Positions 1 through 64,000 of a stretch of 64,000 nucleotides of DNA are shown here, in pieces; position 1 is the first letter of the stretch, and each line of letters opens with the position of its first letter. A model generated the notes under the pieces. It did no database searches, was not told where the DNA came from, and worked only from the letters and a program-made list of their open reading frames with translations. The position numbers and the translations under genes are program-made. Source of the stretch: Novosphingobium ovatum (GTDB lineage: Bacteria; Pseudomonadota; Alphaproteobacteria; Sphingomonadales; Sphingomonadaceae); assembly GCF_009909235.1 (NCBI RefSeq), contig NZ_JAAAPO010000005.1:124001-188000 (forward strand). Direction: 5' to 3'.

Positions 1-948
1 GACGCGATGCGGCCCCAGACGGTGGCGGTATCGGCCACCCCCGGCAATTGGGAAATGGAGCAATCGGGCGGCGTCTTTGCCGAACAGGTGATCCGCCCCA
101 CCGGCCTGATCGACCCGCCGGTGGAAATCCGCCCCGTCGAGGATCAGGTGCAGGACGCCATCAACGAATGCCGCAAGACGGCCGAGGCCGGATACCGCAC
201 GCTGGTCACCACGCTGACCAAGCGCATGGCCGAGGACCTGACCGAATTCATGCACGAGGCGGGCGTGCGGGTGCGCTACATGCACAGTGACGTTGAAACG
301 CTGGAACGCATCGAACTGATCCGCGACCTGCGATTGGGCGTGTATGACGTGCTGATCGGCATCAACCTGCTGCGCGAAGGGCTGGACATCCCCGAATGCG
401 GGCTGGTCTGCATTCTGGACGCGGACAAGGAAGGGTTCCTGCGGTCCGAAACGTCACTGGTACAAACCATCGGCCGCGCGGCGCGCAATGTCGATGGCCG
501 GGTGATCCTGTACGCCGACCGCATGACCGGCAGCATGGAACGCGCCATCGCCGAAACCGACCGCCGCCGCGCCAAGCAACAGGCCTATAACGAAGAACAC
601 GGCATCACCCCCGCCAGCGTCAAGAAACAGATCGCCGACATCATCGCCGACACCGCCAGCCGCGATGGCGTGCTGGTCGAGGTGGACGCCGAAGGCAGCA
701 ACAACCTCGTCGGACACAACCTGCGCAGCCATATCGAGGAACTGGAAAAGAAAATGCGCGCCGCCGCCGCCGATCTGGAATTCGAGGAAGCCGGCCGCAT
801 CCGCGACGAAATCCGCCGGCTGGAAGCCACCGAACTGGGCCTGCCCGAAGGTGATCGCAAAGCGCCAATCGTGGGGCGGTCGAACGAAGGCAAGCCGGGA
901 ACGCGCAAGATGCGGTATGGGAAGCAGACGAAGAAGTGGGGGAAGTGA
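1..948 (+). CDS. uvrB: UvrABC excision nuclease subunit B (3' part)
   Basis: This is the C-terminal part of UvrB, the helicase-like damage-verification subunit of nucleotide excision repair, which acts with UvrA and UvrC on the chromosome. The frame is open at the window edge, so the N-terminal half is missing. Visible are the second helicase domain (motifs around [13 protein letters not shown], then [12 protein letters not shown] with the arginine finger region) and a C-terminal UVR domain ([12 protein letters not shown]...[14 protein letters not shown]) that contacts UvrC. The last 20 residues are basic. Length and motifs are normal for the family. The identification is secure. Confidence 0.97.
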
Positions 949-1123
949 GGGAGAGGTGTGGAAAACCGATTGCGCCGCGACGCAACTTTCCCTCACCAAG
1001 GAAAAAATTTATTTTCAATTTGCTGCAATTCGCGTCGTCTAACTATTTTGTCGCCACCGCTGTTGCGCAGAGTTTAGACAGCCTCTTATTGGATAGCTGC
1101 CACACGATTCGGAGCGCAGCCAT

Positions 1124-1219
1124 ATGACCCCAGAAGCCACCATTGCCCTTGTCTCGCTCGTCACCGCCGCCGTGATGGGAGGGATTGGTCTGGGGTTACA
1201 GATCAACAAGCGGAAGTAA
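1124..1219 (+). CDS. possible 31-residue single-pass membrane peptide
   Basis: A 31-codon frame encodes a peptide that begins MTPEATIALVSL, has one hydrophobic stretch of about 20 residues and ends with a basic tail (INKRK). The composition fits a small membrane protein. A purine-rich stretch, GGAG, lies about 10 bases upstream of the ATG, and an 8-bp hairpin starts 3 bases after the stop, as expected for a short transcription unit. No family is recognised. It could be chance in this GC-rich intergenic region. Confidence 0.35.
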   Translation: MTPEATIALVSLVTAAVMGGIGLGLQINKRK

Positions 1220-1221
1220 AT

Positions 1222-1241
1222 GCGAGGGACTCGTCCCTCGC
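1222..1241 (+). terminator. perfect 8-bp hairpin after the small ORF
   Basis: GCGAGGGA and TCCCTCGC form a perfect 8-bp stem around a CTCG loop directly after the small frame's stop codon. There is no clear T-run, so it may be a weak terminator or part of an extragenic repeat. From 1243 to 1411 I see nothing that looks like a gene. Confidence 0.4.
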
Positions 1242-1411
1242 GCTCCCCATACTGTCAGCCTTGCGCCCTGCACTGAACGGTGGCGCCAGATAGCAAGGAT
1301 TGCGGGAAAAGGCGGCTGCGCCGCAAAGCACTACCCAGCGCCGCAGGCCTTAAAATCCGGCCACCACACACAACGCCGGAACAGCGCGTCAACGCTTCCA
1401 TTATCGGGATT

Positions 1412-1434
1412 GTTAAGGGCGTAACGCCCTTAAC
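1412..1434 (-). terminator. near-perfect 23-bp palindrome downstream of the VanZ-like gene
   Basis: GTTAAGGGCGT and ACGCCCTTAAC flank one central base (11+1+11). The element lies 36 bases beyond the stop codon of the minus-strand VanZ-like gene. It can fold into a hairpin and probably ends that transcript. An operator is the alternative, but no gene start lies close by. Confidence 0.45.
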
Positions 1435-1469
1435 CCGCCGGAGGCATAAAGCGCCCCGAACCTAAACAA

Positions 1470-1847
1470 TCACCCCCGCCGCGCGCGCCACCACCGCAGC
1501 GCCGCCTCGGCCAGCACCACCGCGACCCCGGCGGCCAGCGTATCAGCCACCCAGTCGCTCCATTGGCAATCGCGGTGCAGTTCGGGGATGGCCTGAAACA
1601 CCTCGATCAGCGCGCCAAAGAAGGACAGGCGTTCAACGATCCGCCAGCGCCCCGCCGTGGGGAACGCCAGCCGCGAGAGCACCGCCAGCGTGGCAAAGGC
1701 GCCCATATGGTTGAACTTGTCGCCCAGCCGGTCGGAGGGCATTTCGGGCGGATGCGGCAACAGCGCCATCAGTGTGGCGAACAGCCCTGCGGCGATCAGC
1801 AAAAACAGCCACTTGGGCGCGATGGTCGGGTGGGGAGTCTGGCTCAT
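1470..1847 (-). CDS. VanZ-like membrane protein
   Basis: A 125-residue protein with two to three predicted membrane helices: residues about 12-30, a second around the conserved DKFNHMGAFATLAVLSRLAFP segment, and a third near SDWVADTLAAGVAVVLAEAAL. The D-K-x-x-H pattern and the late W-D-W-x-A-D segment are typical of small VanZ-like proteins. The family is named after a teicoplanin-resistance accessory gene, but its biochemical role is unknown. The gene stands alone, between an intergenic hairpin and the terminator of the next minus-strand gene. No strong ribosome-binding site precedes the chosen ATG. Confidence 0.7.
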   Translation of the reverse strand: MSQTPHPTIAPKWLFLLIAAGLFATLMALLPHPPEMPSDRLGDKFNHMGAFATLAVLSRLAFPTAGRWRIVERLSFFGALIEVFQAIPELHRDCQWSDWVADTLAAGVAVVLAEAALRWWRARRG

Positions 1848-1909
1848 GGCGGGGATACATGGCCCATGCCCACCCTTTCGCCAAGCCCCCTAGGCACGCC
1901 ACTGAACAG

Positions 1910-1947
1910 CACAAGGCCCGGAAAGGTTTCCCCCTCCGGGCCTTGTG
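1910..1947 (-). terminator. 13-bp stem-loop downstream of the glycine-zipper gene
   Basis: CACAAGGCCCGGA (1910-1922) pairs with TCCGGGCCTTGTG (1935-1947) around a 12-base loop. It starts 19 bases past the stop of the minus-strand gene at 1966-2775. It is GC-rich with a perfect stem but has no long T-run. Confidence 0.6.
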
Positions 1948-1965
1948 CCATCACCTGAATGCCGC

Positions 1966-2775
1966 TCAGTGGCGATGCCCGCGATAGCCTCCGCCGTAAT
2001 AGGGCGCGGGGCGGGGCGGCGGCGGCGGCGCGTAATAGCCTCCGCGCGGCCCCTCATACACCGGGCCGCCATAGGCCGGGCCACGCCACGTGCGATAGTA
2101 ATAGGCGTGGTAGGGATAGGGCCGGTACGACCAATAGCCATCCACAAACACCCACGGGCGATACCAGCTGGGCGCGGCATAGTAATAGCCGGCCGGTTCA
2201 TAGGCATATTCGGGCGCATCGCGCCGCGTGACATAGCCGGGAGGACAGCCAGGGCTGGTCTCGCGCCCGGACGAGCTGGCCACCGCCGCGCCGCCCACCG
2301 CGCCAATCACCGCGCCGGCCGCCATGCCGCCGCCACGGTCGCCACGACCGGCAAGGCCGCCGCCCACGATCGCGCCCAGAATGCCGCCAACCAGTGCGCC
2401 TGCCGCCGTGTCGCCCTTGGACTTGACGCAATTGTCCCGCGCCCACCGCTGTGCCTCACGCGCGTATTGCAGGTCCATCGCGCGCTGCGCCTGATCCTGA
2501 TCCGACGGCGCATAGCCGGGCGGCGGGGGCGGCAATTGCGACCCGTCATAGCCGGCGGGCGCCTGCGGTTCGGGCGGCGGCGTCAGGGTGCGATAATCGC
2601 CCCCGGCCGGCGCGCCTCCCTGACCAGAGCCATAGGGCATCGCATCGGGATCGCGGATCTGAGCCTGCGCGGCCACCGGCGCCAGCGTGGCGGCGATCAT
2701 CGCCAGACCACCGGCCGCCATCGCCCACCGGCCCATGCCCGCCATACCCGCGTTCTTGTCCCGCCGCTCGACCAT
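1966..2775 (-). CDS. secreted glycine-zipper protein with Pro/Tyr/Gly-rich tail
   Basis: A 269-residue envelope protein. The start at 2775 is chosen because AAGGAG sits 6 bases upstream. The frame stays open much further upstream but has no such signal there. Residues 1-39 form a signal peptide ending PVAAQA. Next comes a Pro-rich linker, then a conserved helix with one Cys (RWARDNCVKSKG), then a glycine-zipper segment (AAGALVGGILGAIVGGGLAG... and AGAVIGAVGGAAVA) like those of 17-kDa surface antigen and SlyB-type proteins. The tail is dominated by Tyr, Pro and Gly, with YRPWVFVDGYW in the middle. It is probably associated with the outer membrane; its function is unknown. Confidence 0.75.
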   Translation of the reverse strand: MVERRDKNAGMAGMGRWAMAAGGLAMIAATLAPVAAQAQIRDPDAMPYGSGQGGAPAGGDYRTLTPPPEPQAPAGYDGSQLPPPPPGYAPSDQDQAQRAMDLQYAREAQRWARDNCVKSKGDTAAGALVGGILGAIVGGGLAGRGDRGGGMAAGAVIGAVGGAAVASSSGRETSPGCPPGYVTRRDAPEYAYEPAGYYYAAPSWYRPWVFVDGYWSYRPYPYHAYYYRTWRGPAYGGPVYEGPRGGYYAPPPPPRPAPYYGGGYRGHRH

Positions 2776-2958
2776 GCCACGCTCCTTCATCAATCTGTTG
2801 CGCCCATCCTGTGCCACATCCCGTGTGAACACAAGCTGACGCGCGCGCCCCGGCGCATACAGGCTGGCATCGCGCCGCCATCCGTGCCAAGGCGGCGGCA
2901 ATCCCCTTTCCCCGCGTGCGCAGATCCGCCCCCGGCGCGCGCCAACAGGACATACCCG

Positions 2959-3267
2959 ATGAGCGGTTCCGACGAAGATTATGTGTATGACGAAGAGAGC
3001 GGCGAATGGATGGCCGCCTCTGAACTGGCGGCCAAGCAGGCGGCCGCGGGCGCGGTGGAAGTGCGCGACGCGGTGGGCAATCTGCTGGCCGATGGCGATC
3101 AGGTGACCTTGATCAAGGATCTGGAGGTCAAGGGCGCGGGCCAGACATTGAAGCGTGGGACGTTGATCAAGTCGATCCGCCTGACCGGCGATGCGCAGGA
3201 AATCGACTGCCGCTATGACGGCATCAAGGGCTTGGTTTTGCGCGCGGAATTTGTGAAGAAGCGTTGA
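2959..3267 (+). CDS. PhnA/YjdM-family small protein
   Basis: A 102-residue protein. Residues 35-102 match the C-terminal domain of PhnA/YjdM proteins (VRDAVGNLLADGDQVTLIKDLEVKGAGQTLKRGTLIKSIRL...), a small beta-barrel SH3-like fold. The N-terminal Cys zinc ribbon of the longer homologues is replaced by an acidic segment (SDEDYVYDEESGEW) that holds no Cys. Historical links to alkylphosphonate use are weak, so no pathway is assigned. AGGA lies 8 bases before the ATG. A strong hairpin follows the stop. Confidence 0.75.
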   Translation: MSGSDEDYVYDEESGEWMAASELAAKQAAAGAVEVRDAVGNLLADGDQVTLIKDLEVKGAGQTLKRGTLIKSIRLTGDAQEIDCRYDGIKGLVLRAEFVKKR

Positions 3268-3274
3268 TCCGACT

Positions 3275-3301
3275 GTGGCGGGCCGATGATGTGTCGGCCC
3301 G
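3275..3301 (+). terminator. 10-bp GC-rich stem-loop after the PhnA-like gene
   Basis: GGCGGGCCGA and TCGGCCCGCC form a perfect stem around a 7-base loop, 8 bases after the stop codon. There is no T-run. It separates the PhnA-like gene from the sugar kinase downstream. Confidence 0.6.
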
Positions 3302-3325
3302 CCTCCTGACACAGGGGCGCCCTGC

Positions 3326-4258
3326 ATGCACCGCGTTGCCACGCTGACGCTGAACCCGGCCATCGACGGCGCCTGTGAGGCAGAGGCCGTTTTCCCCACC
3401 CACAAGATCCGCACCCGCGCCGAACGCTATGATCCGGGCGGCGGGGGAATCAATGTCGCGCGCGTGCTGGCCCGATTGGGCGAGGTGGTCGAGGTGGTCT
3501 ATCTGGCGGGCGGGGCAACCGGCGCCTTGCTGGACGAATTGCTGGACCAGAACGGGCTGGAGCGCCACCGCATCGCCATCCACGACCACACGCGCCAGTC
3601 GCTGGCCGTGTTTGAACGTTCCACCGGCAAGGAATTCCGCTTTGTCCCGGAAGGCCCCTTGGTGGCCGAGGACGAGTGGCGCGCCGCCTATGACCATTGC
3701 CTGACGCTGGACCATGGCTGGCTGGTGGCATCGGGATCGCTGCCGCGCGGCGTGCCGGTGGACTTTTACGCCCGCCTTGCCCGCGCCATGCCCGACCGCG
3801 ACATGAAGCTGGTGGTGGACACCAGCGGCCCGGCGCTGGCCGCAGCGCTCGAGGCGGGCGGGCTCTATCTGGTCAAGCCCAGCCAGGGCGAGTTCGAGGC
3901 GCTGATCGGCGAGAAGCTGGACACCCCCGCCGCCGTGGGCGAGGCCGCGATGCAATGGGTGCGCGATGGCCGCGCCGCCCATATCGCGGTGACCATGGGG
4001 CACGAGGGCGCGGTGCTGGCCCATGCGGGCGGGGTGATCATCCGCCCCGCTTTGCAGGTCCCGGTCAAAAGCGCGACCGGGGCGGGTGACAGCTTTGTCG
4101 CCGGCATGGTGCATGGTTTCCTGCGCGGCGAGGATGCGGCCGGCGCCTTCCGCTGGGGCATGGCGGCGGGCACGGCCGCAGTGCTGAACCCCGGCACCGA
4201 TCTGGCCCACCCTGACGCCATGCGCTACACATGGTCCGCGCTGGGCGATGTGCGATGA
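3326..4258 (+). CDS. PfkB-family sugar (phosphofructo)kinase
   Basis: A 310-residue ribokinase-fold kinase of the 1-phosphofructokinase/6-phosphofructokinase II/tagatose-6-phosphate kinase branch, which phosphorylates a hexose phosphate with ATP. Evidence is the N-terminal LTLNPAID, the substrate-binding GGGGINVARVLARLG near residues 38-52, LVASGSLPRGVP near 130-142, VKPSQGEFEALIG near 190, and the family signature SATGAGDSFVAGMVHG near 252-267, which contains the catalytic Asp. The substrate cannot be fixed from sequence. The stop overlaps the start of the cupin gene (ATGA), so the two are probably translated together. Confidence 0.88.
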   Translation: MHRVATLTLNPAIDGACEAEAVFPTHKIRTRAERYDPGGGGINVARVLARLGEVVEVVYLAGGATGALLDELLDQNGLERHRIAIHDHTRQSLAVFERSTGKEFRFVPEGPLVAEDEWRAAYDHCLTLDHGWLVASGSLPRGVPVDFYARLARAMPDRDMKLVVDTSGPALAAALEAGGLYLVKPSQGEFEALIGEKLDTPAAVGEAAMQWVRDGRAAHIAVTMGHEGAVLAHAGGVIIRPALQVPVKSATGAGDSFVAGMVHGFLRGEDAAGAFRWGMAAGTAAVLNPGTDLAHPDAMRYTWSALGDVR

Positions 4259-4689
4259 GCCGCGATCCGGCGGCGGTGGCCCTGATCGAACGACTGGGCA
4301 TGGCGCCCCACCCCGAAGGCGGCTGGTACGTGGAAACTTGGCGCGCGCCTGCCGATGATGGCGAACGGGCCGGATCAACCGCCATCTATTTCCTGCTGGA
4401 GGGGGCCCAAGCCTCGCACTGGCACAAGGTGGATGCGGCCGAAATCTGGCTGTGGCATGCAGGCCATCCGTTGCGCCTGCAACGCGCCGCATCCGACGCC
4501 GGGCCGGTGGAAACGCTGGCACTGGGCAACGACATTCTGGCCGGGCAATGCGCACAGGCCGTCATCCCGGCGCACCACTGGCAGGCCGCCCGCGCCGATG
4601 CGGGCTGGGCGCTGGTCAGTTGCGTGGTGGCGCCGGGGTTTGACTTTGCCGGGTTTACGCTGGCCGCGCCGGGCTGGGAACCGGGCTGA
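4255..4689 (+). CDS. cupin-fold protein (DUF985 type)
   Basis: A 144-residue single-domain cupin of the DUF985/YML079-like group. The segments LGMAPHPEGGWYVETWR, TAIYFLLEGAQASHWHKVDAAEIW, VIPAHHWQAA and WALVSCVVAPGFDFAGF match the family well, including the conserved His residues of the barrel. The biochemical role is not known. The ATG overlaps the upstream kinase stop (ATGA). The 3' end overlaps the convergent DoxX-like gene by 35 bases. Confidence 0.82.
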   Translation: MSRDPAAVALIERLGMAPHPEGGWYVETWRAPADDGERAGSTAIYFLLEGAQASHWHKVDAAEIWLWHAGHPLRLQRAASDAGPVETLALGNDILAGQCAQAVIPAHHWQAARADAGWALVSCVVAPGFDFAGFTLAAPGWEPG

Positions 4690-5071
4690 GCCAGACGAAC
4701 ATCGGCAGGTAATAGGCGCGCAGCACCCACAGCATCAGCGCGTTCATGCCGCCTGTCAGCACGGCAAAGATCCATTCGATCACGCCCGGATCCAGCACCA
4801 CATTCCACCACACGATGACAAAGCTGAGCGGGGCGGTCGCCGCCATCATCAACGGCATGGCGCGATTGGCAAGGCAGGCGATACCGATCACCACCTCGGC
4901 AATCTTGACCACGGTGAACAGGCCCGAATGGATCATCGCCAGCGTGAACTCCTGTGCCAGCGCGGTATGGCCCAGCGGTTGCAGCCCCAATTGCGGCAGG
5001 AAATATTCACATCCCGAAAACAGGAACCACAGACCAAAGATGATCCGGCTGGCGTGATAAGCGATTCTCAT
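4655..5071 (-). CDS. DoxX-like integral membrane protein
   Basis: A 138-residue protein with four predicted membrane helices (approximately residues 6-24, 45-66, 72-92 and 98-120) and an N-terminal IIFGLWFLFSGCEYF segment of the kind found in DoxX/DoxD-like small membrane proteins. The start at 5071 is preceded by GGAGGGGG. The frame could be extended 18 codons upstream, but those codons lie before the ribosome-binding site. Function is unknown. The gene overlaps the convergent cupin gene at its 3' end. Confidence 0.6.
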   Translation of the reverse strand: MRIAYHASRIIFGLWFLFSGCEYFLPQLGLQPLGHTALAQEFTLAMIHSGLFTVVKIAEVVIGIACLANRAMPLMMAATAPLSFVIVWWNVVLDPGVIEWIFAVLTGGMNALMLWVLRAYYLPMFVWLSPVPSPARPA

Positions 5072-5461
5072 TAGCCCCCTCCGTCGGCCCGCGCGTTGGT
5101 GTGGCGTGCCGCTTTGGTCCGGCATTTACCCGAACGTGTAATGGATTGCCAGAGCGCTCCATGCCGTGATTCCAGGCCCAAGCAGCGCGATTGTTTGTCC
5201 GACATACGAATACATGCGCGCAGTGTGTCCCGAAATGGTGCATCGCAATATTGGAGAGGCCTGACCCAAAACCGCCATTTTCCGCCGTATTTTAGGGAGT
5301 TACCCGGAGCTTCTCGACAGTCAAATTTTGCAGTTGCGAATAACGCAATCGTCGCCCGCAGGAATGCAATTGCGCCCCATCCGCCCACCCGGCATTTCTG
5401 TCGTCAACAACAATAAGAGGTGCCCGAGGCAATCTTTCCTCCTTCCAAAGGGATTATTGCC
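5072..5461. other. 390-base intergenic region with a TTGCG-N5-CGCAA palindrome
   Basis: No coding frame looks real here. The region carries the promoters of the divergent neighbours and is AT-richer than its surroundings from about 5260. An inverted repeat TTGCG-AATAA-CGCAA lies at 5334-5348, and GCAATTGC, another palindrome, follows at about 5366. They lie about 100-130 bases before the secreted-protein gene and may be operator half-sites. Confidence 0.4.
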
Positions 5462-5737
5462 ATGTTCAAGACTCTGTTTGCCGCCGCCGCCCTGTTCGCC
5501 ATTCCCGCCGTTGCCTCGGCCGAGGAAGCCCCGAAGCAGTCCTTCGTCTATCAGGGCGTGACCTATACCTACACCACCGAAGTGCAGAACGGCACCAAGA
5601 TCCTGCGCGGCTCGGCCTATAACGGCAAGGTGCCGTTTGAACTGCGCGTGACCAAGACCGGCGTGTCGGGCAGCTTCAACCGCCAGCCGGTGGCCTTTGA
5701 CCTGCACGAGGTCCAGCACCTCGACGACGCGCAGTAA
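5462..5737 (+). CDS. small secreted protein of unknown function
   Basis: A 91-residue protein with a clear signal peptide (MFKTLFAAAALFAIPAVASA, cleaved before EEAP). It leaves a mature chain of about 71 residues rich in Thr, Tyr and Val that is predicted to be beta-structured (FVYQGVTYTYTTEV... GSFNRQPVAFDLHEV). AAAGGGA lies about 9 bases upstream of the ATG. Similar short periplasmic proteins are common in sphingomonads, but I cannot name the family. A strong terminator follows. Confidence 0.7.
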   Translation: MFKTLFAAAALFAIPAVASAEEAPKQSFVYQGVTYTYTTEVQNGTKILRGSAYNGKVPFELRVTKTGVSGSFNRQPVAFDLHEVQHLDDAQ

Positions 5738-5777
5738 TTCGCGCCGTTGCGCCGGGCGTGACCCCGGCACATGATTT

Positions 5778-5810
5778 GGGCGGCAGGGCATATGCCCCGC
5801 CGCCCTTTTT
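5778..5810 (+). terminator. intrinsic terminator after the secreted-protein gene
   Basis: GGGCGGC (5778-5784) pairs with GCCGCCC (5799-5805), an inner GGGCA/TGCCC stem extends it, and TTTTT follows directly. It lies between two convergent genes and may serve both. Confidence 0.85.
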
Positions 5811-5837
5811 CATGCGAAAATACGGATCGGCGCGGCC

Positions 5838-6440
5838 TTACAACTTGCCGAATTTCGCCTCATACCCGGCGGTGTCACCACTGGCCAGAAAACCGGCCTG
5901 CGCCACCCACTGGTCACGCGTCGCCCGCCCGGCAAAGCTGCCCAACTGCGCGTCGATCGTGGCAATGTCCGCCTCGGTCCAGGCGGCGATCTGGGCAAAA
6001 CGCGTCACGCCCAATTCGGCCAGACGGGCGCGCAGTTTCGGCCCCAGCCCCTTGATCCGCGTCAGGTCATCGCCATCGGCGGCGGGCCCCTCTACCGCAG
6101 GCGGAGCGGTCACTTCCGCTGCCACTTCGGCCGCGACTTCGGCAGATGCGCCGGCGGCCACCACCGCGCCCAGGCCGCCCACGATCTCGGCCGGGCCGCT
6201 GTCAGCCAGACCTGCGGCCGTAACGGCCGCCTCGTTCAACGAAACCTGCGCGGCGGCGCTGGGCGCGTCGATCAACGCCTGATTGCGGCGGGTGGGGCCA
6301 ACGCCCTCGTCCAGCATGTCGGGGGCATGGGCGCGCTGACGCGCAGCGCCACGCCGCCCCCAGATCAGCCACGCCACCAGCAGGGCGGCCATCAGCACCA
6401 CCCCGAACACCGGCCAATTGGCCTCTACCATCGTCATCAT
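5838..6440 (-). CDS. membrane-anchored protein with helix-hairpin-helix domain
   Basis: A 200-residue protein with one N-terminal membrane helix (WPVFGVVLMAALLVAWLIWG), a low-complexity Ala/Val/Glu-rich linker, and a C-terminal helix-hairpin-helix domain (DDLTRIKGLGPKLRARLAELGVTRFAQIAAW), followed by a segment like those of the 'flap endonuclease-like' HhH proteins. Such domains usually bind DNA without sequence specificity. No nuclease active site is visible. It follows the OmpA-like gene by 7 bases; three ATG codons compete for the start (6440, 6437, 6431), and AGGA lies 11 bases before the first. Confidence 0.7.
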   Translation of the reverse strand: MMTMVEANWPVFGVVLMAALLVAWLIWGRRGAARQRAHAPDMLDEGVGPTRRNQALIDAPSAAAQVSLNEAAVTAAGLADSGPAEIVGGLGAVVAAGASAEVAAEVAAEVTAPPAVEGPAADGDDLTRIKGLGPKLRARLAELGVTRFAQIAAWTEADIATIDAQLGSFAGRATRDQWVAQAGFLASGDTAGYEAKFGKL

Positions 6441-6447
6441 CGCGGTA

Positions 6448-7359
6448 TCAATCCTGCGCAGAAACCTGTTCACCCGCGCGGAGCCTGCCGCCCCACACGC
6501 CATAACCGATGCTGATCCCCAGCCCATAGGTCAAGCCCAGCAGCACAGCAATCTCCAGCCACAGCGGCATGGATTGGCCCGGACTGTCGGGGCTGCCGGC
6601 AGGATCGGGGGTGTCGATCACCGTGGGCTGCGGGCTGACGGGCGCGATCAGCGCGAATTCGATCCGGCGGTTGGCGGGGTCATCGGCCGCCAGCCCCGGC
6701 ACCGGCCGCGCCGATCCCAGCCCCTTTGCGCGGATCTGCGCCAGATCGATTCCCTGCCGCCCCAGCGCATTGCGCACCGCCAAAGCCCGCTCACGCGAAA
6801 GCGTCAGATTGGCCGCCTCGTCACCCTTGGCATCGGTATGGCCGATCACCGCGATAATCGCCCCGCCACAGGGGCGCAGGCCATTGGCCACCTCGGCAAT
6901 CAGGCCATGGCTGCCCGGGTCAATCGCCGCGCTCGCCTCGGCAAAACGGATGGAGCGGGTTTTCAGCAAGCCCTCGACCTGTGCCTGACAGGCGCGCAGG
7001 GGATCGGCGTTTTCGGCCGCCACGACGCCCGCGCGCGGGGCCCAATGCACGCCGCCCATGCCCGGCACCGCCGCCACGGCCCCAGCCACCGCCACCCGGC
7101 GCGCGTTGCTCAACCCCGCTCCGCCCAGCAACAACGGATGGCGCGTCGCCTGCCCGGCCGCATCGGTAAAGCGCGCCACAACACCCCGACCGCCAACGGT
7201 CACCAGCGCGGCCTGCGTCTGCTCCTGCAATTGGGCGATCATCGCGGGCGCGCGCCAGCGCATCGCCGCCGCTGTCCCCGCGCCACTGGCCAGAACAGCG
7301 CTTGCCACCACCACCGCCAGCACCCTTGCCCGATGCGTTGCGGCGCGTTGCGTCGTCAT
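6448..7359 (-). CDS. OmpA-family protein with two membrane helices
   Basis: A 303-residue protein. An N-terminal membrane anchor (residues about 10-32) leads into an uncharacterised N-terminal domain with two Cys. An OmpA/MotB peptidoglycan-binding domain follows at about 165-255 (IAVIGHTDAKGDEAANLTLSRERALAVRNAL...RRIEFAL). A second hydrophobic helix near the C-terminus (LWLEIAVLLGLTYGLGISIGYGVWG) is unusual for OmpA proteins. The ATG overlaps the stop of the upstream flippase gene (ATGA), so it belongs to the tsaD-gpsA-flippase chain. Confidence 0.78.
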   Translation of the reverse strand: MTTQRAATHRARVLAVVVASAVLASGAGTAAAMRWRAPAMIAQLQEQTQAALVTVGGRGVVARFTDAAGQATRHPLLLGGAGLSNARRVAVAGAVAAVPGMGGVHWAPRAGVVAAENADPLRACQAQVEGLLKTRSIRFAEASAAIDPGSHGLIAEVANGLRPCGGAIIAVIGHTDAKGDEAANLTLSRERALAVRNALGRQGIDLAQIRAKGLGSARPVPGLAADDPANRRIEFALIAPVSPQPTVIDTPDPAGSPDSPGQSMPLWLEIAVLLGLTYGLGISIGYGVWGGRLRAGEQVSAQD

Positions 7360-8906
7360 GCCTGGCTCTCGGCCTTGGGCTGTTTGCGGAACAACACCCG
7401 GTCCTCGGGGCCAAAGCCAAAGCGCCAGATGACCAGACAATAAACCGCCAGAATCAGCGGTACGCCCAACCCCACGCGCTGCCATTCGGCGGGGAACTGC
7501 ATCACCACCCAGCCGACCGCGCTGGCCACCGCCGCCGCCAACAGCAACGACCAGCGCCATGTATTGACCGGCTGTTTCAACTGCCACGCCAGCAGGCGCG
7601 ATTTGACAAAGGAAGCGATGGACAGCGTCACCATCAGCGCCCCCGCGGCCGATGCCGCCTGATCCATCTCGTTAAAGCCGAAACCGCCCGCGATCAGCAT
7701 CCCGGCAAAGGTCAGCACCGCCTGCAAGGCGATGGTGGCGATCGACACCCACAGATTGCGCATCGGCGCGGTATAGACCAGCGCGGCTTCGGATACGACG
7801 GCGGTGGCCGCGCCCACTTCGGCGCCCAGCAGGAATGCCAGCGCCAGAATCCCGCCGGTAAATTGCGGCCCGACCAGCCCCAGCACGCCATCGCCCGGAA
7901 TGCCCAGCGCCAGCGCGATGCCCGCCTGCGCGGCGGTGATCCAGAACCCCACCTGGCTGACCTGGCGGGCGATCGCGGCCAGCTTGCCCTCTTTCAGGTT
8001 GCGGGTGATGACGGGGCCCAGAATCGGCTCGAAACTGGTTTTCAGCTTTTGCGGCAGGCTGGCCACCTGTTGCGCCACGTAATAGACGCCCACCGATGTC
8101 GTGGTGGCAAACTGGCCCAGAATGGCGATGTCGATGCGGCGGGTGCCCCATTCCACCGCATCGGCCACGGCCAGCGGCATGTTGTCCAGCGCCAGCCGCC
8201 CGATGCGCAGCGGATGCGGCGTCCAGCGGCGCGGCAGCCCATACGAGCGCCACAGCGGCACCAGCGCTGCCACCGCCGCCGCAAAGATCGAGGCGATGAA
8301 CGAGAGCGACAACCCGCTATCCCCCACCGTGGTCCAGCCGATGCTGCCGGCGGCAAAGAACACCCCGGCCGCGATCGAGAGCGTCCAGGGCTCCACCACC
8401 GAGCGCGCCCGCACCGTTGCCCCCACGTCAAACCGATAGGCCAGCGCCGCCAGCGCGATATCGGTCAGCGCGATGGGGAAGATCGCCAGCACCAGCAGCC
8501 GGTCCAGCGCGGTGAACTCATCGCTGGGGAACATGGGATAGGGGAACAGATAAAGCCCCAGCGACACCGGCACCGCGATCAACAGCGTCAGCACCAGCGC
8601 GTCAGCGATGATATGGGCCGCATCGCGGTCATCCTCGGACAGGCGCTGAGCGATGCCGCGCTTTTGCCCCAGCGTGCATAATTGCGCCGCCAGTTCGATC
8701 ACCACCAGCGCCGAGGCAAACCGCCCCAAGGCGTCCGCGCCATACAGCCGCCCGGCAATGAACAGGAACGGCAATCGCGCCGCCAGACGCAGCAGAAAGC
8801 CAAAGAAATTGGTGCGCCCGCCCTTGGCCAGAGCCGCAATATCGCGTTCTGACCCGCGATCGGCGGCGGGCGGCGGGGTCTGCGGCAAGGGGATCGCCTC
8901 GGTCAT
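7356..8906 (-). CDS. polysaccharide/lipid-linked oligosaccharide flippase (Wzx/MATE-like)
   Basis: A 516-residue polytopic membrane protein with about 12 hydrophobic helices and an amphipathic N-terminus. It matches the oligosaccharide flippase family (MOP superfamily) that moves lipid-linked sugars across the inner membrane: GGRTNFFGFLLRLAARLPFLFIAGRLYG at the start, and GVYYVAQQVASLPQKLKTSFEPILGPVI in the middle. GGAGG lies 6 bases before the ATG. It overlaps gpsA (ATGA) upstream and the OmpA-like gene downstream. Its substrate is unknown, and no glycosyltransferase is adjacent. Confidence 0.82.
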   Translation of the reverse strand: MTEAIPLPQTPPPAADRGSERDIAALAKGGRTNFFGFLLRLAARLPFLFIAGRLYGADALGRFASALVVIELAAQLCTLGQKRGIAQRLSEDDRDAAHIIADALVLTLLIAVPVSLGLYLFPYPMFPSDEFTALDRLLVLAIFPIALTDIALAALAYRFDVGATVRARSVVEPWTLSIAAGVFFAAGSIGWTTVGDSGLSLSFIASIFAAAVAALVPLWRSYGLPRRWTPHPLRIGRLALDNMPLAVADAVEWGTRRIDIAILGQFATTTSVGVYYVAQQVASLPQKLKTSFEPILGPVITRNLKEGKLAAIARQVSQVGFWITAAQAGIALALGIPGDGVLGLVGPQFTGGILALAFLLGAEVGAATAVVSEAALVYTAPMRNLWVSIATIALQAVLTFAGMLIAGGFGFNEMDQAASAAGALMVTLSIASFVKSRLLAWQLKQPVNTWRWSLLLAAAVASAVGWVVMQFPAEWQRVGLGVPLILAVYCLVIWRFGFGPEDRVLFRKQPKAESQA

Positions 8907-9961
8907 GCGGCGCCTCCGGCCATACCCGTTTCGGCGCGCAACGGCCGCGCCAGCAATTGCGCCACCACCGCATGGGCAGGCGCGCTGCCTTCCAGCAGGC
9001 TGCACACCGCCTCGACAATCGGCATGGCCAGCCCCGCGGCCCGCGCCAGATCACGCAGCACCGGCGCGGTATGCGCGCCCTCGGCCACGGTCGCCTTGCC
9101 GGCCAGCGCCTGCTGCGCGCTTTGCCCCTGTCCCAAGGCGCGACCCAATGAATAGTTGCGGCTGGCCGTGCTGGCGCAGGTCAGCACCAGATCCCCCATC
9201 CCGCACAGGCCCGCAAATGTCTCTGCCCGGCCGCCGCGCGACAGGCCAAAACGCGACATTTCGGCAAAGCCGCGCGCGATCAGGGCGGCACGGGCATTCT
9301 CGCCCAGCCCCAGCCCCTCGACCACGCCACAAGCGATGGCCAACACGTTTTTCACCGCCCCTCCGATCTCGGCACCCACCACATCATCGGAGTAATAGGG
9401 ACGGAAAGCTGGACGGGCGATGACTGGCGCAAGGCGCTGCCATTGGTCCTGCCCGCCAGAGCAAGCCAGCGTGATCGCCGTGGGCATGCCCAGCGCAACC
9501 TCACGCGCAAAGGTCGGGCCAGAGGCCACCGCGATTCGCGCATCGGGCACGGCGGCGCGGGCAACATCGGCCATCAACCGGCCGGTGCCCGCCTCGATCC
9601 CCTTGGCGCACAGCACCAGATCGCGCGGGGCTCCACCGGCGCGCGGCGGCAATTGCGCCAACACCGATCCCACATGTTGCGCCGGGCACACCACCAGCAC
9701 GGTGGCCAGATCGGCCAGATCCGCCATGGCGGTGGTGGCGGTGACGCTGGGCGGGATGGTGGCGTCAGGCAAATAGGGGGTGTTGCGGCGGGTCTGGTTG
9801 ATCTCGTCGACTAACGCGCCCTCGCGCGCCCAGAGGCGGACAGGTGTGCCATCGCTGGCCAGCATACAGGCAAGGGCCGTGCCCCAAGCGCCTGCGCCGA
9901 TCACCCCGACCGGCGCCAAAGGCGCCCCCGCGCCGATGGTTGCGTTCTGCCCGCCGCTCAT
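8903..9961 (-). CDS. gpsA: NAD(P)H-dependent glycerol-3-phosphate dehydrogenase
   Basis: A 352-residue cytosolic enzyme that reduces dihydroxyacetone phosphate to sn-glycerol-3-phosphate for phospholipid synthesis. Visible are the Rossmann motif [13 protein letters not shown] (residues 19-31), the NTPYLPD segment, LCAKGIE, the [10 protein letters not shown] motif, and the catalytic region [29 protein letters not shown] containing the active-site Lys. Its length is normal. It overlaps tsaD upstream and the flippase downstream by 4 bases each. This tsaD-gpsA pairing is familiar from other alphaproteobacteria. Confidence 0.96.
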
Positions 9962-10995
9962 GCCTTGACCCCCGCGCCGCGCACGGCCTCTGCCGCCGGG
10001 TCCAGCGGCCAGCGCGGGCGCGCGGCCACATCCAGCGGATCGGGCGCATGGCCCGCGGCCAGCTTTTCACAGCCCGCCCATGCGATCATCGCGGCATTGT
10101 CGGTGCACAGCGCCAGCGGCGGCGCGACAAAGCGAAGCCCATGCGCGGCAGCAAGATCCTCCAGCGCGGCGCGCACCGCCTTGTTCGCGGCCACCCCGCC
10201 TGCCACCACCAGCGCGCCCACCTCTCCGGCGGCGGCAAGGGCGCGGCGCGTGCGGTCGATCACGCAATCAATGGCCGCCTGTTGAAAACCGGCGGCGATG
10301 TCGGCGGGGGCATGGACGCCCGCCTCATGCGCGCGCAGCACCGCGCTTTTCAGCCCGGCAAAGGAGAAATGCGGCTCGGCCGTGCCGAGCAGCGGGCGCG
10401 GCAAAGGCACCGCCTTGGGGTTGCCCTGCGCCGCCAGCCGTTCAACCGCCGGCCCGCCCGGATAGCCCAGGCCCAAGATCTTGGCCGTCTTGTCAAAGGC
10501 CTCGCCCAGCGCATCATCGATGGTGGTGCCAAGGCGAGTGTATTGCCCCACGCCCGTCACCTTGAGCAATTGGCAATGCCCGCCCGACACCAGCAGCAAC
10601 AGGTACGGATAGGCCAGCGAGGCATCGGCCAACCGGGGCGACAAGGCATGGCCTTCCAGATGGTTGACCGCCAGCAAAGGCTTGCCCGAGGCCATGGCCA
10701 GCGCCTTGCCCGTCACCAGACCGACCATCACCCCGCCGATCAGGCCCGGCCCGGCAGTAGCGGCAATCGCGTCCACCGCATCCAGCGTCAGCCCCGCATC
10801 ATCCAGCACCGCGCGCACCATCGGCGCCAGACGATCGGCATGGGCGCGGGCGGCGATTTCGGGCACCACACCGCCAAACGGGCGATGCTCGTCATCCTGA
10901 CTGGCGATGCGCTGGGCAAGCACCTGCCGGTCGTCGGTGACCAGTGCCACCGCCGTTTCGTCGCACGACGATTCGATGCCCATTACGATCTTCAA
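9958..10995 (-). CDS. tsaD: tRNA N6-threonylcarbamoyladenosine transferase subunit
   Basis: A 345-residue enzyme of the Kae1/TsaD family. With TsaB and TsaE it transfers threonylcarbamoyl to A37 of ANN-decoding tRNAs. It has [12 protein letters not shown] at the N-terminus, the metal-binding HADRL...[10 protein letters not shown] (His ligands near residue 110), [10 protein letters not shown], and the late AGGVAANK and CTDNAAMIA motifs. It is the first gene of the minus-strand chain and is divergent from hemC. A gap of 73 bases between the two start codons holds both promoters. Confidence 0.96.
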
Positions 10996-11068
10996 CGGAT
11001 GCGGCCTGCGTCCTTCAGGTGTTTCAAGCGCTTCCCCTTAACGAGATTGCCGTCTAGCACAAGCGGCC

Positions 11069-12016
11069 ATGGCTGATTCACCTGTATTCCCTGCCCGGCC
11101 GTTGCGCCTTGGCACCCGTAATTCGCCGCTTGCGATGGCGCAGGCCCACGAAACCCGCGACCGGTTGTGCGCCGCGCATGGCTGGTCGCAGGACGCGATC
11201 ACGCTGGTGCCGGTGGTGGCCGGCGGGGACAAGGTGCTGGACCGCCCGCTGGCCGAAATCGGCGGCAAGGCGCTATGGACCAAGGAGTTGGACGGGTGGC
11301 TGTACCATGGCGAGATCGATCTGGCGGTGCACAGTTGCAAGGATGTCGAGACGATCCGCCCCGACTGGCTGACCATCGCCGCTTTCCTCCCGCGCGAGGA
11401 TGTGCGTGACGCGCTGGTGGGCGCGGCCAGCATTGCCGATCTGCCCCCCGGCGCGCGCATCGGCACCTGCGCCCCGCGCCGCGCGGCGCAAATGCTGCAC
11501 GCCCGCCCCGATCTGACCATCGTGCCGTTTCGCGGCAATGTCGCCACCCGTCTGGGCAAGCTGGCGGCCGGAGAGGCGGATGCCACGCTGCTGGCGCTGG
11601 CGGGGCTGAACCGGCTGGACAATGCGGCGGTGGGGACGGCGCTGGATGCCGATGTCTGGCTGCCCGCGCCGGCACAGGGGGCCATCGCCATCGAGTGCCG
11701 CAGCGATGACGCGGCCACCCGCGCCCTGTTGGCCGCGATTGATGACACCCCCACCCGCGCCGCCGTGCTGGCCGAGCGCGCCTTGCTGGCGGCGCTGGGC
11801 GGCAATTGCCACAGCGCGATTGCGGTGCATACGGTGGCCGATGGTGACACCATGACGCTACGCGCCCGCCTGTTCAGCCCCGATGGCGCCGACATGGTCG
11901 AGGGCAGCGCGCAGGTCACCGGGCCTGACCACGCCCCCGTCTCCGCGCTGGCCGCCGATCTGCTGGCCCGCGCGCCGGTCAGCATCACGCGCCATTTCGC
12001 TCCGCCATCGGCGTGA
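11069..12016 (+). CDS. hemC: hydroxymethylbilane synthase (porphobilinogen deaminase)
   Basis: A 315-residue cytosolic enzyme that joins four porphobilinogen units in heme synthesis. It has LRLGTRNSPLAMAQA, GGKALWTKELD, the catalytic Asp region, RGNVATRLGKL and ALAGLNRL. Several usually invariant positions differ. The common HSMKDxPT appears as HSCKDVETI. The GTSSxRR cofactor loop appears as GTCAPRR. The dipyrromethane-cofactor Cys sits in GGNCHSAIA rather than GGCQxPIG, with one extra residue. The catalytic Asp and cofactor Cys are still present, so the protein is probably active. The stop overlaps hemD (TGATG). Confidence 0.93.
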   Translation: MADSPVFPARPLRLGTRNSPLAMAQAHETRDRLCAAHGWSQDAITLVPVVAGGDKVLDRPLAEIGGKALWTKELDGWLYHGEIDLAVHSCKDVETIRPDWLTIAAFLPREDVRDALVGAASIADLPPGARIGTCAPRRAAQMLHARPDLTIVPFRGNVATRLGKLAAGEADATLLALAGLNRLDNAAVGTALDADVWLPAPAQGAIAIECRSDDAATRALLAAIDDTPTRAAVLAERALLAALGGNCHSAIAVHTVADGDTMTLRARLFSPDGADMVEGSAQVTGPDHAPVSALAADLLARAPVSITRHFAPPSA

Positions 12017-12768
12017 TGCGCGCGCCGGTCATCATCATCCGCCCCGCGCCGGGTGACGCGGCCAGTCTGGCCGCCGCCGATGCGCTGGGGCTGGATGCCT
12101 TTGCCTTTCCGCTGTTTCAGGCCGCGCCCGTGGCGTGGACGCCCCCCGCGCCCGACACCTGCGACGCGCTGTTGCTGGGCAGTGCCAACGCGGTGCGGCT
12201 GGCGGGGGACGGGCTGGATGGGCTGCGACTGAAACCGGCATGGTGCGTGGGCGATGCCACCGCCGCCGCCGCCCGCGCCGCCGGGTTAAGCGTGGCGGGC
12301 GTGGGCGCGGGCGGGCTGCAACCGCTGATCGACGCGCATGCCCTGCGGATCGCGGGCGAGACCCCGCGCCTGTTGCGGCTGGCCGCGCGCGACCGGGTGG
12401 ATCTGACCCCGCCCCCCGGCGTCTCCATTGCCGAGCGGATCGTCTATGCCAGCGCCCCCGTTCCGATGCCCGACACGCTGGGGCGGCTGTTGCAGACCCA
12501 TGCCTTGCCCGGCTTTGTCCTGTTGCTGCATTCGGCGGCGGCGGCGCGGCATTTCATCGCGCAATGTGAACGGCTGCATATTCCGCGCCACCGCATCGCC
12601 GCCATCGCCATCGCGCCGCGCGTCACCGCCGCCTGTGGCGATCCCGCCGACTGGGCCGCGCTGGCCACCGCGCCCGTGGCCGCCGATCAGGCGATGCTGG
12701 CACTGGCGGCGCAAATGTGCCAGACACTGCAATCGGTTTTCCCTTCTGATCCGGGTTCAGGACAATAA
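12016..12768 (+). CDS. hemD: uroporphyrinogen-III synthase (HemD-like)
   Basis: A 250-residue protein directly overlapping hemC, in the place where hemD is expected. It would cyclise hydroxymethylbilane to uroporphyrinogen III. The family is poorly conserved. The visible matches are the N-terminal IIIRPAPGDAASLAA, ALLLGSANAVRLAG near residue 55, CVGDATAAAARAAGL near 78, and LLHSAAAARHF...AAIAIAPRVTAAC in the second lobe, which are the usual HemD landmarks. An in-frame GTG one codon earlier is an alternative start. A further gene follows after 5 bases. Confidence 0.85.
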   Translation: MRAPVIIIRPAPGDAASLAAADALGLDAFAFPLFQAAPVAWTPPAPDTCDALLLGSANAVRLAGDGLDGLRLKPAWCVGDATAAAARAAGLSVAGVGAGGLQPLIDAHALRIAGETPRLLRLAARDRVDLTPPPGVSIAERIVYASAPVPMPDTLGRLLQTHALPGFVLLLHSAAAARHFIAQCERLHIPRHRIAAIAIAPRVTAACGDPADWAALATAPVAADQAMLALAAQMCQTLQSVFPSDPGSGQ

Positions 12769-12773
12769 CGCGC

Positions 12774-13637
12774 ATGATCGAGGAATTCCCCAACCAGCCG
12801 CGCGCGCAGGCCCGATCGGGCTGCTTGCGGCGCACAGGTGTGGGCCTGTTGTGTCTGGGTGCGATTCTGGGCGGCTGTCTGGGGCTGGCCTATTGGAACG
12901 GCGGGGTCCTGTGGCTGCGCGGCCACCTGCCCGCGCCCACCCCCGCTCCGGTGGCGGCCCCGGTGGGCGATGGCGCCATGGCGCGTCAGGCCGGGCTGGA
13001 AACGCGGCTGGCCACGCTGGAGGCCAAGCTGACGCAGATCACCATGACGGCGGCAACAGCGGCCGACAATGCGGGCCGAGCCGAATCGCTGCTGATCGCC
13101 TTTGCCACGCGGCGGCAGATCGATCGCGGCGCGCCGCTGGGCTATCTCGAGGCGCAGTTGAAGCACCGCTTTGGCGACACGCAGGGCGTGGCGGTGTCCA
13201 CCCTGATCAACGCCGCGCATCAGCCCATCACCCGCGACCGGCTGATCGCGCGGCTGGACGCGCTGGGCCCGGGCCTGATCGATCAGGGCGCGGCCGAATC
13301 GACATGGAGCAAGATCCGCCGCGACCTGTCGGGCATGTTTGTCCTGCGCAAGGATGTGGGCGGGCCCGCGCCTGATCCGCGCATCCGTCTGGCCCATGCG
13401 CGCCAATGCCTGCAGGAAGGGCGGGTGGATGACGCCATCGCCGATATCCGCCTGATGCCAGGGGCCAAGGCGGCCGAGCAATGGATCGCCGACGCCCACC
13501 GCTATGGCGAGATCCAGCACGCGCTGGACATCATCGAAACCACCGCCCTGTTGACCCCTGCCGAGCAGGCCGAGGCCGCCCGCGTGGCGCAGCCCGCCCC
13601 GGCCCCAGCCGCGGCGGTGGTCAGCACCACGCCCTGA
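12774..13637 (+). CDS. mitofilin/HemX-like membrane protein
   Basis: A 287-residue protein with an N-terminal cytosolic tail, one membrane helix (residues about 22-46) and a periplasmic part that begins with a Pro/Ala linker. A short coiled coil follows (RQAGLETRLATLEAKLTQI), then a helical domain (DRGAPLGYLEAQLKHRFGDTQ...). The architecture and the position after hemC-hemD match the mitofilin/HemX-like proteins that follow hemD in many alphaproteobacteria. Mitochondrial mitofilin shapes cristae. The bacterial role is not settled. It shares the hemC operon. Confidence 0.72.
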   Translation: MIEEFPNQPRAQARSGCLRRTGVGLLCLGAILGGCLGLAYWNGGVLWLRGHLPAPTPAPVAAPVGDGAMARQAGLETRLATLEAKLTQITMTAATAADNAGRAESLLIAFATRRQIDRGAPLGYLEAQLKHRFGDTQGVAVSTLINAAHQPITRDRLIARLDALGPGLIDQGAAESTWSKIRRDLSGMFVLRKDVGGPAPDPRIRLAHARQCLQEGRVDDAIADIRLMPGAKAAEQWIADAHRYGEIQHALDIIETTALLTPAEQAEAARVAQPAPAPAAAVVSTTP

Positions 13638-13643
13638 GCGCCG

Positions 13644-14888
13644 TTATTGCGCCTGTAGCAATTGCGGCAACCGGCCGCTGGTGCCGCGCGCCTCGTTCAT
13701 GAAAAAGCGTTTCAGGCCCGGCATCCGCTGCACCGCGCCCATGCCGATGCGGCGCACCGCGCTGGCGGTGCGGCCCGGCACGCCAAACAGGCGCACGATG
13801 CCATCCATCACGCTCATCACGGTAAAGGTGTCCAGCGCGCGCCAGCGTTCATAACGGGTCAGCAATTGCGCGTCCCCCGGCTCCAGCCCCAGCCGCATCC
13901 CCTCGATCAACACCTCGACCAAGGCGCCCACATCGCGCAGGCCCAGGTTCAGGCCCTGCCCGGCGATGGGATGCATGCCATGCGCGGCGTCCCCCACCAG
14001 CGCCAGCCGGTCACCCACAATGCGCGTCGCGTTCTGATAGGTCAGGGGATAGCACATGCGCTGAGCGATCAGTTCCAGCCCGCCATACAACCCGTCCATC
14101 CGCTTGGCGACCTCGGCCAGAAAGGCCGCGTCCGACAGCGCCATGACGCCCGGCCCGTCCTTTGCCGGGACGGTCCAGACCAGCGCGCTGCGGTGGCGGC
14201 CATCAGGCAAATCGCGCAAGGGCAACAGCGCGAACGGCCCGGCGGAATAGAAGATCTCCCATGCCACGCCATCATGCGGCTTTTCATGGGCCAGCGCGGT
14301 GACGATGGCATGGTGGTGGTAATCCCATGCCACCAGCCCAATGCCTTCCTCGTCGCGGGTGGGGCTGCGGCGGCCTTCGGCGCCCACCATCAGGCTGCCG
14401 GTCAGCACGCGGCCATCGGCCAAAGTCGCCGCCACGCCATGGGCGTCACGCTCGCGCTTAACCACATCGGCCTGTGTGTGCCACGCGATCAGGGGCTGGT
14501 TGCGCGCCGCCTCGAACAGGGCCAGACGGATGTCGCGGTTGGCAAACATCATCCCCAGCGAGCCATCGCCCGCGTCCGGTTTGAAATCGATCCGCCCCGG
14601 CTTCATCCCGTCGGTCACGGCAATCGAGTCAATCGGGCAGCCCAGCGGGGCCAGCGCCTCGGCCAAGCCAATATTGGTGAACAGGTTCCAGCTGGCCGCG
14701 CTGATCGCGCTGGCCCGGCCATCGACGCCATCGGCGGTCAGATCGGCGGGGTCGGCGCGTTCCACGACATGCGATGACATGCCATGCCGCGCCGCCGCCA
14801 GCGCCAGCGTCATTCCCACCAGACCGCCGCCCAGAATCACCAGATCCCGGCGGTCGGCCGCCACATTGCCCTGCACAGAGTCGTTCAT
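13644..14888 (-). CDS. UbiH/COQ6-family FAD-dependent monooxygenase
   Basis: A 414-residue flavoprotein hydroxylase, most likely one of the ubiquinone ring hydroxylases. It has the dinucleotide-binding LVILGGGLVGMTLALAAARHG at the N-terminus, DGRASAIS, the GAEGRRSPTR segment (DG-type motif), and the FAD ribityl-binding GDAAHGMHPIAGQGLNLGLRD near residue 300. Which ring position it modifies cannot be told. The ATG at 14888 is preferred. A TTG 12 codons upstream would overlap the phosphatase gene and has no better ribosome-binding site. Confidence 0.85.
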   Translation of the reverse strand: MNDSVQGNVAADRRDLVILGGGLVGMTLALAAARHGMSSHVVERADPADLTADGVDGRASAISAASWNLFTNIGLAEALAPLGCPIDSIAVTDGMKPGRIDFKPDAGDGSLGMMFANRDIRLALFEAARNQPLIAWHTQADVVKRERDAHGVAATLADGRVLTGSLMVGAEGRRSPTRDEEGIGLVAWDYHHHAIVTALAHEKPHDGVAWEIFYSAGPFALLPLRDLPDGRHRSALVWTVPAKDGPGVMALSDAAFLAEVAKRMDGLYGGLELIAQRMCYPLTYQNATRIVGDRLALVGDAAHGMHPIAGQGLNLGLRDVGALVEVLIEGMRLGLEPGDAQLLTRYERWRALDTFTVMSVMDGIVRLFGVPGRTASAVRRIGMGAVQRMPGLKRFFMNEARGTSGRLPQLLQAQ

Positions 14889-14911
14889 GCAGGGCGGCTT
14901 ACGCCGATGGC

Positions 14912-16732
14912 TTATTTCCCGCAACTGTCCGCAGGGCCACCATCAACGTCCAGACAGCGCCCGTCGAACTGGCCCGGCGCGGTCTTCAGCCCGATCAGCG
15001 CTGCCAGCGTCGGGGCAATATCCACCGTTTCGACCGGCTGAGGCTGCTCCATGCCGGTCACGCCCCGGCGCCAGAACAGCATCGGCACGCGCCGGTCATA
15101 ATCCCACACGCTGCCGTGGCCGGTAATCGTGACCGTATCGGCACGCGGCGTCAGCACCGCGACCACCGCCCGCTTCAGCGCCACATAGACATCGCCCGAC
15201 CGCTGCGGATCGAATGATGCGCGCGCGCGCTGCAACAGGCTCCAGTCCTGTGGCGCCCCGACCGGAACCGACGTCGCCATGATCTGCGCGCGGGTAAACA
15301 CGGCTTCCACCTGCGGATCGGCGCTCAACCGCTTGACCAATTCGGCCGAAACCGCGGCACGGGTCTCGGGGGGCAGCGCCGGGCTGATCCAATAGTCGCC
15401 GCCCACGCCATCGCTGCACACGATATTGGCCGCAGCAGGCGCGTCACTGCCAAAACAGGGCGGCAACAACTGTGTCAGTTTCAGATCGGCCGCGATGGCA
15501 CGGCCCAGCGTTTCAGGCGCCAGCGGCACTTCGGCCAGATCATGGTCATGGTGGATCTCACGCGGGCGGGCGGCATGCGGCGCGCCCTGTTCGCGCAGAC
15601 GCTCGGGCGTATCGATGCCGCCATGGTCGGCGGTCAACACCACCGCATAGTCCAGCCCCAACGCGTCCAGCCCCGCCAGAAACACGCCCAGCTTTTCGTC
15701 CAGCTGCTGCATCTGGATGCACATTTCCAAGCCTTCGGTGCCATAGGCATGGCCGATATAGTCGGTTGCCGACAGGCTGACCGAGAGCATGTCGGGGGCG
15801 CCGCTGGCGTTGCGGCCCAGCTTCATGTCCTTGGCCAGTTGCAGCGCCAGCGTCAGTGTTTCGGCATCGGCGCGCGGGCTGTATTTCATCTGATCGGCAG
15901 GCTTGGTCTCGTAATCGTTCAGATTGATCGGAAACCGCCCGGTACCCACGGTGCGTTCACCCGCCTTGATCGCACGGGCGCGCGGGGCGCACCACGCGGG
16001 CACGGCCATCGGCGGCGCGCCCTTGCGGATCAGGTTCAACAGGCGCATGTTGGCATCCATCACCGCAGGCGGCAGCGCGGTGCCATTATACGAATAGAAC
16101 CCCTGCGCGTCATACCAGAACGCCGCGTCGGTCTTGTGCCCGCCCATCATCATCACCGCACGGTCCTTGAACGACACGGCGACATTGCGGCTTTCGGGCC
16201 ATTGCTGCTTCATCATCTCGCCCAGCGTCGGCACCTTGAGGTGGAGCGGCGAGACGACCGGATTCTTGGGGCTGCTGTCGGGGTCGCGCTCGTTTTCGGC
16301 GCAATAGACGCGCTTGTCCCCGCGCGCCTGCGTCATGTCATACCATGTGTTGGCGATGATCCCGGTGCGCGCGGGATGGGCACCGGTCAGGATGGTGGAA
16401 TGGCCGGGGCAGGTTTCGGTCGCGGCATGGCTTTGAAATCCGCTGGGAAACACCGCGCCGGTCTGCAACCGCGCCAGACCGCCGGTATAACGCGTGCGGT
16501 ATTGGGCAAACAGATCGGCGCTGAACTGATCAATCGAGATTGCCACCAGCAGCTTGGGCGGCCCCTTGGGCGCGGGCTGGGCGGCGGGGGCGGGTTTGGC
16601 GGCGGGCGCGGGTTTGCCCTTGGCCGGGGCGGCGGCCAGCGGCGCGGCGATCAGCGCCGCCACCGCGCCTCCCAGCGCCAATGCGGTCATGCGCGAAAGA
16701 GCGTGTCGGGCAATGGCATTGGTCTTGACCAC
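14912..16732 (-). CDS. secreted alkaline phosphatase, PafA-type (nucleotide pyrophosphatase superfamily)
   Basis: A 606-residue secreted metallophosphatase. The start is the GTG at 16732, which has AAGGA 7 bases upstream, although the frame is open to 16768. A signal peptide ends near APLAAA, followed by a Lys/Pro/Ala linker. The core shows SIDQFSADLF with the first metal-binding Asp, the nucleophile Thr in SHAATETCPGHSTIL, DHGGIDTPERL, and HGSVWDYDRRVPMLFW. This set matches the phosphate-insensitive PafA/SPAP-like monoesterases rather than E. coli PhoA. It is divergent from dsbD. Confidence 0.88.
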   Translation of the reverse strand: MVKTNAIARHALSRMTALALGGAVAALIAAPLAAAPAKGKPAPAAKPAPAAQPAPKGPPKLLVAISIDQFSADLFAQYRTRYTGGLARLQTGAVFPSGFQSHAATETCPGHSTILTGAHPARTGIIANTWYDMTQARGDKRVYCAENERDPDSSPKNPVVSPLHLKVPTLGEMMKQQWPESRNVAVSFKDRAVMMMGGHKTDAAFWYDAQGFYSYNGTALPPAVMDANMRLLNLIRKGAPPMAVPAWCAPRARAIKAGERTVGTGRFPINLNDYETKPADQMKYSPRADAETLTLALQLAKDMKLGRNASGAPDMLSVSLSATDYIGHAYGTEGLEMCIQMQQLDEKLGVFLAGLDALGLDYAVVLTADHGGIDTPERLREQGAPHAARPREIHHDHDLAEVPLAPETLGRAIAADLKLTQLLPPCFGSDAPAAANIVCSDGVGGDYWISPALPPETRAAVSAELVKRLSADPQVEAVFTRAQIMATSVPVGAPQDWSLLQRARASFDPQRSGDVYVALKRAVVAVLTPRADTVTITGHGSVWDYDRRVPMLFWRRGVTGMEQPQPVETVDIAPTLAALIGLKTAPGQFDGRCLDVDGGPADSCGK

Positions 16733-16860
16733 GTAGCTATCCTTGCAAAATCGCCGCAGCGGCGGCACAGCCTGTCATGGCAAGCCCGCCTTGCCGGCGC
16801 AAGAGGCCGGTAGGATCGCCCCCACCCGCACTTGCCACGAACAAAAAGGCCAGAAGCTGC

Positions 16861-19005
16861 ATGACGTTGATCCCCGGCGGTTACCGCGTTGCGGTTGCAA
16901 ATTTGTGGCATGGGCTGATGGCGGCACTGGCCGGGCTGATGCTGGCGGGCGTGACGGCAGCGCAGATGGCCCATGCGCAAGGCGAGGTGATGACCCCCGC
17001 GCCGGGGCAGGCGCGCAACCATATCCACGCCGAACTGGTCGCGGAAAGGCCCGCCAAACCGGGCGAGATCGTCTGGCTGGCGCTGCATTTCACGCCGCAG
17101 CCGGGCTGGCATGGCTATTGGGTCAATCCGGGCGACGCGGGGTTTGGCATGCGGCTGGAATGGTCGGTATTCGATGTGGCCGTGCGGGCGGCGGGGCCCG
17201 AACAATATCCCGTGCCCGAAACGCTGGTGGTCGGCGGGCTGATGAACCACGTCTATAACCACGAATATGCGGTGCTGGTGCCGTTCCAGGTGCCCGATGG
17301 CGGGCAAGGCGTCGTGCCATTGCGGTTGCATGCCGAATGGCTGGCCTGCACCGACACCACCTGCGTGCCCGAACAGGCAAATCTGCAGGTGGCGATCCGC
17401 ATTGGCAGTGGCCCGGCCGACCCCCGCTTCGAAGGGTGGCGCGCCCGCCTGCCCGCCCCGCTGGACCGCGATGCGACCTATGCCATGGCGGGCGACCGAC
17501 TGCGGATCGCGGTGCCCTATCCGGCCAGCGCGCCGGTTGGGGCGGCGCATCTGTTCATCGCCGGCGAACGCGTCGTGGACTATGCCGCGCCGCAAAGCTT
17601 CAGCCGCAATGGTGACACGCTGATCGTGACACTTAAACGCGCCCATAATGTAGTCACTGACAACAATCCAAAGGGCGCGGTGCTGCGTTTGAACGAGGCC
17701 GGGGACGGGCTGGTGTTCGCGCTGAAACCGGGGGTGGTGCCGCCTGATGGGGTGCCGGTGGATGTCGCGCCCAAGGGGGGCGATGCGGCCAGCCTGCCAC
17801 CGCTGCCGGTGCTGTTGGCGATGGCGCTGGCGGGCGGATTATTGTTGAATATCATGCCTTGCGTCTTTCCCATCCTGTCGTTGAAGGCGCTGTCTCTGGC
17901 CCGCGCGGGTGAGTCCGAGGCTCAGGCAAGGGCCGAGGGGCTGGCCTATACGGCAGGCGTGGTGGTGGCGTGCAGCGCGCTGGGCGCGGGGCTGCTGGCG
18001 CTGCGGGCGGGGGGCGAACAGGTGGGCTGGGCGTTCCAATTGCAGGAACCCGGCGTGGTCGCCGCGCTGTTCCTGCTGGCGCTGGCGATCACCGCCAACC
18101 TGCTGGGATTGTTTGAGTTTTCTGTGCCGGGATTTGTGTCCCGGGTGGGCGGCGGAGGGCGCGGCGGGGTCAATGGCGCCTTTGCCACGGGGCTGTTGGC
18201 CGCCTTTGTCGCCACCCCCTGCACCGGCCCATTCATGGCCAGTGCGATGGGCGCCGCCCTGCTGCTGCCGGTGGGTCAGGCAATGGCGCTGTTTGTCGCG
18301 CTGGGGCTGGGAATTTCCCTGCCTTTTCTGGCAATTGCGGTGGTGCCCGCACTGCGCCGCCGGATGCCCAGGCCCGGCGCCTGGATGGGTTGGTTCCGCC
18401 GGATCATGGCCGTGCCGATGGGGCTGACGGCGCTGGCGCTGGCATGGCTGGCCTCGCGATTGGGGGGCATGTCGTTTGCCGGGGCCAGTGTGGTGCTGGG
18501 CATTGTCGTGCTGGCGGTGCTGGCGATGCTGGGCGATGGGCAGCGGCGCGGGCTGGCGCGCGGGCGATTGGCGCTGGGGATGCTGGCGGCAGTCGCGGTA
18601 TGCGCGGCGGTGATCCTGCCCCGCACGGTGCGCGCGCCCGGCGCGGATTCCACCCCTGACCTGTTGAATGCGCAGCCTTTTTCACAAGACGCGCTAGATC
18701 AGGCGCGTAGCCGGGGCAAGCCGGTGTTCCTGTATTTTACCGCCGACTGGTGCCTGTCGTGCAAGGTGAACGAACGCGTCGCGATCGAGCGCGAATCGAC
18801 CCGCGACGCCTTTGCCAAGGCGGGCGTGGTGGTGTTGAAGGGCGATTGGACCCGGCGCGATCCGGTCATCACCCGGTTCCTGACGGCGCAGGGCGCGGCC
18901 GGTGTGCCGCTGTATCTGTGGTATCCGGCCGGTGGTGGCGCGGCACGGCCCCTGCCTCAGGTGTTGACTGCCGATTCCTTAAGCCAGTTGGCGCAGGGGC
19001 GTTAA
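16861..19005 (+). CDS. dsbD: thiol:disulfide interchange protein DsbD
   Basis: A 714-residue inner-membrane electron carrier that moves reductant from cytosolic thioredoxin to the periplasm, where it supports cytochrome c and oxidase assembly. A signal peptide ends at AHA. The periplasmic N-domain carries the Cys pair CTDTTC. The eight-helix CcdA-like domain carries NIMPCVFPILSLK and ATPCTGPFMAS. The C-terminal thioredoxin domain carries DWCLSCK. The cytochrome c-type oxidase subunits nearby are plausible clients. The start at 16861 is chosen for the signal peptide; the frame opens earlier at 16777. Confidence 0.93.
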   Translation: MTLIPGGYRVAVANLWHGLMAALAGLMLAGVTAAQMAHAQGEVMTPAPGQARNHIHAELVAERPAKPGEIVWLALHFTPQPGWHGYWVNPGDAGFGMRLEWSVFDVAVRAAGPEQYPVPETLVVGGLMNHVYNHEYAVLVPFQVPDGGQGVVPLRLHAEWLACTDTTCVPEQANLQVAIRIGSGPADPRFEGWRARLPAPLDRDATYAMAGDRLRIAVPYPASAPVGAAHLFIAGERVVDYAAPQSFSRNGDTLIVTLKRAHNVVTDNNPKGAVLRLNEAGDGLVFALKPGVVPPDGVPVDVAPKGGDAASLPPLPVLLAMALAGGLLLNIMPCVFPILSLKALSLARAGESEAQARAEGLAYTAGVVVACSALGAGLLALRAGGEQVGWAFQLQEPGVVAALFLLALAITANLLGLFEFSVPGFVSRVGGGGRGGVNGAFATGLLAAFVATPCTGPFMASAMGAALLLPVGQAMALFVALGLGISLPFLAIAVVPALRRRMPRPGAWMGWFRRIMAVPMGLTALALAWLASRLGGMSFAGASVVLGIVVLAVLAMLGDGQRRGLARGRLALGMLAAVAVCAAVILPRTVRAPGADSTPDLLNAQPFSQDALDQARSRGKPVFLYFTADWCLSCKVNERVAIERESTRDAFAKAGVVVLKGDWTRRDPVITRFLTAQGAAGVPLYLWYPAGGGAARPLPQVLTADSLSQLAQGR

Positions 19006-19029
19006 GCCCCGCGCCCTGGCGGGCGGGGC
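19006..19029 (+). terminator. GC-rich hairpin immediately after dsbD
   Basis: GCCCCGC (19006-19012) pairs with GCGGGGC (19023-19029). A T-run (TTTTT) begins only 12 bases later, so termination here may be partial. Confidence 0.5.
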
Positions 19030-19115
19030 ACAAGCGGCCATTTTTCGCACAAAAACGCCCACCCAGACGGGCAGGCGAAATAATTTGTACGCTTTGAAAA
19101 CAAACCTGCCGACAT

Positions 19116-19129
19116 TTGACTTCGGTCAA
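19116..19129 (+). promoter_or_regulatory. FNR/FixK-type box in the dsbD-hemN intergenic region
   Basis: TTGAC-TTCG-GTCAA is a perfect 5-4-5 inverted repeat that fits the FixK/FnrL pattern TTGM-N6-KCAA. No protein gene starts nearby on either strand. A -10-like CATAAA at 19150-19155 puts a start site near 19163, so the box would be centred close to -41, the usual class II activator position. Confidence 0.6.
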
Positions 19130-19162
19130 GGTCTGAAGGCGGAATCCCACATAAAAACACCT

Positions 19163-19300
19163 TCAAGCAAGGCGGTAGCGGTTTCGCCCTTCCGTCTTAC
19201 TCAACGAGGCCCCGATCCTCACCGGTGGCATCGTTTTGGGTTTGTGGAACTTTCTCCCCACCTAGGGCGGCTGATCCTTTGGGCAGCCGTCCATTTTTTT
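19163..19300 (+). ncRNA. predicted FNR-activated small RNA, about 138 nt
   Basis: I infer a small RNA between two convergent protein genes (dsbD and hemN). Upstream are an FNR-type box at 19116-19129 and a -10-like CATAAA at 19150-19155. The transcript would contain a weak 5' hairpin (19169-19191), a second stem with one mismatch (19203-19211 with 19227-19235), a pyrimidine-rich single-stranded stretch TTTCTCCCCACCT (19251-19263) able to pair with Shine-Dalgarno sequences, and an intrinsic terminator ending in seven T residues. FnrS of E. coli and PcrZ of Rhodobacter are known FNR-dependent sRNAs of comparable size. No homology to either is claimed. Confidence 0.5.
19265..19300 (+). terminator. 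strong intrinsic terminator of the predicted small RNA
   Basis: GGGCGGCTG (19265-19273, with one G-U pair) pairs with CAGCCGTCC (19284-19292) around a 10-base loop, and seven T residues follow at 19294-19300. It lies 260 bases past dsbD, too far to be that gene's first terminator. Confidence 0.8.
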
Positions 19301-19385
19301 GACTGTGCCAGAAACGCGGCAAAGGTCAATGCCCCTTCGTCAGGCGGATAATCAGGAATGCACGCAAGGGCACAGGGTGCGGCGC

Positions 19386-19404
19386 GCGCGCCACAGTGGC
19401 GCGC
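19386..19404 (-). terminator. palindrome downstream of hemN
   Basis: GCGCGCCAC and GTGGCGCGC flank a single A. The element lies 18 bases beyond the hemN stop on the minus strand and probably ends that transcript. Confidence 0.5.
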
Positions 19405-19422
19405 CCACGCCGCCCCGCCCGA

Positions 19423-20736
19423 TCACACCGCCGAGCTGAAACGGCGCACCGAATCCTGACGATAGGGGTCAAACAGCGCGGCAATCGTGCGCGCATAGGG
19501 CAGGCCGCCCGGCAGGATGGTCAACCGGCCCGAATCAAGTTCAGCCAGCCCGTGATGCAGGAAAGGCGACAGCGCTTCGGCCAGCGTCAGGGCCAGCGCC
19601 CCGCCGATATCGGCATGGCCCTTGCACAACAGATCGTTGATGATCCGGCCGGTGCGCTGGTCCTCGTCACTGCGCACAATGCCCACAGCGCCGGCCAACT
19701 GATCCTGCGAGATCATCATGCGATAGCGCCCGGCGTTCTTCTCGTTCTGGACGATCACATCGGGAAAACACGAGATCGACGAGGCGCCAAGGCCCACCAG
19801 CACAGGCGCCTGATCCTCGGTAAAGCCCTGAAAATTGCGGCCCAGACGGCCGGCAACGGTGGCCTGTGCGATGGCATCGCCCGGTCGGGCGAAATGGTCA
19901 AACCCCACCGGCACATAGCCGGCATTGACCAGATAATCATGCCCGCGCGCGGCCATCATGAACCGCTCGTCCTGTCCAGGCAGGGCGGTGGCGTCGATCC
20001 GGCGCTGGCGCGGCAACATATGCGGCACATGGGCATAGCCGAACAGCGCGATGCGATCAGCCCCCAGCCGCAGCGCTTCGGACAGGCTGTGCTCCAGCAT
20101 GGCCCAATCCTGCCCCGGCAGACCATACATCAGATCGTAATTCAGCGAGCGCACCCCGGCATCACGCAACAGCGTGGTGCAACGCTCGATATCCTGCGTG
20201 GGCTGGACGCGGCCGATGCGCTCCTGCAACGCGGTCTCGAACGTCTGCACGCCCAGACTGGCGCGGCTGATCCCGACAAAACGCATCACCTCGGCCCATT
20301 CAGGCGTCATGGTACGCGGGTCCAGCTCGATCGACCACACCGGGTCATCCAGGCTGAAATGCACGGTGATCGCATCGACCAGCCGGACAAAATCCAGCGG
20401 CGTGATGGCATTGGGGCTGCCCCCGCCAAAAGCGATCCGCTTAACCTTGATCCGCCCGTCCAGCTTGGGCCCGACAATCGCGATCTCGCGCGTCAGCGCC
20501 TCCAGATAGCTGGTCAGGCGGGCGCGCTTGTTGTTGGCCGCCGTGTTGCACCCGCAATACCAGCAGATCTGTTCACAAAACGGGATGTGGACATACAGCG
20601 AGACATCGCCGCTGGTCCGGCGCAGCGCCGCATCCAACGCCCCCGCCCCCACCGCCGGGGTGAATTCGGCTGCGGTCGGATAGCTGGTGTAACGGGGCAC
20701 CGGCTTGGACAAGAGGTCTGGATGATAAGGCCACAT
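19423..20736 (-). CDS. hemN: oxygen-independent coproporphyrinogen III oxidase
   Basis: A 437-residue radical-SAM enzyme that oxidatively decarboxylates coproporphyrinogen III without oxygen, supplying heme under low oxygen. It has PRYTSYPTA, the FeS-binding C-x3-C-x2-C in PFCEQICWYCGCN (residues about 50-62), the SAM-binding AFGGGSPN, and ELDPRT. The C-terminal HemN domain follows. It is last in the run of cbb3 assembly genes, 33 bases after the small Cys-rich gene, and an FNR-type box overlaps the end of that gene. Oxygen control of hemN by FNR is well established in related bacteria. Confidence 0.95.
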   Translation of the reverse strand: MWPYHPDLLSKPVPRYTSYPTAAEFTPAVGAGALDAALRRTSGDVSLYVHIPFCEQICWYCGCNTAANNKRARLTSYLEALTREIAIVGPKLDGRIKVKRIAFGGGSPNAITPLDFVRLVDAITVHFSLDDPVWSIELDPRTMTPEWAEVMRFVGISRASLGVQTFETALQERIGRVQPTQDIERCTTLLRDAGVRSLNYDLMYGLPGQDWAMLEHSLSEALRLGADRIALFGYAHVPHMLPRQRRIDATALPGQDERFMMAARGHDYLVNAGYVPVGFDHFARPGDAIAQATVAGRLGRNFQGFTEDQAPVLVGLGASSISCFPDVIVQNEKNAGRYRMMISQDQLAGAVGIVRSDEDQRTGRIINDLLCKGHADIGGALALTLAEALSPFLHHGLAELDSGRLTILPGGLPYARTIAALFDPYRQDSVRRFSSAV

Positions 20737-20769
20737 GGTGCTTGTCGTAGAAGTTTTCAGGCCATCAGT

Positions 20770-21021
20770 TCATTGCGCCGGATCAACATCGCGTGATCGA
20801 CGGTTGCGCTTGCGCGATTGCCCGGTGTGACAACCCTTGGCACAGCAGCCGGGGACGCGCGCACCGGGAATATCCTGCGCGCCCGATGGCACCTGCACGG
20901 TGCGCGCCACGCCATCGCCCGTGCACAGAGCCACCGTCAGCGCGCCGCGCGCGGCGGCCGGCGCGACGTTGAACGCGGCGGGCATCATCGCCAGCAGGCC
21001 AAACAGGCTGATCCCCCTCAT
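20770..21021 (-). CDS. small secreted Cys-rich protein in the cbb3 assembly run
   Basis: An 83-residue protein with a signal peptide (ISLFGLLAMMPAAFNVAPAAA) and a short mature chain. The mature part holds LCTGDGVARTVQVP and a distinctive basic motif VPGCCAKGCHTGQSRKR with three Cys and one His. It overlaps ccoS (ATGA) and precedes hemN, so it is co-transcribed with oxidase assembly genes. The Cys/His cluster could bind copper or heme, but that is only inference. I do not recognise a named family. Confidence 0.65.
   Translation of the reverse strand: MRGISLFGLLAMMPAAFNVAPAAARGALTVALCTGDGVARTVQVPSGAQDIPGARVPGCCAKGCHTGQSRKRNRRSRDVDPAQ
20773..20786 (-). promoter_or_regulatory. FNR/FixK-type box upstream of hemN
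   Basis: On the minus strand this reads TTGAT-CCGG-CGCAA, which fits TTGM-N6-KCAA. It overlaps the 3' end of the small Cys-rich gene and is centred about 43 bases before the hemN ATG, so a class II promoter here would give an almost leaderless hemN transcript. Confidence 0.45.
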
Positions 21022-21203
21022 TCGCCGGGCGCGCTGGTGGGCAGGACGGGCGGCAAATCATCGCCCTCGTCATCGATCAGAATGCGGGCGGCCGCGCCGT
21101 CCAAATCCTCGAACTGGCCATTGCGCAACGACCAGAAGAACGCGAACAGCCCCAGCAGCCCCATGCCCAACGCCACCGGGATCAGAAAGGCAAGGCCGGT
21201 CAT
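21018..21203 (-). CDS. ccoS: cbb3-type oxidase assembly protein CcoS
   Basis: A 61-residue protein with one N-terminal membrane helix (GLAFLIPVALGMGLLGLFAFFWSL) followed by the conserved RNGQFEDLDGAAARILIDDE segment, the hallmark of CcoS/FixS. CcoS is needed for cofactor insertion into the cbb3 oxidase. It overlaps ccoI (ATGA) upstream and the Cys-rich gene downstream. Confidence 0.93.
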   Translation of the reverse strand: MTGLAFLIPVALGMGLLGLFAFFWSLRNGQFEDLDGAAARILIDDEGDDLPPVLPTSAPGE

Positions 21204-23443
21204 TGTGCGGCCTCTGTCCCGCGCGGCGGACGCGCCGGCACCATCATCGCCAGACGCAGCGAATTGCCGATCACGATCAGCGAGCTGGTGGACATCGCCA
21301 CCGCCGCCAGCAAGGGCGTCACCACCCCCATGATCGCCAGCGGCACCGCCAGCAGATTATAGCCAATCGCCAGCACGAAATTCTGCCGCACAACGCGCAT
21401 CGTGTCGCGCGCGCCGGCAATGCTGCGCGGAATGGCCAACAGCGAATCGGACAGGAACACGAAATCGGCCGCTTGCCGTCCGACATCGCTGGCCGTCCCC
21501 GGCGCGACCGAGGCATCCGCCGCCGCCAGCGCCGGGCCATCGTTCAGCCCATCGCCCACCATCAACACCTTGCGCCCCGCGCCCTGCAGGCGGGCGATGG
21601 CGTCCTGCTTGTCCGTGGGGCTGGCGCTGGATTGCGCCGTCAGGTTCAGCGCGGTGGCGGCTTCGGCCACGGCCACGGCATTGTCGCCCGACAGGATGCT
21701 GGATTCCACCCCCAGCGCGCCCAGCCAGCCAATCGCGGCGCGCGCGTCCGGCCGCAAACGGTCGGCAAAGGGAATCAGCCAAATGGGATGGCCGGCAATG
21801 TCGAGTACACTGGCCATACCCCCGCTGCCAGTGGTACCGCCATTGCCGGCCAGGGTATCGGCTCCGCCCCCGGAACCGAACCCGTTCTGTGCCGGGATCT
21901 GGCGCGCGGGCCTGTCCGGGCGGCGCAAGGCAACCGCCTGCCCCTGCCACACCCCGCGCAGACCAAATCCCGCGATCTCTTCCACCTGTTCGACGGCCAC
22001 CGCCGTTGCGCCGCGCGCCACCAATGCCTCGACCAAGGCGCGCGAGAGCGGGTGGCGGCTGTGGCTGGCCAGCGCCAGCGCCACGCCCGCCGCCTCGCCC
22101 GGCAATGCCGCGATCACCACCGGATCGGGCAAAGGCCGCCCCATGGTCAGCGACCCCGTCTTGTCCAGCAGCGCGCGGTTGATCATCGCCATGCGCTCCA
22201 ACGCTCCGCCATCCTTGACCATTATGCCGCTGCGCATCAGCGCGCCACAGGCCACCACCTGCGCCACCGGCACCGCCAGCCCCAATGCGCAGGGGCAGGT
22301 GATGATCAGTACCGCGATGGCGATCTTCAGGCTGGTATACACCCCCGCACCGGCGATCATCCACCCGGCAAAGGACAACGCCGCCAGTGTGTGCACGGCG
22401 GGCGCATACAAGCGGCTGGCGCGGTCGGCGATGCGGACATAGGCGCTGCGATGCTGGCCCGCCGCATCCATCAGACGAGCGATCTCGGCAAGGGTCGTGT
22501 CCTTGCCCGCCGCCGTCACGCGCACGTCCACCGGCGCGTCGATGTTCAGCATGCCCGCATGCACATCATCGCCCACGGCGCCCGTCACGGCCGCGCTTTC
22601 GCCCGTCAACAGGCTGCGGTCAAAACGGCTCTCGCCGGTGGTGATCTGGCCATCGGCGGCCAAACGTTCACCTGCCGCCACACGCATCATCATGCCAGGC
22701 AACAGATCGCGCGCGGCCAGCCATTCGACGCTGCCGTCGCGGCCCACCACCATCGCGCCCGTGGCCGCCTGACGCAGCAAAGCGTCCACCCCGGCGCGCG
22801 CGCGATCGCGCATCAGCGCGTCCAGCACCCGGCCCGCCAGCAGGAACAGCAACAGCATCAGCGTCCCGTCGAACCACGCTTCCTCGCCATGGGTCAGCGT
22901 TTCATACATCGACAGGCCGGTGGCCAGAATGACGCCGATCGAGATCGGCACGTCCATATTGGTCGTCCCCCGGCGCAGCACCCGCCACGCCGAGGCAAAG
23001 AACACCCGTCCGGCATACAGGATCGCGGGCACGCCGATCATCGCCGAAAGCCAGTGGAACAGATCCTTTGTCGCGCCCTCGGCACCGGACCAGATCGACA
23101 CTGACAGCAGCATGACGTTCATGCAGGCAAAACCGGCCACCGCCAGCGGCGCCAGCAAAGGCTTTACCGCGCTGGTGGGCGGCGCCAGATCATCGGCGCG
23201 CGGCTGGCTGGCAAAGCCGATGTCAGACAGCGCCGCCACCAGATCGGGCACGCCCAGCGCCGGATCATGCGTCACACTGACCTGCCGCGCCGACAGGTTG
23301 ACGCGCGCCGATTGCACGCCTGCGCGCGAGGTCAGCGCCCGCTCCACCTTGCCCAGACAGCCCGCGCAATGCATCCCCGGCACCACCAGCACGGTGGAGG
23401 CCGATGCCTGTTCAGCCGTGGCAAGCGGGGCGCGGGTGGCCAT
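21200..23443 (-). CDS. ccoI: copper-exporting P1B-type ATPase CcoI/FixI
   Basis: A 747-residue heavy-metal P-type ATPase that supplies copper for the cbb3 oxidase. It has an N-terminal heavy-metal domain with GMHCAGC, eight predicted membrane helices, the CPC metal site (ITCPCALGLAVPVA), TGES, and the hinge GDGLNDGPAL. The phosphorylation motif reads DKTGSLT instead of the near-invariant DKTGTLT. The catalytic Asp is intact. An insertion of Gly/Ser/Thr residues (GSGGGADTLAGNGGTTGSGG) lies in the nucleotide domain. The ATG overlaps the ccoH stop (TAATG) and AGGA precedes it, so 23443 is preferred over 23467. Confidence 0.94.
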   Translation of the reverse strand: MATRAPLATAEQASASTVLVVPGMHCAGCLGKVERALTSRAGVQSARVNLSARQVSVTHDPALGVPDLVAALSDIGFASQPRADDLAPPTSAVKPLLAPLAVAGFACMNVMLLSVSIWSGAEGATKDLFHWLSAMIGVPAILYAGRVFFASAWRVLRRGTTNMDVPISIGVILATGLSMYETLTHGEEAWFDGTLMLLLFLLAGRVLDALMRDRARAGVDALLRQAATGAMVVGRDGSVEWLAARDLLPGMMMRVAAGERLAADGQITTGESRFDRSLLTGESAAVTGAVGDDVHAGMLNIDAPVDVRVTAAGKDTTLAEIARLMDAAGQHRSAYVRIADRASRLYAPAVHTLAALSFAGWMIAGAGVYTSLKIAIAVLIITCPCALGLAVPVAQVVACGALMRSGIMVKDGGALERMAMINRALLDKTGSLTMGRPLPDPVVIAALPGEAAGVALALASHSRHPLSRALVEALVARGATAVAVEQVEEIAGFGLRGVWQGQAVALRRPDRPARQIPAQNGFGSGGGADTLAGNGGTTGSGGMASVLDIAGHPIWLIPFADRLRPDARAAIGWLGALGVESSILSGDNAVAVAEAATALNLTAQSSASPTDKQDAIARLQGAGRKVLMVGDGLNDGPALAAADASVAPGTASDVGRQAADFVFLSDSLLAIPRSIAGARDTMRVVRQNFVLAIGYNLLAVPLAIMGVVTPLLAAVAMSTSSLIVIGNSLRLAMMVPARPPRGTEAAQ

Positions 23444-23973
23444 TACAGGAATTCCTGCGCCCGCCACACATGGCGGCCATTGGCATCAGCGCCATCCAGC
23501 CGCAGACGCAGCCGCCAGCGGCCCGCAGGCAGGGCGTCAAACGAGACAAAGCTGCCATCGGCCTGACGGCGGAAACTGACGACGCGATCGGCCTCCTGCC
23601 CCAACGGATGCCAGGCCTCGCCGCTGAGTGCGGCGTCAGAGGGGATGGCGGCGGCATCGCTGCCCTTTAGCGTAACAGCCACGCGACCATCGGCGCGGCG
23701 CTCCACCTTGGCCGACCAGCCCAGCGCCTTTTCCTTGGCCGCCTCATCCAGCCAGACGTTGAATTCCTGGCTGGCATCATAGGCATTCTTGACTACCACG
23801 CCCGAAAAGGTGCTGGTTGCCAGAGACGCCATGTAGACATTGACCGCGATCACCACGCCGAAAAAGGCGACCATGATGATCGCCATATGCCGCCCGGTAA
23901 AGCGGAACGGCGGCTTTGCCCCCATGACATGGGGTGCGGTCGGGGCAGTGGGGATCGGCGCAATGGATGACAT
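23443..23973 (-). CDS. ccoH: cbb3 oxidase assembly protein CcoH/FixH
   Basis: A 176-residue membrane protein of the FixH family. One membrane helix (GRHMAIIMVAFFGVVIAVNVYMASLA) is followed by the family segment FSGVVVKNAYDASQEFNVWLDEAAKEKALGW and a periplasmic beta-rich domain. CcoH is required for stable cbb3 assembly. It heads a second minus-strand unit (ccoH-I-S-small gene), separated from ccoG by 184 bases that hold a hairpin and an FNR-type box. GGAG lies about 9 bases before the ATG. Confidence 0.92.
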   Translation of the reverse strand: MSSIAPIPTAPTAPHVMGAKPPFRFTGRHMAIIMVAFFGVVIAVNVYMASLATSTFSGVVVKNAYDASQEFNVWLDEAAKEKALGWSAKVERRADGRVAVTLKGSDAAAIPSDAALSGEAWHPLGQEADRVVSFRRQADGSFVSFDALPAGRWRLRLRLDGADANGRHVWRAQEFL

Positions 23974-24033
23974 GGCGGGGGCTCCGTGTCGTTTGAGTTC
24001 GGGCCCGATTGCCCTGTCTTGGCGCCTTATGCT

Positions 24034-24047
24034 TTGCGCAGAATCAA
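24034..24047 (-). promoter_or_regulatory. FNR/FixK-type box upstream of ccoH
   Basis: On the minus strand it reads TTGAT-TCTG-CGCAA, nearly identical to one of the ompW sites (TTGATTCCGCGCAA). It is centred 67 bases before the ccoH ATG, in the gap after the ccoG-side hairpin, giving the ccoHIS unit its own oxygen-responsive promoter. Confidence 0.6.
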
Positions 24048-24075
24048 TTCAGCCACAAATCCGTAAATACGCCGA

Positions 24076-24112
24076 TGCCGGCATTCAGGGGTATGCGCCC
24101 TGAACACCGGCA
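24076..24112 (-). terminator. stem-loop between ccoG and ccoH
   Basis: TGCCGG (24076-24081) pairs with CCGGCA (24107-24112), and inside it TTCAGGG (24084-24090) pairs with CCCTGAA (24098-24104). It lies about 46 bases beyond the ccoG stop. It probably ends or attenuates the ccoNOQPG transcript. No T-run is visible. Confidence 0.5.
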
Positions 24113-24157
24113 TCAATCGGGGTTACGCGATGGGAACCGCCAAGCCCCCACCCTGGC

Positions 24158-25633
24158 TTATGGCTGCGCCTCGGGCGCGTCAAAGCGGGCGGCATAAGAG
24201 ACCGAACCGCCATCAGCATCCAGCGCGCGCAGGGTAAAGGTTACCTTGTGCTCACCCGTGGTCGTGGGCGGCGCAAGCACATAGACGCGCACCGGATCGG
24301 TGCTGTCGGCAGGCACGATGCGGATGATCTTGCCCGAAGCCGATGCCATCGGCATGTCCTCGGCCCACATCTTCGCCCCCGGCACGCCGTCCAGCGACAG
24401 CTCCATCTTGCGCGGGCGCCCCTCCATGTTCTTCCACCGGACGGCATAGGCGTTGCGCACTTCGCCAGCGGAGAGCAGCATATAGGGTGGGTTGCGGTCC
24501 TTGGACACCGCCACCGAGATATGCTGACGGGTGCCCAGCATGAACAGCAGGCCCAGGCCAATCGCCGACCACACGCCCAGATAGACCAGCGTGCGCGGGT
24601 GCCAGATCAGCTTGGCATGCGCGGTGGCGGGCTGGCCGGCCTTTTCGCGCTCGGCGTCCTCCAGCGTGGCATAGTCGATCAGGCCGCGCGGGCGGCCGGT
24701 CTTGACCATCACCTGATCGCAGGCGTCAATGCACAACGCGCAGGTGATACAACCCAGCTGCGGCCCTTCGCGGATGTCGATGCCGGTGGGGCAAACGGCG
24801 GTACACAGCCCGCAATCGACGCAATCGCCCAGCGGTGCGGCACCGGGCGCCGCCTTCTTGCCACGCGGCTCACCGCGCCAGTCCTTGTAGGTGACGATCA
24901 GCGACTTTTCATCCAGCATCGCCGACTGCACACGCGGCCACGGGCACATGTAAATGCACACCTGTTCGCGCATGAACGCACCCAGCCACAGCGTGGTGCA
25001 AGTCAGCACAAACACCGTGGAATAGGCGATCGAGGCGGCCTTGCCGGCGAAGAAATCGCCAAACAGGGTCGGCGCATCGGCAAAATACAGGATCCACGCG
25101 CCACCAGTCGAAAAACTGATGAGAAGGTAGACCGTCCATTTGCTCAGACGCTTGGTGATCTTTTCGACGTTCCAAGGCTGTTTGGCCAAACGGAACTGCG
25201 CGTTGCGGTCACCATCGATCCAGCGGTCAACATGCTGGAACAGGTCGGTCCAGACGGTTTGCGGGCAGGCGTAACCACACCATGCGCGGCCCACCGCCGA
25301 TGTAATCAGGAACAGGCCGATACCGGCCATGATCAGCAGGCCCGCGACGAAGTAGAACTCCTGCGGCCAGATCTCGATCGAGAACATGTAGAAGCGCCGG
25401 TGCGCCAGATCGATCAGCACCGCCTGATCGGGCGAATAAGGCCCACGGTGCCAGCGCAGCCACGGCGTGATGTAATAGACCGCCAGGCAAAAGGCCATGA
25501 TGGCCCATTTCAGACGACGGAACTTGCCATCAATCTGTCGCGGGAAAACCGCTTTGCGTGCTTCATGCAACCCTTGCGGGGCAGCTTTTGGCTGCCCCGC
25601 GTTCGGTTGACCTTTGGGGTCAAGGTTGACCAT
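24158..25633 (-). CDS. ccoG: cytochrome c oxidase accessory protein CcoG/FixG
   Basis: A 491-residue polytopic membrane ferredoxin-like protein that reduces copper during cbb3 assembly. It has several membrane helices, WCGYACPQTVWTDLFQHVDRWIDGD, CPWPRVQSAMLDEKSL, two 4Fe-4S clusters (DCVDCGLCTAVCPTGID and CITCALCIDACDQVM), and a C-terminal Ig-like domain. The ATG at 25633 has GGAG 8 bases upstream and overlaps the end of ccoP by 14 bases, indicating translational coupling with the oxidase genes. Confidence 0.95.
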   Translation of the reverse strand: MVNLDPKGQPNAGQPKAAPQGLHEARKAVFPRQIDGKFRRLKWAIMAFCLAVYYITPWLRWHRGPYSPDQAVLIDLAHRRFYMFSIEIWPQEFYFVAGLLIMAGIGLFLITSAVGRAWCGYACPQTVWTDLFQHVDRWIDGDRNAQFRLAKQPWNVEKITKRLSKWTVYLLISFSTGGAWILYFADAPTLFGDFFAGKAASIAYSTVFVLTCTTLWLGAFMREQVCIYMCPWPRVQSAMLDEKSLIVTYKDWRGEPRGKKAAPGAAPLGDCVDCGLCTAVCPTGIDIREGPQLGCITCALCIDACDQVMVKTGRPRGLIDYATLEDAEREKAGQPATAHAKLIWHPRTLVYLGVWSAIGLGLLFMLGTRQHISVAVSKDRNPPYMLLSAGEVRNAYAVRWKNMEGRPRKMELSLDGVPGAKMWAEDMPMASASGKIIRIVPADSTDPVRVYVLAPPTTTGEHKVTFTLRALDADGGSVSYAARFDAPEAQP

Positions 25634-26567
25634 TGGTCGCTCCAGATGCCGCGCCGGCGGGCGCAGGGGCGGCACCGGCCGGGGCGGGCTGCGCAAACTT
25701 TTCGCCGCCACCCAGCGAGTGCACATACACCGCGAGCATCTTGATCGTCACTGGGTCAAGTCGTCCACCCCACGCAGGCATCACGCCGGCATGTGCGTTG
25801 GTGACCGTTTCGGTCACGTCCTCACGGGTGGAGCCATACAGCCAGATCTTGTCAGCCAGATTGGGCGCACCGAACATGCGACCGCCCTTGGCGTCAGGAC
25901 CGTGGCAGGCCACGCAGTTGGCGGCAAACACCGCGTTACCGCGCTGGCTGGCGGCGCTGGCAGGTTCCAGACCCGACAGGCTGCGGACATAGCTGACCAC
26001 ATCGGCCACCGCCGCCGGTTGCAGCATGCCATCCCGGCCAAAGGCAGGCATGGCGCTCATGCGCGTGGCCGCATCGCCCGGCTGACGGATGCCGTGCAGC
26101 AGGGTGGTGTGGATGTCGGTCAGGCTACCGCCCCACAGCCAGTCGTTGTCGTTCAGGTTGGGGTAGCCCTTGGAGCCAGCCGCGCCCGAACCATGGCAGG
26201 GCACGCAGTTCACCTTGAACGCGGCCTTGCCACCCTCGACGGCCTTGGCCATCAAGTCCTTGTTGGCGGGCAGATCCTCCAGCGAGGTCGCGGCAATCGC
26301 GTCCAGCGTGACCTGACGGTCAGCCTTGGCGGCGGCCATTTCCTGCGCCAGTTGCCCACGGCTGGTCCAGCCGAACACGCCGTGCGACCCTTCCTTCATG
26401 CCCGGCCACGATGGGTAAACCACGCAGTAGGCAATCGCGAAGATGATGCAGGCATAGAAGGTCCAGAGCCACCACCCCGGCAAGGGCGTGTTCAGTTCCT
26501 CGATGCCGTCCCACTCATGGCCCATGGTCTCGGTGCCGGTGGGCTCGTCGATACGCTTATTGGCCAT
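25620..26567 (-). CDS. ccoP: cbb3-type cytochrome c oxidase subunit III (diheme)
   Basis: A 315-residue membrane-anchored diheme cytochrome c that feeds electrons to CcoN. One membrane helix (PLPGWWLWTFYACIIFAIAYCVVYPSWPG) is preceded by a TETMGHEWDGIEELN segment typical of CcoP. Two heme c sites follow, CVPCH (about residue 137) and CVACH (about residue 220), with distal Met candidates in each domain. The C-terminus is Ala/Pro-rich. The ATG overlaps the end of ccoQ by 11 bases. Confidence 0.96.
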   Translation of the reverse strand: MANKRIDEPTGTETMGHEWDGIEELNTPLPGWWLWTFYACIIFAIAYCVVYPSWPGMKEGSHGVFGWTSRGQLAQEMAAAKADRQVTLDAIAATSLEDLPANKDLMAKAVEGGKAAFKVNCVPCHGSGAAGSKGYPNLNDNDWLWGGSLTDIHTTLLHGIRQPGDAATRMSAMPAFGRDGMLQPAAVADVVSYVRSLSGLEPASAASQRGNAVFAANCVACHGPDAKGGRMFGAPNLADKIWLYGSTREDVTETVTNAHAGVMPAWGGRLDPVTIKMLAVYVHSLGGGEKFAQPAPAGAAPAPAGAASGATNGQP

Positions 26568-26733
26568 TTTCGTCGTCCTCGAAAATCATGTTGGCGGCGT
26601 GGTCGGCGGTCTTGCGACCGCCGGGCAGGAACGGCCACACGCATGCCAAGGTGAAGCTGATCAGCATGCCAACCAGCCCCCAGCTGTCGGCGAAGTTGCG
26701 CAGGAGCGCATAGGTTTGGGCGCCGTCATTCAT
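26557..26733 (-). CDS. ccoQ: cbb3-type oxidase small subunit CcoQ
   Basis: A 58-residue membrane peptide, [18 protein letters not shown] at the N-terminus, then one helix ([20 protein letters not shown]) and a polar tail containing [13 protein letters not shown]. Position, size and the terminal F-x-D-D/E-x pattern identify CcoQ/FixQ, which stabilises the oxidase. The start overlaps the ccoO stop (ATGA) and the stop lies inside ccoP. Confidence 0.9.
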
Positions 26734-27488
26734 CGACCCTTCTCCCGTGCGAGATGTTCCTGCGCAGCCGCGCTGTCGACATCGACCATCGTGCCCAGCA
26801 CCTGCAGATAGGCAACCAGCGCGTCCATTTCGGTCAACCGCTTGGGATTGCCGTCAAAGTCGCGGATGCTCGCCTTGGGATAGCGGGTGGCCAGATCGCC
26901 CGTGTCACCCATGCCCGCCTGCGCCTTGAGATCATCATTGGCGCGGGTGATGTCGGTCTTGGTATAAGGCACGCCGGTCAGGAAGAGCGACTTGAGCTGC
27001 GCCGAACGGTCACCGATGGCCAGATCCTTCTTTGCCAGGAACGAGTAGTTGGGCATGATCGATTCAGGCACAACGCTGCGCGGCGCCATCAGATGCTGGA
27101 CATGCCAGGCATCCGAATATTTGCCGCCCACGCGGGCCAGATCCGGGCCGGTACGTTCCGAACCCCACTGGAAGGGGTGGTCGTACATCGACTCGGCCGC
27201 CAGACTGTAGTGGCCATAGCGCTCGACCTCGTCACGGAAGGGACGGATCATCTGGCTGTGGCACAGATAACAGCCCTCGCGGACGTAGATGTCGCGGCCC
27301 GCCTGTTCGAGCGGGGTGTAGGGGCGAACCCCTTTCACCTTCTCGATCGTGTTCTGGATCCAGAACAGCGGCGCGATTTCCACAATACCGCCAAACAGCA
27401 CCGCGATGAAGGCGCACACGCCCAGGATAATGACATTTCGTTCCAGCGTACCGTGCCAGGCGAAAGGTTGCTTGGTTTGAGCAGACAT
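26730..27488 (-). CDS. ccoO: cbb3-type cytochrome c oxidase subunit II (monoheme)
   Basis: A 252-residue membrane-anchored cytochrome c. One N-terminal helix ([26 protein letters not shown]), the heme site [20 protein letters not shown], the family block [30 protein letters not shown] and a distal Met in [10 protein letters not shown] are all present. The start at 27488 has AGGGGA about 8 bases upstream. An earlier Met 5 codons upstream would overlap ccoN. It lies 11 bases after ccoN. Confidence 0.96.
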
Positions 27489-27499
27489 GGCGTTTCCCC

Positions 27500-29158
27500 T
27501 CACGCTGCGTTGGCGGCGACCACAGGCTGGTCGGCGGCGGGGTTGTATTCCACATTGTACATCGGCGCTTCGTCACGCAGCGGGCTGCCGGCGATCGTCT
27601 TCCAGACGTTGATCACCATGAACACCGCACCCGACAGGTACAGCACACCGCCCAGACCACGCAGAACATACATGGGATGGATGGCAGCCACCGAGTCGGC
27701 AAAGCTGTTCACCAGATAGCCGGTGGCGCCATATTCACGCCACATCAGGCCCTGCGTGATACCGGCCACCCACATGCTGGCGGCATAGAACACGATGCCC
27801 ACAGTAGCGGTCCAGAAGTGCCAGTTGATCATGCGCAGGCTGTACATGCGCTCGCGGTTCCACAGGCGCGGCACCAGGTAGTAGATGGCGCCGAACGAAA
27901 CCATGCCGTTCCAACCCAGCGCACCCGAGTGCACGTGGCCGATCGTCCAGTTGGTGTAGTGCGAGAGCGAGTTCACCGACTTCACCGACATCATCGGACC
28001 TTCAAAGGTCGACATGCCGTAGAAGGCGATGGACATCACGAACATGCGCAGGATCGGATCGGTGCGCAGCTTGTCCCAGGCGCCATTCAGCGTCATCAGG
28101 CCGTTGATCATGCCGCCCCAGCTGGGCATCCACAGCATGACCGAGAACACCATGCCCAGCGTCTGCGCCCAGTCGGGCAGCGCGGTATAGTGCAAGTGGT
28201 GCGGACCTGCCCAGATGTACAGGAAGATCAGCGCCCAGAAGTGGATGATCGACAGACGGTAGGAATAGACCGGACGCTGGGCCTGCTTGGGCACAAAGTA
28301 ATACATCATGCCAAGGAAGCCCGCCGTCAGGAAGAAACCCACGGCGTTATGACCATACCACCACTGCACCATGGCACCTTGAACGCCAGCGAAAACGCTG
28401 ATCGACTGCGAGCCAAGGAAGCTGACGGGGATGGCGGCGTTATTGACCAGATGCAGCAGCGCAACGGTCAGGATCATCGACAGGTAGAACCAGTTGGCCA
28501 CATAGATGTGCGGCTCCGAACGCTTGAGGATCGTGCCCCCAAAAACGATCAGATAGGCCACCCAGACCACGGTGAGCCACAGGTCGACATACCATTCAGG
28601 CTCGGCATATTCCTTGCCCTGGCTGATGCCCAGCAGGTACCCGGTGGCGGCCAGCACGATAAACAGCTGGTAGCCCCAGAATACGAAACGGGCGAGGCCG
28701 GGGAAGGCCAGCCTCGCCCGGCAGGTGCGCTGAACGACGTAAAATGACGTCCCGATCAGCACATTGCCTCCGAAAGCGAAGATGACCGCCGAAGTATGCA
28801 GCGGGCGCATACGGCCAAAGTTGAACCAGGGCTCGAGATTCAGGTCGGGAAATGCGAGCTGAAACGCGATCAGCACGCCGACCAGAAAACCGGCAAAGCC
28901 CCAGAACACCATGGCGATAACGCCCCAACGGATGACGTCGTCGTAGTATTTCGACTCCGACGGCGCCGGTTCCGACTGGCCCTTGGCCAGCAGGCTATAG
29001 TTCGGCTTTGAAATGGAAAACCAAAGGCCGACGAGGCACGCAAGGCCGACAGTGCCCATTTGAATGGCAAAGCCGGTATCCTTGGCGACCACGACAGCCA
29101 CGACGGATGCAAGCAAAAGCACAAGCCAGATGCTGGCTCGTGAGAGTACGGTAACCAT
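27500..29158 (-). CDS. ccoN: cbb3-type cytochrome c oxidase catalytic subunit I
   Basis: A 552-residue heme-copper oxidase subunit with about 14 membrane helices, the oxygen-reducing and proton-pumping core of a high-affinity terminal oxidase. It has the low-spin heme His in [15 protein letters not shown], the Cu-B region [27 protein letters not shown] with its active-site His and Tyr, [14 protein letters not shown], and the [12 protein letters not shown] segment. It is first in the ccoNOQPG operon. The upstream 475-base gap holds FNR-type boxes. Confidence 0.97.
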
Positions 29159-29222
29159 GAGCCTTCCCTCTCATGACGTGATGTCACTAGGCTGCCCATG
29201 GGCCCAGCCCCCGGAAACCACA

Positions 29223-29236
29223 TTGATTCCCGTCAA
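29223..29236 (-). promoter_or_regulatory. FNR box upstream of ccoN
   Basis: TTGAT-TCCC-GTCAA (read on the plus strand) is one base away from the canonical FNR palindrome TTGAT-N4-ATCAA and fits TTGM-N6-KCAA. It is centred 71 bases before the ccoN ATG, as expected for an oxygen-regulated cbb3 operon. Confidence 0.7.
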
Positions 29237-29506
29237 AATCCTCTTAATCCTTCGGTATGAGGCCGGGTATGCGGCGGTGTGCCCCTATTATGGGGCCATA
29301 TGGCCCATCCGCCGGGCCTCCAGACCAGCGGCAACGCATTGACGCAGATGACGGCGCGCAGGAATCGCCGGCAGCAAGCACCCTGCGCGACTCGGGGCAC
29401 AGAATCGCTCCCCGGTGATCGCGCCCATCCGCTACTACGGATTTCGCAGGTACGTGCGCAAACTTGATGCAAAAGCGCCACACAGTGTCACCACAAAAGC
29501 GCTATT

Positions 29507-29542
29507 TTGATTCCGCGCAAAACTTCGCTTGCGCATGATCAA
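29507..29542 (+). promoter_or_regulatory. pair of FNR/FixK-type boxes upstream of ompW
   Basis: TTGAT-TCCG-CGCAA lies at 29507-29520 and, in the opposite orientation, TTGCG-CATG-ATCAA lies at 29529-29542. Their centres are 22 bases apart (two helical turns), 98 and 120 bases before the ompW ATG. The rest of the 475-base ccoN-ompW gap (29159-29633) shows no gene. Confidence 0.55.
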
Positions 29543-29633
29543 TGCTGCACCGCCCTATCCGTCGCAATTGAGCCTCAACGCCGCGCAGGACTGGTTCACA
29601 TCGGGTGAACGGCGCGGCGCAGGATGAGGGAAT

Positions 29634-30332
29634 ATGGTCAAGATCTCGAAGCTTGCGGCCGTGCTGACCGCTTTTGCCGCCACTACCGCTCTGGCTGGCA
29701 CCGCACACGCGGCCGGCAACCCCGAGGGCAAGATCCAGGTCAAAGTGCTGGCCACCGCCGTTCTGCCCGATGGCGCCGTCAAGCGCGTCAACAGCGACGT
29801 TGCAGGCCTGGTCAGCTCGGGCGCGGTGCGTGACACTGTCGCCAGCGACAACGTCGTGCCGACCGTTGCGATCGAATATTTCGTGACGCCCAACATCTCG
29901 ATCGAGACGATCTGCTGCGCTACTGGCCACCACGTCACCATCTCGTCGGGCACTTTTGCCGGCACCGAGGCCGTCAGCAATGTCGTGATCGTGCCCGCCA
30001 CCTTCACGGCCAAGTATCACCTGCCCCTGCCCGGCGGCATCAAGCCCTATGTCGGCGCTGGCCCGACGCTGTTCATCATGCTGGCTGACGAACCCAGCAG
30101 CGCCGTCCGCGGTCTGGGCGTGACCCGCACCCACCTGTCGAGCGAACTGGGCGTGGCCGTGCAGGCTGGCGTCGATGTCGCGATCGGCCATGGCTATGGC
30201 ATCTCGCTGGACGCCAAGAAGTACTGGGTCGGCACCAACGCCAAGTTCTATGCCGGCGGCACCGAAGTGCTGAGCACCCGCCACAAGATCGATCCCTGGG
30301 TGCTGAGCGCCGGCGTGACCTATCGCTTCTGA
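29634..30332 (+). CDS. ompW: OmpW-family outer membrane protein
   Basis: A 232-residue outer-membrane beta-barrel protein. A signal peptide ends at GTAHA. The mature chain shows alternating hydrophobic strands, the family segments KIQVKVLATAVLPDG, TVAIEYFVTPNISIETICCATGHHV, and the C-terminal strand WVLSAGVTYRF ending in Phe, the recognition signal for the barrel assembly machinery. OmpW forms an eight-stranded barrel for small hydrophobic solutes and is often induced under low oxygen, which fits the two FNR-type boxes upstream. Confidence 0.92.
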   Translation: MVKISKLAAVLTAFAATTALAGTAHAAGNPEGKIQVKVLATAVLPDGAVKRVNSDVAGLVSSGAVRDTVASDNVVPTVAIEYFVTPNISIETICCATGHHVTISSGTFAGTEAVSNVVIVPATFTAKYHLPLPGGIKPYVGAGPTLFIMLADEPSSAVRGLGVTRTHLSSELGVAVQAGVDVAIGHGYGISLDAKKYWVGTNAKFYAGGTEVLSTRHKIDPWVLSAGVTYRF

Positions 30333-30342
30333 AGATAGACCC

Positions 30343-30402
30343 TTTCCGTGAAGAGTGACCACCGGTTCATTGGCTCTGGCCCGTAGGCGCTCTTCACGGA
30401 AA
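30343..30402 (+). terminator. long stem-loop after ompW
   Basis: TTTCCGTGAAGAG (30343-30355) pairs perfectly with CTCTTCACGGAAA (30390-30402) around a 34-base loop. It starts 11 bases past the ompW stop. It may end or protect the ompW mRNA. The remaining intergenic stretch up to 30571 shows no gene. Confidence 0.5.
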
Positions 30403-30571
30403 ACCGGGTGTCGTCAGACACTCGATATCGTCAGATTGGGCGTAGGCAGGCAGGGGCGGGAAGGCGCTTCCTGCCTGCCGCATTTTGTGGCGCAGCGCCA
30501 TCGCGCGGCGGCCCATGCCCCCCCCCAACAGTGGGCGGGCGATCAGGCACTTCTCTTTGGAAAAATCTGGA

Positions 30572-31270
30572 TCAGCCCGCTTCGGCGACCAGCGCAAAGC
30601 GATCCTGGATCACCACCTCACGGCGCGAGGGCAGGTCGATGATCCCTTCCGACTTGAGCCGGGTGAACTGACGGCTCACCGTCTCGATCGTCAGGCCCAG
30701 AACATCGGCGATCTGCTGACGCGAGAACGGCAGGACGAAACGGGTGGCATTGCTGCTGCCGTCCGACTCGCAAGTGATCGGCGACAGACGATCCGACAGC
30801 TCCATCAGGAAACTGGCGACCTTTTCACTGGCAGACTTGCGGCCCAGCAACAGCATCCAGCGGCGCGTGCGGTCCAGTTCGGTAAGGGTGCGCTGCAACA
30901 GCTTGTGCTCCAGCCCCGGATGCTCACGCGCAAAGGCGTCAAAATCGCTGCGGCTGAACACGCAAACCCGCGCATCGGTCAGCGCGGTAACGCCATGGTT
31001 GGTCGTGCCACCAAAAGGACGCCCAATGAAATCAGACGGATAAACCACACCGACGATCTGCTCGCGCCCATCTTCGGTGCCGGTCGACAGTTTGAGCACA
31101 CCCTCGATCACATTGGCGACGAGGACCGAATCCTCGCCCTCCCAGATCAGGGATTCCCCGGAGACCAACGATCGCCGCCGCCCAATCGCGTTGAGCGCGC
31201 CGATCTCTTCCTTGTCCAAGGCGGAGCAGATGGCTCTGTTTCGAACCAAGCAAGTGTCGCAAGCTGACAT
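30572..31270 (-). CDS. fnrL: FNR/FnrL-type oxygen-responsive transcription factor
   Basis: A 232-residue Crp/Fnr-family regulator. The N-terminus has a Cys cluster C-x2-C-x6-C (ACDTCLVRNRAIC) and a fourth Cys lies in the cyclic-nucleotide-like domain (ARVCVFSRS), the four ligands expected for an oxygen-labile 4Fe-4S cluster. The C-terminal helix-turn-helix reads FSRQQIADVLGLTIETVSRQFTRL, with the E..SR residues that read TTGA half-sites. The start at 31270 keeps the first Cys at residue 4. It is the obvious candidate to bind the boxes near ccoN, ccoH, hemN and ompW. No such box was found in front of the gene itself. Confidence 0.92.
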   Translation of the reverse strand: MSACDTCLVRNRAICSALDKEEIGALNAIGRRRSLVSGESLIWEGEDSVLVANVIEGVLKLSTGTEDGREQIVGVVYPSDFIGRPFGGTTNHGVTALTDARVCVFSRSDFDAFAREHPGLEHKLLQRTLTELDRTRRWMLLLGRKSASEKVASFLMELSDRLSPITCESDGSSNATRFVLPFSRQQIADVLGLTIETVSRQFTRLKSEGIIDLPSRREVVIQDRFALVAEAG

Positions 31271-31417
31271 GCGCAAGCGCCTAGCAGGCAATGCGCATTG
31301 GGGCAATGCCTGATCCTGTGCGAAAACAGGGCAAAGCGTCTCATCCCCAAGACAGGCACCGCGCCAAGCCCCTGATTTAACGGCATGGCAACAGCACTTT
31401 GGCCGCAAGGTGGAGAT

Positions 31418-32197
31418 TTACATGATCTCGGCCACGTCCTTCAGCGCGCTGCGCAGGCGGTCGATGGCCTGCGCCTTCAACTGATGCACGCGCGGGATCG
31501 AAACCGAGAGCACCTGCGCGATTTCGGCCAGATTCAACTCCTCGACGAAATAGAGCTGGATGACCATCTGTAGCCGCTCCGGCAAGTCGCCGATGGCGGC
31601 CGCCACCGCGCCGCGCAATTCCTGATCCTGCAACAAAGCCAGACTGTCAGGCGTGTCATCGGCAAAGGCCATGTCGCTGTCGGAATAGGCATCGTCCAGC
31701 GTTTCAAACCGCAACGGTTCGGAAGAGGCGCGCAAGGCCTCCAATTCAGCCAGTGTCACACCCATCGCTTGTGCCAATTCGGTGTCATTGGGCTCGCGCC
31801 CTAACTGGCCGGTCAATTCATGCGCCTTTTCGCGCATCAGGCGGCGGCGTTCGACCGCCCCGCGTGACAGCGGCACGTGGCGGCGGATCAGATCGACCAT
31901 CGCCCCCCGCACGCGCATCTTGGCATAGGCGGCAAAGCCGTCCTCGCCCGGGCCATTGTGACGCTGGGCACATTCGGTCAGTGCGACCAGCCCCGCCTGC
32001 ATCAGGTCCTCGACCTCGATACCGTCGCGCCCGCCCTGCAGATGCCACGCCAGACGGCGCACCATCGGCATGAAACGGCGCACGCGTTCGGCCGGGTCCG
32101 TGCCATAGGCCGCCGCGGCAGAGCGTATCGCCCCACCACGCGGACGCGGCGCGGATGTTTGATTTTTTGGAGTGAAAGGTCTCTGATCGTGGATCAT
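31418..32197 (-). CDS. fliA: flagellar sigma factor FliA (sigma-28 family)
   Basis: A 259-residue sigma-70 family factor of the FliA/WhiG branch. Region 2 (FMPMVRRLAWHLQGG...VEDLMQAGLVALTECAQRH...FAAYAKMRVRGAMVDLIRR), region 3 (REKAHELTGQLGREPNDTELAQAMGV) and region 4 (LPERLQMVIQLYFVEELNLAEIAQVLSVSIPRVHQLKAQAIDRLR) are all present. It directs late flagellar genes and is held by FlgM, also encoded here. The ATG overlaps the flhA stop (ATGA), so it is co-transcribed from the sigma-54 promoter at 35401-35415. Confidence 0.94.
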   Translation of the reverse strand: MIHDQRPFTPKNQTSAPRPRGGAIRSAAAAYGTDPAERVRRFMPMVRRLAWHLQGGRDGIEVEDLMQAGLVALTECAQRHNGPGEDGFAAYAKMRVRGAMVDLIRRHVPLSRGAVERRRLMREKAHELTGQLGREPNDTELAQAMGVTLAELEALRASSEPLRFETLDDAYSDSDMAFADDTPDSLALLQDQELRGAVAAAIGDLPERLQMVIQLYFVEELNLAEIAQVLSVSIPRVHQLKAQAIDRLRSALKDVAEIM

Positions 32198-34335
32198 GCG
32201 GCCATGCTCTCGGCAGAGGATTGAACATTGGGCGAAACCCCGTCAGGGGCAGGCAAGGCAGCCATCGGAGCGGGCTCGCCGCCGACAACGGCGATCACTT
32301 CGACAGGTTGTGTTTCGGGCAATTCGGCTATGGACATCACCACACAGCCGGGCGCACGCAGCCGCAACAGCGAGGCCAGCGACCGGCGCAGGCGCGGCTG
32401 GACGATCAACGCGACGCCAGACTGATTGCCGCGCTCGGCCATGATCGCGCCGACGCGCTCGCCGATGGTGCGGGCCAGATCCGGCTCGATCAAAGGCTGG
32501 CCGGTCATGGGATCGACCATCCCTTGCGCGATCATCGCCTCCAGCGCGGCGTCCAGCGTGATGACAGGCAGGCGGTCATTGGGCGAACAGATGCGCCCAA
32601 CGATCAACCCGCCCAGATCCACCCGCATCAGGTCGATCAGCCGGTCGTGCTCCTGCGTTTGCTGCACGGCTTGGCTCAGGCTGGCCAGAATGGGCAGCGG
32701 ATGGCCAATGGGGATGCCGTCTTCCAGCAGATTGCGCAGCAGGCGCGTCATCGCGGCCAGCGACATGGGTGCGGGATAGACCGTCTCGACCAGCCCGGCC
32801 GCGCGGTTTTTCACGCCCTCGATCAAGGCCTTGACCTCGTCCGGGCCCAACAGCAGTTGCGCCCGTTCCGACAGCATCTGGTTCAGATGGGTGGCGATCA
32901 CGGTCGCCGCGTCCACGGTCAGGAACCCTTCGGCGATGGCGTAATCGCGGTGCGCCGGGTCAATCCACAAGGCCGGGCAGCCAAACGAGGGATCGGTGGT
33001 CGGCTCGCCGCGCAGATTGTGCTGCGAGCTGGCCTCTCCGGCGTCGATCGCCAAAACGCGATCCATCCGCACGCCGGCCCCGCCCAGCGGCACCCCGCCC
33101 AGCAGCACGCGGTAATCATTGGGCCCGACATCCAGCGAATCGCGCACCCGGAACTGTGGCACGACAAAGCCAAAGGCCTGCGACAGCTGTTTGCGCACAC
33201 CGGTGACGCGGGCGACCAGCGGCGCGCCGCGCTTTTCATCCACCATCTGCACCAGACCATAGCCCAGCTCGATCGTCACCAGCGTGTGATCGGACACCTC
33301 TTCCAGCGTGATCTTGCCCGGATCAACGGGCGGCGGCGGCGCGGGCGTATCCTCGACCACCTTTTGGCGGTTGGCCCGGTCGCGCAATGACTTCCACAGC
33401 CACAGCGACAGGCCGGCGGCGGGCAGAAACACGCTTTGCGGCATGGCCGGGATCATGCCGATCGCGCCCATGATCAACCCGACTGGCAACCATGTGCGCG
33501 GATCGGCAAACTGACCGCCGATCTGGCCCGACAGGTCGCGCGGATCGGACACGCGGGTGACGATCACGGCGGCTGCAATCGAAAGCAACAGCGCGGGCAC
33601 CTGCGCCACCAGCGCGTCGCCGATGGCCAGGCTGATATATTGGCTGGCAGCCTGGCTGGCGGTCAGCCCATGGCTGATCATGCCCAGACAGAAACCGGCG
33701 ATGATGTTGACGCCCAGAATCAGCAACGCGGCCACCGCGTCGCCCTTCACAAACTTGCTGGCGCCATCCATCGAACCATAGAAATCCGCCTCGGTCGAGA
33801 CTTCGCGGCGGCGGGTCTTGGCTTCCTCGGCGGTAATCAGGCCGCCCGCCATGTCGGCGTCGATCGCCATCTGCTTGCCCGGCATCGCGTCCAGCGTGAA
33901 ACGGGCCGACACTTCGGACACACGGCCCGCGCCCTTGGTGATCACCACCATGTTGATGATCATCAGGATCATGAACACGAACAGACCAACCGCGAAATTG
34001 CCGCCGATCAGAAACGCGCCAAATGCCTCGATCACATGACCGGCGGCGGCGGTGCCTTCGTGGCCATGGACCAGCACGACGCGGGTCGACGCCACGTTTA
34101 GCGCCAGACGCAGCAGCGTGGCAAACAGCAGCACCGTCGGGAAGGACGAAAAGTCGAGCGGGCGGGCCGCATTCATCGAGGCCATCAGCACCGCCACCGA
34201 CAGGGCAATGTTGAAGACAAAGAACACGTCCAGCATCACCGCCGGGATCGGCACCACCATCAACACGATGATGGTCAGGATACCCACCGGCAGCGCCAGC
34301 GCGCCCGGACCGGATTTGGAAAACAGACCCTTCAC
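32194..34335 (-). CDS. flhA: flagellar export apparatus protein FlhA
   Basis: A 713-residue inner-membrane component of the flagellar type III secretion gate. The N-terminal half has about eight membrane helices and the family block VVVITKGAGRVSEVSARFTLDAMPGKQMAIDADM with the FHIPEP-like cytoplasmic loop. The C-terminal half is the chaperone/substrate-binding nonamer domain. Length and motifs are normal. It lies 12 bases after the transglycosylase gene and overlaps fliA. The partner genes flhB, fliP, fliQ and fliR are not in the window. Confidence 0.96.
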   Translation of the reverse strand: MKGLFSKSGPGALALPVGILTIIVLMVVPIPAVMLDVFFVFNIALSVAVLMASMNAARPLDFSSFPTVLLFATLLRLALNVASTRVVLVHGHEGTAAAGHVIEAFGAFLIGGNFAVGLFVFMILMIINMVVITKGAGRVSEVSARFTLDAMPGKQMAIDADMAGGLITAEEAKTRRREVSTEADFYGSMDGASKFVKGDAVAALLILGVNIIAGFCLGMISHGLTASQAASQYISLAIGDALVAQVPALLLSIAAAVIVTRVSDPRDLSGQIGGQFADPRTWLPVGLIMGAIGMIPAMPQSVFLPAAGLSLWLWKSLRDRANRQKVVEDTPAPPPPVDPGKITLEEVSDHTLVTIELGYGLVQMVDEKRGAPLVARVTGVRKQLSQAFGFVVPQFRVRDSLDVGPNDYRVLLGGVPLGGAGVRMDRVLAIDAGEASSQHNLRGEPTTDPSFGCPALWIDPAHRDYAIAEGFLTVDAATVIATHLNQMLSERAQLLLGPDEVKALIEGVKNRAAGLVETVYPAPMSLAAMTRLLRNLLEDGIPIGHPLPILASLSQAVQQTQEHDRLIDLMRVDLGGLIVGRICSPNDRLPVITLDAALEAMIAQGMVDPMTGQPLIEPDLARTIGERVGAIMAERGNQSGVALIVQPRLRRSLASLLRLRAPGCVVMSIAELPETQPVEVIAVVGGEPAPMAALPAPDGVSPNVQSSAESMAA

Positions 34336-34347
34336 GCGCCGCGCTCC

Positions 34348-35364
34348 TTACAAGCCCATGGCGCGCAACCGGCCATAGGCCGCGCGCACATAATCGGGGG
34401 TGGTGGCGCCGGTGGCCTCGGCCATGCGGGCGAAACTGTCGGACAGAGCGGCGGTGGTGTCGCCCCCGCCATTGCCGGCAACGGCAAGATGCTGCCCCGA
34501 TGCGGCAGCGAACTGCCGCGCGATCGGCCCCAGATGGGCGTTGGGGTCGGGAGCCGGCGCAGACGTCATCGGGCCAGACAGCGACGCGGCGCCTGCCAGA
34601 TAGGCACCCGGCAGCGGCAGACCGTCACTGGTCAAGGTGGGATCGGCCTGTCCTTCGGCGGCCATCGCGCCTGTGATCTTTTGGCGCATCAGGCCCATCA
34701 CCTCGGACAGGCTGCGGGCGCCGCCATCGGCGTTATAGAAGATCGAGCGATTGGCCGCCGCAGCCGCCGGCATCAGCGCGGCCGCGCTTTGCGATGGGTC
34801 GCTGCTCATCGCGGCAAGGAATTTGATCGCACCTTCGGTGCCCAGAAAATGGGCCAGATAGAGTTCGGCGGAATCGGGCGCACGGCCCAGACGCGCGGTC
34901 ATCAGTTCCTTGTTATCGCTGGCCAAACGCGCGGCCATCATGGCCGACACCTGCGGGTCCTGACGCAGCGCCATCAGCCGCGCCCGCGCCGCCGGATCAG
35001 CCAGCGCCGCCATCATGCCCCCAGCCCCGGCCGAGGCGCCGTCGATCAGGCCCATATCGGCCCCATGGCGGCGCAACATGCCCAGCCACGTGGAATCGGT
35101 GAATTGAAACAACCCAGTGGCCGACGACGTGGCCGCCCGCGCCTGTGGGTTAAAGCCCGATTCCAGCCGCGCCTGTGCCAGCAGATAGGAGAAATCCACC
35201 CCCTGCGTTTGCGCCGCACGGGCCACCGTGCCGCGGATGTCGGCGCGCGATCCCGCACCGCCCGTCGCCAAAACGCCAGCAGCCGGGCTTGCCCCAGCGG
35301 CAGGCCCGGTCAGGTTGGTCATGGCGGCCAGCCAATTGGCCGACGAAGCGTCAGGGGTGGTCAA
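34348..35364 (-). CDS. soluble lytic transglycosylase-like protein of the flagellar locus
   Basis: A 338-residue protein with a lysozyme-like SLT domain (residues about 55-200): FSYLLAQARLESGFNPQARAATSSATGLFQFTDSTWLGMLRR carries the catalytic Glu and the GLFQF motif. No signal peptide is evident, so it may be exported through the flagellar apparatus. Because FlgJ in this locus lacks a muramidase domain, this enzyme probably opens the cell wall for rod assembly. The TTG at 35364 is chosen as start: GGAG sits 7 bases upstream and a sigma-54 promoter predicts a transcript beginning about 26 bases before it. Confidence 0.82.
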   Translation of the reverse strand: MTTPDASSANWLAAMTNLTGPAAGASPAAGVLATGGAGSRADIRGTVARAAQTQGVDFSYLLAQARLESGFNPQARAATSSATGLFQFTDSTWLGMLRRHGADMGLIDGASAGAGGMMAALADPAARARLMALRQDPQVSAMMAARLASDNKELMTARLGRAPDSAELYLAHFLGTEGAIKFLAAMSSDPSQSAAALMPAAAAANRSIFYNADGGARSLSEVMGLMRQKITGAMAAEGQADPTLTSDGLPLPGAYLAGAASLSGPMTSAPAPDPNAHLGPIARQFAAASGQHLAVAGNGGGDTTAALSDSFARMAEATGATTPDYVRAAYGRLRAMGL

Positions 35365-35400
35365 TCCTTGCTCCCACGTTGGGGGTGAGCAAGCGAATAA

Positions 35401-35415
35401 GCAAAGGCTGTGCCA
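35401..35415 (-). promoter_or_regulatory. sigma-54 promoter of the transglycosylase-flhA-fliA operon
   Basis: On the minus strand it reads TGGCAC-AGCCT-TTGC, a perfect -24/-12 element with correct spacing. It lies 37 bases before the TTG start of the transglycosylase gene. A single CGGCAA half-site lies 122 bases upstream (35537-35542). Confidence 0.85.
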
Positions 35416-35550
35416 AAAGAGGTGCAGCGTGTTTTGCACAAAGCGCCGTCACCCGGCGCGTCATCCTGCCAAGCGGCCATATGCGGCGCGCCAGGCTCCA
35501 TCGCCCGTCGCCGCCATCGCTGGGGCGCCGGACAACCGGCAAGGGCCGTG

Positions 35551-35904
35551 TCAGCCGCGTGCGCCGGTATAGGCATAGGCGGGCGCGGCAGAACGGGCGC
35601 GATACAACGCCGGGCTGCCGGTCAACGCCTCGAGCCGGGCCGAGACATTGGCCGCGATCAGGTTGCGCAGCTGGCGATTGACTTCGTTCAACCGGCGCGC
35701 CGCATCCAGCAGCCCGCGGCATTCCTCGTCGATCTCGCTGGCGCCGGTGTCATCCATGCGCCCGCACAGCTCGTACTTGTCATAAGCACAGCCCATGATC
35801 GCCTCCAGATCCATGCCAGCCAGCGCGTCACGCTCGCTTTGCAGGACATCCACCATCTGGCGCAGCGTCTCGCGCAGGTTGGCGCTCGAACCGGGGTGCA
35901 TCAT
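35551..35904 (-). CDS. flgN: flagellar chaperone FlgN-like protein
   Basis: A 117-residue, mostly helical cytosolic protein (LRETLRQMVDVLQSERDALAGMDLEAIMGCAYDKYELCGRM, ...NEVNRQLRNLIAANVSARLEAL) matching FlgN-type export chaperones for the hook-filament junction proteins FlgK and FlgL. Overlap with flgM (ATGA) supports the call. The last 20 residues are Ala/Tyr-rich and unconserved. Confidence 0.78.
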   Translation of the reverse strand: MMHPGSSANLRETLRQMVDVLQSERDALAGMDLEAIMGCAYDKYELCGRMDDTGASEIDEECRGLLDAARRLNEVNRQLRNLIAANVSARLEALTGSPALYRARSAAPAYAYTGARG

Positions 35905-36218
35905 GCGGTTTTGCCTCGCAGGATCATGCCAGCGGCGATCATCGCGTCGCTGATCTTGGTGGGGATCACGGGGTAATTGCCAGACTCGATGGCTTTACGG
36001 ATCGTGGCGACACGTTCCGAATCCACCGGCGCCTGACCGGCCGACAGCGCGGTGGTGGTGACCATCGCCTGCGACTGGGCTGGGGCCGAACTGGCCTTTG
36101 CCGTTTCTTGGGTATCGGTCGAAACGGCGCGCGTATCGGTCGAGCTGATCGCCCGCGCCGCACCTACTTCGATTTGTGGCCCTTTACCAATGCCAGGGCC
36201 GGGTCCGATGCTTGCCAT
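35901..36218 (-). CDS. flgM: anti-sigma-28 factor FlgM
   Basis: A 105-residue protein with a disordered Ser/Thr/Ala-rich N-terminal half, as needed for export through the flagellum. Its C-terminal helix set (DSERVATIRKAIESGNYPVIPTKISDAMIAAGM) matches the sigma-28-binding part of FlgM. It restrains FliA until the hook is finished. It overlaps flgN and follows flgA across a 158-base gap that contains a TTGCCG palindrome. Confidence 0.85.
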   Translation of the reverse strand: MASIGPGPGIGKGPQIEVGAARAISSTDTRAVSTDTQETAKASSAPAQSQAMVTTTALSAGQAPVDSERVATIRKAIESGNYPVIPTKISDAMIAAGMILRGKTA

Positions 36219-36334
36219 GGTACCGCTCCTTGGGTTTCCAAGGTCAAGAACGGCTCTGGCAAGGAAGCTTTAAGAGGCTGGACGCATTTTTTTGCGGCGA
36301 AACGGCAAAATTTTGCAGAAAACGCTGTGCCGCC

Positions 36335-36351
36335 TTGCCGGTAAACGGCAA
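36335..36351. promoter_or_regulatory. TTGCCG-N5-CGGCAA palindrome between flgA and flgM
   Basis: A 17-bp inverted repeat, TTGCCG-GTAAA-CGGCAA, with a further CGGCAA at 36303-36308. The same 6-5-6 arrangement occurs at 38244-38260 and 60518-60534. It is a candidate binding site for the flagellar sigma-54 activator. Confidence 0.55.
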
Positions 36352-36376
36352 CCTGGTGCCGCGATATCCGCGTAAA

Positions 36377-36898
36377 TCATTCACGCAAAGGGACTTCCAC
36401 CTCGCCGGGGCGCGTGATGCGGGCGCGGATCGGTTCACCCTTGGGCGTGCCGTCGCGCAGGCCGCGCACGCGAATCCAGTCGCCAATCGCTCCGGAATCC
36501 ATGGCCTCGCCCGACTGGCTGACGGTAAAGCCCTCGCCCACCACCGCGATCGAGACGACCTCGCCCCGGGCGACCGAAACCGCCGCGCCTTCGACCGCGC
36601 GCACCGGGACGAACAGCCGCCAACTGCCCGGATCGGGACAAGACACCACCACCGTATCGCGGCTGGCGCTGCGCCAATTGACCGACAAGGGTGCCAGACA
36701 GGCCGCCAGACGCAGCCGGCGGTCGACCGGCAATGTCGCGCCGCCCGCCTGTCCGATGCTCTTGCCGGTAAAGGTGGCGACTTCGCGGTCGATGGTGGTC
36801 AGATCGGTAAAGGCGGCCTGCGCATGGGCGATAGGCGCGATCAGCGCCAGCGGCAACAGCACCGCCATCGGGCGAAGGGTGGCAAAGGCAAAAGGCAT
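36377..36898 (-). CDS. flgA: flagellar P-ring chaperone FlgA
   Basis: A 173-residue periplasmic protein with signal peptide (MAVLLPLALIAPIAHA) and a SAF-like C-terminal domain (VARGEVVSIAVVGEGFTVSQSGEAMDSGAIGDWIRVRGL...PIRARITRPGEVEV) typical of FlgA, the chaperone for FlgI. The ATG at 36898 is preferred over 36952 because the sigma-54 promoter at 36957-36971 would start the transcript near 36945, downstream of the earlier Met. It heads the flgA-flgM-flgN unit. Confidence 0.88.
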   Translation of the reverse strand: MPFAFATLRPMAVLLPLALIAPIAHAQAAFTDLTTIDREVATFTGKSIGQAGGATLPVDRRLRLAACLAPLSVNWRSASRDTVVVSCPDPGSWRLFVPVRAVEGAAVSVARGEVVSIAVVGEGFTVSQSGEAMDSGAIGDWIRVRGLRDGTPKGEPIRARITRPGEVEVPLRE

Positions 36899-36956
36899 AG
36901 GCGGTGTCCCGTTGGCCGCATCCCCAAAGGAGGCGGCAGGTATCGGGGTCATTAAC

Positions 36957-36971
36957 GCAAAACCCGTGCCA
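36957..36971 (-). promoter_or_regulatory. sigma-54 promoter of flgA
   Basis: On the minus strand it reads TGGCAC-GGGTT-TTGC, a perfect -24/-12 element. It ends 58 bases before the flgA ATG and lies in the 84-base gap after the ExbD/MotB-like gene. Confidence 0.85.
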
Positions 36972-36982
36972 GATGCCCGCCG

Positions 36983-37417
36983 TCAGGGCGCGGGCGCGCG
37001 GTCATAGGCCAGCGTTGCCACCGCCTGTTGTGTGCCGGGGCTGGCCGATGGCTCCAGCAACAGGCGCGCGCGCGCACCCACCCCGCCCGCACGCGCCGCA
37101 TCCCCGGCCAAAGCGATGGCATGGCGCATCGCGGCCTGTTCGGCGCCGGGCGCGTAATGCAAAGTGATGGTCAGTTGCTGACGCGGATCGGGCTGCTGGC
37201 TGGTCAGCCACGCCGCGATCGAGGGCGCGCCGGCCGCCTCGCGCCACAGCGCGAGCGGCTCGGCCCGGGCCGGATCAACCAGCGCGGGTTTGGGCGGCGG
37301 GGCAGCCGGTTTGGGCGGTGGCGGCTGATCGGCCATGGCCGCCGCCGTCACCATGAACAGGATCAGGGACAAATCGGCCAGCATCGTCTGCCAGCCGATC
37401 GAGGTGCGGATGCTCAT
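36983..37417 (-). CDS. short MotB/ExbD-like membrane protein
   Basis: A 144-residue protein with one N-terminal membrane helix carrying an Asp (SIGWQTMLADLSLILFMVTAAAMA), as in MotB and ExbD. A Pro/Lys linker and a small periplasmic domain of unknown type follow. There is no OmpA-like peptidoglycan-binding domain, unlike the true MotB at 47484. It overlaps the MotA/TolQ/ExbB-like gene upstream (ATGA), so the two form a stator-like pair. The specific role is unknown. Confidence 0.65.
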   Translation of the reverse strand: MSIRTSIGWQTMLADLSLILFMVTAAAMADQPPPPKPAAPPPKPALVDPARAEPLALWREAAGAPSIAAWLTSQQPDPRQQLTITLHYAPGAEQAAMRHAIALAGDAARAGGVGARARLLLEPSASPGTQQAVATLAYDRAPAP

Positions 37418-38181
37418 GACACCGAGGGCGCGGCGCCGCCGGGCCCGCTTTCATGCGCCGTGATGGGCAAGACATCGGGCAAAACGGGATCGAAATCGGC
37501 CGCCACCGGGCCGTGATGCACCACTGGCGCGCGATGGCCCGCGCGCGTGGGGAACGCCTGACCCAGTTCCTGCTCGAACCATTCGCTGATCTCGCGGCGG
37601 CGGTCTTCCTCGGCCAGGGCGTGGCGTTCGATGGCGCGGTACAGCGGCGCGAGCACCAGATTGGCCAATGCCAGGCCATATAGCGTGGAATGCACCGCCA
37701 TGCCGATTGCCGCCATATATGCCCCCCGGTCCACCCCATTTTGCGGCAGCCACGAAAGCGAAATCAACGTCCCCGCCAGACCAAAGACGGGGGCCAGCTC
37801 AACCGATTGGGACAGGGTGCGGATCGCCTGCTCGATGGGGCGCATCCGCCGCGCGCGGGCCTGCGCCAATACATCGCGCGCAGCCGGGACCGAACGTTGC
37901 GTCACCAGCACATCCAGCGCGGTGTCAAACTCTGGATCACCGATCGCATGGGGACGGGCGCGCAACAGGCCATCGCGAGCGATCAGTTGCAACTGGCGGG
38001 CCAGCCGCGCACGCACGTCATCCGCGTCAAAGGCCGGCCGCCCCGGCAACAGGTGCCCCAGCGCCCCCAGCGTTGCGCGCACATCTCCCCAGCCGCAACG
38101 CAGCAGTGTCGCCAGCATGGTGCCCCCCACGACAATGGCAAAGGTGGTGCCGTCCCAAAATCCGCTGAGTGTCATCGCCAT
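37414..38181 (-). CDS. MotA/TolQ/ExbB-like proton channel protein
   Basis: A 255-residue membrane protein. The N-terminal helix lies in DGTTFAIVVGGTMLATLL, and the later pair of helices in ELAPVFGLAGTLISLSWLP and AYMAAIGMAVHSTLYGLALANLVLAPLY match the channel region shared by MotA, TolQ and ExbB. It is shorter than MotA and quite different from the MotA at 46605. The C-terminal tail is polar and His/Pro-rich. It is divergent from flgB and forms an overlapping pair with the MotB/ExbD-like gene. Confidence 0.75.
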   Translation of the reverse strand: MAMTLSGFWDGTTFAIVVGGTMLATLLRCGWGDVRATLGALGHLLPGRPAFDADDVRARLARQLQLIARDGLLRARPHAIGDPEFDTALDVLVTQRSVPAARDVLAQARARRMRPIEQAIRTLSQSVELAPVFGLAGTLISLSWLPQNGVDRGAYMAAIGMAVHSTLYGLALANLVLAPLYRAIERHALAEEDRRREISEWFEQELGQAFPTRAGHRAPVVHHGPVAADFDPVLPDVLPITAHESGPGGAAPSVS

Positions 38182-38243
38182 CGGGTTCCTTCCAGCCCGT
38201 CAGAACGGAAGAGCCGCGCGCAATTTCACCCCATGGCCAACAT

Positions 38244-38292
38244 TTGCCGCCTGCCGGCAAGGGCTTGCCGCCGGTTTGCCGCCCGCTTGCCG
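38244..38292. promoter_or_regulatory. phased TTGCCG array upstream of flgB
   Basis: Five half-sites begin at 38244 (TTGCCG), 38255 (CGGCAA), 38265, 38276 and 38287 (TTGCCG), spaced 11, 10, 11 and 11 bases. The first two form the 6-5-6 palindrome TTGCCG-CCTGC-CGGCAA. The array ends 67 bases before the flgB sigma-54 promoter, the usual place for an activator's enhancer, and could also act on the divergent MotA-like gene. Confidence 0.65.
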
Positions 38293-38358
38293 GATTGGCC
38301 CGCGCCCACCGGGCAAAAGCGCGCGAAACCGCGCCGCTGCTCGCCCTTGTCGCCAATC

Positions 38359-38374
38359 TGGCACGCCCATTGCT
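38359..38374 (+). promoter_or_regulatory. sigma-54 promoter of the flgB operon
   Basis: TGGCACG-CCCA-TTGCT is a full consensus -24/-12 element. The predicted start is about 33 bases before the GTG start codon of flgB. Confidence 0.9.
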
Positions 38375-38418
38375 TTGTCGTGGAGTCCACAAGACCGCCA
38401 TGCGGCATGGAGCAACAC

Positions 38419-38781
38419 GTGAGCGATCCTGCAAGCAACCGAAGCCTGTTTGGCATTCATGGCATGGCGCTGGAATTGCGTTCGCAGCGCATGGGGCTGT
38501 TGTCGTCGAACATCGCCAATGCCGCCACGCCCAATTACAAGGCGCGCGATCTGGATTTCGCCGCCGCGTTAAAGGCGCGGATGAATGGTACCGGCGCCGA
38601 TCAGGCTTCCACGGCTGCCACTGTGTACCGCGTGCCGGTGCTGCCCTCGATGGATGGCAACACGGTCGAAATGGGCACCGAACAGATCGCCTTTTCGCAA
38701 AACGCGGTCGCCTATTCGTCCAGCCTGACCTTCCTGACGGACAAGGTCAATTCCATCCGCCGCTCGCTGAAGGGAGAATGA
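38419..38781 (+). CDS. flgB: flagellar rod protein FlgB
   Basis: A 120-residue proximal rod protein. LFGIHGMALELRSQRMGLLSSNIANAATPNYKARDLDF is the conserved N-terminal rod/hook segment. GGAG lies 6 bases before the GTG at 38419, so GTG is preferred over an in-frame ATG four codons upstream that overlaps this site. It is first in the flgBCDEFGHIJKL operon behind a sigma-54 promoter. The C-terminal helix (QNAVAYSSSLTFLTDKVNSIRRSL) is typical. Confidence 0.92.
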   Translation: MSDPASNRSLFGIHGMALELRSQRMGLLSSNIANAATPNYKARDLDFAAALKARMNGTGADQASTAATVYRVPVLPSMDGNTVEMGTEQIAFSQNAVAYSSSLTFLTDKVNSIRRSLKGE

Positions 38782-38783
38782 CA

Positions 38784-39203
38784 ATGGCCGGGACCACCTC
38801 CGCCAGACCGCTCAGCCTGTTTGACGTCGCCGGGCGCGCTTTGTCGGCGCAGACCGTGCGGATGAACACGGCCGCCTCCAATCTGGCCAATGCCGGATCG
38901 GTGTCGGGCAACCCGCAGGACACCTATCGCCCGATCAAGGCGGTGTTTGCCACCCAATATGACCAGGCGACAGGCCTTGCCACCGTCAACGTCAGCCGCG
39001 TCGTGCAATCGGGCGCGGCGGCGGTGCGCGAACACAGCCCCGGACACCCGCTGGCCGATGCCAATGGCGATATCTGGGCCGCCCCTGTCGATGAAAACGC
39101 CGAGATGGTCGAGATGCTCGAAAGCTCGCGCCAGTACCAGAACGTCGTCGAAGCCCTCTCCACCGCCAAGCAGCTCATGCTCGATACCGTGAGGATGAAA
39201 TAA
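38784..39203 (+). CDS. flgC: flagellar rod protein FlgC
   Basis: A 139-residue rod protein with RALSAQTVRMNTAASNLANAGSV at the N-terminus and the family ending DENAEMVEMLESSRQYQNVVEALSTAKQLMLDTVRM. GGGAG precedes the ATG at 38784 by 7 bases. An ATG two codons earlier overlaps the flgB stop but is too near the ribosome-binding site. The stop overlaps the start of flgD (TAATG). Confidence 0.94.
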   Translation: MAGTTSARPLSLFDVAGRALSAQTVRMNTAASNLANAGSVSGNPQDTYRPIKAVFATQYDQATGLATVNVSRVVQSGAAAVREHSPGHPLADANGDIWAAPVDENAEMVEMLESSRQYQNVVEALSTAKQLMLDTVRMK

Positions 39204-39565
39204 TGACCACCGTCACCTCGACCAGCACCACCGGCACGACCGGGACCACCACATCGTCCACCACCACCGCCACCACGAGCGGCAGCAGCTCGCTGGGGTT
39301 CAAGGATTACATCAGCCTGCTGACCACGCAGCTGAAGTATCAGGATCCGACCCAGCCGACCGACAACACCCAGATGGTGGCGCAGATGGCGCAATTCTCG
39401 ACGCTGTCGGGGATTTCGGACCTGAACACCACGGCCACCGGCATCGCGTCAAAACTGGCCACGCTGACCAGCCTGAATGACAGCCTGTCGGGCATCTCGA
39501 CCAAGCTGGATTCGATCATCGCGTCGCAACAGGCCGCCAGCAGCAGCAGCGGCACCACCGCCTGA
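39203..39565 (+). CDS. flgD: flagellar hook capping protein FlgD (short form)
   Basis: A 120-residue hook-cap assembly protein. The N-terminus is almost entirely Thr/Ser/Gly. The conserved FlgD segment follows (LGFKDYISLLTTQLKYQDPTQPTDNTQMVAQMAQFSTLSGISDLN), then a helical tail. The usual C-terminal Tudor-like and Ig-like FlgD domains are absent, which makes the protein about half the normal length. It overlaps flgC and precedes flgE. Confidence 0.92.
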   Translation: MTTVTSTSTTGTTGTTTSSTTTATTSGSSSLGFKDYISLLTTQLKYQDPTQPTDNTQMVAQMAQFSTLSGISDLNTTATGIASKLATLTSLNDSLSGISTKLDSIIASQQAASSSSGTTA

Positions 39566-39609
39566 TCCGCCCCTTCCCCTAGACCGCCCCCACACAGGAC
39601 CACACACCC

Positions 39610-40416
39610 ATGGCCTTTTACACCTCGCTCAACGGCCTGCGCAACGCCCAGACCGAACTCAACACGATCTCGAACAACCTGGCCAATGCCGAAACCACCG
39701 GCTTCAAGAAAAGCCGCGTGAACTTCTCGGACATTGTCGCCGGTTCGGCCTATTCGAACCCGAAACTGGTGCAGGGCATCGGCTCGATGGTCAAAACCAT
39801 CGACCAGAACTTTGCCTCGGGCGCGATCATGTCGACCGGTTCGGCGCTGGATCTGGCGGTCAATGGCGAGGGCTTCTTTGCCGTCACCTCCCCGGTCAGT
39901 GGCGACACGCTGTACACCCGCAACGGCAATTTCACCACCGACAATTTGGGCAACATCGTCGACCAGAACGGCAACCGGCTGCAAATTCTGGCCTATAGCG
40001 GCGGCAGCTTTGCCACCACGGTGTCCGATGGCGTGCTTTCGCCCACCAATGGCAATGGCGGCAATTACTCTGCGGTGCAGATCAAGACCGACGGGACGAT
40101 CATCGCCTCCTATTCAGACGGCACGGTCAGCACCGTGGGCAAGGTGGCGCTGGCCAGCTTTGTCTCGCCAGGTGGGCTGTTGCAGGTGGGCAATCAGGAC
40201 TGGCAGGCCACCGGCCTGTCGGGCGCGGCCACCTATGCCGCGCCGGACGCCAACGGGCTGGGCAACATCCTGTCGGGCAGTCTGGAACAGTCCAACGTCG
40301 ACATGTCCGAGGAAATGGTCAGCCTGATCACCGCCCAGCGCTTTTTCCAGGCCAACGCCAAAGCGATCGATACCTCGACCGCGGTGGCCGACGCCGTGAT
40401 CAACCTGCGGTCGTAA
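39610..40416 (+). CDS. flgE: flagellar hook protein FlgE (minimal)
   Basis: A 268-residue hook/rod-family protein in the flgE position. The N-terminus (MAFYTSLNGLRNAQTELNTISNNLANAETTGFKKSR) and C-terminus (GSLEQSNVDMSEEMVSLITAQRFFQANAKAIDT) are canonical, and VNGEGFFAV marks the D1 domain. Most hook proteins have 400 or more residues; here the central surface domains are almost absent, so the hook should be thin and smooth. Confidence 0.9.
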   Translation: MAFYTSLNGLRNAQTELNTISNNLANAETTGFKKSRVNFSDIVAGSAYSNPKLVQGIGSMVKTIDQNFASGAIMSTGSALDLAVNGEGFFAVTSPVSGDTLYTRNGNFTTDNLGNIVDQNGNRLQILAYSGGSFATTVSDGVLSPTNGNGGNYSAVQIKTDGTIIASYSDGTVSTVGKVALASFVSPGGLLQVGNQDWQATGLSGAATYAAPDANGLGNILSGSLEQSNVDMSEEMVSLITAQRFFQANAKAIDTSTAVADAVINLRS

Positions 40417-40422
40417 TAGGTC

Positions 40423-41172
40423 ATGGACCGGCTGATCTACACCGCCGTATCGGGCATGACCGATTCGATGACCCGCGAAAGGGTGATCGCGTCGAACATG
40501 GCCAACGCGCAAACCATCGGTTTCCGGTCCGAGGTGATCTATGCCACCCCCGTGACGCTGCGCGGCGGGCCGCTGGAGGCCCGCGCCATGGCCGATTCCG
40601 AAGTACGCGGCGTCAACATGACCGGCGGCACCATCACCCCCACCGGCCGCAAGCTGGACATTGCCGTGGATGGCAATGACCTGATCGCGGTGCAGGCGCA
40701 GGACGGATCAGAGGTCTATACCCGCCGCGGCGACCTGAGCATTTCGGCCACCGGCGTATTGGAAAACGGCGAAGGCCGCCCCGTCATCGGCAATGGCGGC
40801 CCGATCACCGTGCCGGTGGACGCCACCGTCAGCATTGGCCCGGATGGATCGGTGCTGGTGGCGCAGGACGGCCAGCCCGGCCTGCCGCCGCAGCCCGTCG
40901 ACCGGATCAAGCTGGCCAGCCCCGCCGGCACGCAGGTGCAAAAGGGGCTGGACGGGCTGTTCCGCATCGCTGGCGGCGGCACCCTGCCCGCCAATGCCGA
41001 TGCCAAGGTCATCCCCGGCTCGGTTGAACAGTCCAACGTCGATCCGGGCGAGGTGCTGGTGCAGATGGTGCAGGCCCAGCGCCTGTTCGACATCCGCACC
41101 AAGCTGATCGCCACCGCCAAGGAAGTGGACCAGTCCGGCACCGCGCTGATGCGCATGTCCGGCAGCAGTTGA
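40423..41172 (+). CDS. flgF: flagellar rod protein FlgF
   Basis: A 249-residue proximal rod protein: MDRLIYTAVSGMTDSMTRERVIASNMANAQTIGFRSE at the N-terminus, IAVDGNDLIAVQAQDGSEVYTRRGDLSISATG in the middle and SVEQSNVDPGEVLVQMVQAQRLFDIRTKLI at the C-terminus. It lies 6 bases after flgE. A 46-base gap then leads to flgG. Confidence 0.93.
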   Translation: MDRLIYTAVSGMTDSMTRERVIASNMANAQTIGFRSEVIYATPVTLRGGPLEARAMADSEVRGVNMTGGTITPTGRKLDIAVDGNDLIAVQAQDGSEVYTRRGDLSISATGVLENGEGRPVIGNGGPITVPVDATVSIGPDGSVLVAQDGQPGLPPQPVDRIKLASPAGTQVQKGLDGLFRIAGGGTLPANADAKVIPGSVEQSNVDPGEVLVQMVQAQRLFDIRTKLIATAKEVDQSGTALMRMSGSS

Positions 41173-41218
41173 TCGCCCCCACCCCACACACGCTGATCCC
41201 AGCCAAAGGTAACGCCCC

Positions 41219-42007
41219 ATGAGCTCCTCTGCCCTTCAGGTCGCCCGCACCGGTCTTTCGGCCCAAGACACCCGCATGCAGGTGATCGCCAACAATCTGG
41301 CCAACGTGTCGACCACCGCGTTCAAGCGCGACCGCACCAATTTCTCGACGCTGGCCTATCAGGATGCGCGCGTGGCGGGGCAATTGTCCTCGGCGCAAAG
41401 CCAGTTTGCCACAGGGCTCAATCTGGGCACGGGCGTTGGCGTCTCCTCCACCACCCGCATCGATGAGCAAGGCTCGCTGGAGAACACCGGCAACGGGCTG
41501 GACGTGGCGATTTCGGGCAATGGATATTATCAGGTGCTGATGCCCAACGGCCAGACCTCCTATACCCGCGCGGGCAATTTCAGCCTGTCGGCCGAAGGGC
41601 AATTGGTCAATTCCGATGGCTATCCCATCCAGCCGGCGATCACTGTGCCGACCGGGGCCACCGCGATCACCATTGCGGCCGATGGCACCGTGTCGGCCAT
41701 GTTGCAGGGGCAGACCGCCGCGACGCAGGTGGGCCAGATCAACACGGCCAGCTTTGCCAACCCCACCGCGCTACAGGCGCTGGGCAACAACCTGTATCAG
41801 GAAACCGCCGCCAGTGGCGTGGCACAGGTCGGGGTCCCCGGCACCACCGGGCGCGGCACGCTGAAACAGGGGTTCCTGGAATCCTCGAACGTCAACATCG
41901 TGACCGAGCTGGTCGACATGATCGAATGCCAGCGCGCCTATGAGATCAACTCCAAGATGATCTCTTCGGTCGACGAGATGCTGAAGAACGCGAACCAGAC
42001 GCTGTGA
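41219..42007 (+). CDS. flgG: flagellar distal rod protein FlgG
   Basis: A 262-residue distal rod protein. SALQVARTGLSAQDTRMQVIANNLANVSTTAFKRDR and the ending LKQGFLESSNVNIVTELVDMIECQRAYEINSKMISSVDEM match FlgG closely, and its length is exactly typical. It overlaps the possible GTG start of flgH at its stop codon. Confidence 0.95.
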   Translation: MSSSALQVARTGLSAQDTRMQVIANNLANVSTTAFKRDRTNFSTLAYQDARVAGQLSSAQSQFATGLNLGTGVGVSSTTRIDEQGSLENTGNGLDVAISGNGYYQVLMPNGQTSYTRAGNFSLSAEGQLVNSDGYPIQPAITVPTGATAITIAADGTVSAMLQGQTAATQVGQINTASFANPTALQALGNNLYQETAASGVAQVGVPGTTGRGTLKQGFLESSNVNIVTELVDMIECQRAYEINSKMISSVDEMLKNANQTL

Positions 42008-42015
42008 GATCCGCC

Positions 42016-42678
42016 ATGACGCGCATCACCCCATCGCTTCGCCCAATCGTGGCCATTGCCCTGCTGGCGCTGTCCTGCCCCGCGCAGGCCGGACGCCCCC
42101 CCGCAGGCTTTGCCGCCAGCGCGCCGCCGGCACTGCCCACGGCGCAGGCCAACGGATCGATCTTTGCCGCGGCCGGATATGCCCCGCTGTTCACCGGCGC
42201 GCGGGCGCGCGGCGTGGGCGACATGGTGACGATCATTCTGGCCGAAAGCACATCGACCAGCCGCACCGCCGCCACCAAAACCACCCGCACCGGCAATGGC
42301 CAGATCACCCCGCCAACGGCCGGTCCGTTCGTGATTGATCCCAATGCCCTTAATGCTTCGGCCTCCGGGTCGTTCAATGGTCAGGGCAATACCGCCCAGA
42401 CCAGCAGCTTTGTCGGCACGCTGGCCGTCACCATCGCCGAAGTGCGCCCCAACGGCACCGCTTTGGTCAGAGGAGAAAAGCGGATGAAACTGGTGCAAGG
42501 TGAGGAATGGCTGCAATTCTCAGGAATTGTCCGCCTGACCGACATCGACCAGACCAACTCCGTCCTGTCCTCGCAGGTGGCTGACGCGCATATCAACTAT
42601 GGCGGCAATGGCACCATCATGCGCAGCGCGCGTGAAGGCTGGCTGTCCAAGTTCTTCACCATGATCAGCCCGTTCTGA
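42016..42678 (+). CDS. flgH: flagellar L-ring protein FlgH
   Basis: A 220-residue outer-membrane L-ring protein with a signal peptide. The segments DMVTIILAESTSTSRTAATKT, GEKRMKLVQGEEWLQFSGIVRLTDID and SSQVADAHINYGGNG are diagnostic. A Cys lies at the end of the hydrophobic stretch (LLALSC), but Ala at -3 makes the lipobox poor. A GTG four codons earlier is an alternative start. The stop overlaps the first possible ATG of flgI. Confidence 0.93.
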   Translation: MTRITPSLRPIVAIALLALSCPAQAGRPPAGFAASAPPALPTAQANGSIFAAAGYAPLFTGARARGVGDMVTIILAESTSTSRTAATKTTRTGNGQITPPTAGPFVIDPNALNASASGSFNGQGNTAQTSSFVGTLAVTIAEVRPNGTALVRGEKRMKLVQGEEWLQFSGIVRLTDIDQTNSVLSSQVADAHINYGGNGTIMRSAREGWLSKFFTMISPF

Positions 42679-42695
42679 TGGACAGGAGAACCCAG

Positions 42696-43859
42696 ATGAC
42701 CGCCTATCCCGTCACCATCCGCCGCCGCCGGTCCATGCGCGGGCGGGTCGCCCCGCTGTGGCGGCGCATTGTGGCCGCGCTGGCGCTGATCGCGTGGATC
42801 GCGGGGGCCACCGCCCCGGCCCAGGCCGAACGCGTGCGCGACATTGGCGCGTTTCAGGGCGTGCGATCAAACCAGCTGACCGGCTATGGCATTGTCGTGG
42901 GTCTGGACGGGTCGGGCGATGACAGTCTGGAATATCTGACTCAGGCAATGAAGGGCGTGTCGGGCCGGATGGGGCTGCAATTGCCCGCCGGTGTCACGCC
43001 CGCGCTGAAAAACGCCGCCGCCGTGCTGGTAACGGCCGACCTGCCCGCCTTTGCCAAGCCGGGGCAGCGGATCGACATCACCGTGTCCGCCATCGGCAAG
43101 GCCAAGTCCCTGCGCGGAGGCGCGCTGATCCTGACGCCGCTGTATGGCGCCGACGGGCAGATCTATGCCATGGCGCAGGGCAATCTGGCGGTGGGCGGTC
43201 TGGGCGTTGCGGCCAAGGACGGATCGCAATTGTCGGTCAACATTCCCACCGTTGGCCGCATTGCCGAAGGGGCCAGTGTGGAACGCGCCGTTGCCACCGG
43301 TTTCGAAAATGGCGATGTGCTGCGCTATAACCTGCACGCGGCCGATTTCCTGACGGCGCAGCGCGTGCGCGACGCGATCAACACCCGTTTCCCCGGCATG
43401 GCCGTGGCCGAAGACGCGGTGACCATCGCCCTGCGCCTGCCGCCCGGTTCGGACACGCGCTCCAGCCTGCTGGCCTCGATCGAGATGATCGATGTTGTCC
43501 CCGCCGAAGCCCCCGCCCGCGTCATCATCAACAGCCGCACCGGCACGGTGGTGATCAACAGCGCGGTGCGTCTGTTGCCCGCCGCCGTCAGCCACGGCAA
43601 ACTGACCGTGCGCATCAACGAAAAACCCCGCGTCAGCCAGCCCAACCCGCTGGCGGGCGGACAGACCACCGTCACCCCCAACAGCCAGATCTCCGCACAG
43701 GAAGATCAGGCCCACATCGCCTTGATGAAGGGCGGCGCGTCGCTGTCCAAGATCGTCGATGCTCTCAACCTGCTGGGCGTGACGCCCTCGGATCTGGTCG
43801 CCATTCTGGAAGCCTTGAAACAGGCTGGCGCCCTGAAAGCCGAGATGGTGGTGATATGA
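42696..43859 (+). CDS. flgI: flagellar P-ring protein FlgI
   Basis: A 387-residue periplasmic P-ring protein. A long Arg-rich N-terminus precedes the signal helix (IVAALALIAWIAGATAPAQA). Family segments include RVRDIGAFQGVRSNQLTGYGIVVGLDGSGD, ANPLAGGQT-like QPNPLAGGQTTV and VDALNLLGVTPSDLVAILEALKQAGAL. The ATG at 42696 has AGGAG 7 bases upstream, better than the ATG at 42678 that overlaps flgH. It overlaps flgJ (ATGA). Confidence 0.95.
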   Translation: MTAYPVTIRRRRSMRGRVAPLWRRIVAALALIAWIAGATAPAQAERVRDIGAFQGVRSNQLTGYGIVVGLDGSGDDSLEYLTQAMKGVSGRMGLQLPAGVTPALKNAAAVLVTADLPAFAKPGQRIDITVSAIGKAKSLRGGALILTPLYGADGQIYAMAQGNLAVGGLGVAAKDGSQLSVNIPTVGRIAEGASVERAVATGFENGDVLRYNLHAADFLTAQRVRDAINTRFPGMAVAEDAVTIALRLPPGSDTRSSLLASIEMIDVVPAEAPARVIINSRTGTVVINSAVRLLPAAVSHGKLTVRINEKPRVSQPNPLAGGQTTVTPNSQISAQEDQAHIALMKGGASLSKIVDALNLLGVTPSDLVAILEALKQAGALKAEMVVI

Positions 43860-44224
43860 CCAGCCCCCTGTCCGCCGCCTCTGACGCCGCCAACACCGCG
43901 ATCAGCGGTACCAACGGGACAGCCCGCGCCACCGCGACCAACAAGTCCGATGCCCGCCAGGCCGCAGAACAGTTCGAAGCGATCTTTTTGCGCAAGATGC
44001 TGGCCGAGGCGCGCAAGACGCATTTCGACAATGGGCTGTTCACCGATTCGGGCGCGCAGACCTTTCGCGACATGCAGGATGCGCATTTTGCCGAGGTAGC
44101 ATCGCAATCGGATGCTTTTGGTCTGGCGCGTATCATCGAAGCGCGACTGGCACGCCAAACCGGCACGGCCAGCGCTGATCCTGCCGCCACCAGCGGCGCC
44201 ACCAGCACCGGTCAGGGAGGCTAA
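43856..44224 (+). CDS. flgJ: rod-binding protein FlgJ (no muramidase domain)
   Basis: A 122-residue protein that corresponds only to the N-terminal rod-binding domain of FlgJ: ARQAAEQFEAIFLRKMLAEARKTH...GAQTFRDMQDAHFAEVASQSDAFGLARIIEARL. The flanks are low complexity. The peptidoglycan hydrolase domain of enterobacterial FlgJ is missing; the separate SLT-domain protein at 34348 is the probable substitute. It overlaps flgI and ends 3 bases before flgK. Confidence 0.9.
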   Translation: MTSPLSAASDAANTAISGTNGTARATATNKSDARQAAEQFEAIFLRKMLAEARKTHFDNGLFTDSGAQTFRDMQDAHFAEVASQSDAFGLARIIEARLARQTGTASADPAATSGATSTGQGG

Positions 44225-44227
44225 GCC

Positions 44228-45565
44228 ATGTCGACGGACATGATCACCATCGCCGCCAGCGGCACGCGCGCCGCCCGCGCGATGCTGGATGTGACCGCGC
44301 AGAATATCGCCAATGCCAATACCACCGGCTATGTGCGGCGCTCGGTCAACCTGTCCGAATTGTCCTCGACCGGCATGGGGGCCTCCTTTGGCGAGGTGTC
44401 GCAATATGGCGTGCGCGTCACCGGCATCACGCGCAACGTCAGTGCCTTTCTGCAATCCGAAGTGCGCCGTACCGGATCGGATTCGGCCCGCGCCGACACG
44501 CTGGTTTCGGGCCTGACCAATGTCAGCGATGCGCTGGATCAGTCGAACGTTTACAATTCGATCAGCAGCTTCATGGCCGCCGCGCAAAAACTGACTGCCA
44601 ATCCCACCGATTCCTCGCTGCGGGCCAACCTGCTGGAATCGGCGCGCACCATGGCGCAAAGCTTCAACACGGCCAGCAAGTCGCTGGATGCGGCCACGCA
44701 AGGGCTGCAATTCTCGGCCGATGGCAACGTCACCAGCTTGAACGATCTGGCCCAAAGCCTGGCCGTGCTGAACACCCGCATCCGCGCCGACAACGATCCG
44801 CAATCGAACCACGCCACCTTGCTGGACGAGCGGGACAAGATCCTGCAGCAGATGAGCGAATATGCCGACATTACCACCACCGTGGCATCGGACAACACCG
44901 TGCAGGTGCAGATTGGCGGCGCCACCGGACAGATGCTGGTGGACAATAACGGGGCCAACACAGTCTCGATGGCGACGGCCGCGGATGGCACGATCACCTA
45001 TGCGCTGGGCGGCAAGACGCTGACGCTGTCGGGCGGATCACTTGCGGGGCAGCAACAGGCGCTGACCACCGCGGCCAGCGCACGCGCCAAGCTGGACACG
45101 ATCGCCGACACGTTGATGGAAACCGTCAACGACCAACAGGCCGCCGGTGTCGATCTGAATGGCAACACGCCGGCCGCCGCCATGTTCAGCGGTTCTGGTG
45201 CGGGCGGCATGACCATCGCCATGACATCTGGCGACAGCATTGCCACCGCGCCCAATACGGCGCTGGCCGGCAGCAAGGACGTGTCGAACCTGACCGCGCT
45301 GCAATCCGCGCTGTCGGACGCCAATATCGCGGGCGACACCAACGACTTGCTGTTCAGCCTGTCGGCAGCGGTGGCCAGCAACACGACCACCCGTGACGCG
45401 CTCAGCTCGATCGCGTCCAACGCCAAAGCCGCGCTGAGCGAGGAGGCTGGCGTCGACCTGGATACCGAAGCGGCCAATCTGGTGCGCTATCAACAGGCCT
45501 TTCAGGCTTCGGGCAAGGTGATCCAGATCGCCTCGTCCCTGTTTGACCAGTTGCTGAACCTGTGA
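44228..45565 (+). CDS. flgK: hook-filament junction protein FlgK
   Basis: A 445-residue hook-associated protein. The N-terminus (GTRAARAMLDVTAQNIANANTTGYVRRSVNLSE), the middle helix LLDERDKILQQMSEYADI and the C-terminus (EEAGVDLDTEAANLVRYQQAFQASGKVIQIASSLFDQLLNL) are typical. It is built with the help of FlgN. Confidence 0.94.
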   Translation: MSTDMITIAASGTRAARAMLDVTAQNIANANTTGYVRRSVNLSELSSTGMGASFGEVSQYGVRVTGITRNVSAFLQSEVRRTGSDSARADTLVSGLTNVSDALDQSNVYNSISSFMAAAQKLTANPTDSSLRANLLESARTMAQSFNTASKSLDAATQGLQFSADGNVTSLNDLAQSLAVLNTRIRADNDPQSNHATLLDERDKILQQMSEYADITTTVASDNTVQVQIGGATGQMLVDNNGANTVSMATAADGTITYALGGKTLTLSGGSLAGQQQALTTAASARAKLDTIADTLMETVNDQQAAGVDLNGNTPAAAMFSGSGAGGMTIAMTSGDSIATAPNTALAGSKDVSNLTALQSALSDANIAGDTNDLLFSLSAAVASNTTTRDALSSIASNAKAALSEEAGVDLDTEAANLVRYQQAFQASGKVIQIASSLFDQLLNL

Positions 45566-45581
45566 CGAAGGAAGCTGTACG

Positions 45582-46517
45582 ATGACCGCGCTGAGCACGG
45601 GCGCCTTTTACGAAAGGGCGATCAACAATCTCACCACGCTGCGCAAGCAGAGCGAGACGCTGCAGGCGCAGATCGCGACCGGCGAGAAGGTCCAGCATTC
45701 CTATGAAAACGCGGTAGCCGCCGCCCAGTTGCGCACGCTTTCGCTGGCCAACACCATGGCGGAGGCCGACACGTCGAACATCACCGTCGCCAAGACGCAG
45801 CTGACCCAGACCGATGATGTGCTGAGCGAATTTGCCGACATCCTCTCGCAGGTGCAGACGCTGACGACGCAGGCCGCCAGTGCCACGCTGAACGATACCC
45901 AGCGCGCCGCGATCGGCACCCAACTGAAGGGCTATTACCAAAATTTGGTCAATCTGGCCAACACCACCGACAGTTACGGCCACGCGCTGTTTGGCGGTCA
46001 GGGCACCGGACAGGCCTATAGCTACAACGCCGACGGAACGGTCAAGTATGACGGCACCGGCAGCGCGCCCGACCTGACACTGGGGCCGGGGCTGTCGGTT
46101 ACGGCCGGGATCACCGGGCCCGAATTCCTCACGACAGGATCTGGCAGCTCGTCGACCAACCTCCTCAACGCGATCAAGGCACTGGGCGACACGCTGGCGG
46201 CGGGCAGTGGCGGGTCCACCACCGGCACCAGCGCGCTGGCAAGCGCGGCAAATGCAGCGCTGACACAACTGAACAGCGGGATGGATTCCATCACCACCGC
46301 ACAAACGGTCATCGGCGCGCGGCTGGCATGGGTGAACACCACCGAAACGATGCAGACCCAGATGAAAACCCTGCGCGAAAATCAGCAGAGCGACATTGGC
46401 GGCACCGACATGACCAGCGCCATCGCCCGCCTGCAGGAAACGATGACCGTGCTCGAGGCCAGCCAGTCCAGCTTTGTCAAACTGGCCAACCTCAGCCTGT
46501 TTTCGATGTTGAACTAA
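45582..46517 (+). CDS. flgL: hook-filament junction protein FlgL
   Basis: A 311-residue flagellin-like junction protein: FYERAINNLTTLRKQSETLQAQIATGEKVQHSYENAVAAAQLRTLS at the N-terminus, LVNLANTTDSYGHALFGG in the middle and TSAIARLQETMTVLEASQSSFVKLANLSLFSML at the C-terminus. It closes the hook operon proper. The motor genes follow after 87 bases. Confidence 0.93.
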   Translation: MTALSTGAFYERAINNLTTLRKQSETLQAQIATGEKVQHSYENAVAAAQLRTLSLANTMAEADTSNITVAKTQLTQTDDVLSEFADILSQVQTLTTQAASATLNDTQRAAIGTQLKGYYQNLVNLANTTDSYGHALFGGQGTGQAYSYNADGTVKYDGTGSAPDLTLGPGLSVTAGITGPEFLTTGSGSSSTNLLNAIKALGDTLAAGSGGSTTGTSALASAANAALTQLNSGMDSITTAQTVIGARLAWVNTTETMQTQMKTLRENQQSDIGGTDMTSAIARLQETMTVLEASQSSFVKLANLSLFSMLN

Positions 46518-46604
46518 ACACCCTGCCCCGCCGCGACGGGAGCGGCAGGCAGAGCACATGGATGAGGAAATCCGCCAAAGCGGCGTTCCGGGGGATTTGT
46601 ACAG

Positions 46605-47468
46605 ATGTTTGCTGGTATTGGCATGGTCGTCCTTTTCGTCGCGGTGTTTGGCGTGTTCGCCATGACCGGCGGCGCGCTCGGCCCGGTGTTCGAGGCGATC
46701 CCGCATGAAATGGCCACCATCGGCGGGGCGGGCATCGCCGCGCTGATCATCGGCAACGACATGCACGGGCTAAAGGCGCTGGGCGGCGGTTTCGGCAAGG
46801 TGTTCAAGGGCCCCAAGCACAACAAGCAGGACCACATCGACGTCATCGCCCTGACCACCAAGCTGATGAAGCTGCTGCGCACCGAAGGCCCGGTGGCGAT
46901 GGAAAGCCATGTGCAAGACCCCAAGTCCTCGCCCATCTTTGCCGAATATCCGCGCCTGCTGGCCAATCACGAGCTGATCGACCTGATCTGTGACACGCTG
47001 ACGCTGATCGTGGTGTCGTCGGGCACGTTGGAAGTGACCGCCGTCGAGGATGTGATGGACAATGCCATCAAGACCCACATGACCGCGCTGGAACACCCAC
47101 AGCATGCGATCCAGGGGCTGGGGGATGCCTTGCCCGCGCTGGGCATCGTGGCTGCGGTGTTGGGCGTGATCAAGACCATGGGCTCGATCGACAAGCCGCC
47201 CAGCGTGCTGGGTGCGATGATCGGTTCGGCGCTGGTGGGCACGTTCATGGGCGTGATGATGGCCTATGGCATCGTGGGCCCCATGGCCAGCCGCCTGCAA
47301 CAGGTGAACGAGGCCGACGCGCAGATCTTTCACTGCGTCAAGCAGGTGATCATCGCCTCGCTGCACGGCTGGCCCCAGCCGCTGGTGGTCGAAAGCGCGC
47401 GTTCCGGGCTGAGCCACGATTACCGCCCCGGCCTGTCCGAACTGCTTGACGCATTGCGCGGCCGGTAA
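46605..47468 (+). CDS. motA: flagellar motor stator protein MotA
   Basis: A 287-residue inner-membrane stator protein. GIGMVVLFVAVFGVFAMTGGALGPVFEAIPHEMATIGGAGIAAL and the channel segment ALPALGIVAAVLGVIKTMGSIDKPPSVLGAMIGSALVGTFMGVMMAYGIVGPMA identify MotA. Four membrane helices are expected, and the charged cytoplasmic loop that contacts FliG is present. It is paired with motB after 15 bases. Confidence 0.95.
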   Translation: MFAGIGMVVLFVAVFGVFAMTGGALGPVFEAIPHEMATIGGAGIAALIIGNDMHGLKALGGGFGKVFKGPKHNKQDHIDVIALTTKLMKLLRTEGPVAMESHVQDPKSSPIFAEYPRLLANHELIDLICDTLTLIVVSSGTLEVTAVEDVMDNAIKTHMTALEHPQHAIQGLGDALPALGIVAAVLGVIKTMGSIDKPPSVLGAMIGSALVGTFMGVMMAYGIVGPMASRLQQVNEADAQIFHCVKQVIIASLHGWPQPLVVESARSGLSHDYRPGLSELLDALRGR

Positions 47469-47483
47469 CGGGGACACATCGCC

Positions 47484-48506
47484 ATGGCTCCGCCGAAAAA
47501 GGCCGGCAAGCAGGAGATCCCTGCGCCGATCATCGTCAAGAAGATCACCGTGGTCGCCGCCGGCCACCATGGCGGCGCGTGGAAGGTGGCCTATGCCGAC
47601 TTTGTGACGGCAATGATGGCGTTCTTTCTGCTGATGTGGCTGCTGGGCGCCACGACCGAAAAACAGCGCAAGGGCATCGCCGACTATTTCACCCCGACAC
47701 TGGTCAAGATGCGCCAGGAAAGCGCCGGGTCCAATGGCATGCTGGGCGGCAGCTCGCTGACCGATGCCGACAAATATCCGCACCGTGCCGGGCAAACCGG
47801 CACCCGCGCCATGACCATTCCGCGCGACACCACCGGCGGGCCCAAGGAAGGCGGCAGCAACGTCAAGAAGGTCTCGACCGTGACGCAAAAGCTGCAACAG
47901 CGCATGAGCGCCAGCGAGCGGCTGAAGCGTCTGGCCCGCATCCTGAAGATTACCGCCACCCCTGATGGCATCCGCATCGACATGGTGGATGACGCGAATT
48001 TCTCGATGTTCCAACTGGGCACGACGGTATTGACGCCTGATGCAGTCGAACTGATGCACGCCATCGGCGCGGTGATCAGGGACGAGCAAGGCGATCTGGT
48101 GATCCGCGGCCACACCGACGGGCTGAAATACCGTGGCGGCGACGGCGCGACGGGGGCAGGCGTCAACAACTGGTCACTCTCGGCCGGCCGGGCAGAGGCC
48201 ACGCGGCAGGCGCTGATCCGTTCGGGCGTGGGGGAAACCAGGTTCAAGCGGATCGAGGGCGTGGCCGACCGCGAGCCGCTGGTGGGCGATGATCCGGCCG
48301 ACGCGCGCAACCGGCGCATGTCGATCCTGATGAACACCGATGGCGGCCCGCCGCCGCCGCGCCCCGGCGAAAAACCCGAACCGGAAAAGCCTGCGCCCGA
48401 AAAGCCCGCTCCGGCCGGCGCCCATGGCGCGCCACCGCCAGCGCCGCCCGCACGCCCCGTGCCCGCCCCTGCGGCGGCGGCGCATGGCGGTGGGGGGCAT
48501 CATTAA
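47484..48506 (+). CDS. motB: flagellar motor stator protein MotB
   Basis: A 340-residue stator protein. The single membrane helix contains the proton-carrying Asp (WKVAYADFVTAMMAFFLLMWLLG). The C-terminal OmpA-like domain binds peptidoglycan (VIRGHTDGLKYR...NNWSLSAGRAEATRQALIRSGV...ARNRRMSILMNTD). The tail is rich in Pro, Glu, Lys and Ala and is probably disordered. It is the only full MotB in the window. Confidence 0.95.
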   Translation: MAPPKKAGKQEIPAPIIVKKITVVAAGHHGGAWKVAYADFVTAMMAFFLLMWLLGATTEKQRKGIADYFTPTLVKMRQESAGSNGMLGGSSLTDADKYPHRAGQTGTRAMTIPRDTTGGPKEGGSNVKKVSTVTQKLQQRMSASERLKRLARILKITATPDGIRIDMVDDANFSMFQLGTTVLTPDAVELMHAIGAVIRDEQGDLVIRGHTDGLKYRGGDGATGAGVNNWSLSAGRAEATRQALIRSGVGETRFKRIEGVADREPLVGDDPADARNRRMSILMNTDGGPPPPRPGEKPEPEKPAPEKPAPAGAHGAPPPAPPARPVPAPAAAAHGGGGHH

Positions 48507-48635
48507 CGCCTGCGGCAAACACGTATACCCCTTACAGCCAAGCCTTCACCTTGATTGCTTACGTCTTGTCCATGAACGGTCGGGGGCGTTCGGTCCCCGC
48601 CCAGACCCTTTGGTTTTCTGGACAGGATCGTCACC

Positions 48636-51176
48636 ATGACCGCGCCGATCGCCCCTGCCGCTTTTGCCCCCCTCACCCCCGCGCCCAGTGGGCTGACCGT
48701 GTTGCCCGGCCTGCCCGGCAGCGTGGCCGCCAACGCGCTGATCCCGCCGCCCGCGCCCCCGGTGCAGCGCCCGACCGAGGTGTTGCCACATCAATTGCCC
48801 GACGCGCTGGTGGCTTTTGGCGATTGCACCGTACTCAGCCTCGACTGTTTCGACACGCTGTTGTGGCGCGACTGTCATGCGCCGGTGCATCTGTTCTCGG
48901 TGCTGCCGCAAGTGACGACGATGCAGCGCGGCCGGGCCGAACACAACGCCCGCCGCGCCTCCTCGCTCAGCGGGCGGGGGCAAGATGTGCCGATCGACGA
49001 GATCTATCAGCTGTTGATGCCCAACGCCGATGCGCAGGAGCGTCAGGCCGCCATCCGCGCCGAGCTGGACGCCGAGGCGCAGCACTGTTTCGCCTTTGCC
49101 CCCACGGTCGAACTGATGCGCCGGGCCAAGGCGCGGGGGATGCGGGTCATCATCGTCTCGGACACCTATCTGGACGAAGCCATGCTGCGCGAATTGATCG
49201 CGCGGGCGGCGGGCGATGATGTGGCCGCGCTGATCGATGATGTGTTCGTCTCGTCCCACTGGCGCAAGCCCAAGGCGGCCGGGCTGTATCAGCATGTGCT
49301 GGACACGCTGAAGCTGCCGGCCACGACGATCCTGCATCTGGGCGACAACCATGGCGCCGACGTCAAGGGCGTGATGCCCTTTGGCGTGCACACGCTGCAC
49401 CTGAAACAGTTTGGCGCCGACATCGAGCAGCAGCTGCGGCTGGAGTCCTGCGTCGATTCGATGCTATGCCCGAATGACAGCGAGCTGATCTCGCCCCAGC
49501 CGCACCGGGCGGCGGTGGCGCATTGGTCGCCGCAATTGACCGATAAGGCACAGCATTTCGGCTATGCCGTGCTGGGGCCGGTGTTCACCGGCTTTGACCG
49601 CTGGCTGGAGCAGGAAGCCAAGGCGTTGCAGGCCCGACATGGTGGCCGCGTCCACTGGCTGTTCCTGATGCGCGATGGCTATTTGCCGATGGTGGTGCAT
49701 CAGGCCCGCTGCCCCGACGATACGGTACATCAGGTCGAAATCAGCCGCTTTACCTCCACTGCGGCCACCTTCTCCGACAACAAGGCGATCGATGACTATA
49801 TCGGCGTCAATCTGGGCACGATGCCCGATGTTCTGGCCCGGCAGGTGATGCTGCCCGAAGCTGACGTGCGCCGCCTGACCGCCAATGTCCCGCCGCTGGA
49901 AGGCACCGTTGCGCTGCGTCGCCATCTGAACCAACCCTCCACGCGCAAGTTCATCCACAAAGCCGCCCGCCGCATGGCCGACCGCATCGTCACCCATGTG
50001 CGCCAGGCCGTCCGACCCGAGGCGGGCGACACGCTGATGCTGATCGATCTGGGCTATAACGGCTCGGTCCAGAACAACATCGACGCCTTGTTGGCCAAGG
50101 CGCTGAAGGTGCAGGTCGCGGGCCGCTATCTGGTGCTGCGCGAAACGGAATTCAGCGGGCTGGACAAGGCGGGCTATTTCGACACGCCGCATTATGACAT
50201 GCGCGCGCTGAACGCGATGACCAGCAATATCGCCGTGGTCGAGCAAATGTGCACCACCGGCATCGGTTCGGTCATCGACTATTACGAAAACGGCAAACCA
50301 ATCCGCAAGACCAACGACATCAAGCAGACGCAAAGCGCGGTGCGCGAAGCCTGCCAGCAGGGCTGTGCCCATTTCGCCGAAAGCCACGCAGGCCATATCA
50401 TCCGCGCACAGCGCCCTGACGAAATCACCCAATGGCGGCGCGCCAACGCGGCCTCGATCATGCGGCTGATGTTCCTGCCGCTGCCTTATGAGTTGGGGGT
50501 GTTCTCCAGCTTTGAACATGACGTCAATCTGGGCACAGACGAGAAAGTCGCCCTGTTTGACTCCGCCATTGCCGAGCGCGGTCTGCGCCAGCAGGGCATG
50601 TTCTACCAAAAAGGCGTGCGGCGCATGTTCCTGTCGGCCGAAATCGCCAATCAGGGGCTGCCAACGCGGCTGACCCATCTGACCTATAACCGCTTTGCGC
50701 TGGGCCTGACGGTCAGCGATTTCATCAATGGCGGGATCATGGTGCCCACGATCTATTCCAATGGTCAGGAAGTGGTGCAAACCCGGCTGAACGCCATGCC
50801 CACACATGACGGTTTCCACACGCTGTGCATCCCGATCAGCGATTGCCGCTTTACCGCCGCGATCCAGTTTGGCGCGGTGTTCGACTGGATGGAGATTTAT
50901 AGCGTGTCGGCGATGCCTTCGGCCGAACATCTGAACAACATGCACGACACATGGCAGCGCGAAGTGCCACTGCACCCCATTCTGGACGGGATCGAACAGG
51001 TATCGGCCAATCTGTGGCATTGCCAGCGCGAAACCGGCTTTGCCCTGATCAACCCGCCCGAACGGGGGGACAATACGGCGATGACGCTGTTGGTGGTGTT
51101 CCGCCCGGTCACATGGCGCGCGGGCGCGCAGGATGCCAATGCGGCGGCGGTCGCGGCCTTTGGCACACAGGCGTAA
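48636..51176 (+). CDS. large HAD-domain protein of the flagellar locus (COG5610-like)
   Basis: An 846-residue protein. After a Pro/Ala-rich N-terminus, residues about 62-250 form a haloacid-dehalogenase-fold hydrolase with all four motifs: SLDCFDTLLWRD (nucleophile Asp and the second Asp), IIVSDTYLDE, the Lys in HWRKPKAAGLY, and LHLGDNHGADVKG. The long C-terminal part (about 260-846) is of unknown fold, with HWLFLMRDGYLP and LIDLGYNGSVQNN, features I associate from memory with COG5610-type proteins of surface-polysaccharide loci. Between motB and fliC, it may act in flagellin or filament glycan modification. That role is inference. Confidence 0.75.
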   Translation: MTAPIAPAAFAPLTPAPSGLTVLPGLPGSVAANALIPPPAPPVQRPTEVLPHQLPDALVAFGDCTVLSLDCFDTLLWRDCHAPVHLFSVLPQVTTMQRGRAEHNARRASSLSGRGQDVPIDEIYQLLMPNADAQERQAAIRAELDAEAQHCFAFAPTVELMRRAKARGMRVIIVSDTYLDEAMLRELIARAAGDDVAALIDDVFVSSHWRKPKAAGLYQHVLDTLKLPATTILHLGDNHGADVKGVMPFGVHTLHLKQFGADIEQQLRLESCVDSMLCPNDSELISPQPHRAAVAHWSPQLTDKAQHFGYAVLGPVFTGFDRWLEQEAKALQARHGGRVHWLFLMRDGYLPMVVHQARCPDDTVHQVEISRFTSTAATFSDNKAIDDYIGVNLGTMPDVLARQVMLPEADVRRLTANVPPLEGTVALRRHLNQPSTRKFIHKAARRMADRIVTHVRQAVRPEAGDTLMLIDLGYNGSVQNNIDALLAKALKVQVAGRYLVLRETEFSGLDKAGYFDTPHYDMRALNAMTSNIAVVEQMCTTGIGSVIDYYENGKPIRKTNDIKQTQSAVREACQQGCAHFAESHAGHIIRAQRPDEITQWRRANAASIMRLMFLPLPYELGVFSSFEHDVNLGTDEKVALFDSAIAERGLRQQGMFYQKGVRRMFLSAEIANQGLPTRLTHLTYNRFALGLTVSDFINGGIMVPTIYSNGQEVVQTRLNAMPTHDGFHTLCIPISDCRFTAAIQFGAVFDWMEIYSVSAMPSAEHLNNMHDTWQREVPLHPILDGIEQVSANLWHCQRETGFALINPPERGDNTAMTLLVVFRPVTWRAGAQDANAAAVAAFGTQA

Positions 51177-51181
51177 CACGT

Positions 51182-51199
51182 GGCGGGGTCCGCCCCGCC
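51182..51199 (+). terminator. hairpin after the HAD-domain gene
   Basis: GGCGGGG and CCCCGCC form a perfect 7-bp stem around TCCG, 5 bases after the stop codon. A second, larger palindrome follows at 51232. Confidence 0.55.
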
Positions 51200-51231
51200 G
51201 GTCACATGATCCAGATCGTGAAAATGCAGGC

Positions 51232-51259
51232 AACCGGGCGAAGGATCCTTCGCCCGGTT
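51232..51259 (+). terminator. 28-bp perfect palindrome between the HAD gene and fliC
   Basis: A perfect palindrome whose two arms are AACCGGGCGAAGGA and its complement, with no spacer. It works as a bidirectional hairpin between convergent genes. The 457-base gap from 51177 to 51633 contains this, the preceding hairpin and the fliC terminator, and no convincing gene. Confidence 0.65.
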
Positions 51260-51590
51260 TGCTGTGTGTGCCGGTGGCGACACCGGCGGTACGGATCATA
51301 AGGAAGCCAACGATGATGTTGCGGACAAGGGGCGAACCATGGCCCACCTGCGGCGCGTCGTCGGTTTGTTGGCGGATCGCGCCAGAGGCGCGGTGGTCGT
51401 GTCGCCGGTGACCAGAGGGATCGGTGGACGGGGGCGCTGCGGGGCAGGGATGGCGGACATGGGCTGCCCTGATGCCATATGCCTTGCGCCGCGCTGTTCC
51501 CGTCCACCTTTCCTCGGGACTGCAAACACACGTGACCAGTAGATGCGGCTCTGGCCCGACACGCGATTGCCGCGCCGGGCCGGGGCCGTT

Positions 51591-51623
51591 CCGGCCGGGC
51601 TGCCTGTGTGGCGGCCCGACCGG
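51591..51623 (-). terminator. terminator of fliC
   Basis: CCGGCCGGGC (51591-51600) pairs with GCCCGACCGG (51614-51623) with one wobble pair and a 13-base loop. It starts 10 bases past the fliC stop on the minus strand. A T-run is lacking. Confidence 0.55.
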
Positions 51624-51633
51624 AGGGAGAGGC

Positions 51634-52464
51634 TTACTTCAGCAGGCTCAGCACGTTCTGCTGGCTCTGGTTGGCCTGAGCGATCATCGCGGTCGATGCC
51701 TGCGAGAGGATCTGGGCCTTGGCCATGGACGTCGATTCCGCCGAATAGTCGGTGTCCTGAATACGGCTGCGTGCGGCCGACAGGTTGGTGACGTTCGCGG
51801 TCAGGTTGTTCACCGCCGACTGCAACTGGTTCTGGCCTGCGCCCAAACCGGCCGCCGTCGTCGAAACCTGTTGCAGCAGCGTATCGACCACCGCGATGGC
51901 GGCGCTGGCGCTGCCCGAGTCCGAAACATCGAGGCTGGTCTTCTGGTTGTCCCAGTCAATGCCGTTCGAGGTCAGCGTCACGGTGTCGGTGGCGTTCGCA
52001 CCCGCCTGAATGGTGAAGCTGACGGCGCCCGACGAACCCGAACCCGAAGTGCCAAACAGCGCGTTGCCGTTGAACTTGGTGTTGCTCAAAATGCTGGTGA
52101 TCTGGTTCTTCAGCGAGGTCACTTCCTGGTTCATGTCCGAGCGGTCACGATCCTGGTAGGTGGCCGAAGACGACTGGACCGACAGCTCACGAACGCGCTG
52201 CAGCATGTTGGTGACTTCGTCCAGCGAACCCTGCGCCGTCTGAGCCAGCGAGATGCCGTCGTTGGCGTTCTTGATGCCCTGATTCATGCCGTTGATCTGG
52301 CTGGTCATCGAGGTGGCGATGGCCAGGCCCGCGGCATCGTCGGCAGCCGAGTTGATGCGCTTGCCGGTCGACAGGCGGGTCATGGCCTGCGAAGTCATGT
52401 TGGCGGCGCTGTTCGAAGCATTGGTCGCCTGGAGGGCGTTCACGTTGGTGTTGATGACAGTCAT
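51634..52464 (-). CDS. fliC: flagellin
   Basis: A 276-residue flagellin, the filament subunit. The N-terminal D0/D1 part (MTVINTNVNALQATNAS...MTRLSTGKRINSAADDAAGLAIATSMTSQINGMNQ) and the C-terminal part (NVTNLSAARSRIQDTDYSAESTSMAKAQILSQASTAMIAQANQSQQNVLSLL) are canonical. The variable outer domain is very short. Ser and Thr are plentiful in the middle and may be glycosylation sites. GGGAG precedes the ATG. It is on the opposite strand from its neighbours. Confidence 0.97.
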   Translation of the reverse strand: MTVINTNVNALQATNASNSAANMTSQAMTRLSTGKRINSAADDAAGLAIATSMTSQINGMNQGIKNANDGISLAQTAQGSLDEVTNMLQRVRELSVQSSSATYQDRDRSDMNQEVTSLKNQITSILSNTKFNGNALFGTSGSGSSGAVSFTIQAGANATDTVTLTSNGIDWDNQKTSLDVSDSGSASAAIAVVDTLLQQVSTTAAGLGAGQNQLQSAVNNLTANVTNLSAARSRIQDTDYSAESTSMAKAQILSQASTAMIAQANQSQQNVLSLLK

Positions 52465-53063
52465 GGTCTACTCCCGTTCGTAATCCCGAGGTGCCAGCCT
52501 GTCGGCCCATCCGACCTGGCTGCCATCCACTAGGGCGGAAGGTGGCGGGGATTTTTAAGGGCGGAATTTTTCAAAGGCGTCACAAGGGGCCATTTGCCCG
52601 GGCAAACGGAGGACGCGGGCCAGACGCCTGACGCCCGCCCGCAAACCACCCAACATGGTTTACCCGCGCTAACCAATGATGGGCCGCATTGGGTGGTGCT
52701 GTCGTCCTCCGGCGCCCTCTGCCACACCCCGATCAGACAGGCCCGGCGCGCGCCCCCGCATCACGCCCGCCCGCCCCCGCATGGCCACGCCTGCGCGTCA
52801 CGTGTGCGAGAGCGGGCGCGAATCACGCGCGTATAAGGCTTGCGGGAGGAACAGCCGCTTCTGATTCGGGAGCAACCGGATATTTACCATATTCCGTCTA
52901 TGTTCCGCTGGAACGGGCCACTCGCTGCTGATTGCCCGTCAAACACCCGCAAAAAGAATGCAAAAATACGGGTTTTACCGGGGACTTAATTTTCCGCCTC
53001 CTTTGACGTGCCCCCCCCATAATCGTCTCGAAAGCAATGCAGCCTTCGGGAAGTTTCGACACC
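52465..53063. other. 599-base divergent intergenic region between fliC and flbD
   Basis: It holds the promoters of fliC (minus) and flbD (plus). Features seen by eye are a 14-bp perfect palindrome TTTGCCCGGGCAAA at 52593-52606, 129 bases before the fliC ATG; an inverted repeat at 52645-52697; and the short repeat GTTCC-GCT-GGAAC near 52907. I found no good sigma-54 element for either gene and no convincing sigma-28 element for fliC. No real coding frame is visible. Confidence 0.5.
52645..52697. repeat. inverted repeat able to form a branched hairpin
   Basis: ACCACCCAA (52645-52653) pairs with TTGGGTGGT (52689-52697). The loop contains a further short GGTT/AACC stem. Its role is unknown; it could be a terminator, an RNA leader structure or part of a regulatory site. 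Confidence 0.4.
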
Positions 53064-54413
53064 ATGCAGCAGTTCGAGTTCGACACCGCCCTGGCCCGGG
53101 CCCACGCACCGCTCGCCCAACGGGCGCTGGCCGTGATCGCCGCTTTGGGCCGGCAGGACGAGGTGCGCATCAGCGACGCCCGCCATCCCGCCAGCCCTGT
53201 GTCCGACGCAACGCCTTTGCCCTTGGCCGACATCATGCTGGCCCGCGCCGAGACCAGCGCGCTCAGCCGTCTGAACGCGGGACAGCCGCGTGGCACCATG
53301 CGCGGCCCGGTCACGGCCCGCTATGCCCTGACCTATGCCGACCCGGCATCGGAAAGCGCGCTGGCGGCCCTGCTGGCCTGTGCCACGCCCGCCGGAGATC
53401 CGATCGCGGCCGATCCCGAAAGCCTTTCGGTGCTGGCGCTGGCCGAACGTCTGGCCGCCAGCGACATTCCCGTGCTGATCGGCGGCCCTACCGGCACCGG
53501 CAAGGAAGTGCTGAGCCGTTTCATCCATGAACACAGCCCCCGCGCCAAGGAGCCGTTCGTCGCGGTCAACTGCGCCGCCATGCCCGAAGCCATGCTGGAG
53601 GCGCTGCTGTTCGGCCACACCAAGGGCGCGTTCACCGGCGCGGCACAGGCCAACGAAGGCTTTTTCCGCGCTGCCCATGGCGGCACACTGCTGCTGGACG
53701 AGATCGCCGAAATGCCGCTGGCACTGCAAGCCAAGCTGCTGCGCACGCTGCAGGAGGGCGAGGTGGTGCCAATCGGTTCGACCCAGCCCGTCCGGATCGA
53801 CGTGCGCGTCATTGCCGCGGCCAACCGCGACCTTCCGACCGAAGTCGCCGAGGGCCGTTTCCGCGCCGACCTATTCTATCGGCTGAACGTTTTCCCCCTG
53901 TCGCTGCGCCCGCTGCGTGAGCGGGCCGAGGATATCGCGCCGCTCGCCTTTGCGCTGGTGCTGCGCCACACGCCCGTGGGCAAGCCGATCCCCTGGCTGA
54001 GCGATGCCGCTCTGGTGATGCTGCGCATGCATGGCTGGCCGGGCAATGTCCGCGAGCTGGAAAATGTCATCCGCCGCGCCCTGCTGCTGGCCGAAAACCA
54101 GCCCGGCGCCAGCGGCCACGAGATCCGCCCCGAACACATCCAGTTTGACAGTCCCGCCCGCCTGGTGGGCGCCGACCTCCCCGCCGCGATCACGCCGATG
54201 TCGCATGCCGCCGCAGAAACCACTGGCGGGCGCCGTCTGGCCAATATCGTGCAGGTGAGCGAGGCCAAGGCCATTCTGGAAACGCTGGCCGCCTGTGGTG
54301 GCAACCGTCTGGCGGCCGCGCGCGCGCTGGGCATTTCGGAACGCACGCTGCGCTATCGTCTGGCCTCCTTCCGCGAGGCCGGAATCGCCGTGGCGGCAGG
54401 AGGCCGTAGATGA
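53064..54413 (+). CDS. flbD: sigma-54-dependent flagellar activator (FlbD/FleQ-like)
   Basis: A 449-residue bacterial enhancer-binding protein. The AAA+ domain has Walker A GGPTGTGKE, the sigma-54-contacting GAFTGA loop, GGTLLLDEI (Walker B) and FYRLNVFPLSLRPLRER. The C-terminus is a Fis-type helix-turn-helix (NRLAAARALGISERTLRYRLASF). The roughly 120-residue N-terminal part is not a recognisable phospho-receiver, as in FlbD, where it is degenerate. It is the likely activator of the four sigma-54 promoters in this locus. An in-frame ATG at 53037 is a possible earlier start. The stop overlaps fliE (ATGA). Confidence 0.9.
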   Translation: MQQFEFDTALARAHAPLAQRALAVIAALGRQDEVRISDARHPASPVSDATPLPLADIMLARAETSALSRLNAGQPRGTMRGPVTARYALTYADPASESALAALLACATPAGDPIAADPESLSVLALAERLAASDIPVLIGGPTGTGKEVLSRFIHEHSPRAKEPFVAVNCAAMPEAMLEALLFGHTKGAFTGAAQANEGFFRAAHGGTLLLDEIAEMPLALQAKLLRTLQEGEVVPIGSTQPVRIDVRVIAAANRDLPTEVAEGRFRADLFYRLNVFPLSLRPLRERAEDIAPLAFALVLRHTPVGKPIPWLSDAALVMLRMHGWPGNVRELENVIRRALLLAENQPGASGHEIRPEHIQFDSPARLVGADLPAAITPMSHAAAETTGGRRLANIVQVSEAKAILETLAACGGNRLAAARALGISERTLRYRLASFREAGIAVAAGGRR

Positions 54414-54781
54414 GCAGCGTGGGAGGCATTGGGGGCCTTGGCGTTGGTGGCGCAAGCAATATGCGTGACATCATGCAGTTGCGCCAACAGATCATCGAGC
54501 GCTCGCAAGTGCTGCAACAGGTCCATGCGCCGCAAGCTGCCCCCGCGCAAGGAACGGCGCAGGGCGGCTTTGGCAATGCGGTCGAAGGCGCGCTGAACAA
54601 GGTCAACGCCACGCAGAAACAGGCCGAAGCGCTGACCAACGCCTATGAAACCGGGCAAACGCAGGACATCGCCAAGGTGATGCTGGCCCGTCAGGAAGCC
54701 TCTGTCGGCTTTGAAGCCACCCTTCAGGTTCGCAACAAATTGCTGTCCGCCTATCAGGACATCATGAAATTCGGGGTATGA
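54410..54781 (+). CDS. fliE: flagellar hook-basal body protein FliE
   Basis: A 123-residue rod-to-MS-ring adaptor. GFGNAVEGALNKVNATQKQAEALTNAYETGQTQDIAKVMLARQEASVGFEATLQVRNKLLSAYQDIMKFGV is the conserved C-terminal region, quoted here only by its boundaries in the gene (residues about 52-123: start GFGNAV, end IMKFGV). The N-terminus is Gly-rich. It overlaps flbD and precedes fliF by 5 bases. Confidence 0.92.
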   Translation: MSSVGGIGGLGVGGASNMRDIMQLRQQIIERSQVLQQVHAPQAAPAQGTAQGGFGNAVEGALNKVNATQKQAEALTNAYETGQTQDIAKVMLARQEASVGFEATLQVRNKLLSAYQDIMKFGV

Positions 54782-54786
54782 TCTAG

Positions 54787-56508
54787 ATGGCCGAGCTTGT
54801 CCCCGCCGGTGCCGCCGCCGAGCCCGCCCGTGGCTCCCTGCTGGCGCCGCTGACCGATCCGGCAGGTGGGCCAGCCATGGCGCGCGCGGGCGCGTTCCTG
54901 TCACAGCCCCCGGTGAAAAAGGCGCTGCCGTGGTTTGCAGGTGTGGCCATTCTGGGCGCGGGCGCGCTGGCATGGAACAGCCTGTCCCCCGCCCCCCAAC
55001 GCGTGCTTTACGGCCGTCTGGACGATGGCGAACGCGCCAGTGTGGTCGACGCGCTGGACAAGGCCAAGATCGGTTACACAATCGACACCGCCACCGGCGC
55101 GCTGACGGTGGACGAGGCCAATGTGTACAGGGCGCGCATGGTGGTGGCCCAGACCGGGTCGTTGACCATGCCCGACACGGCCAGCGACAGTTTGAACCAA
55201 TTGCCTATCGGCGCCAGCCGCGCGCTGGAAGATGAACGTCTGCGCGCCGCGCGCGAACGCGAATTGATGCTGTCGATCAAGGAGATCGAGGGCGTCCAAT
55301 CGGTGCGCGTCCATATCGCCGAAGGGCAGAAATCGGTGTTCGTGCGCGAACAGATCGCGCCTTCGGCATCGGTCATGGTGCGGTTGGTCGATGGCCGCCA
55401 GTTGTCGCAGGGACAGGTACAGGCGATCGTCAACCTGGTTGCCGGATCGGTTCCCGGCCTGTCGCCTGACGCGGTCAAGGTGGTGGACCACCGTGGCCGC
55501 CTGCTCAGTCAGGGCGGGGCGGCGCAGGGCGATGACCGCCTGGAAATTCAGGGCCGGCTGGAGGAAAAGCTGCAAGGGCAGGTGTCCGCGCTGCTATCCC
55601 CCATGCTCGGCGAAGCGAATTTCACCAGCGAGGTGCAGGTGGAGCTGGACATGGACCAGATCACCTCTGCCCGCGAGACATATGACAAACAGGGCGTGCT
55701 GCGCAGCGAACAACAGGCGCAGTCCAGCCAGCCGCAGGCCGGCGCCCCCGCCGGCGTGCCCGGCGTCACGTCAAACATTCCGCCCGCCGCCGCAACGCCC
55801 GTTCCGGCGGCGCCAGCCGCACCGGGCGCGGCCCCCACGCCGGGCGCAACGCCCGGCCCCACCGTCCCCACCGCCACCGAAAGCAGCGCCACACGCAATT
55901 TCGAGCTGGGCCGCGAAGTGGCGGTTTCAAACCGCAGCCCCGGCCGGATCAAGCGGCTGACGGTGGCCGTCGCCCTGTCCAAATCCGCCATGGCACAGGC
56001 CAAACAGGCCGATATCGACCAGATCAAGCAACTTGTCTCGTCGGCCGTCGGGGCCGATCCCGCGCGCGGTGACCAGGTGACCGTGGTGGTGCGCGCCTTT
56101 GACGCGCCCCCCGCCGAAAAGATCCCCTTTTACGAGGCCCCGTGGTTTGGTCAGGCGCTGCATTATGGCGCGCTGTTGCTGGGCACGCTGATGGTGCTGT
56201 TGCTGGGTGTGCGCCCGGTGGTCAAGGCGATCAAGGGCGACCCGCCCAAACCCGCCGCAGCGACCGCAGCCACCACCGAGGCCGAGACCGAGGGCGCGCC
56301 CGCCCCCGCCCTGATCGAGGGCGAAGGGGACGCCGCCGCGCCGGACGCCACCCCGCAGGCCGAACCGCCGCGCCCGATCGACGCCGAACTGTTGGGCCAA
56401 CACGTCAGCCGCGCGCAACAGATCGTCATGCAGAAGCCTGACAACGCGGTGATTGCCCTGCGCGAAATGTTGCAGCCCCCCGCCGCCGATCCGGCCGCCT
56501 CATCATAA
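54787..56508 (+). CDS. fliF: flagellar MS-ring protein FliF
   Basis: A 573-residue inner-membrane ring protein. It has an N-terminal membrane helix (residues about 40-60), ring-building motifs in the periplasmic part (RVLYGRLDDGER, VRVHIAEGQKSVF, ASVMVRLVDGRQL), a Pro/Ala-rich insertion near residues 315-360, a second membrane helix (LHYGALLLGTLMVLLLGV) and a C-terminal cytosolic segment that binds FliG. The length is normal. Confidence 0.95.
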   Translation: MAELVPAGAAAEPARGSLLAPLTDPAGGPAMARAGAFLSQPPVKKALPWFAGVAILGAGALAWNSLSPAPQRVLYGRLDDGERASVVDALDKAKIGYTIDTATGALTVDEANVYRARMVVAQTGSLTMPDTASDSLNQLPIGASRALEDERLRAARERELMLSIKEIEGVQSVRVHIAEGQKSVFVREQIAPSASVMVRLVDGRQLSQGQVQAIVNLVAGSVPGLSPDAVKVVDHRGRLLSQGGAAQGDDRLEIQGRLEEKLQGQVSALLSPMLGEANFTSEVQVELDMDQITSARETYDKQGVLRSEQQAQSSQPQAGAPAGVPGVTSNIPPAAATPVPAAPAAPGAAPTPGATPGPTVPTATESSATRNFELGREVAVSNRSPGRIKRLTVAVALSKSAMAQAKQADIDQIKQLVSSAVGADPARGDQVTVVVRAFDAPPAEKIPFYEAPWFGQALHYGALLLGTLMVLLLGVRPVVKAIKGDPPKPAAATAATTEAETEGAPAPALIEGEGDAAAPDATPQAEPPRPIDAELLGQHVSRAQQIVMQKPDNAVIALREMLQPPAADPAASS

Positions 56509-56535
56509 CCCCCGCCCCACGGAAACGCCCCTGCC

Positions 56536-57576
56536 ATGAGCCAAATCGACGCCCTCACCCCGTCTGACGATGATCTGCCGCCGCTCAGCGATGCCGATGC
56601 GGCCGCTGTGCTGGTGATGGTGCTGGGCGATGAACAGGCCAGCCGCGTCCTGCAACAATTGGGCCCGGCCGAATTGCAGCTGCTGGGCGAAAAGATGTGC
56701 GCGCTGGGCGATATCGGCCCCGATGCCATCGTGCAGGCCGTCGAAGGCTTTGCCGCGCGCACAGAAAAGCTGGGAATCAACGCGCATGGCCGGATCGACC
56801 GCGTCCACGCCCTGATGAAAACCGCCATCGGACCAGTCAAGGCCGATAACCTGATGGAGCGCATCATCCCCGATGCGCCCGCCGCCAGTGGGCTGGAAAT
56901 CATCCGCTGGCTAAACCCATCGGCCATTGTCCCGCTGGTGCGCGGCGAACACCCTCAGGCGATTGCCGTGCTGTTGATCCAGCTGGAACCCGAAGTGGCC
57001 GCTCAGGTGCTGCACTCGCTGCCGCCCGAGGCGCAAACGCAGGTCGTCCACCGCGTCGCCACCATGGGCCCCGTCCTGCCCGAAGCGATGGGCATGCTGG
57101 AAGAGCTGCTGAGCCGCAAGATCGCCCAGTTCCACGGCAAGGGCATGTTGGCCATGGGCGGCGCCAAACCGGCGGCCGACCTTATCAACAGCAGCGGCAA
57201 GGTGGTCGAGAAGCGGGTCATGCCCGAGATCACCAAGATGGACAAGAATCTGGCCAAGGCGATCGAGAACGAGATGTTCAAGTTCGAGCACCTGTTTGCG
57301 CTGGATTCCAAATCGATGGGTTCGCTGCTGCGCGAAGTGGAGAGCGACATTCTGATCAACGCCCTGAAGGGCACGCCCGAAGAACAGCGCGGCGTGTTCT
57401 TTGCCGCCATGTCCAGCCGCGCCGCCGATGGCATCAAGGACGAAATCGCCGGTCGTGGCCGACTGAAGATGGCCGATGTGATCGAGGCGCAAAAGCAGAT
57501 CGTTGCCATCGCCCGGCGCCTGGCGGCCGAAGGCGTGATCGCGTTCGGCGCGGGCGGCGACGACGATTATGTCTGA
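56536..57576 (+). CDS. fliG: flagellar motor switch protein FliG
   Basis: A 346-residue C-ring protein that couples to MotA to generate torque. LSDADAAAVLVMVLGDEQASRVLQQLGPAE, VRGEHPQAIAVLLIQLEPEVAAQVLHSLP (EHPQ motif) and the C-terminal torque helix around ALKGTPEEQRGVFFAAMSSRAADGIKDEI are present with their charged residues. The stop overlaps fliH by 8 bases. Confidence 0.95.
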   Translation: MSQIDALTPSDDDLPPLSDADAAAVLVMVLGDEQASRVLQQLGPAELQLLGEKMCALGDIGPDAIVQAVEGFAARTEKLGINAHGRIDRVHALMKTAIGPVKADNLMERIIPDAPAASGLEIIRWLNPSAIVPLVRGEHPQAIAVLLIQLEPEVAAQVLHSLPPEAQTQVVHRVATMGPVLPEAMGMLEELLSRKIAQFHGKGMLAMGGAKPAADLINSSGKVVEKRVMPEITKMDKNLAKAIENEMFKFEHLFALDSKSMGSLLREVESDILINALKGTPEEQRGVFFAAMSSRAADGIKDEIAGRGRLKMADVIEAQKQIVAIARRLAAEGVIAFGAGGDDDYV

Positions 57577-58321
57577 TCTGGCCACCGATTCGGGCCGACC
57601 GGCGCGGCGCGGCGCGGTGCCTCGGGCCAGCAATGACCTGTCGGCGCTAACCGATCGCCCGGCCGCCGGTTTTGCCCGCGACACGCGGTTTGTGCCCTTG
57701 TTTGGACCGCCTCCCGATGACGCGCACATTCCCTTTGCCGCGCTGACGATGGGACAGACCGCGCCCGCAGCCGCGCCCACCGCCGCGCAGCCCGAGCCCC
57801 AGACTCAGCCTGACATTGCCCCCGCCCCAGACCCTCTGACCCAGGCGCATGAAGAAGGCTATGCGCAGGGGTTTTCCGATGCGACCCTGGCCTCGCACCA
57901 ACAGGCGATGGAAGATGACGCGCTGCGCGACAAGTTGCGCCTGTCCTTTGCCCGGATCGATGCCGAAATGGCCGAAATGCTGCGCCAGCGCCTGCTGGAC
58001 ACGGTGGTGGCATTGTGTGAGGCCACGCTGGCCCCGCTGGCGCTGGACCGCGATGCGCTGGCTGCCCGTGTCGAACGTGCCGTGGCAATGTTCGCCCGCG
58101 CCGACGATGAAACAGTGATCCGCCTGCATCCTGATGATCTCGCGCTGGTACAGGCGCTGTTGCCGCCCGACTGGACCTATGTCCCCGATCCGGCGCTGGG
58201 CCGTGGCGCCATCCGCGTCGAGGCCGGCAGCCGCGGACAGGAAGGCGGCGGCGTCGAGGATGGCCCCGCCCAATGGCGCCGCGCCATCGCCGAGGCGCTG
58301 GATATCGGCGGGATCGAATAA
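57569..58321 (+). CDS. fliH: flagellar export ATPase regulator FliH
   Basis: A 250-residue cytosolic protein. The N-terminal half is Pro/Ala-rich and disordered. AHEEGYAQGFSDATLAS (residues about 90-107) is the typical GxxxG-like FliH segment. The C-terminal V-type-ATPase-stalk-like domain follows (LLDTVVALCEATLAPLALDRDAL...VIRLHPDDLALVQALLPPDW). Sequence divergence is high, as usual for FliH. It overlaps fliG and fliI (TAATG). Confidence 0.88.
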   Translation: MSDLATDSGRPARRGAVPRASNDLSALTDRPAAGFARDTRFVPLFGPPPDDAHIPFAALTMGQTAPAAAPTAAQPEPQTQPDIAPAPDPLTQAHEEGYAQGFSDATLASHQQAMEDDALRDKLRLSFARIDAEMAEMLRQRLLDTVVALCEATLAPLALDRDALAARVERAVAMFARADDETVIRLHPDDLALVQALLPPDWTYVPDPALGRGAIRVEAGSRGQEGGGVEDGPAQWRRAIAEALDIGGIE

Positions 58322-59670
58322 TGCTGCACCTGTTTGACGACCTGTTGACCGATATGGCGCAGGCCCGCGTTGACATCACCCCGCATCGCTATGGCGTGGT
58401 GGTGGCCTGCGATGGCGGCTTGCTGGAGGTAACAGGCCTGTCGGTGCCGGTGGGTGCCTTGTGCCGCATCACCCATGGCCGCAACGCGCGACAGGGCGAA
58501 CGCAGTCTGGCGGCCGAAGTCATCGGTTTCCGCAATGGACGCACACTGATGATGCTGCTGGGCGATACGGTAATGCTGCGCCCCGGCGCGCGGGTGCGGC
58601 CGGTGGGCAAACCCGGCATGCTGCCTGTGGGCGAAGCTTTTCTGGGCCGCGCCGTCGATGGCGAGGGCCACCCGATCGACGGCCTTGGCCCGCTGCATCC
58701 GCGCGCGCTGTGGCCGGCGGGCGGCGTGCGCGCGGGCGCGCTGGACCGCAGCCCGGTGCGCCACTCCTTTGACACCGGCGTGCGGGCGCTGAACGCCATC
58801 ACCACCTTTGGCGTGGGGCAACGCATTGGCATCATGGCCGGATCGGGCGTGGGCAAATCGGTGCTGCTGGACATGATCGCCCATGGCGCCAGCGCGGATA
58901 TCGTCGTCGTCGGGCTGATCGGCGAACGCGCCCGCGAAGTGTCCGACTTTGTCGAACGGCACATGGCGGGCAAGAAGCGCGCCACCACCGCCGTCATCGC
59001 CGTTCCGGCCGACCACGCGCCCAACCTGCGCATTCGCGGGGCGATGCTGGCCACCAGCATGGCCGAATATTTCCGCGCGCAGGGGCGCAAGGTGTGCCTG
59101 ATCATGGATTCGCTGACCCGCGTGGCGCACGCCGGGCGCGAGATCGGCCTGTTGCTGGGCGAACCGGGCGCGGCGCGCGGCTATCCCCCTTCGGCGCTGG
59201 CCACGATCACCAAACTGGTCGAACGCGCGGGCAATTCGGCGCAAAGCGGCGGGTCGATCACGGGGCTGTATACCGTGCTGGCCGACGGCGATTCACAGGA
59301 TGATCCGGTGGTGGACACGGCCCGCTCGATTCTGGACGGCCACATCGTCCTGTCGCGCGATCTGGCCCAGCGCGGACAATATCCGGCCATCGACATCGCC
59401 GCCTCTTTGTCGCGCGTGATGACCGACATCACCGGCAAGGAGCACCAGCGCCTGGCCCGCGAATTCCGCGCCCTGATCGCCGCTTATGAAGCGAACCGTG
59501 ATCTGGTGCTGATGGGGGCCTATCGCGCGGGTGCCGATCCGCAACTGGACCGGGCGATTGCCATGCACCCCGCGCTGGTCGGTTTCCTGACGCAGGAAGG
59601 CGGCAATATCGTCACGCTGGAACAAAGCATCCTGCAACTGGCCAGCCTGATGCAGCCGACGGCCGCATAG
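58321..59670 (+). CDS. fliI: flagellum-specific ATPase FliI
   Basis: A 449-residue hexameric ATPase that energises type III export. Walker A is GIMAGSGVGKSVLLDM, followed by VGLIGERAREVSDFVERHM, Walker B CLIMDSLTRVAHAGREIGLLLGEP and the SITGLYTVLADGDSQDDPVVDTARSILDGHIVLSR block. The ATG at 58321 overlaps the fliH stop. An open frame 16 codons upstream belongs to the fliH region. Confidence 0.96.
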   Translation: MLHLFDDLLTDMAQARVDITPHRYGVVVACDGGLLEVTGLSVPVGALCRITHGRNARQGERSLAAEVIGFRNGRTLMMLLGDTVMLRPGARVRPVGKPGMLPVGEAFLGRAVDGEGHPIDGLGPLHPRALWPAGGVRAGALDRSPVRHSFDTGVRALNAITTFGVGQRIGIMAGSGVGKSVLLDMIAHGASADIVVVGLIGERAREVSDFVERHMAGKKRATTAVIAVPADHAPNLRIRGAMLATSMAEYFRAQGRKVCLIMDSLTRVAHAGREIGLLLGEPGAARGYPPSALATITKLVERAGNSAQSGGSITGLYTVLADGDSQDDPVVDTARSILDGHIVLSRDLAQRGQYPAIDIAASLSRVMTDITGKEHQRLAREFRALIAAYEANRDLVLMGAYRAGADPQLDRAIAMHPALVGFLTQEGGNIVTLEQSILQLASLMQPTAA

Positions 59671-59671
59671 G

Positions 59672-60130
59672 ATGAAGGCCGAACGCGCCAAGCTGAAGCG
59701 GCTGCAACGGCTGGAAAAGGTGCGCGCCATCGCCAAACAGGTGGCCGTGACCGAGGCCGCCCGCGCCGAAAGCACCCTGTCGCAATTGCAGACGCTGGCC
59801 ACCCGCACCGGCCAGCTCGCCAATGACTACGCCAGCCGCACCGACATGGCGACAGGCGCCGAACTCTCGCGCATGGGGCGCTTTGCCGCCGGTTTGCAGG
59901 GCATTCGCGCGACGACACAGGCTGATGCCGAACGCGCCGCCGCCATCGCCGACAAGCGCCAGCAGGATCTGGCCGCCGCCGAACGCCGCCGCGCCGCCGT
60001 CGAGGAACGCGCCACGGCGCAAGCCCGCCAGATCGCCGCAAAATCGCAATATGCCCCGCTGACCGGGCGCACCCCGCGCGATGGTGCCAAGAGCGGCGGC
60101 TCGACCGATGGCACAGGTCCAAACGCCTGA
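59672..60130 (+). CDS. fliJ: flagellar export protein FliJ-like
   Basis: A 152-residue, highly charged, almost entirely helical protein expected to form a coiled coil (residues about 1-125), starting 1 base after fliI, which is where fliJ belongs. FliJ couples the ATPase ring to FlhA. The tail is disordered. Similarity in this family is low, so the call rests mainly on position, size and coiled-coil nature. Confidence 0.78.
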   Translation: MKAERAKLKRLQRLEKVRAIAKQVAVTEAARAESTLSQLQTLATRTGQLANDYASRTDMATGAELSRMGRFAAGLQGIRATTQADAERAAAIADKRQQDLAAAERRRAAVEERATAQARQIAAKSQYAPLTGRTPRDGAKSGGSTDGTGPNA

Positions 60131-60162
60131 TTTTCGTCATGTGCGGCCCGCGCTTCCCGATT

Positions 60163-60178
60163 TGGCACGGCTCCTGCT
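60163..60178 (+). promoter_or_regulatory. sigma-54 promoter of fliK
   Basis: TGGCAC-GGCTC-CTGCT matches the -24/-12 consensus with exact spacing. It lies in the 93-base gap between fliJ and fliK, 45 bases before the fliK ATG, and predicts a separate fliKLMNO transcript. Confidence 0.85.
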
Positions 60179-60223
60179 TAACCTCTCTGACTGGATCAAC
60201 CCGCCAGCAACGGAGCCTAGCCC

Positions 60224-61771
60224 ATGACTGATCTGTTCTCGTCCGCGACGGCCGCCAGTGGAGGCGGCATGATGGGCGTGATCGGCATGATCGGTTTGGG
60301 CGGCCCGGCCGATGGCTTGCCCGCCAGCAATGGCGCGGATGCCGGATTTCTGGCGGTTTTGTCGCAACAGGGCAATGCCACCAATGCCCTGCTGCCCCCC
60401 GCTTTGCCGGTGGGCGCTGGCAGTTTGGCACCCGTGGCACCGGTAGCGCCGCTGGACAGCGGCTCGGCCGACTCCGGCCTGACCACGATCCCCGCCGCAC
60501 CTGACGGCAACGCCGATTTGCCGCAGACCGGCAATATTTTGCCGTTGCCGGCAAAGCTGTTGCCGCCGCTTGCCGGTTTGGCCGCACGCGGCCCGCGCGC
60601 CGACACATCAAGCGAGGGCACCGACCCATCGGCCGAAGCCGCGCTGGCCAGCGATCTCAGCCCGGCCAGCACCGACACCACGGCCGCGTCGCTGATCGAC
60701 ATGGCGATGGTAATGCCCGCCCTTGTCGCCACCAGCCAGACGCCGCCACCCGCGCCTGCCGCGCCCCCTGTGGTGCAAAGCTCGACCGCGCAGATGATCG
60801 CGGCGCAGGCGGCTGTGACCCAAACCGGCGCGGCGACCGCCCAACAGCCCCAGCGCCCCGCCGCCGCCATCGTGCAACGCGGCGCGCCAGTGGTCAGCAG
60901 CGCGGCCCCGCTGCGCGCCGATGCCGCCCCTGCCGCCCCCGCGCCCCAAGGCCCCGCCGTCACCGCTAGTGTGCTGACCGATGGCGAGAGCGCCGCGCCA
61001 GTAGATGTCACCCCGGCGCAGCCCCTACACACGGCCCCCGCCGCCCCCGCCCGCGCCGCCGCCGCCGCCAGCCGCCCGGCCACGCCGACCGGACAAACCT
61101 CTTCGAATCCGTTGGTCCCCCATTCGACCACGGATGGCACCGCAACGCAGGATCACTCCACCCCGATCCCGCAAGCGGTGTCGGCTGGCACCCTCGCCGA
61201 TGCTACCCCACTCAGCTCGACGAGTGGTGCCGCCACCCTTCAACCGGTCAGTGCGACCGACAACACCGGCCCGGACATGGCCGCTCTGGTCGACCGGCTG
61301 GTCGAAACCCGCGCGGCCGCGCGCACCGCTTTGGCCGGGACCGGCACGGCCGCGCAACTGCACACCGCGATCAGCCATGCCGAATTTGGCCGCGTCTCGA
61401 TCGCCCTGACGCAGGACGAGGACCACGTCAGCGTGTCCCTGCGCAGCGCCGATCCCGATTTCGCGCCCACCGCGCAGGCCGCTCTGAACCGCAGCGGCCA
61501 GACCATCGCGGCGGCCGAAGGCGCAGCGGCCGGGCAGAACAATGGCGGCCAGACCGGCGATCAACCGCGCGGCCAGAGCAACAGCCAAGGCCAGCCCCAG
61601 AGCAGCTCTGGCCAGCACGGCACCGGATTGACCGGGCAGGGGCAGGGCGGGAACGGCCAGAGCCAGAACCCGCAGGGCCAGCCCCGTCAGGCTGCCGCGC
61701 CGACGATTGATCCGGGCCGCACCGCCGCCGCCTCGGCCACCGCACAGGATGACAGCGGCATTTTTGCCTGA
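60224..61771 (+). CDS. fliK: flagellar hook-length control protein FliK
   Basis: A 515-residue exported molecular ruler. It is mostly low-complexity Ala/Pro/Thr/Gln sequence. The C-terminal substrate-specificity-switch domain is recognisable near residues 340-430 (FGRVSIALTQDEDHVSVSLRSADPDFAPTAQAAL), followed by a Gly/Gln/Asn-rich tail. Its own sigma-54 promoter lies just upstream. Codons about 95-117 contain a phased run of TTGCCG/CGGCAA half-sites. Confidence 0.87.
   Translation: MTDLFSSATAASGGGMMGVIGMIGLGGPADGLPASNGADAGFLAVLSQQGNATNALLPPALPVGAGSLAPVAPVAPLDSGSADSGLTTIPAAPDGNADLPQTGNILPLPAKLLPPLAGLAARGPRADTSSEGTDPSAEAALASDLSPASTDTTAASLIDMAMVMPALVATSQTPPPAPAAPPVVQSSTAQMIAAQAAVTQTGAATAQQPQRPAAAIVQRGAPVVSSAAPLRADAAPAAPAPQGPAVTASVLTDGESAAPVDVTPAQPLHTAPAAPARAAAAASRPATPTGQTSSNPLVPHSTTDGTATQDHSTPIPQAVSAGTLADATPLSSTSGAATLQPVSATDNTGPDMAALVDRLVETRAAARTALAGTGTAAQLHTAISHAEFGRVSIALTQDEDHVSVSLRSADPDFAPTAQAALNRSGQTIAAAEGAAAGQNNGGQTGDQPRGQSNSQGQPQSSSGQHGTGLTGQGQGGNGQSQNPQGQPRQAAAPTIDPGRTAAASATAQDDSGIFA
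60505..60575. promoter_or_regulatory. phased TTGCCG/CGGCAA array inside fliK
   Basis: Half-sites begin at 60518, 60529, 60539, 60549, 60560 and 60570 (spacings 11, 10, 10, 11, 10), with another CGGCAA at 60505. The first pair is the 6-5-6 palindrome TTGCCG-CAGAC-CGGCAA. It lies about 340 bases downstream of the fliK sigma-54 promoter and could be a downstream enhancer. In the fliK frame TTGCCG reads Leu-Pro, so codon use is the alternative explanation. Confidence 0.5.
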
Positions 61772-61780
61772 CCCCTTTTT

Positions 61781-61795
61781 GCGGGTCTGACCCGC
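61781..61795 (+). terminator. short hairpin between fliK and fliL
   Basis: GCGGGT and ACCCGC form a 6-bp stem around CTG, 9 bases after the fliK stop. It is too short to be a strong terminator and probably allows read-through to fliL. Confidence 0.3.
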
Positions 61796-61826
61796 CGCCC
61801 ACACCCCGCATGATGAGAGACCGCAG

Positions 61827-62429
61827 ATGAGCAAGGACAAGCCCGAAACCGAAGACGCCCCCAAAAAGGGCAAAAGCCCGATGATGATGATCCTCATTAC
61901 CGCCGTGCTGATGCTGGCGGTGGGCGGCGGTGGCGCCTTTGCGCTGGTCAAGATGGGCGTGATCGGCGGGGGCGAGGCCAAGACGCACGAACCCGACCTG
62001 CCCAAGCTGATCAAGAAGGGCGAGGAAGACCCCTATGCCCCCAAAGGCGAGGGCGGCGGCCATGGCGGCGAGGAAGGCGCCAAGGAAGTCGAGGGCGAAG
62101 GCGGCAGCCCGTACAAGACGACCTATTTCAACTTCAAGGACGACTTTACCTCGAACCTCAAGGAATCGACCGCGCTGATTCAGGTGTCGGTGGCCTGTTC
62201 CACCCGCCGCGACGGGCGCGTCATCATGTGGTTGAAAAAGCACGAGCTGGCCATGCGATCCGAGATTCTGGCCGTGCTGGCCGACACGCCCGAGGAGGAG
62301 ATCCACTCGATCGAGGGCAAGGAAAAGATGCGCAAGCGCCTGACCGCCGCGATCAACCACGTCCTGACCGAGGAAGAAGGCTTTGGCGGCGTCGACAACG
62401 TCTATTTCAAGAGCCTGATCGTTCAGTGA
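61827..62429 (+). CDS. fliL: flagellar basal body-associated protein FliL
   Basis: A 200-residue protein with a Lys-rich cytosolic N-terminus, one membrane helix (PMMMILITAVLMLAVGGGGAFALVKMGV), a Gly/Glu-rich linker and the periplasmic FliL domain (TSNLKESTALIQVSVACSTRRDGRVIMWLKKHELAMRSEILAVLADTPEEEI...LTAAINHVLTEEEGFGGVDNVYFKSLIVQ). It sits around the stators. Confidence 0.94.
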   Translation: MSKDKPETEDAPKKGKSPMMMILITAVLMLAVGGGGAFALVKMGVIGGGEAKTHEPDLPKLIKKGEEDPYAPKGEGGGHGGEEGAKEVEGEGGSPYKTTYFNFKDDFTSNLKESTALIQVSVACSTRRDGRVIMWLKKHELAMRSEILAVLADTPEEEIHSIEGKEKMRKRLTAAINHVLTEEEGFGGVDNVYFKSLIVQ

Positions 62430-62466
62430 CGCCCCACCGCCCCACTCCTGCACGCAAAGCACGCCC

Positions 62467-63411
62467 ATGAAGCCCCAACGCCAGTTCATCGCCGAACGCG
62501 CCTTGGCCCAGCACTGCCCCGAACTGTTGCGCAAGGGGCCGGGCAAGGACGAGCTGTTGCCGCTGCTGGCCCGCATGGGTGAGCGTCTGGCCCGCCGCCT
62601 GTCGGGCGCGCTGGCCCCGATGCTGGGTGGCGAGGCGCCAGTGGTGCAATGCACCACCCCACGCGAAAGCGACATTGAATCGATCACCCGTTCGACGGCC
62701 AAACTGGCCGCCAACAGCCTGCTGGCGGTGGGGGATCCCTCGACCCCGATGCTGGTCTCGATCGAGGCCGAGCCGGTGCTGCGCATTGTCGACCGCGCCT
62801 TTGGCGGCAAGGGTGAGGCCCCCGCCCCCCTGCCTGACACATTCCCCATGGCGGCCGAATTGATGATCGCGCGGCTGGAAATGCTGCTGGGCGATCACCT
62901 GACCACGGCCTGCGCCGCCACCAGCGGTCGCGTGGCCAACAGCGATGTGCCCGCAATCATCGCCATGCGCCGCGATTCCAGCCTGCCGATGCTGGCCCCC
63001 TTTCCGGCCGAGCAGGTGCTGGCGATGCTGACCATGGAGGTCGATGATGGCGGGGTGCTGCCCTGGCTGATGACCTTTGCCATGCCGATGGGCACGCTGG
63101 CCCGCCTGTTCGGCCATGTCGATGCCGAAGGCGTGACGCTGAACAATGTCCGCCACACTCTGGCCAACCCGCTGGAGCGCCCGTTCGGCGATGTACCGCT
63201 CCCGGTTGCGGCTGTGCTGGTCGACATGACCATTCCCTTTTCCGCGATCGCGTCGCTGGCGCCGGGGCAAATCCTGCCGGTGGCGGTGGCGCGTCAGGTG
63301 CCGCTGCGGGTGGGGGATGCAACCATCGCCCATGGCGCGATCGGCACGATGGATGACCGCATGGCCATCCAGATCACCTCTGCCTTTGCCAACAGCAGGA
63401 GCCAATCATGA
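62467..63411 (+). CDS. fliM: flagellar motor switch protein FliM (divergent)
   Basis: A 314-residue C-ring protein between fliL and fliN. The middle CheC-like domain (PMLVSIEAEPVLRIVDRAFGGKGE...MAAELMIARLEMLLGDHLTTA) and the C-terminal SpoA-like domain (DVPLPVAAVLVDMTIPFSAIASLAPGQILPV) are recognisable. The N-terminal EIDALL-type peptide that binds phosphorylated CheY in ordinary FliM is not present; the protein begins MKPQRQFIAERALAQHCPELL. The stop overlaps fliN (ATGA). Confidence 0.88.
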   Translation: MKPQRQFIAERALAQHCPELLRKGPGKDELLPLLARMGERLARRLSGALAPMLGGEAPVVQCTTPRESDIESITRSTAKLAANSLLAVGDPSTPMLVSIEAEPVLRIVDRAFGGKGEAPAPLPDTFPMAAELMIARLEMLLGDHLTTACAATSGRVANSDVPAIIAMRRDSSLPMLAPFPAEQVLAMLTMEVDDGGVLPWLMTFAMPMGTLARLFGHVDAEGVTLNNVRHTLANPLERPFGDVPLPVAAVLVDMTIPFSAIASLAPGQILPVAVARQVPLRVGDATIAHGAIGTMDDRMAIQITSAFANSRSQS

Positions 63412-63731
63412 GTTTCACAGGTTTCCCCACGCGGGGGTTCGATTTCCTGAAGGATGTGGATGTGCGCCTGTCGGTCGAACTGGGCCGCACCGAAATGAAG
63501 CTGAAGGATGTGCTCAGCCTGGGCGAGGAGAGCATCGTCATGCTGGACCGCCTGACCGATGAATTGCTGGACGTAATGGTCAACGGCAAGATCATCGCCA
63601 AAGGCGAGATCGTCACGCAGGGCAACCGTTTCGGCCTGCGCATCGTCGAGATGGCCGGTGCCGAAAACGACCCCGACGAGGGCCGCGCCGCCGCCGATGT
63701 AGGCGCGATGGATCTGGGCGACATCGACTGA
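63408..63731 (+). CDS. fliN: flagellar motor switch protein FliN
   Basis: A 107-residue C-ring protein. The SpoA domain is typical (FLKDVDVRLSVELGRTEMKLKDVLSLGEESIVMLDRLTDELLDVMVNGKIIAKGEIVTQGNRFGLRIVEM). The tail is acidic. The length is normal for FliN, and no extra phosphatase or CheY-binding domain is fused to it. It overlaps fliM and fliO (TGATG). Confidence 0.95.
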   Translation: MSFTGFPTRGFDFLKDVDVRLSVELGRTEMKLKDVLSLGEESIVMLDRLTDELLDVMVNGKIIAKGEIVTQGNRFGLRIVEMAGAENDPDEGRAAADVGAMDLGDID

Positions 63732-64000
63732 TGCTGTGGTACATCATCAAGCTGGTTGTGCTCTTGCCGCTGATTGGCGGCCTGATCTGGGGCAGCCTGA
63801 AACTGTCCAAGCATCTGCAGGGCCGCTTCATGGGGCAGGGCGCGACGCGCTCGGTGCGAATTGTCGAGACGGTGATGCTATCGCCCACGCTGAAACTGGC
63901 GGTGCTGGAATTCCACGGGCGCGAGATTCTGGTCTCTACCGGGCGCAACGGGCTGACCCGTCTGGCCGAAGCCCCCGCCCGCCCGCGTGAGCCGGAGGTG
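63731..64000 (+). CDS. fliO: flagellar protein FliO (5' part, runs off the window)
   Basis: The first 90 codons of a membrane protein. One N-terminal helix (LWYIIKLVVLLPLIGGLIWGSL) precedes a cytosolic domain (GQGATRSVRIVETVMLSPTLKLAVLEFHGREILVSTGRNGLTRLAEAP) with the V-x-E-x-x-x-L-S-P-x-x-x-L-x-V-x-E pattern of FliO, which helps assemble the FliP export gate. The start overlaps the fliN stop. fliP probably follows beyond the window edge. Confidence 0.85.
   Translation, partial: MLWYIIKLVVLLPLIGGLIWGSLKLSKHLQGRFMGQGATRSVRIVETVMLSPTLKLAVLEFHGREILVSTGRNGLTRLAEAPARPREPEV

Follow-up and report, generated by a model that had tools for sequence, protein, structure and literature searches.

Small RNAs (sRNAs) controlled by FNR have been described from few lineages in the literature that we searched. 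In Escherichia coli, the FNR-activated FnrS is made without oxygen and represses functions that are then dispensable (PMC8139620). Among the alphaproteobacteria, Rhodobacter sphaeroides has the low-oxygen sRNA PcrZ, which depends on FnrL and PrrA and for which FnrL control may be indirect (PMC8139620). In the same species FnrL sites were mapped by ChIP-seq to the putative promoter regions of RSs0019 (Pos19) and RSs2461, an influence of FnrL not being established in that study (PMC4263372). The rhizobial AbcR1/2 RNAs (alpha-r15), controlled by LsrB/RpoH1 and not by FNR, consist of a 5′ hairpin and a single-stranded C-rich stretch, aSD2 (UUCCCCUC), lying between stem-loops (PMC8844928). The closest described sphingomonad RNA is SuhB of Sphingopyxis granuli TFA, a trans-acting sRNA of known function (PMC6563040); it is 61 nt long, is growth-rate controlled and acts in catabolite repression, with no FNR link described.

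Here we analyze a locus from Novosphingobium ovatum within a stretch of 64,000 nt, referred to as the window. We consider it likely that the gap between dsbD and hemN encodes a stand-alone FNR-activated sRNA (about 19164-19300) with a class II promoter and an anti-Shine-Dalgarno stretch, which would act in trans and repress at low oxygen. Such an RNA would be a functional analogue of FnrS, but it has another seed and another neighborhood, and no Rfam match even at E <= 1. Rfam 15 models matched nothing in the window at gathering scores, nothing at E <= 1 over 19100-19310 and nothing in six homologous loci. Compared with PcrZ, by description and not by sequence, the Novosphingobium box stands in an exact class II register; RSs0019 and RSs2461 were likewise compared by description. 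The 5′ hairpin followed by a single-stranded C-rich anti-Shine-Dalgarno stretch resembles AbcR1/2, but the motif differs: CUCCUCCC and UUCCCCUC are both absent from the window RNA, which has the single conserved motif UUCUCCCC(A/G)(A/C)CU. As SuhB does, the RNA would represent a trans-acting sRNA of sphingomonads. We found no FNR-controlled sRNA of this group in open papers; on the basis of that open literature we regard the family as probably new.

A conserved C-rich and terminator module

A nucleotide search of 150 Novosphingobium genomes matched mainly the 3′ part of the locus (window 19249-19301), composed of TTCTCCCCACCT, a GC hairpin and a T run. The first-pass annotation had reported a pyrimidine-rich stretch and a strong terminator with seven T residues; both are confirmed, and these elements, the hairpin arms and the box all lie where it had placed them (Table 1). 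Within alignments of the C-rich stretch, TTCTCCCC plus the last C and T are invariant.

Table 1. Features of the sRNA locus and associated genes, in window positions
Feature	Position	Strand	Basis
dsbD-like gene, upstream neighbor	16777..19005	+	DsbD_N, DsbD_TM and thioredoxin domains
FNR/FnrL-type box TTGACTTCGGTCAA	19116..19129	+	Perfect palindrome TTGAC-N4-GTCAA
-10 element TAAAAA	19152..19157	+	Comparative register; overlaps the CATAAA noted earlier at 19150-19155
Predicted transcription start	19164..19165	+	Inferred from register, box centre at -41.5
Predicted small RNA, ~137 nt	19164..19300	+	Fold z; architecture common to homologues
C-rich anti-Shine-Dalgarno stretch TTTCTCCCCACCT, conserved core	19251..19263	+	Alignment invariance
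Intrinsic terminator, 9-bp GC hairpin (arms 19265-19273 and 19284-19292) and seven T (19294-19300)	19265..19300	+	Covariation; terminator-like site also in scan
hemN, oxygen-independent coproporphyrinogen III oxidase, convergent neighbor	19423..20736	-	Radical SAM domain; TIGR00538
FnrL-type [4Fe-4S] regulator, presumed activator	30572..31270	-	NCBIfam FnrL best model; Cys pattern CDTCLVRNRAIC

A covariance model of the C-rich and terminator module (R1) matched 174 of 196 genus genomes at E <= 0.01, and about 137 of the 196 are positive by a stricter criterion (E <= 1e-5 or the box-module pattern). Conservation of box, -10 and terminator in relatives had been named in advance as a check on the proposal; the box and the C-rich/terminator module are kept across the genus, and the -11A and the -1/+1 preferences stand in the class II register. 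Among 51 named HemN loci the module is found beside hemN in most of those from Novosphingobium (N. sediminicola, N. umbonatum, N. aerophilum and N. piscinae included) and was not seen in those from Sphingopyxis and Sphingomonas. R1 matches in the rest of the family were mostly plain terminators; a single other-genus locus from that search (L116) has both a box and a C-rich stretch. Order-wide, the box-module pattern was found in three genus genomes and in no others, using a distance window of 60-90, narrower than the N50-80 of the genus search pattern. One further locus, L026, carries two C-rich/terminator modules about 2 kb apart on the minus strand (~5048-5098 and 7000-7050) with no exact box, one after ligB and the other after a different gene.

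Compensatory changes affect six of the nine pairs of the terminator stem. Its covariation score of 0.326 compares with 0.183 +/- 0.019 for shuffled alignments, none of 500 shuffles reaching it, and slid controls score lower too. An ORF of at least 15 codons occurs in just 2 of 55 predicted RNAs and the window RNA lacks an ATG; with no conserved ORF among the 55, a small-peptide reading was dropped. On this sequence evidence, a covarying stem and the lack of a conserved ORF, the locus appears to be a discrete non-coding unit with an intrinsic terminator.

The proposed length of about 138 nt needs little change, the predicted RNA measuring about 137 nt from the revised start. Predicted homologues range from 72 to 137 nt (median 93); the longest leader is that of the window copy, whose 5′ part is longer than in most homologues. 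Folding of a 146-nt segment is more stable than that of dinucleotide-shuffled sequence (z -3.3), and homologues share an architecture of 5′ stem-loops, a single-stranded C-rich stretch and the terminator. The C-rich 12-mer has a mean unpaired probability of 0.84 over homologues against 0.37 for the leader, although in the window copy it is just 0.41, a caveat for the window RNA. The folding models thus predict an RNA that leaves UUCUCCCC(A/G)(A/C)CU mostly single-stranded. In one clade the 5′ stem shows one- or two-sided substitutions that preserve pairing. RNAalifold over highly divergent leaders, which are unalignable across clades, recovered the terminator stem alone; support for a shared 5′ hairpin thus extends to single clades and not to the genus. 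The conserved core of the RNA is its 3′ half, with UUCUCCCC(A/G)(A/C)CU and the terminator, and the 5′ part varies from lineage to lineage.

The FNR box, promoter register and regulator

The perfect TTGAC-N4-GTCAA box claimed for this gap is present and is the only exact TTGACN4GTCAA in the 3.57-Mb genome. Relaxing the motif to TTGAYN4RTCAA gives 18 sites there, and the reversed control pattern gives 0. The FNR box of Sphingopyxis granuli, also a sphingomonad, reads TTGAc/t-N4-g/aTCAA and has its centre at or close to -41.5 in front of ccoN and hemN2 (PMC7713065). Across Novosphingobium, 55 distinct copies of the module keep TTGA-N6-TCAA upstream, at a distance of 71-136 nt. The combined pattern TTGA-N6-TCAA-N50-80-TTCTCCCCNNCT gave 62 matches in 61 of 196 genus genomes and none for the control, and 29 of 37 strong module loci, picked independently of box presence, have a TTGA-N6-TCAA box at most 250 nt away.

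Alignment of the 55 distinct copies on the box showed that 95 % of them share an A at box start +37, with a background near 0.2. Once similar-spacer copies were removed, the A was found in 35 of the 38 remaining spacer-divergent clusters (binomial p ~7e-20 after 46-fold correction); this position played no part in copy selection. A pyrimidine occupies position 47 in 84 % of the 55 copies, and a purine occupies position 48 in 69 %. With the box centre at -41.5, box +37, 47 and 48 become -11A, -1 and +1, and these preferences fit the register of a class II FNR promoter with its -10. The -10-like CATAAA originally noted 20 bases past the box does exist, but the comparative register shifts the -10 by two bases. 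Likewise, the class II position proposed for the start site stands, with the start itself predicted 1-2 nt from the suggested 19163. A crude sigma-70 scan found no promoter at the locus, as expected where a class II promoter depends on an activator and has no -35. The published start-site map of Novosphingobium aromaticivorans covers aerobic cells only (PMC7471390), and the start-site and RNA-seq data of this species in GEO (GSE150944) are likewise aerobic.

The genome also encodes an FNR-type regulator. Among NCBIfam models this protein matches FnrL best (4.9e-70, below the equivalog cut-off), and it has CX2CX7C and a later Cys. An FnrL orthologue was found in 170 of 196 genus genomes; the sRNA is present in 131 of these 170 and in 6 of the 26 without one (Fisher p 1.4e-7, shared ancestry ignored). 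Four of the six genomes with the sRNA and no detected FnrL are fragmented assemblies. Two near-complete genomes (G005, G167) keep the box-module unit with no FnrL match at 1e-60. Activation by FnrL at low oxygen is the most likely explanation of the promoter and is well supported by these comparisons.

Similar boxes occur elsewhere. In the window, TTGATTCCCGTCAA at 29223-29236 lies 64 nt upstream of ccoN, where FNR control of the cbb3 oxidase is expected. Elsewhere in the same genome (C3:100927; locus L213, 1428-2769), a TTGATGCGGATCAA box precedes a ligA-ligB pair (PF07746, PF02900) by about 70 nt and suggests FNR control of this ring-cleavage dioxygenase. Two similar ORFs of the same genome beginning MAHFPxNPGF (L195 at C1:795720 and L198 at C2:369882), possibly carotenoid-oxygenase-like, are both preceded by an FNR-type box, about 56-60 nt ahead of the start. 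At five sRNA loci (L004, L007, L008, L011 and L107) the complement of the C-rich stretch, GGTGGGGAG(AA), or a near match (GGCGGGGAG in L011), lies just 3′ of the FNR box, between box and -10. There, upstream read-through RNA would mask the C-rich stretch and FNR-started RNA would not.

Changing genomic context

In the window the sRNA gap is flanked by dsbD and hemN, whose convergent arrangement, as first described, agrees with gene coordinates, strands and domain matches (hemN scores 322 bits against TIGR00538, cut-off 325). On the hemN strand, terminator-like sites lie at window 19077-19056 and 19174-19158 (minus strand); hemN mRNA may stop there and would then be antisense to the entire sRNA. 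The dsbD-hemN gap is the correct site here, but it is one of several contexts in the genus. Locus L022 of N. sediminicola DSM 27057 shares the layout of the window. Elsewhere the module follows hemN on the same strand at a distance of 450-500 nt, lies near ompW and ccoN, forms the 3′ end of ligB (the 3′ UTR of a ligAB operon) or, in one large clade, precedes the FnrL coding match by 110-200 nt, again on the same strand. Relative to fnrL it is thus directly upstream or, at other loci, about 11 kb away, and still other loci adjoin hemN. Four of five box-less loci examined have a TTGA-N6-TCAA box about 1.3 kb upstream of the module, before ligA, the module being the ligAB 3′ UTR. With boxes found before ligA too, nearly every setting keeps an FNR box. 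The conserved box, -10 register, C-rich stretch, covarying terminator and linkage to FNR genes are all computed from the genomes.

The fnrL clade, with its box-module unit upstream of and on the same strand as the regulator gene, is what a cis element would look like: an FNR-driven leader or attenuator whose terminator tunes read-through into the downstream fnrL. We consider this improbable as the general explanation, because the window and many genomes have no following gene on that strand, hemN being convergent or upstream, and because invariance covers the C-rich stretch and not the hairpin alone. A cis role could still be an added function in the fnrL clade.

Another reading makes the module a conserved transcription terminator for dsbD, hemN or ligB that lacks any regulatory RNA function, the box serving nothing or another gene. 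The best-conserved part does include the terminator, R1 matches outside the genus are mostly plain terminators, and the ligAB clade has the module as a 3′ UTR. However, the invariant UUCUCCCC upstream of the stem is unneeded for termination, and in several gene contexts the module is preceded by an FNR box whose -11A keeps the exact register; we give this reading little credence.

Beyond the stand-alone sRNA predicted for the window, we tentatively suggest an undescribed oxygen-responsive Novosphingobium sRNA family whose gene moves within the FNR/hemN/cbb3 neighborhood. It would be the 3′ UTR of an FNR-box operon, ligAB, in one clade and a promoter-proximal fnrL leader in another, where it could serve both as a trans-acting sRNA and as a cis-acting attenuator of its own activator.

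Targets and proposed mechanism

The C-rich stretch had been suggested to pair with ribosome-binding sites; target prediction was run on that idea and returned no conserved target gene. Matches to 9-mer seeds at start codons in 20 genomes were few and rarely shared, and by our own estimate two shared matches among 57 are about what chance would give. Within the window, apart from the antisense strand of the locus itself, the seed matched at a single site. Genome patterns pointed to a VOC-fold gene in two species and, in the own genome, to a gene for an FAD-binding monooxygenase (PF01494) with TGGGGAGAATT before its ATG, which we take to resemble pobA. The VOC-fold gene, the best recurring candidate, was dropped as a conserved target as its site is not kept across 30 orthologues. 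The anti-Shine-Dalgarno stretch is nonetheless conserved and mostly unpaired in homologues, while no gene with a conserved site emerged from the target searches.

C-rich single strands can bind G-rich RNAs, and with no conserved mRNA target found the RNA might be a sponge titrating another RNA or an RNA-binding protein, but as a main role this is very unlikely: the complement matches the Shine-Dalgarno sequence, anti-Shine-Dalgarno sRNAs are a known alphaproteobacterial design (AbcR aSD2, UUCCCCUC; PMC8844928) and no partner is known.

The FNR-activated sRNA first proposed for this gap remains the likely reading, given the conserved box and module, the class II register and the linkage to fnrL and hemN. 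From these sequences we infer activation by FnrL, synthesis of the RNA and repression in trans through base pairing. As oxygen falls, FnrL would bind at -41.5 and recruit RNA polymerase. The RNA would end at the intrinsic terminator, exposing UUCUCCCC(A/G)(A/C)CU. This stretch would then pair with the G-rich Shine-Dalgarno regions, of consensus (U/C)GGGGAGAA, of mRNAs encoded elsewhere, and would so block their translation at low oxygen. Pairing with Shine-Dalgarno regions is the most likely role of the exposed stretch, judging by its invariance, its accessibility and the analogy with AbcR aSD2.

Sphingomonads use oxygen-dependent enzymes to break down lignin and aromatic pollutants. With its promoter, seed and terminator defined, a family that spans the genus would make post-transcriptional control at low oxygen directly testable in these bacteria. 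Its shifting position, as a stand-alone gene, as the 3′ UTR of an FNR-box operon and as the leader of the activator, would provide a natural series of sRNA genes that change their context while keeping their regulator.
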